Source: Bifidobacteriaceae bacterium NR021
Lineage (GTDB): Bacteria; Actinomycetota; Actinomycetes; Actinomycetales; Bifidobacteriaceae
Length of the DNA stretch: 10,405 nucleotides
Assembly (NCBI GenBank): GCA_003585845.1
Contig: NQOP01000001.1
Coordinates: forward strand, 211,469-221,873
Direction: 5' to 3'
Part shown: piece by piece, positions 1 through 10,405 of the stretch
Layout: each line of letters starts with the position of its first letter
How positions within the stretch are numbered: position 1 is the first letter of the stretch
The notes under the pieces: generated by a model
Told to the model about the DNA's origin: nothing
Database searches by the model: none
Seen by the model: only the letters and a program-made list of their open reading frames with translations
Translations under genes and position numbers: made by a program

Positions 1-306
1 GCACTTTTGAGGAAACCGAAAATTTTAATCCTCGACGACTCGATGAGTGCGGTTGATATGAAAACGGATAGTAAAATTCGCGATGGCTTGAAAAAGTTTA
101 TGCCTGATTCTACGCAAATTATCGTTGCTCAGCGCATATCTTCAATCGAACATGCGGATATTATTGTTGTTCTTAAAGATGGTCGTGTTGTTGCTAAAGG
201 TTCGCATGATGAATTATTTAAATCTTGTGAAATTTACAGAAATATGGCAGTTTCTCAAGAAAAAAGTCGCATAACTAGAGCAACTAAAGAAGAAGGAGCT
301 AAGTGA
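1..306 (+). CDS. ABC exporter half, degenerate-site subunit (3' end only)
   Basis: This is the C-terminal end of an ABC transporter nucleotide-binding domain. The gene starts upstream of the window and is read in frame from base 1 to a TGA at 304-306. Visible parts are Walker B (ILILDD), the D-loop (SAVD), the switch region (IIVAQRISS) and the usual tail VVLKDGRVVAKGSHDELF. Two catalytic positions are altered. The Glu after Walker B is Asp (bases 37-39), and the switch His is Gln (bases 130-132). The same pair of changes is known from the degenerate-site subunit of heterodimeric exporters such as TM287. The next gene overlaps the stop and encodes the partner with the canonical residues, so the two very probably form one heterodimeric exporter in the cytoplasmic membrane. 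The substrate cannot be told; multidrug or peptide export is usual for the family. The transmembrane domain, Walker A and signature lie outside the window. Confidence 0.93.
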   Translation, partial: ALLRKPKILILDDSMSAVDMKTDSKIRDGLKKFMPDSTQIIVAQRISSIEHADIIVVLKDGRVVAKGSHDELFKSCEIYRNMAVSQEKSRITRATKEEGAK

Positions 307-2360
307 AAATGTCTAATAATAAAACTGCTCACTCTTCTAAAAAAGATTCAGCTATTAGTTGGAAAACTCTTAGCAGACTTGCCTCTTATGTGCTTGTGTA
401 TCGAGTTAAAATTTGCGTAATTATTGCATCAATAATAGTTAGCGCAATTGTGCAAGCTGCAAGCGCAGTGTTTTTGCAATCTCTTGTTGACTCGTATATT
501 CTTCCGCTTGTCGGTAAGCATAATCAGGATTGGATGCCTCTTATTCGCATGATTATTCTGATGGCAAGTGTTTTCGCTGTTGGCGTGTTTTGTTCTTGGC
601 TTTGGAGCAGGCTTGTTGCGAATATATCTGAAAGTGTTATGCGTGATTTGCGAGACTCGATGTTTAAGCATCAGCAGAAGCTTTCGTTGCGTTACTTAGA
701 TTCTCAAGGTTACGGCGATATTATGAGCCGTTACACAAACGATACTGAGGTTCTTCGCGAAGCAATTTCGTGGGCTTTTCCGGACTCTTTTTCTGCACTA
801 ATGTCAATTTTGGCAGCGTTTATATCTATTATGTGCCTATCGCTTCCGGTTGCAGTTTTTATAGCTATATTTACTGTAATATTGCTTTATTTAGTGCGTT
901 TTATGCTAAAGAAATCTGGCAGTTTATTTGAGCAATTCCAGCACGCATTAGGCGAGTTAAATGAGTTTGTTGAAGAATCTGCAACAGGCAGTAAAGTGAT
1001 TAAAATTTTTAATCATGAGGCAGATTCTATTGAAAAATTAGATAATTGCATAGAAAAAGTACAAAAAATTTCTGCAAGTGCGAATTCTTATGCGAATAAT
1101 GTAATGCCTGTTATTAGTAATGCAAGCTATTTGCTTTATGTATTAATTGCTTTACTTGGTGCGTGGGCTGCTTCAGCTGGTCTGCCAACGCTGGGATTAG
1201 CTGGATCTAGTACTCTTACATTAGGTACGCTTATATCTTTGCTGGCACTTTCGCGCGCATTTATTAACCCTATTGGCGAAATTACAATGCAAGCTAACGC
1301 ACTTATGATGGCTCTCGCAGGAGCTTCTCGTATTTTTGAGTTACTTGATGAAAAGCCAGAACTTGATTCTGGCAGTGTGCAATTAGTTAAAGTGCGTGTA
1401 CTTCAGTCTGCTGAAGATCTTGAAGAAAAATCAGCATTTGATGTGCTTGAAGAAGTAGACGAAAAATCTGAAGGAAGCAATATTTATTGGGCTTGGAAAA
1501 GGTCAAAGCAAGATAACGGCACTAAAGCTAAAAAGAGAGCTCAAAACTTAAGTGAAATGGCTCAAGAGATTGTGTGTCATGCAAAGCGAGATGCTCGCAC
1601 TTCTAAAGATGGCCGCTATACTTTGCTTCGAGGAGACGTGCGTTTTACGGATGTTGTGTTTGGTTACAAAGAGAATCATCCAGTTTTGCATGATATTACG
1701 TGGTTTGCAAAGCCTGGTCAAAAAGTTGCTCTTGTTGGAGCTACAGGTGCTGGAAAAACTACTATTGCTAATCTTCTTACGCGCTTTTACGACATCGATG
1801 ATGGGCAAATTTTGTATGATGGCATCGATGTGCGCGATATTTGCAAAACGGATTTGCGTCACGCTATTGGCACTGTTTTGCAAGATGTGAATTTATTTAC
1901 CGGCACAATAATGGACAATATTCGTTATGGAAATCTTGATGCTAGCGATGAAGATTGTATTCAAGCTGCAAAATTGGCCCATGCTGACGCGTTTATTTCT
2001 AATCTTCCTGACGGATACAATACGCAGCTTAACAATGGCGGTGAAGGGCTTTCTCAAGGCCAGAAACAGCTTATTTCTATTGCTCGTGTTGCAGTAGAAA
2101 ATCCGCCTGTGCTAATTCTCGATGAAGCAACTTCATCGATTGACACGCATACTGAAGAATTAGTTCAACATGGAATGGATTCTTTGATGGAAGGGCGCAC
2201 TGTATTTGTAATCGCTCACAGACTCTCTACAGTGCGCAATTCTGATGTGATTATGGTACTGGATCATGGTCGCATTATTGAACGCGGTTCGCATGAGGAA
2301 TTATTGGCAAAACGTGGGGAGTATTATCAGCTTTGCACTGGAGCTGTTGAGCTTGAATAA
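303..2360 (+). CDS. ABC exporter half, catalytic subunit (TM domain plus ATPase)
   Basis: A complete ABC exporter half-transporter of 685 residues from the GTG at 303. An ATG at 309 is an equally possible start. AGAAGGAG at 291-298 serves both, with about 4 bases to GTG and 10 to ATG. Residues about 25-345 form a type I exporter membrane domain with several hydrophobic segments. Residues about 444-685 form the ATPase: Walker A GATGAGKTT (479-487), signature LSQGQ (583-587), catalytic Glu608 in LDEATSS and switch His639 in VIAHRLST. The LSQGQ signature departs from LSGGQ, as expected in the subunit that completes the degenerate site of its partner. An unusually long linker (about 350-443), rich in Glu, Lys and Ser and containing WAWK at 396-399, separates the domains and makes the protein about 90 residues longer than a standard half-transporter. 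From memory, related bifidobacterial and Firmicutes exporters carry a similar WAWK insert. The gene overlaps the upstream partner, implying translational coupling. Confidence 0.95.
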   Translation: MKMSNNKTAHSSKKDSAISWKTLSRLASYVLVYRVKICVIIASIIVSAIVQAASAVFLQSLVDSYILPLVGKHNQDWMPLIRMIILMASVFAVGVFCSWLWSRLVANISESVMRDLRDSMFKHQQKLSLRYLDSQGYGDIMSRYTNDTEVLREAISWAFPDSFSALMSILAAFISIMCLSLPVAVFIAIFTVILLYLVRFMLKKSGSLFEQFQHALGELNEFVEESATGSKVIKIFNHEADSIEKLDNCIEKVQKISASANSYANNVMPVISNASYLLYVLIALLGAWAASAGLPTLGLAGSSTLTLGTLISLLALSRAFINPIGEITMQANALMMALAGASRIFELLDEKPELDSGSVQLVKVRVLQSAEDLEEKSAFDVLEEVDEKSEGSNIYWAWKRSKQDNGTKAKKRAQNLSEMAQEIVCHAKRDARTSKDGRYTLLRGDVRFTDVVFGYKENHPVLHDITWFAKPGQKVALVGATGAGKTTIANLLTRFYDIDDGQILYDGIDVRDICKTDLRHAIGTVLQDVNLFTGTIMDNIRYGNLDASDEDCIQAAKLAHADAFISNLPDGYNTQLNNGGEGLSQGQKQLISIARVAVENPPVLILDEATSSIDTHTEELVQHGMDSLMEGRTVFVIAHRLSTVRNSDVIMVLDHGRIIERGSHEELLAKRGEYYQLCTGAVELE

Positions 2361-2372
2361 TAGCTTGATTTT

Positions 2373-2402
2373 GTGCCGCAACACGCCGAACACGCGCGGC
2401 AC
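2373..2402 (+). terminator. Possible weak terminator hairpin after the ABC genes
   Basis: GTGCCGC (2373-2379) and GCGGCAC (2396-2402) form a 7-bp stem with a 16-base loop, 12 bases after the exporter stop codon. It is followed by TTGCATTTT rather than a clean T run, so it would be a poor intrinsic terminator. It may instead stabilise the mRNA 3' end. The position between the exporter genes and the tRNA promoter is what one expects of a terminator. Confidence 0.35.
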
Positions 2403-2430
2403 TTGCATTTTGCTAAGGATTCTGTAAGAT
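2403..2430 (+). promoter_or_regulatory. Putative sigma-70-type promoter for tRNA-Asp
   Basis: TTGCAT (2403-2408) and TAAGAT (2425-2430) are separated by 16 bases and resemble -35 and -10 boxes. Transcription would start near 2437, giving a leader of roughly 26 bases before tRNA-Asp. The -35 box overlaps the foot of the preceding hairpin. This is pattern matching only. Confidence 0.45.
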
Positions 2431-2462
2431 AGTGACTCGGCTGTTCGAGAGAACAAAGCCAC

Positions 2463-2536
2463 GGCCCCGTAGCTCAGTTGGTTAGAGCGCCGCCCTGTCA
2501 CGGCGGAGGTCACCGGTTCAAGTCCGGCCGGGGTCG
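2463..2536 (+). tRNA. tRNA-Asp (anticodon GUC)
   Basis: A full cloverleaf of 74 bases. The acceptor stem is GGCCCCG with CGGGGTC (one G-U pair), and the discriminator base is G73, the Asp identity base. The anticodon stem CCGCC/GGCGG carries loop CTGTCAC with anticodon GTC at 2497-2499. The T loop is TTCAAGT. The first T-stem pair (49-65) reads A-C, a mismatch at the outer end of an otherwise good stem. The 3' CCA is not encoded and must be added enzymatically. An intrinsic terminator follows after 14 bases. Confidence 0.97.
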
Positions 2537-2543
2537 CGATTAA

Positions 2544-2549
2544 TAGAAT
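2544..2549 (+). promoter_or_regulatory. Candidate -10 box for tRNA-Phe
   Basis: TAGAAT matches the -10 consensus at five of six positions and sits just before the terminator hairpin. A start about seven bases downstream would fall inside the hairpin loop, giving a transcript that lacks the 5' arm and so escapes termination. No convincing -35 box lies 16-18 bases upstream, because that stretch is the T arm of tRNA-Asp. This is a hypothesis from position only. Confidence 0.25.
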
Positions 2550-2550
2550 A

Positions 2551-2570
2551 CCCGGTTCGCCGGGTTTTTT
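2551..2570 (+). terminator. Intrinsic terminator with UUCG loop between two tRNAs
   Basis: CCCGG (2551-2555), loop TTCG and CCGGG (2560-2564) form a very stable small hairpin, followed directly by six T (2565-2570). It has the full form of a Rho-independent terminator for tRNA-Asp. tRNA-Phe begins only 9 bases after the T run, so the hairpin must be either a partial terminator or bypassed by a second start site. Confidence 0.85.
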
Positions 2571-2579
2571 ATTCGTCAT

Positions 2580-2652
2580 GGCTCTGTAGCTCAGTTGGTA
2601 GAGCGAACGACTGAAAATCGTTAGGTCAGCGGATCGATCCCGCTCGGAGCCA
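2580..2652 (+). tRNA. tRNA-Phe (anticodon GAA)
   Basis: A 73-base cloverleaf. The acceptor stem is GGCTCTG with CGGAGCC (one T-G wobble), and the discriminator is A73. The anticodon stem AACGA/TCGTT carries loop CTGAAAA with anticodon GAA at 2613-2615. The T stem AGCGG/CCGCT is perfect, but its loop reads ATCGATC, so base 54 is A instead of the nearly universal T. CCA is not encoded. The gene lies between the tRNA-Asp terminator and a bidirectional terminator. Confidence 0.96.
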
Positions 2653-2656
2653 CAAC

Positions 2657-2696
2657 AAAAAACGCGCGACACGATTTGTGCCGCGCGTTTTGTTTT
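2657..2696. terminator. Bidirectional terminator between tRNA-Phe and galE
   Basis: A GC-rich stem ACGCGCG (2662-2668) with CGCGCGT (2682-2688), extended inward by CAC/GTG around a GATTT loop with one internal mismatch, is flanked by an A run on the left and TTTTGTTTT on the right. It therefore works as an intrinsic terminator on both strands. On the plus strand it ends the tRNA unit. On the minus strand it ends galE, whose stop codon is only a few bases away. Confidence 0.9.
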
Positions 2697-2701
2697 ATTC
2701 G

Positions 2702-3712
2702 CTAGTCAAGTTGCTTCCACGAATCAACATCAATATGATGTTCAGGATTTGCCTGCCAAGCTGCCCAAGCAGATTCTACGATATCCTTCACGTCGTAGCG
2801 AGCATGCCATCCCATTTCTTCGTTAATTCGCTTTGTGCTGCCAATAAGCTGTGGAGGATCTCCAGCTCTGCGATCAAGAACAGTTTCTTTAAATGGCAAA
2901 CCAGTAACTCTGCGCACTTCGTCAACAATTTCGCGCACAGACGTACCCTTACCAGTTCCTACGTTAAAAGCGTCGTACTTGCGCTCGTCGCGATCCAAAT
3001 ATGTAAGTGCTGCAATATGCGCGTCTGCTAAATCAGAAACGTGAATATAGTCGCGAATGCAAGTGCCATCAGCAGTAGGGTAGTCGTCGCCAAAAATAGC
3101 AGGTGCTTTTCCTCGCTGTAGCCTGTCAAGAAGCATAGGAATTAAGTTCAAAATTGCAGGATCTTCCAATTCCACCGGACCGCATCCAGCTACGTTGAAG
3201 TAACGCAATGCGCAGAAGCGAATTCCGTATGTGTGCTCGCAAGCGCGTGCCATCCACTCGCCAAAAAGCTTAGTTTGGCCATAAGGGTTAATCGGCAACA
3301 TTGGCACAACATCTTCTGGTACAACTTCAACGGGAGGCACTCCATAAGTTGCTGCAGAAGAAGAAAATACGAGCTTCTTAACTCCGCTATCTTTCATGCC
3401 TTCAAGCACATTAAGCATGCCGTTAATATTCTGTTGGTAATACCAAAGTGGCTTTTCTACGGACTCTCCAACTTGCTTTCTAGCAGCAAAGTGAATTACA
3501 GCATCAACATTCTCGTCCTTCATGATTTGCGCAAGTCGCTTTCCTGCATCAGGAGAAGAGATATCCATACCATAAAGACGTGCGCCTTCAATTCTTGTAG
3601 GCTTTCCGTAGCTTAAATCGTCAACGACGACGACATTTTGCTTTGTTTCATGTAAGGCGTGAACTACGTGTGCTCCAATGTAACCGCATCCACCTGTAAC
3701 AAGAACAGTCAT
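2702..3712 (-). CDS. galE: UDP-glucose 4-epimerase
   Basis: A complete 336-residue short-chain dehydrogenase/reductase enzyme, near the 338 residues of E. coli GalE. It interconverts UDP-galactose and UDP-glucose in the Leloir pathway, using bound NAD in the cytoplasm, and so feeds galactose use and glycan synthesis. The N-terminus carries the Rossmann motif TGGCGYIGAH (residues 6-15) and an acidic pair D31-D32 for the NAD ribose. The catalytic triad is visible as Ser119 in FSSSAATYG and Tyr144/Lys148 in PYGQTK. RYFNVAGC (170-177) is the usual epimerase substrate-binding stretch. The ATG at 3710-3712 is preceded on the minus strand by AAGGAAGG about six bases away. The gene is alone on its strand and converges on the tRNAs. 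Some GalE enzymes also accept N-acetylated sugars; that cannot be read here. Confidence 0.95.
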   Translation of the reverse strand: MTVLVTGGCGYIGAHVVHALHETKQNVVVVDDLSYGKPTRIEGARLYGMDISSPDAGKRLAQIMKDENVDAVIHFAARKQVGESVEKPLWYYQQNINGMLNVLEGMKDSGVKKLVFSSSAATYGVPPVEVVPEDVVPMLPINPYGQTKLFGEWMARACEHTYGIRFCALRYFNVAGCGPVELEDPAILNLIPMLLDRLQRGKAPAIFGDDYPTADGTCIRDYIHVSDLADAHIAALTYLDRDERKYDAFNVGTGKGTSVREIVDEVRRVTGLPFKETVLDRRAGDPPQLIGSTKRINEEMGWHARYDVKDIVESAWAAWQANPEHHIDVDSWKQLD

Positions 3713-3750
3713 TGTCGACCTTCCTTTTGAATAATATCAATACAATCAGT

Positions 3751-3781
3751 GAGATTATATCTCGTAAAACTGAAGTTTCAT
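3751..3781 (-). promoter_or_regulatory. galE promoter with a palindrome over the -10 box
   Basis: On the minus strand a perfect TATAAT (plus-strand 3754-3759) lies 16 bases downstream of ATGAAA (3776-3781), which matches four of six -35 positions. The start would fall near 3747, leaving a leader of about 35 bases that ends in the galE Shine-Dalgarno. GAGAT-TAT-ATCTC (3751-3763) is a palindrome centred on the -10 box and could be an operator. Confidence 0.6.
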
Positions 3782-3784
3782 GGT

Positions 3785-3840
3785 ATGCATCTGTTGCATA
3801 GCATTTGTTATGCTTGCATTTTGATTCTGCAGCGTATGCT
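3785..3840. repeat. Cluster of TGCAT/ATGC motifs in the galE-yggT divergent region
   Basis: Within about 55 bases there are ATGCAT (3785-3790), TTGCAT (3794-3799), AGCAT-TTGTT-ATGCT (an inverted repeat, 3800-3814), TTGCAT (3814-3819) and TATGCT (3835-3840). The cluster lies upstream of both divergent genes and could be a set of regulator binding sites. No regulator is encoded nearby. Confidence 0.4.
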
Positions 3841-3885
3841 TAACTTGAATGTGTCAATCGTATTATTTTGTAAGGTGATGTTCGA

Positions 3886-4164
3886 ATGATATTTGTTGCG
3901 TTATCTGTATTGCGTGTGATCATACGCGCTTATTTGATAATAATGATTATTCGAATGGTTGCAGATTGGTTATTTGTGCTTGTTCCTCGTATGCGGCCTA
4001 GAGGTGTTTTTAATTTTCTAATACGGATTATTTATTTCATAACAGAGCCGCCATTGCGAGTATTGCGCAAGTTTATTCCGCCAACTCGTTGCGGAAATAT
4101 CAGTATTGACGTAAGTTATATGCTTTTATATTTTGCTTTATACGTTCTTCAAATTTGGTTATAG
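3886..4164 (+). CDS. yggT: YggT-family membrane protein
   Basis: A 92-residue membrane protein of the YggT/Ycf19 family. It has a hydrophobic segment at about residues 5-32 and a second at about 74-92, joined by an amphipathic region holding the family hallmark EPPLRVLRKFIPP (54-66). The ATG at 3886 is preceded by AAGGTGAT with suitable spacing; an ATG at 3878 runs into a stop at once. Family members are thought to act in membrane organisation or cell shape, and the gene commonly sits between sepF and divIVA in Gram-positive division clusters. Here it lies just before divIVA, but divergent from galE and without ftsZ or sepF upstream. The exact molecular role is not known. Confidence 0.92.
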   Translation: MIFVALSVLRVIIRAYLIIMIIRMVADWLFVLVPRMRPRGVFNFLIRIIYFITEPPLRVLRKFIPPTRCGNISIDVSYMLLYFALYVLQIWL

Positions 4165-4315
4165 ATGAGTTTATGGTTTTAAGAGCGTAATTTTTATAAA
4201 AGCGGCGTTTTGTTAGATAAATTTTTGTATTAACCGCACTAATTTTCTGCGGACGTGATAGCATCGAATAGATATATATCAAAGGGCTATGCCCAAAAAG
4301 CGAGGTGTAAAGCAT

Positions 4316-5644
4316 ATGACTCTGTTGACGCCTAAGGACATTCGAGAGCATACCTTCCAAATTGTACGTTTTAAGGGAGGTTATGACGTTGACGAGGTCG
4401 ACGAGTTTCTCGATCAGGTTACAGAAACAATAGAAGCACTCGGTCAGCAGGCAGTGCAGGGCCTAGGGGCTTCCACGCAATCTCTTGGCCGTGATGTTGC
4501 GGGTTTGAATACGAAGATTGCTGAGTTAACTTCTAAGGTAGAATCCTTAACCAAGGAAAATGAGGCATTGCGTAGTGCTTCTAAGAAGCAGGGCGAATCA
4601 AATGAAGCTGCTTCTCAACTTGAAGCTACTGCAACTAAGTTGCGTGAAGCTGAAGAAAGTAATCGTGCTTTGACTGCTCAAAACCAGCAGTTGAAGGAAC
4701 AGTTAGATGGTTTGGGTGCGCAGGTAGATCAGTTAACTGCTCAAACTGCTCAAGCAGACAATGCTAAGCAGGTTCAAAAAGAGCTTGAAACTGTTACTCG
4801 CGAGCGCGACGACTTCCGTGCAAGCAGTGAAAACTTGGGTCGCGAGCTTGAAACTGTTCGCCAGCAGCTTGTTGTCACTCAGCAGGAAAACACTAAGGTT
4901 GAGGAACTTTCCAAGCAGTTGGAAGAGTCTCGTCAGCGTGAAGAGCAGCTTCGAAAGCAGGTTGCTAAGATGGAACCAAATACTGAAACTGGTAGCTTGC
5001 AAAAGATTGCTGGTGCTGGTGCAGAAGCACAAGGTTCTGAGCCAGAGCGTGCAACTGCAATGTTGACTCTTGCTATGCAATTGCATGATCAATATGTGGA
5101 TAAGGGCAAGGCTAAGGCTCAACAAATTGTTGAAGAAAGCCAAGCTCGTTATAACGAAACTGTTGCTAAAGCAGATGAATATTCTGCACGCACTCGTTCT
5201 GAAGCTGAAGAATACAGCAAGCAGACTCATGCTGATGCTGACGATTACTCTACTCGTACTCGCGGCGATGCTGATTCTTATGCTGCTCGTGCTCACAATG
5301 AGGCTGACGCTTACTCTGGTAAGGTTCGTCAAGCTGCTGATGATTACTCTAAGCAGACGCACGATCAAGCTGACCAGTATGAAGCTGAAGTACAGCATCG
5401 TGCTGCAGACTATGATTCTACAACTCGTACAGCTGCTGATGCATATGCTCGTCAGGTACGTGAGAATCTTGAGAAGCAAACTCAAGTTATTGAAGGAAAT
5501 ATTCAGAGCCTCAAGCAATTTGAGACTGAATATCGTACTCGCTTGACTGATTTCCTTGGTCAGTTGGTTGCTCAAGTTTCTGATGAAAATACCTATGCTG
5601 CATTAGGCAACAAGCAGGGTGAAGAATCTGGTAAGCAAGAGTAG
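4316..5644 (+). CDS. divIVA: DivIVA/Wag31-like polar growth and division scaffold
   Basis: A coiled-coil scaffold of 442 residues from the ATG at 4316. That start is preferred because GAGGTG (4302-4307) lies eight bases before it and the protein then begins MTLLTPKDI, as in the family. An ATG at 4289 would add nine basic residues (MPKKRGVKH) and has AAAGGG only two bases away. Residues about 1-40 are the membrane-binding N-domain, with FKGGYDVDEVDEFLDQV. Residues about 65-215 form a long coiled coil rich in Gln, Glu and Leu. Residues 286-384 are nine 11-residue repeats with invariant Ala and Tyr. A helical end follows. It is much longer than B. subtilis DivIVA (about 164 residues). In actinobacteria the protein gathers at negatively curved membrane, mainly poles and septa, and recruits cell-wall synthesis. 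It is followed by an RNA hairpin and lspA. Confidence 0.94.
   Translation: MTLLTPKDIREHTFQIVRFKGGYDVDEVDEFLDQVTETIEALGQQAVQGLGASTQSLGRDVAGLNTKIAELTSKVESLTKENEALRSASKKQGESNEAASQLEATATKLREAEESNRALTAQNQQLKEQLDGLGAQVDQLTAQTAQADNAKQVQKELETVTRERDDFRASSENLGRELETVRQQLVVTQQENTKVEELSKQLEESRQREEQLRKQVAKMEPNTETGSLQKIAGAGAEAQGSEPERATAMLTLAMQLHDQYVDKGKAKAQQIVEESQARYNETVAKADEYSARTRSEAEEYSKQTHADADDYSTRTRGDADSYAARAHNEADAYSGKVRQAADDYSKQTHDQADQYEAEVQHRAADYDSTTRTAADAYARQVRENLEKQTQVIEGNIQSLKQFETEYRTRLTDFLGQLVAQVSDENTYAALGNKQGEESGKQE
5171..5467 (+). repeat. Nine in-frame 33-bp (11-residue) repeats in divIVA
   Basis: Nine consecutive units of 11 codons follow the pattern A-D-x-Y-S-x-x-T/V-R/H-x-x. Ala at position 1 and Tyr at position 4 occur in all nine; Asp or Glu is at position 2 in eight. 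Units 2 and 6 share YSKQTH but use different synonymous codons, so the array is old and kept by selection rather than a fresh duplication. An 11-residue period (hendecad) suits a nearly straight or right-handed coiled coil. Confidence 0.93.
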
Positions 5645-5650
5645 TTTTTA

Positions 5651-5689
5651 GCAGTGCGTGACTGATATTTTAAAAATGTTGCGCACTGC
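5651..5689 (+). other. RNA hairpin between divIVA and lspA
   Basis: GCAGTGCGTGAC (5651-5662) pairs with GTTGCGCACTGC (5678-5689) over 12 positions as RNA, counting two G-U pairs, around a 15-base AT-rich loop. It begins six bases after the divIVA stop codon. No T run follows on either strand, so it is not a standard intrinsic terminator. It may protect the divIVA mRNA 3' end, serve as a processing site or be part of a leader controlling lspA. Confidence 0.6.
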
Positions 5690-5726
5690 ACCGATACTAT
5701 TTGAATTACTAAAGATCGGATAAATA

Positions 5727-6236
5727 TTGACGCATAGAGATGTGCGTGTGAAACGGCTACGTACTCGCGTAGCCGTTTTTGCACTGATTGTTTTTATTGG
5801 TGTTGTGCTAGATCGCATAACAAAACTTTGGGCTTTGGCGACGCTTAGTGACGGGAAAAACATTGAGCTTGTGCCGCACTTGCTTTCTTTAACTCTTGTA
5901 CGAAATCCTGGAGCATCATTTGGTTTAGGTTCTTCTTTTACATGGGTTATTAGCGTATTAGCTTGTGCTGCTTGTGGTGCAATGACAGCTGCTGTTAAGC
6001 ACACAAAATCTTTGTATTGGACTATTGCGTTTGCTCTAGCGTTTGCTGGAGCTTTTGGAAACCTCCTTGATAGAGCTCAATATGCTCAAGGTTTTTTGAA
6101 TGGCAAAGTCGTAGATTTTATAAACTACGGTTGGTCTGTTGGCAACGTTGCAGATATTGAGCTTATGTTTGCAGGAATCGCAGTTGTATGCCTTATTTTG
6201 ATTGGGATTCCTCTTTTAGAGCATGCCGATGAGTGA
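5727..6236 (+). CDS. lspA: Lipoprotein signal peptidase (signal peptidase II)
   Basis: A 169-residue membrane aspartyl protease that removes the signal peptide of prolipoproteins after lipid attachment by Lgt. Four hydrophobic segments lie at about 15-33, 68-90, 96-114 and 144-164. Family motifs are present: RNPGASFGL (59-67), GNLLDR (111-116), the catalytic Asp130 in KVVDF and the second catalytic Asp143 in NVAD. The start is uncertain. TTG 5727 has only a weak CGGA upstream; in-frame GTG codons at 5742 and 5748 are alternatives, and the last would give a short basic N-terminus directly before the first membrane segment. A perfect terminator-like hairpin covers the codons after GTG 5748. The 3' end overlaps the next gene by 14 bases, which suggests coupled translation. 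Confidence 0.95.
   Translation: MTHRDVRVKRLRTRVAVFALIVFIGVVLDRITKLWALATLSDGKNIELVPHLLSLTLVRNPGASFGLGSSFTWVISVLACAACGAMTAAVKHTKSLYWTIAFALAFAGAFGNLLDRAQYAQGFLNGKVVDFINYGWSVGNVADIELMFAGIAVVCLILIGIPLLEHADE
5751..5780 (+). terminator. Terminator-like hairpin inside the lspA 5' coding region
   Basis: AAACGGCTACG (5751-5761) and CGTAGCCGTTT (5768-5778) are perfect complements over 11 bp with a six-base loop TACTCG. The right arm runs into TTTTT (5776-5780). This is the full form of an intrinsic terminator, yet it encodes residues 9-18 of LspA counted from TTG 5727. It may end most divIVA transcripts or act as an attenuator opened by ribosomes starting lspA. Confidence 0.75.
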
Positions 6237-7185
6237 TATTTGCTTTGAAGTTACAAGCCAATTTTCCGGCTGCAGATTTGACGTTTGCTTATCAAAACTA
6301 ATGGGGGTTTCGCGTGCAAATGCGATATCTCTTATTGAGTGTAACCAAGCGAAAATCTTAGGTAGGAAATCACAAAAATCCTCCATTTTGCAAGATGGAG
6401 ATACGATTGTTGTCAATCAAGAAGAAAGTGCAGAACAAAAAGTAACAGCACAGCAAAAAGAAGAGCAAAATAATAAATCTTCTGTATGTAATATTCCAAT
6501 CATTTACAACGACGATGATGTTGTTGTAATAGATAAGCCTGTTGGAGTTGCCTCTCACGCAGCAAAGGGATGGAGTGGGCCGACAGTTCCAGAATGCCTA
6601 GAAGCTGCTGGAATAGATATAAAAACAACGCTGTGCGACGAATCGCGCAAAGGAATCGTAAGCAGATTAGACGTTGGAACAAGCGGATTAATGCTAATTT
6701 GTAAAACAGACTTTGCCTATGAAGCAATGAAAAATCAGTTTGCAAAGCATATCGTTAAAAAAACGTATCATGCGCTTGTTCAAGGAGACTTAGCGCAAGA
6801 TAAAGCTACTATTGAGGCTCCTATAGGTCGTGCAAAAGTATCTGATTTTCGTTTTACTATTACTTCGGAAGGCAAGCCTGCTGTTACGCACTGGGATGTG
6901 CTTGAGCGTTTTGGTCAAGCAACGTTAGTAAGCGTTAATTTGGAAACTGGCCGCACTCATCAAATCCGCGTGCATTTTACTTCTATTGGTCACCCTTTGG
7001 TTGGGGATTCAATGTATGGAGCGAACCCAGTTTTGGCTCAAAAACTTGGGTTGCAACGTCAATGGTTGCATTCTATGGAACTTACTTTTACGCATCCTCG
7101 CACGGGTAAATCAGTGACGGTTAAGTCGCATTATCCTCTTGATTTGCAACACGCGTTAGAAGCTATGCGAGCATTATTAAAGTAA
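6223..7185 (+). CDS. rluD: RluA/RluD-family pseudouridine synthase
   Basis: A 320-residue RNA pseudouridine synthase, probably acting on 23S rRNA; the exact uridine target cannot be read from the sequence. Residues about 10-62 form an S4 RNA-binding domain. A hydrophilic Gln/Glu/Lys linker (about 66-85) leads to the catalytic domain, with IDKPVGVASH, the core motif SRLDVGTSGLM carrying catalytic Asp150, and GRTHQIRVHF (243-252). The motif usually reads HRLD in this family; here Ser147 replaces His. His is not the catalytic residue, so activity is expected. The ATG at 6223 overlaps lspA by 14 bases; ATG 6229 would overlap by 8. No strong Shine-Dalgarno is seen, which fits reinitiation after lspA. 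A synthase gene in this place, between lspA and dnaE, is usual in actinobacteria. Confidence 0.9.
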   Translation: MPMSDICFEVTSQFSGCRFDVCLSKLMGVSRANAISLIECNQAKILGRKSQKSSILQDGDTIVVNQEESAEQKVTAQQKEEQNNKSSVCNIPIIYNDDDVVVIDKPVGVASHAAKGWSGPTVPECLEAAGIDIKTTLCDESRKGIVSRLDVGTSGLMLICKTDFAYEAMKNQFAKHIVKKTYHALVQGDLAQDKATIEAPIGRAKVSDFRFTITSEGKPAVTHWDVLERFGQATLVSVNLETGRTHQIRVHFTSIGHPLVGDSMYGANPVLAQKLGLQRQWLHSMELTFTHPRTGKSVTVKSHYPLDLQHALEAMRALLK

Positions 7186-7216
7186 CGTTTTTGTATTTTT
7201 TCAGTCAACTTTCGCT

Positions 7217-7222
7217 TATAGA
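7217..7222 (+). promoter_or_regulatory. Candidate -10 box for leaderless dnaE transcript
   Basis: TATAGA at 7217-7222 lies 9 bases before the dnaE ATG, so a start about seven bases after the box would nearly coincide with the first base of the start codon. TTGTAT at 7191-7196 is the nearest -35-like sequence, but the 20-base gap is too long to be convincing. Confidence 0.28.
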
Positions 7223-7231
7223 ATATCTTTT

Positions 7232-10200
7232 ATGACTCAGCCGGAAACCAATTTTGTGCATTTACACAATCACACGCATTATTCACTTCTAGATGGTGCG
7301 TCAAAAATACCTGATTTAGTAGCGCGTGCTAAAGAATTAGGCATGCCGGCTGTTGCAATTACGGATCATGGCAACATGCATGGCGCGTATGAAATGTGGA
7401 GCACGGCTGTAAAAGCTGGGATTAAGCCAATTATTGGCATAGAAGCGTATGTTACTCCGGAAACAGCAAGACAAGACAAAAGTCGCGTGCATTGGGGCAC
7501 GGAAGATCAGCGTGCAGATGACGTTTCTGGCGGCGGTTTAATTACGCATATGACTTTGTGGGCGGAAAACGATACCGGCTTAACAAATCTTCTTAAAGCT
7601 TCGTCTGTTGCAAATCTTGAAGGCCGTGTAATGCGCTACCCGCGTATGGATAAAGACGTTCTTTCAACCTACTCAAAAGGTGTAATTGCGTCTTCAGGAT
7701 GCCCTTCTGGAATTATTCAGACGCGTCTTCGTTTAGGTCAGTTCAAAGAGGCTTTGCGAGCAGCTGGTGAGTTTCAAGATATTTTCGGGCGTGACAATTT
7801 CTTTATTGAGCTTATGAATCACGGGCTTTCTATTGAAACGCGCGTAACTAAAGACTTGCTTGAAATTGCAAAAAAGCTTAACGCACCTCTTCTTGCAACG
7901 AACGATTTGCATTACGTTCATGAAGAAGATCGTGAAGCGCAAGATGCTATGCTTTGCATTAATTCCGGCTCGCGCTTGGACGATCCTGACCGTTTTAAGT
8001 TTGACGGTTCCGGATACTATTTGAAGTCCGCTGAGCAAATGCGTGAGCTTTTTAAAGAGTTTCCAGAAGCTTGCGATAACACGCTTGAGATTGCTCGTCG
8101 ATGCAATGTTATGTTCGACGACGGCGAAGATGGCGCTTTTATGCCGCAATTTGACTGCCCGGAAGGTTGGGATGAGACTTCGCTATTCCTTAAAAAAGTT
8201 GAGGAAGGTTTGGAGCGTCGTTACAATAACAACATTCCAATGGAAGTTTTAAAGCAGGCTGATTACGAGTGCGGTGTGATTTGCCAAATGCAGTTCTGCG
8301 GATACTTTTTAGTTGTTGCAGATTATATTAATTGGGCTAAAGCGCATGGCGTAATGGTTGGACCTGGTCGTGGTTCTGCTGCAGGTGCTATGGTTGCGTA
8401 CGCAATGGGCATAACAGAGCTTGATCCTATGAAGCACGGTCTGATTTTCGAACGCTTCTTAAACCCTGAGCGCGTATCCTTGCCTGATATTGACGTTGAT
8501 TTTGACCCGGATGGTCGAGCTAAAGTTCTTGAATACGTGGGCGAAAAATACGGTAGAGATAAAGTAGCTCAGTGCGTTATTTACGGAACTATTAAAACGA
8601 AGCAAGCTCTTAAAGATTCAGCTCGAATTATGGGATACGAGTTTTCAGTAGGCGAAAAAATTACGAAAGTTCTTCCTCCTGCTAAAAACGGCAAAGATAT
8701 GAGCTTGCATGATATTTTCGACGAAAAATCAAAGCGTTACGCTGAAGCGCGCGAGTTCCGCGAAATGTACGACACGGATCCAGATACTCATCGCATTACC
8801 GAAGAAGCTAAGGGCATTGAAGGTTTGATTCGTCAAACTGGTGTGCACGCTTGTGCAACAATCATGGGTTCGGAGCCAATCACAAACACTTCGCCGCTTT
8901 TAGAGCGCACTGACGGTACTATTACTACAACTTTTGAGTACCACACTTGTGAAACGCTCGGTCTTGTAAAAATGGACTTTTTGGGGCTTTCCAACTTAAC
9001 GGTTATTCGCGATACTTTGCGAAATATCGAAAATAATGGGAAGGATCCGATTGATTATACTAAGATTCCGTTAGACGATAAAGCTACTTATCAACTGCTT
9101 TCTAGAGGTGACACTTTAGGCGTTTTCCAGCTTGATTCCGACGGTATGCGTGCGCTTCTACGTACTTTGAAACCGGATAATTTCAACGATATTTCGGCTT
9201 TGATTGCACTTTACAGACCTGGTCCTATGGATATGGATTCGCACACGAATTATGCTAAGCGCAAGAACGGTTTGCAAGATATTATCCCTATTCATCCAGA
9301 AGTTGAAAAGCCTCTTAAGGAAGTTTTGGACGAAACTTACGGTTTGATTGTTTACCAGGAGCAGGTGCAGTCTGCAGCGCGTATTTTAGCAGGCTACAGT
9401 CTTGGTAAAGCAGATGTGTTGCGTCGAGCAATGGGCAAGAAAAAGCCGGAAGTGCTGGCAAAAGAGCAAGTGCCGTTCTTTGAAGGTATGAAAGCTCACG
9501 GATATTCTGAAGAAGCTGCACAAGCTGTGTGGGATGTTTTGGTTCCGTTCTCTGGTTACGCGTTTAATAAAGCTCACTCTGCAGCTTACGGCTTGATTTC
9601 TTACTGGACGGCATACTTAAAAACGCATTATCCTGTGGAATTTATGGCAGCTTTGCTTCAAAACGAACGTACAAATAAAGACAAAACCGCACTGTACTTG
9701 GGCGAGGCAAGACGCATGGGTATTCAAGTTTTGCAGCCTGATGTGAACGAGTCTGTTCTTGAGTATTCTGCAGTTGGAGATGTTGTGCGCTTTGGTTTGG
9801 GCGCTATTCGTAACGTTGGAGACAAAGCAGTAAACGATATTATTGCTGAGCGCGAAGGTGATCGCGGACGTTTCGTAAACTTTATGGATTTCGTACAACG
9901 TGTTCCTATTAGTGCACTCAATCGACGTTTAGTAGAATCACTTATTAAAGCTGGAGCTTTTGATTCTATTGATTCAAATCGTCGTGCTCTATTTCAAATT
10001 TGTGATCCTGCGATTGATTCTGTGATTGCGCTTAAGCGTAAGCAGGCAGAAGGTCAGTTTGATTTATTTGCTGATCTTGATTCGTCTTCTGACTCGGATG
10101 ACGACAATGGTATGGGAGATATGCAAATTACTGTACCTGATGTTGAAGAGTGGGATAAAAAAACAAAGCTTAATTTTGAGCGAGAAATGCTTGGATTGTA

Positions 10201-10405
10201 CGTTTCTGACCATCCACTAAGTGGATTGTCTGCAGTTTTGGCAGATTTACGTGAGATGTCAATCGCACAACTAATCGACAGAGCAAGAACTATGAGCGAT
10301 GGTCAGCAAGTAACTATTGCAGGCTTAGTTACAAGCGTAGATAGGCGAGTGTCTCGAAAAGGTAACGCTTGGGCGATTGTCACTGTTGAAGACATGGAAA
10401 GTTCA
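7232..10405 (+). CDS. dnaE: DNA polymerase III alpha subunit (3' end outside window)
   Basis: The replicative DNA polymerase catalytic subunit of the C family, open for 1058 codons and cut by the window end; DnaE1 proteins are usually about 1150-1200 residues. The PHP domain (about 8-280) has all its metal-binding marks: HLHNHTHYSLLDG (10-22), TDHGN (44-48), Glu71, Cys157 in SGCPSG and NDLH (224-227). In mycobacterial DnaE1 an intact PHP domain gives 3'-5' proofreading, and the same is inferred here. The palm carries VGPGRGS (376-382) and the metal-binding aspartates in PDIDVDFD (Asp421, Asp423) and KMDFLG (Asp582). A tandem HhH region and the start of the OB fold (QQVTIAGLV) follow a short Asp/Ser-rich stretch near residue 955. 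The ATG at 7232 has no Shine-Dalgarno. It lies 46 bases after the synthase gene. Confidence 0.97.
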   Translation, partial: MTQPETNFVHLHNHTHYSLLDGASKIPDLVARAKELGMPAVAITDHGNMHGAYEMWSTAVKAGIKPIIGIEAYVTPETARQDKSRVHWGTEDQRADDVSGGGLITHMTLWAENDTGLTNLLKASSVANLEGRVMRYPRMDKDVLSTYSKGVIASSGCPSGIIQTRLRLGQFKEALRAAGEFQDIFGRDNFFIELMNHGLSIETRVTKDLLEIAKKLNAPLLATNDLHYVHEEDREAQDAMLCINSGSRLDDPDRFKFDGSGYYLKSAEQMRELFKEFPEACDNTLEIARRCNVMFDDGEDGAFMPQFDCPEGWDETSLFLKKVEEGLERRYNNNIPMEVLKQADYECGVICQMQFCGYFLVVADYINWAKAHGVMVGPGRGSAAGAMVAYAMGITELDPMKHGLIFERFLNPERVSLPDIDVDFDPDGRAKVLEYVGEKYGRDKVAQCVIYGTIKTKQALKDSARIMGYEFSVGEKITKVLPPAKNGKDMSLHDIFDEKSKRYAEAREFREMYDTDPDTHRITEEAKGIEGLIRQTGVHACATIMGSEPITNTSPLLERTDGTITTTFEYHTCETLGLVKMDFLGLSNLTVIRDTLRNIENNGKDPIDYTKIPLDDKATYQLLSRGDTLGVFQLDSDGMRALLRTLKPDNFNDISALIALYRPGPMDMDSHTNYAKRKNGLQDIIPIHPEVEKPLKEVLDETYGLIVYQEQVQSAARILAGYSLGKADVLRRAMGKKKPEVLAKEQVPFFEGMKAHGYSEEAAQAVWDVLVPFSGYAFNKAHSAAYGLISYWTAYLKTHYPVEFMAALLQNERTNKDKTALYLGEARRMGIQVLQPDVNESVLEYSAVGDVVRFGLGAIRNVGDKAVNDIIAEREGDRGRFVNFMDFVQRVPISALNRRLVESLIKAGAFDSIDSNRRALFQICDPAIDSVIALKRKQAEGQFDLFADLDSSSDSDDDNGMGDMQITVPDVEEWDKKTKLNFEREMLGLYVSDHPLSGLSAVLADLREMSIAQLIDRARTMSDGQQVTIAGLVTSVDRRVSRKGNAWAIVTVEDMESS

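Follow-up and report, generated by a model that had tools for sequence, protein, structure and literature searches.

The intrinsic (Rho-independent) terminator of divIVA likely lies, in many Bifidobacteriaceae, inside the 5' coding sequence of the next gene, lspA, and not in the intergenic space. The window analyzed here is a 10,405-nt stretch of the genome of Bifidobacteriaceae bacterium NR021 (contig NQOP01000001.1), and its genes and the two hairpins at the lspA start are on the plus strand. It carries two tRNA genes identified with Rfam (2463-2536 and 2580-2652), divIVA (4289-5644; TIGR03544 DivIVA domain above the cut-off), lspA, which encodes the lipoprotein signal peptidase (5727-6236; NCBIfam NF011353, 280 bits for a cut-off of 241, residues 5-168), an RluA-family pseudouridine synthase gene (6223-7185) and dnaE (7232-10405), which runs off the window. 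The terminator-like hairpin and its T-tract occupy 5750-5780, most likely ending the divIVA transcript, and are preceded by a smaller hairpin at 5730-5747 (-7.6 kcal/mol). The pseudouridine synthase gene overlaps the 3' end of lspA and therefore probably shares its read-through transcript. DivIVA itself contains an extended repetitive stretch rich in Ala, Asp, Tyr and Arg (window positions 5100-5480), and it scores 62.4 bits with the NCBIfam Wag31 model, far under the 260-bit cut-off.

The two arms of the stem, AAACGGCTACG (5751-5761) and CGTAGCCGTTT (5768-5778), are 100% complementary and form 11 uninterrupted Watson-Crick pairs with 6 nt between them. The 11-bp stem, six-base loop and T5 tract that the earlier note had placed in the lspA frame, right after GTG 5748, are confirmed. 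RNAfold adds a U5762-G5767 closure that leaves a four-base loop and, when the flanks are included, a basal G5750-U5779 pair. The T5 tract spans 5776-5780, and its first three T double as the end of the right arm. The 28-nt hairpin has a predicted energy of -17.8 kcal/mol (z = -6.46). None of 200 shuffles was as stable, which rules out a chance origin, and none of 300 synonymous recodings of the 15 hairpin codons (row L001) was as stable as the native sequence. The site was not among the output of a simple scan, and no Rfam covariance model matched over it at E-values up to 5, ruling out a known Rfam cis-regulatory family.

Three in-frame starts are available to lspA in the window (TTG 5727, GTG 5742 and GTG 5748) and all are 5' of the hairpin. 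A start 3' of the stem could be ruled out here, since the next candidate, GTG 5805, would delete the first membrane helix; the region homologous to solved LspA opens at residue 19 or 22, immediately 3' of the stem codons. With no plausible start after the stem, any lspA mRNA of the window that has a start codon carries the stem, whatever its promoter. Across the family, start codons are found inside the hairpin in 99 of 130 sequences and between the stem and the catalytic-region Asp codon in 98 of 130, so codons alone do not rule out a later start everywhere. Codon -42 counts against a start behind the stem: Gardnerella has GTA or GCA at this position, and some Bifidobacterium have GCG. The median Shine-Dalgarno energy is -2.9 kcal/mol for lspA (n = 130) and -3.5 kcal/mol for first-ATG ORFs of this genome (n = 259); for the gene behind lspA it is -8.6 kcal/mol (n = 47), a figure biased by being the best of several candidate starts. 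We also observed an out-of-frame ATG TGC GTG TGA at 5740-5751, overlapping the lspA start region.

The stem is widespread within the family. We collected the lspA 5' region from 111 of 112 genomes of the window's genus (in the GTDB sense; named matches include Gardnerella and Bifidobacterium), from 55 of the 65 genomes searched in the family's other genera and, elsewhere in the order, from the 21 matches that scored best among 108 in other families. G096, at a contig end, and five genomes of the family that gave partial lspA matches could not be used. Counting the stem as present where an uninterrupted helix of at least 8 pairs stood in the right place, we found it at the start of lspA in 151 of the 166 family genomes (110/111 in the genus, 41/55 in the other genera) and in none of the 21 loci of other families, the best 21 of 108. 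Within the genus only L119 fails this rule, and it has a weaker stem at that position. The other genera of the family account for 14 failures, which comprise L061, L141, L147 and L149 (one genus), six members of a reduced-genome genus, L168, L171 and L173 (another genus) and L176. In the reduced-genome genus, six of seven fail the rule and the seventh (L169) passes weakly, although divIVA is nonetheless close upstream; the three that were folded (L165, L170, L174) showed neither an embedded nor a gap terminator. A hairpin-model search, scoring the best 150 candidates per genome, gave its best match at lspA in all 16 genus genomes searched, which rules out a repeated element. Two genomes of other families yielded model matches at G182:C11:44874-44931, G180:C11:381889-381945 and G180:C17:301213-301266, with E-values from 1.5e-4 to 0.002.

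Selection appears to act on the pairing itself. Distances, tail counts and scores were computed on 130 distinct sequences, without L031-L039 and the merged L044, L105 and L108; L169 was set aside by hand from this set for its weak stem, yet is counted as present among the 151. For covariation we aligned 71 of 132 sequences (the 130 plus L119 and L168) having less than 87% mutual identity; L156 and L168 align poorly. Pairing was kept in 95.8% of 921 pair cells, compared with 33.0-54.3% when partners were slid by 1-3 columns, and 11 of the 13 pairs had changed on both sides. On five measures, the real alignment was not equaled by any of 500 shuffles, which do not keep relatedness, and RNAalifold recovered 12 of the 13 pairs unguided. 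The native fold fell in the most stable 1% of synonymous recodings drawn from the gene's own codon use in 115 of the 130 distinct sequences, as opposed to 1 of 21 in other families, and it beat all 300 recodings in 78 of 130. Pair 5759/5770 is A-U in some Gardnerella species and G-C in others, the G-C form being accompanied by a Val-to-Ala change; on a tree built from the lspA body the switch needs at least three changes, each of them required by branches with good support. By these results the hairpin is a conserved RNA structure, and the coding sequence is under an additional RNA-structure constraint.

The position of the stem follows the end of divIVA. Its median distance downstream of the divIVA stop codon is 33 nt (range 13-124, n = 129), and in the window it is about 105 nt. 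A wide gap separates divIVA from lspA in five examinable genomes of the family (G117, G132, G143, G139 and G150), and in 5/5 lspA lacks the stem while the gap holds a hairpin with a T-rich tail and a terminator score of 17.9-26.3. In the genus of G139 and G150, the relatives L156 and L168 have instead a hairpin that overlaps lspA, so the place of the hairpin has moved within one genus. The family loci with an ordinary gap terminator before lspA are L171, L173 and L200-L202. Among the 21 loci of other families, six with divIVA close upstream were scored; their gap hairpins score above 0 in four (L178, L179, L196, L197) and below 0 in L185 (-4.1) and L191 (-56.8). L195 showed no clear hairpin in its divIVA-lspA gap, and at the remaining loci divIVA was not nearby or not found. 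Like the embedded stem, the gap terminators come after divIVA and before the body of lspA, with a strong stem and mostly a T-rich tail; unlike it, they sit between the genes without overlapping lspA. On balance, the stem goes with the end of divIVA and not with the start of lspA. The divIVA 3' region of the window has a hairpin without a T-tail at 5651-5689 (-18.6 kcal/mol), and in L035/L010 this region has a hairpin with other arms, AAAGCGCG/CGCGCTTT.

Covariation and the displacement of the hairpin into wide gaps together make well supported the first of two readings offered by the earlier note, in which the stem would be the real divIVA terminator and lspA would be made by read-through; the support lies in the compensatory changes and in the move of the stem to the gap in all five examinable wide-gap genomes of the family. 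That note had named a lack of conservation beyond what the protein demands as evidence against its idea, and such conservation is present in the recodings, in the compensatory changes and in the 5759/5770 switch.

Points against this reading are the reduced-genome relatives that lack the stem, the gaps in other families where the hairpin scores below 0 or none is clear, and the tail. In the window the stem, the TTTTT and a terminator score of 14.9 fit a terminator. Across the family, 114 of 130 tails have at least 4 T among the 8 bases after the core, with a mean T content of 4.45 of 8 compared with 2.10 elsewhere in lspA, but outside Gardnerella they are only moderately U-rich. The score exceeds 0 in 55 of 130 embedded stems and is below 0 in 75, partly because the rule starts the tail late on long stems. 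Among high-GC genes, 50 of 83 use TTT for the Phe that comes after the stem, compared with 51 of 324 elsewhere (133 sequences, with L037-L039 included). This preference is gone where the base cannot pair (9/35 vs 25/91), so selection on the U-tract separate from the stem is not supported, and we dropped the bias as U-tract evidence because pairing explains it.

In 400 kb of the window's contig, 115 hairpins satisfied one stem rule, and 52 of them had at least 4 T in the 8 bases after the core; these 52 comprise 40 intergenic, 9 sense inside an ORF and 3 antisense. Three T-tailed hairpins of the 400 kb lie inside the first 100 nt of an ORF. One is that of lspA, and another, C4:323219 (minus strand), resembles an ordinary intergenic terminator beside masked bases. 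A terminator score above 0 was reached by 21 of the 59 hairpins between genes, but by only 2 of the 34 in sense orientation within ORFs and 1 of the 22 in antisense orientation. At G000:C4:173977 (plus strand), a stem followed by TTTT is found near the apparent start of a long membrane-protein-like ORF, with masked bases adjacent.

The stem is better conserved than the U-tract, strong stems being kept with poor tails in L114 and L152, and together with the many scores below 0 this would fit an mRNA structure conserved for some purpose other than termination. Such a structure could protect or define the 3' end of divIVA mRNA after cleavage, slow ribosomes or control the translation of lspA. We consider this quite unlikely: the five examinable wide-gap genomes have no stem in lspA and carry a T-tailed hairpin in the gap, and T is more frequent in the tail than in the remainder of lspA.

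If the hairpin is the divIVA terminator, RNA polymerase leaving divIVA would meet it before a ribosome starting on lspA catches up. A large share of the transcripts would then probably end shortly after 5779, carrying divIVA and a stopless stub of lspA, while the remainder would read through and supply LspA and the pseudouridine synthase. We infer termination itself, its strength and the setting of the lspA level by read-through. For a terminator behind a gene in E. coli, Li et al. measured an efficiency near its maximum of ∼0.9 beyond 30 bp from the stop codon (PMC4824070). In the same study, where the terminator stood 30 bp downstream of the AUG of a second ORF, translation of that ORF cost it only about 10%; expression of the upstream gene was roughly halved, an effect that the authors attribute to stopless transcripts (PMC4824070). 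The layout at divIVA-lspA is close to this construct, and one would thus expect efficient termination after divIVA, read-through into lspA and a cost from stopless stubs.

An initiating ribosome covers ∼15 nt past the start codon. This footprint bears on a translation-dependent attenuator, in which ribosomes starting lspA, or re-initiating after divIVA, would open the stem so that transcription of lspA needs its translation. The earlier note had proposed a version in which a ribosome at TTG 5727 covers the stem, and this version is not supported: such a ribosome reaches about 5742 while the stem begins at 5750, and in five Gardnerella leaders folded without the right arm we found no shared antiterminator, the left arm pairing upstream in L003 and L009 with differing partners. 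The loss of only about 10% to translation from a similarly placed E. coli terminator, as reported in the study cited above, argues in the same direction. The arrangement of the genes is more favorable to an attenuator. With lspA starts chosen by rule (ATG before GTG before TTG), 9-30 nt lie between the start codon and the beginning of the stem, and 111 of 129 lspA genes begin from 14 nt before to 24 nt after the divIVA stop codon, 10 of them overlapping it, a layout suited to re-initiation. Against this, the Gardnerella lspA start is ∼80 nt from the divIVA stop.

Gardnerella nonetheless offers a second point in favor of an attenuator, a near-invariant block (5727-5786) that includes the smaller hairpin. 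Over this block of 60 nt, which starts at TTG 5727 and takes in both hairpins, the window and L010 agree at 59 positions, with 19 of 20 third positions equal, whereas the next 375 nt of lspA have 247 identities and 59 of 125 equal third positions. The same contrast between a conserved block and a diverged lspA body is seen with L008, L009, L011 and L014; with L005 the block matches at 53/60 nt and the body at 323/375, so the block is not unusually conserved there. These alignments indicate that in Gardnerella the constraint is wider than the stem in several species pairs. Overall we regard attenuation as improbable, though least so in genomes whose lspA overlaps the divIVA stop or begins no more than 24 nt from it.

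In a related and unlikely speculation, the stem would act as a regulatory checkpoint kept in most of the family. Re-initiation from divIVA to lspA, or in Gardnerella the near-invariant block with its extra hairpin over a weak start, would decide between termination and read-through. Lipoprotein maturation would in this way be coupled to how a division gene is translated. If this were true, stopless lspA starts on terminated transcripts would need ribosome rescue, and weak lspA initiation would be favored.

The high conservation of the core ACGG/CCGT could also suggest a DNA-level palindrome, such as the binding site of a regulator, and not an RNA structure. This is very improbable, given that the arms change in step with pairing kept, that loop length varies, that L152 has a 17-bp stem whose lower half is different (as is its peptide), and that the best model match lies at lspA in each of the 16 genus genomes, among the best 150 candidates of each. 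The chance that the stem is an accident or a by-product of the protein sequence is negligible: the peptide RLRxRVAVF is well conserved in the genus, but no recoding of the window's hairpin was as stable, compensatory changes recur and some alter amino acids, and stems are kept with other peptides in L040, L152, L153 and L159.

Terminators in early coding regions and 3' ends internal to ORFs are already known (PMC4824070; PMC7815308). A close likeness is the E. coli construct W48, where an upstream gene is followed by the start of a second ORF and a terminator ∼30 bp after its AUG, giving stopless ORF transcripts; unlike the lspA junction, W48 is an engineered plasmid with the phage terminator tR2 and not a natural chromosomal junction found across a family (PMC4824070). 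The description of E. coli FtsO in the second source resembles our case in that a coding sequence doubles as an RNA element and is conserved at the nucleotide level beyond the protein, but FtsO is a stable sponge fragment within ftsI, whereas the lspA stem is at the very start of a gene and beside the end of another (PMC7815308). Leader-peptide attenuators such as pyrBI, as the first source presents them, share a terminator that overlaps a short translated stretch; here that stretch is the essential start of a structural gene, and any sensing step would be hypothetical (PMC4824070). In searches of open-licence full texts we recognized no report of this junction. As far as we could find, a known kind of element takes a new form here: a stem, terminator-like and covarying, that belongs to one gene yet is kept within the first codons of its neighbor across much of a family.

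Genes are normally kept clear of their neighbor's terminator. At this junction the family recodes the N-terminus of lspA, and in places swaps amino acids, while keeping the terminator-like pairs. If the stem terminates transcription, lspA would be fed by read-through alone, and the junction would be a natural case of a coding sequence that doubles as a terminator, with the cost of stopless transcripts. The divIVA-lspA junction also seems to be a place where predictions of start codons and operons in these bacteria can fail.
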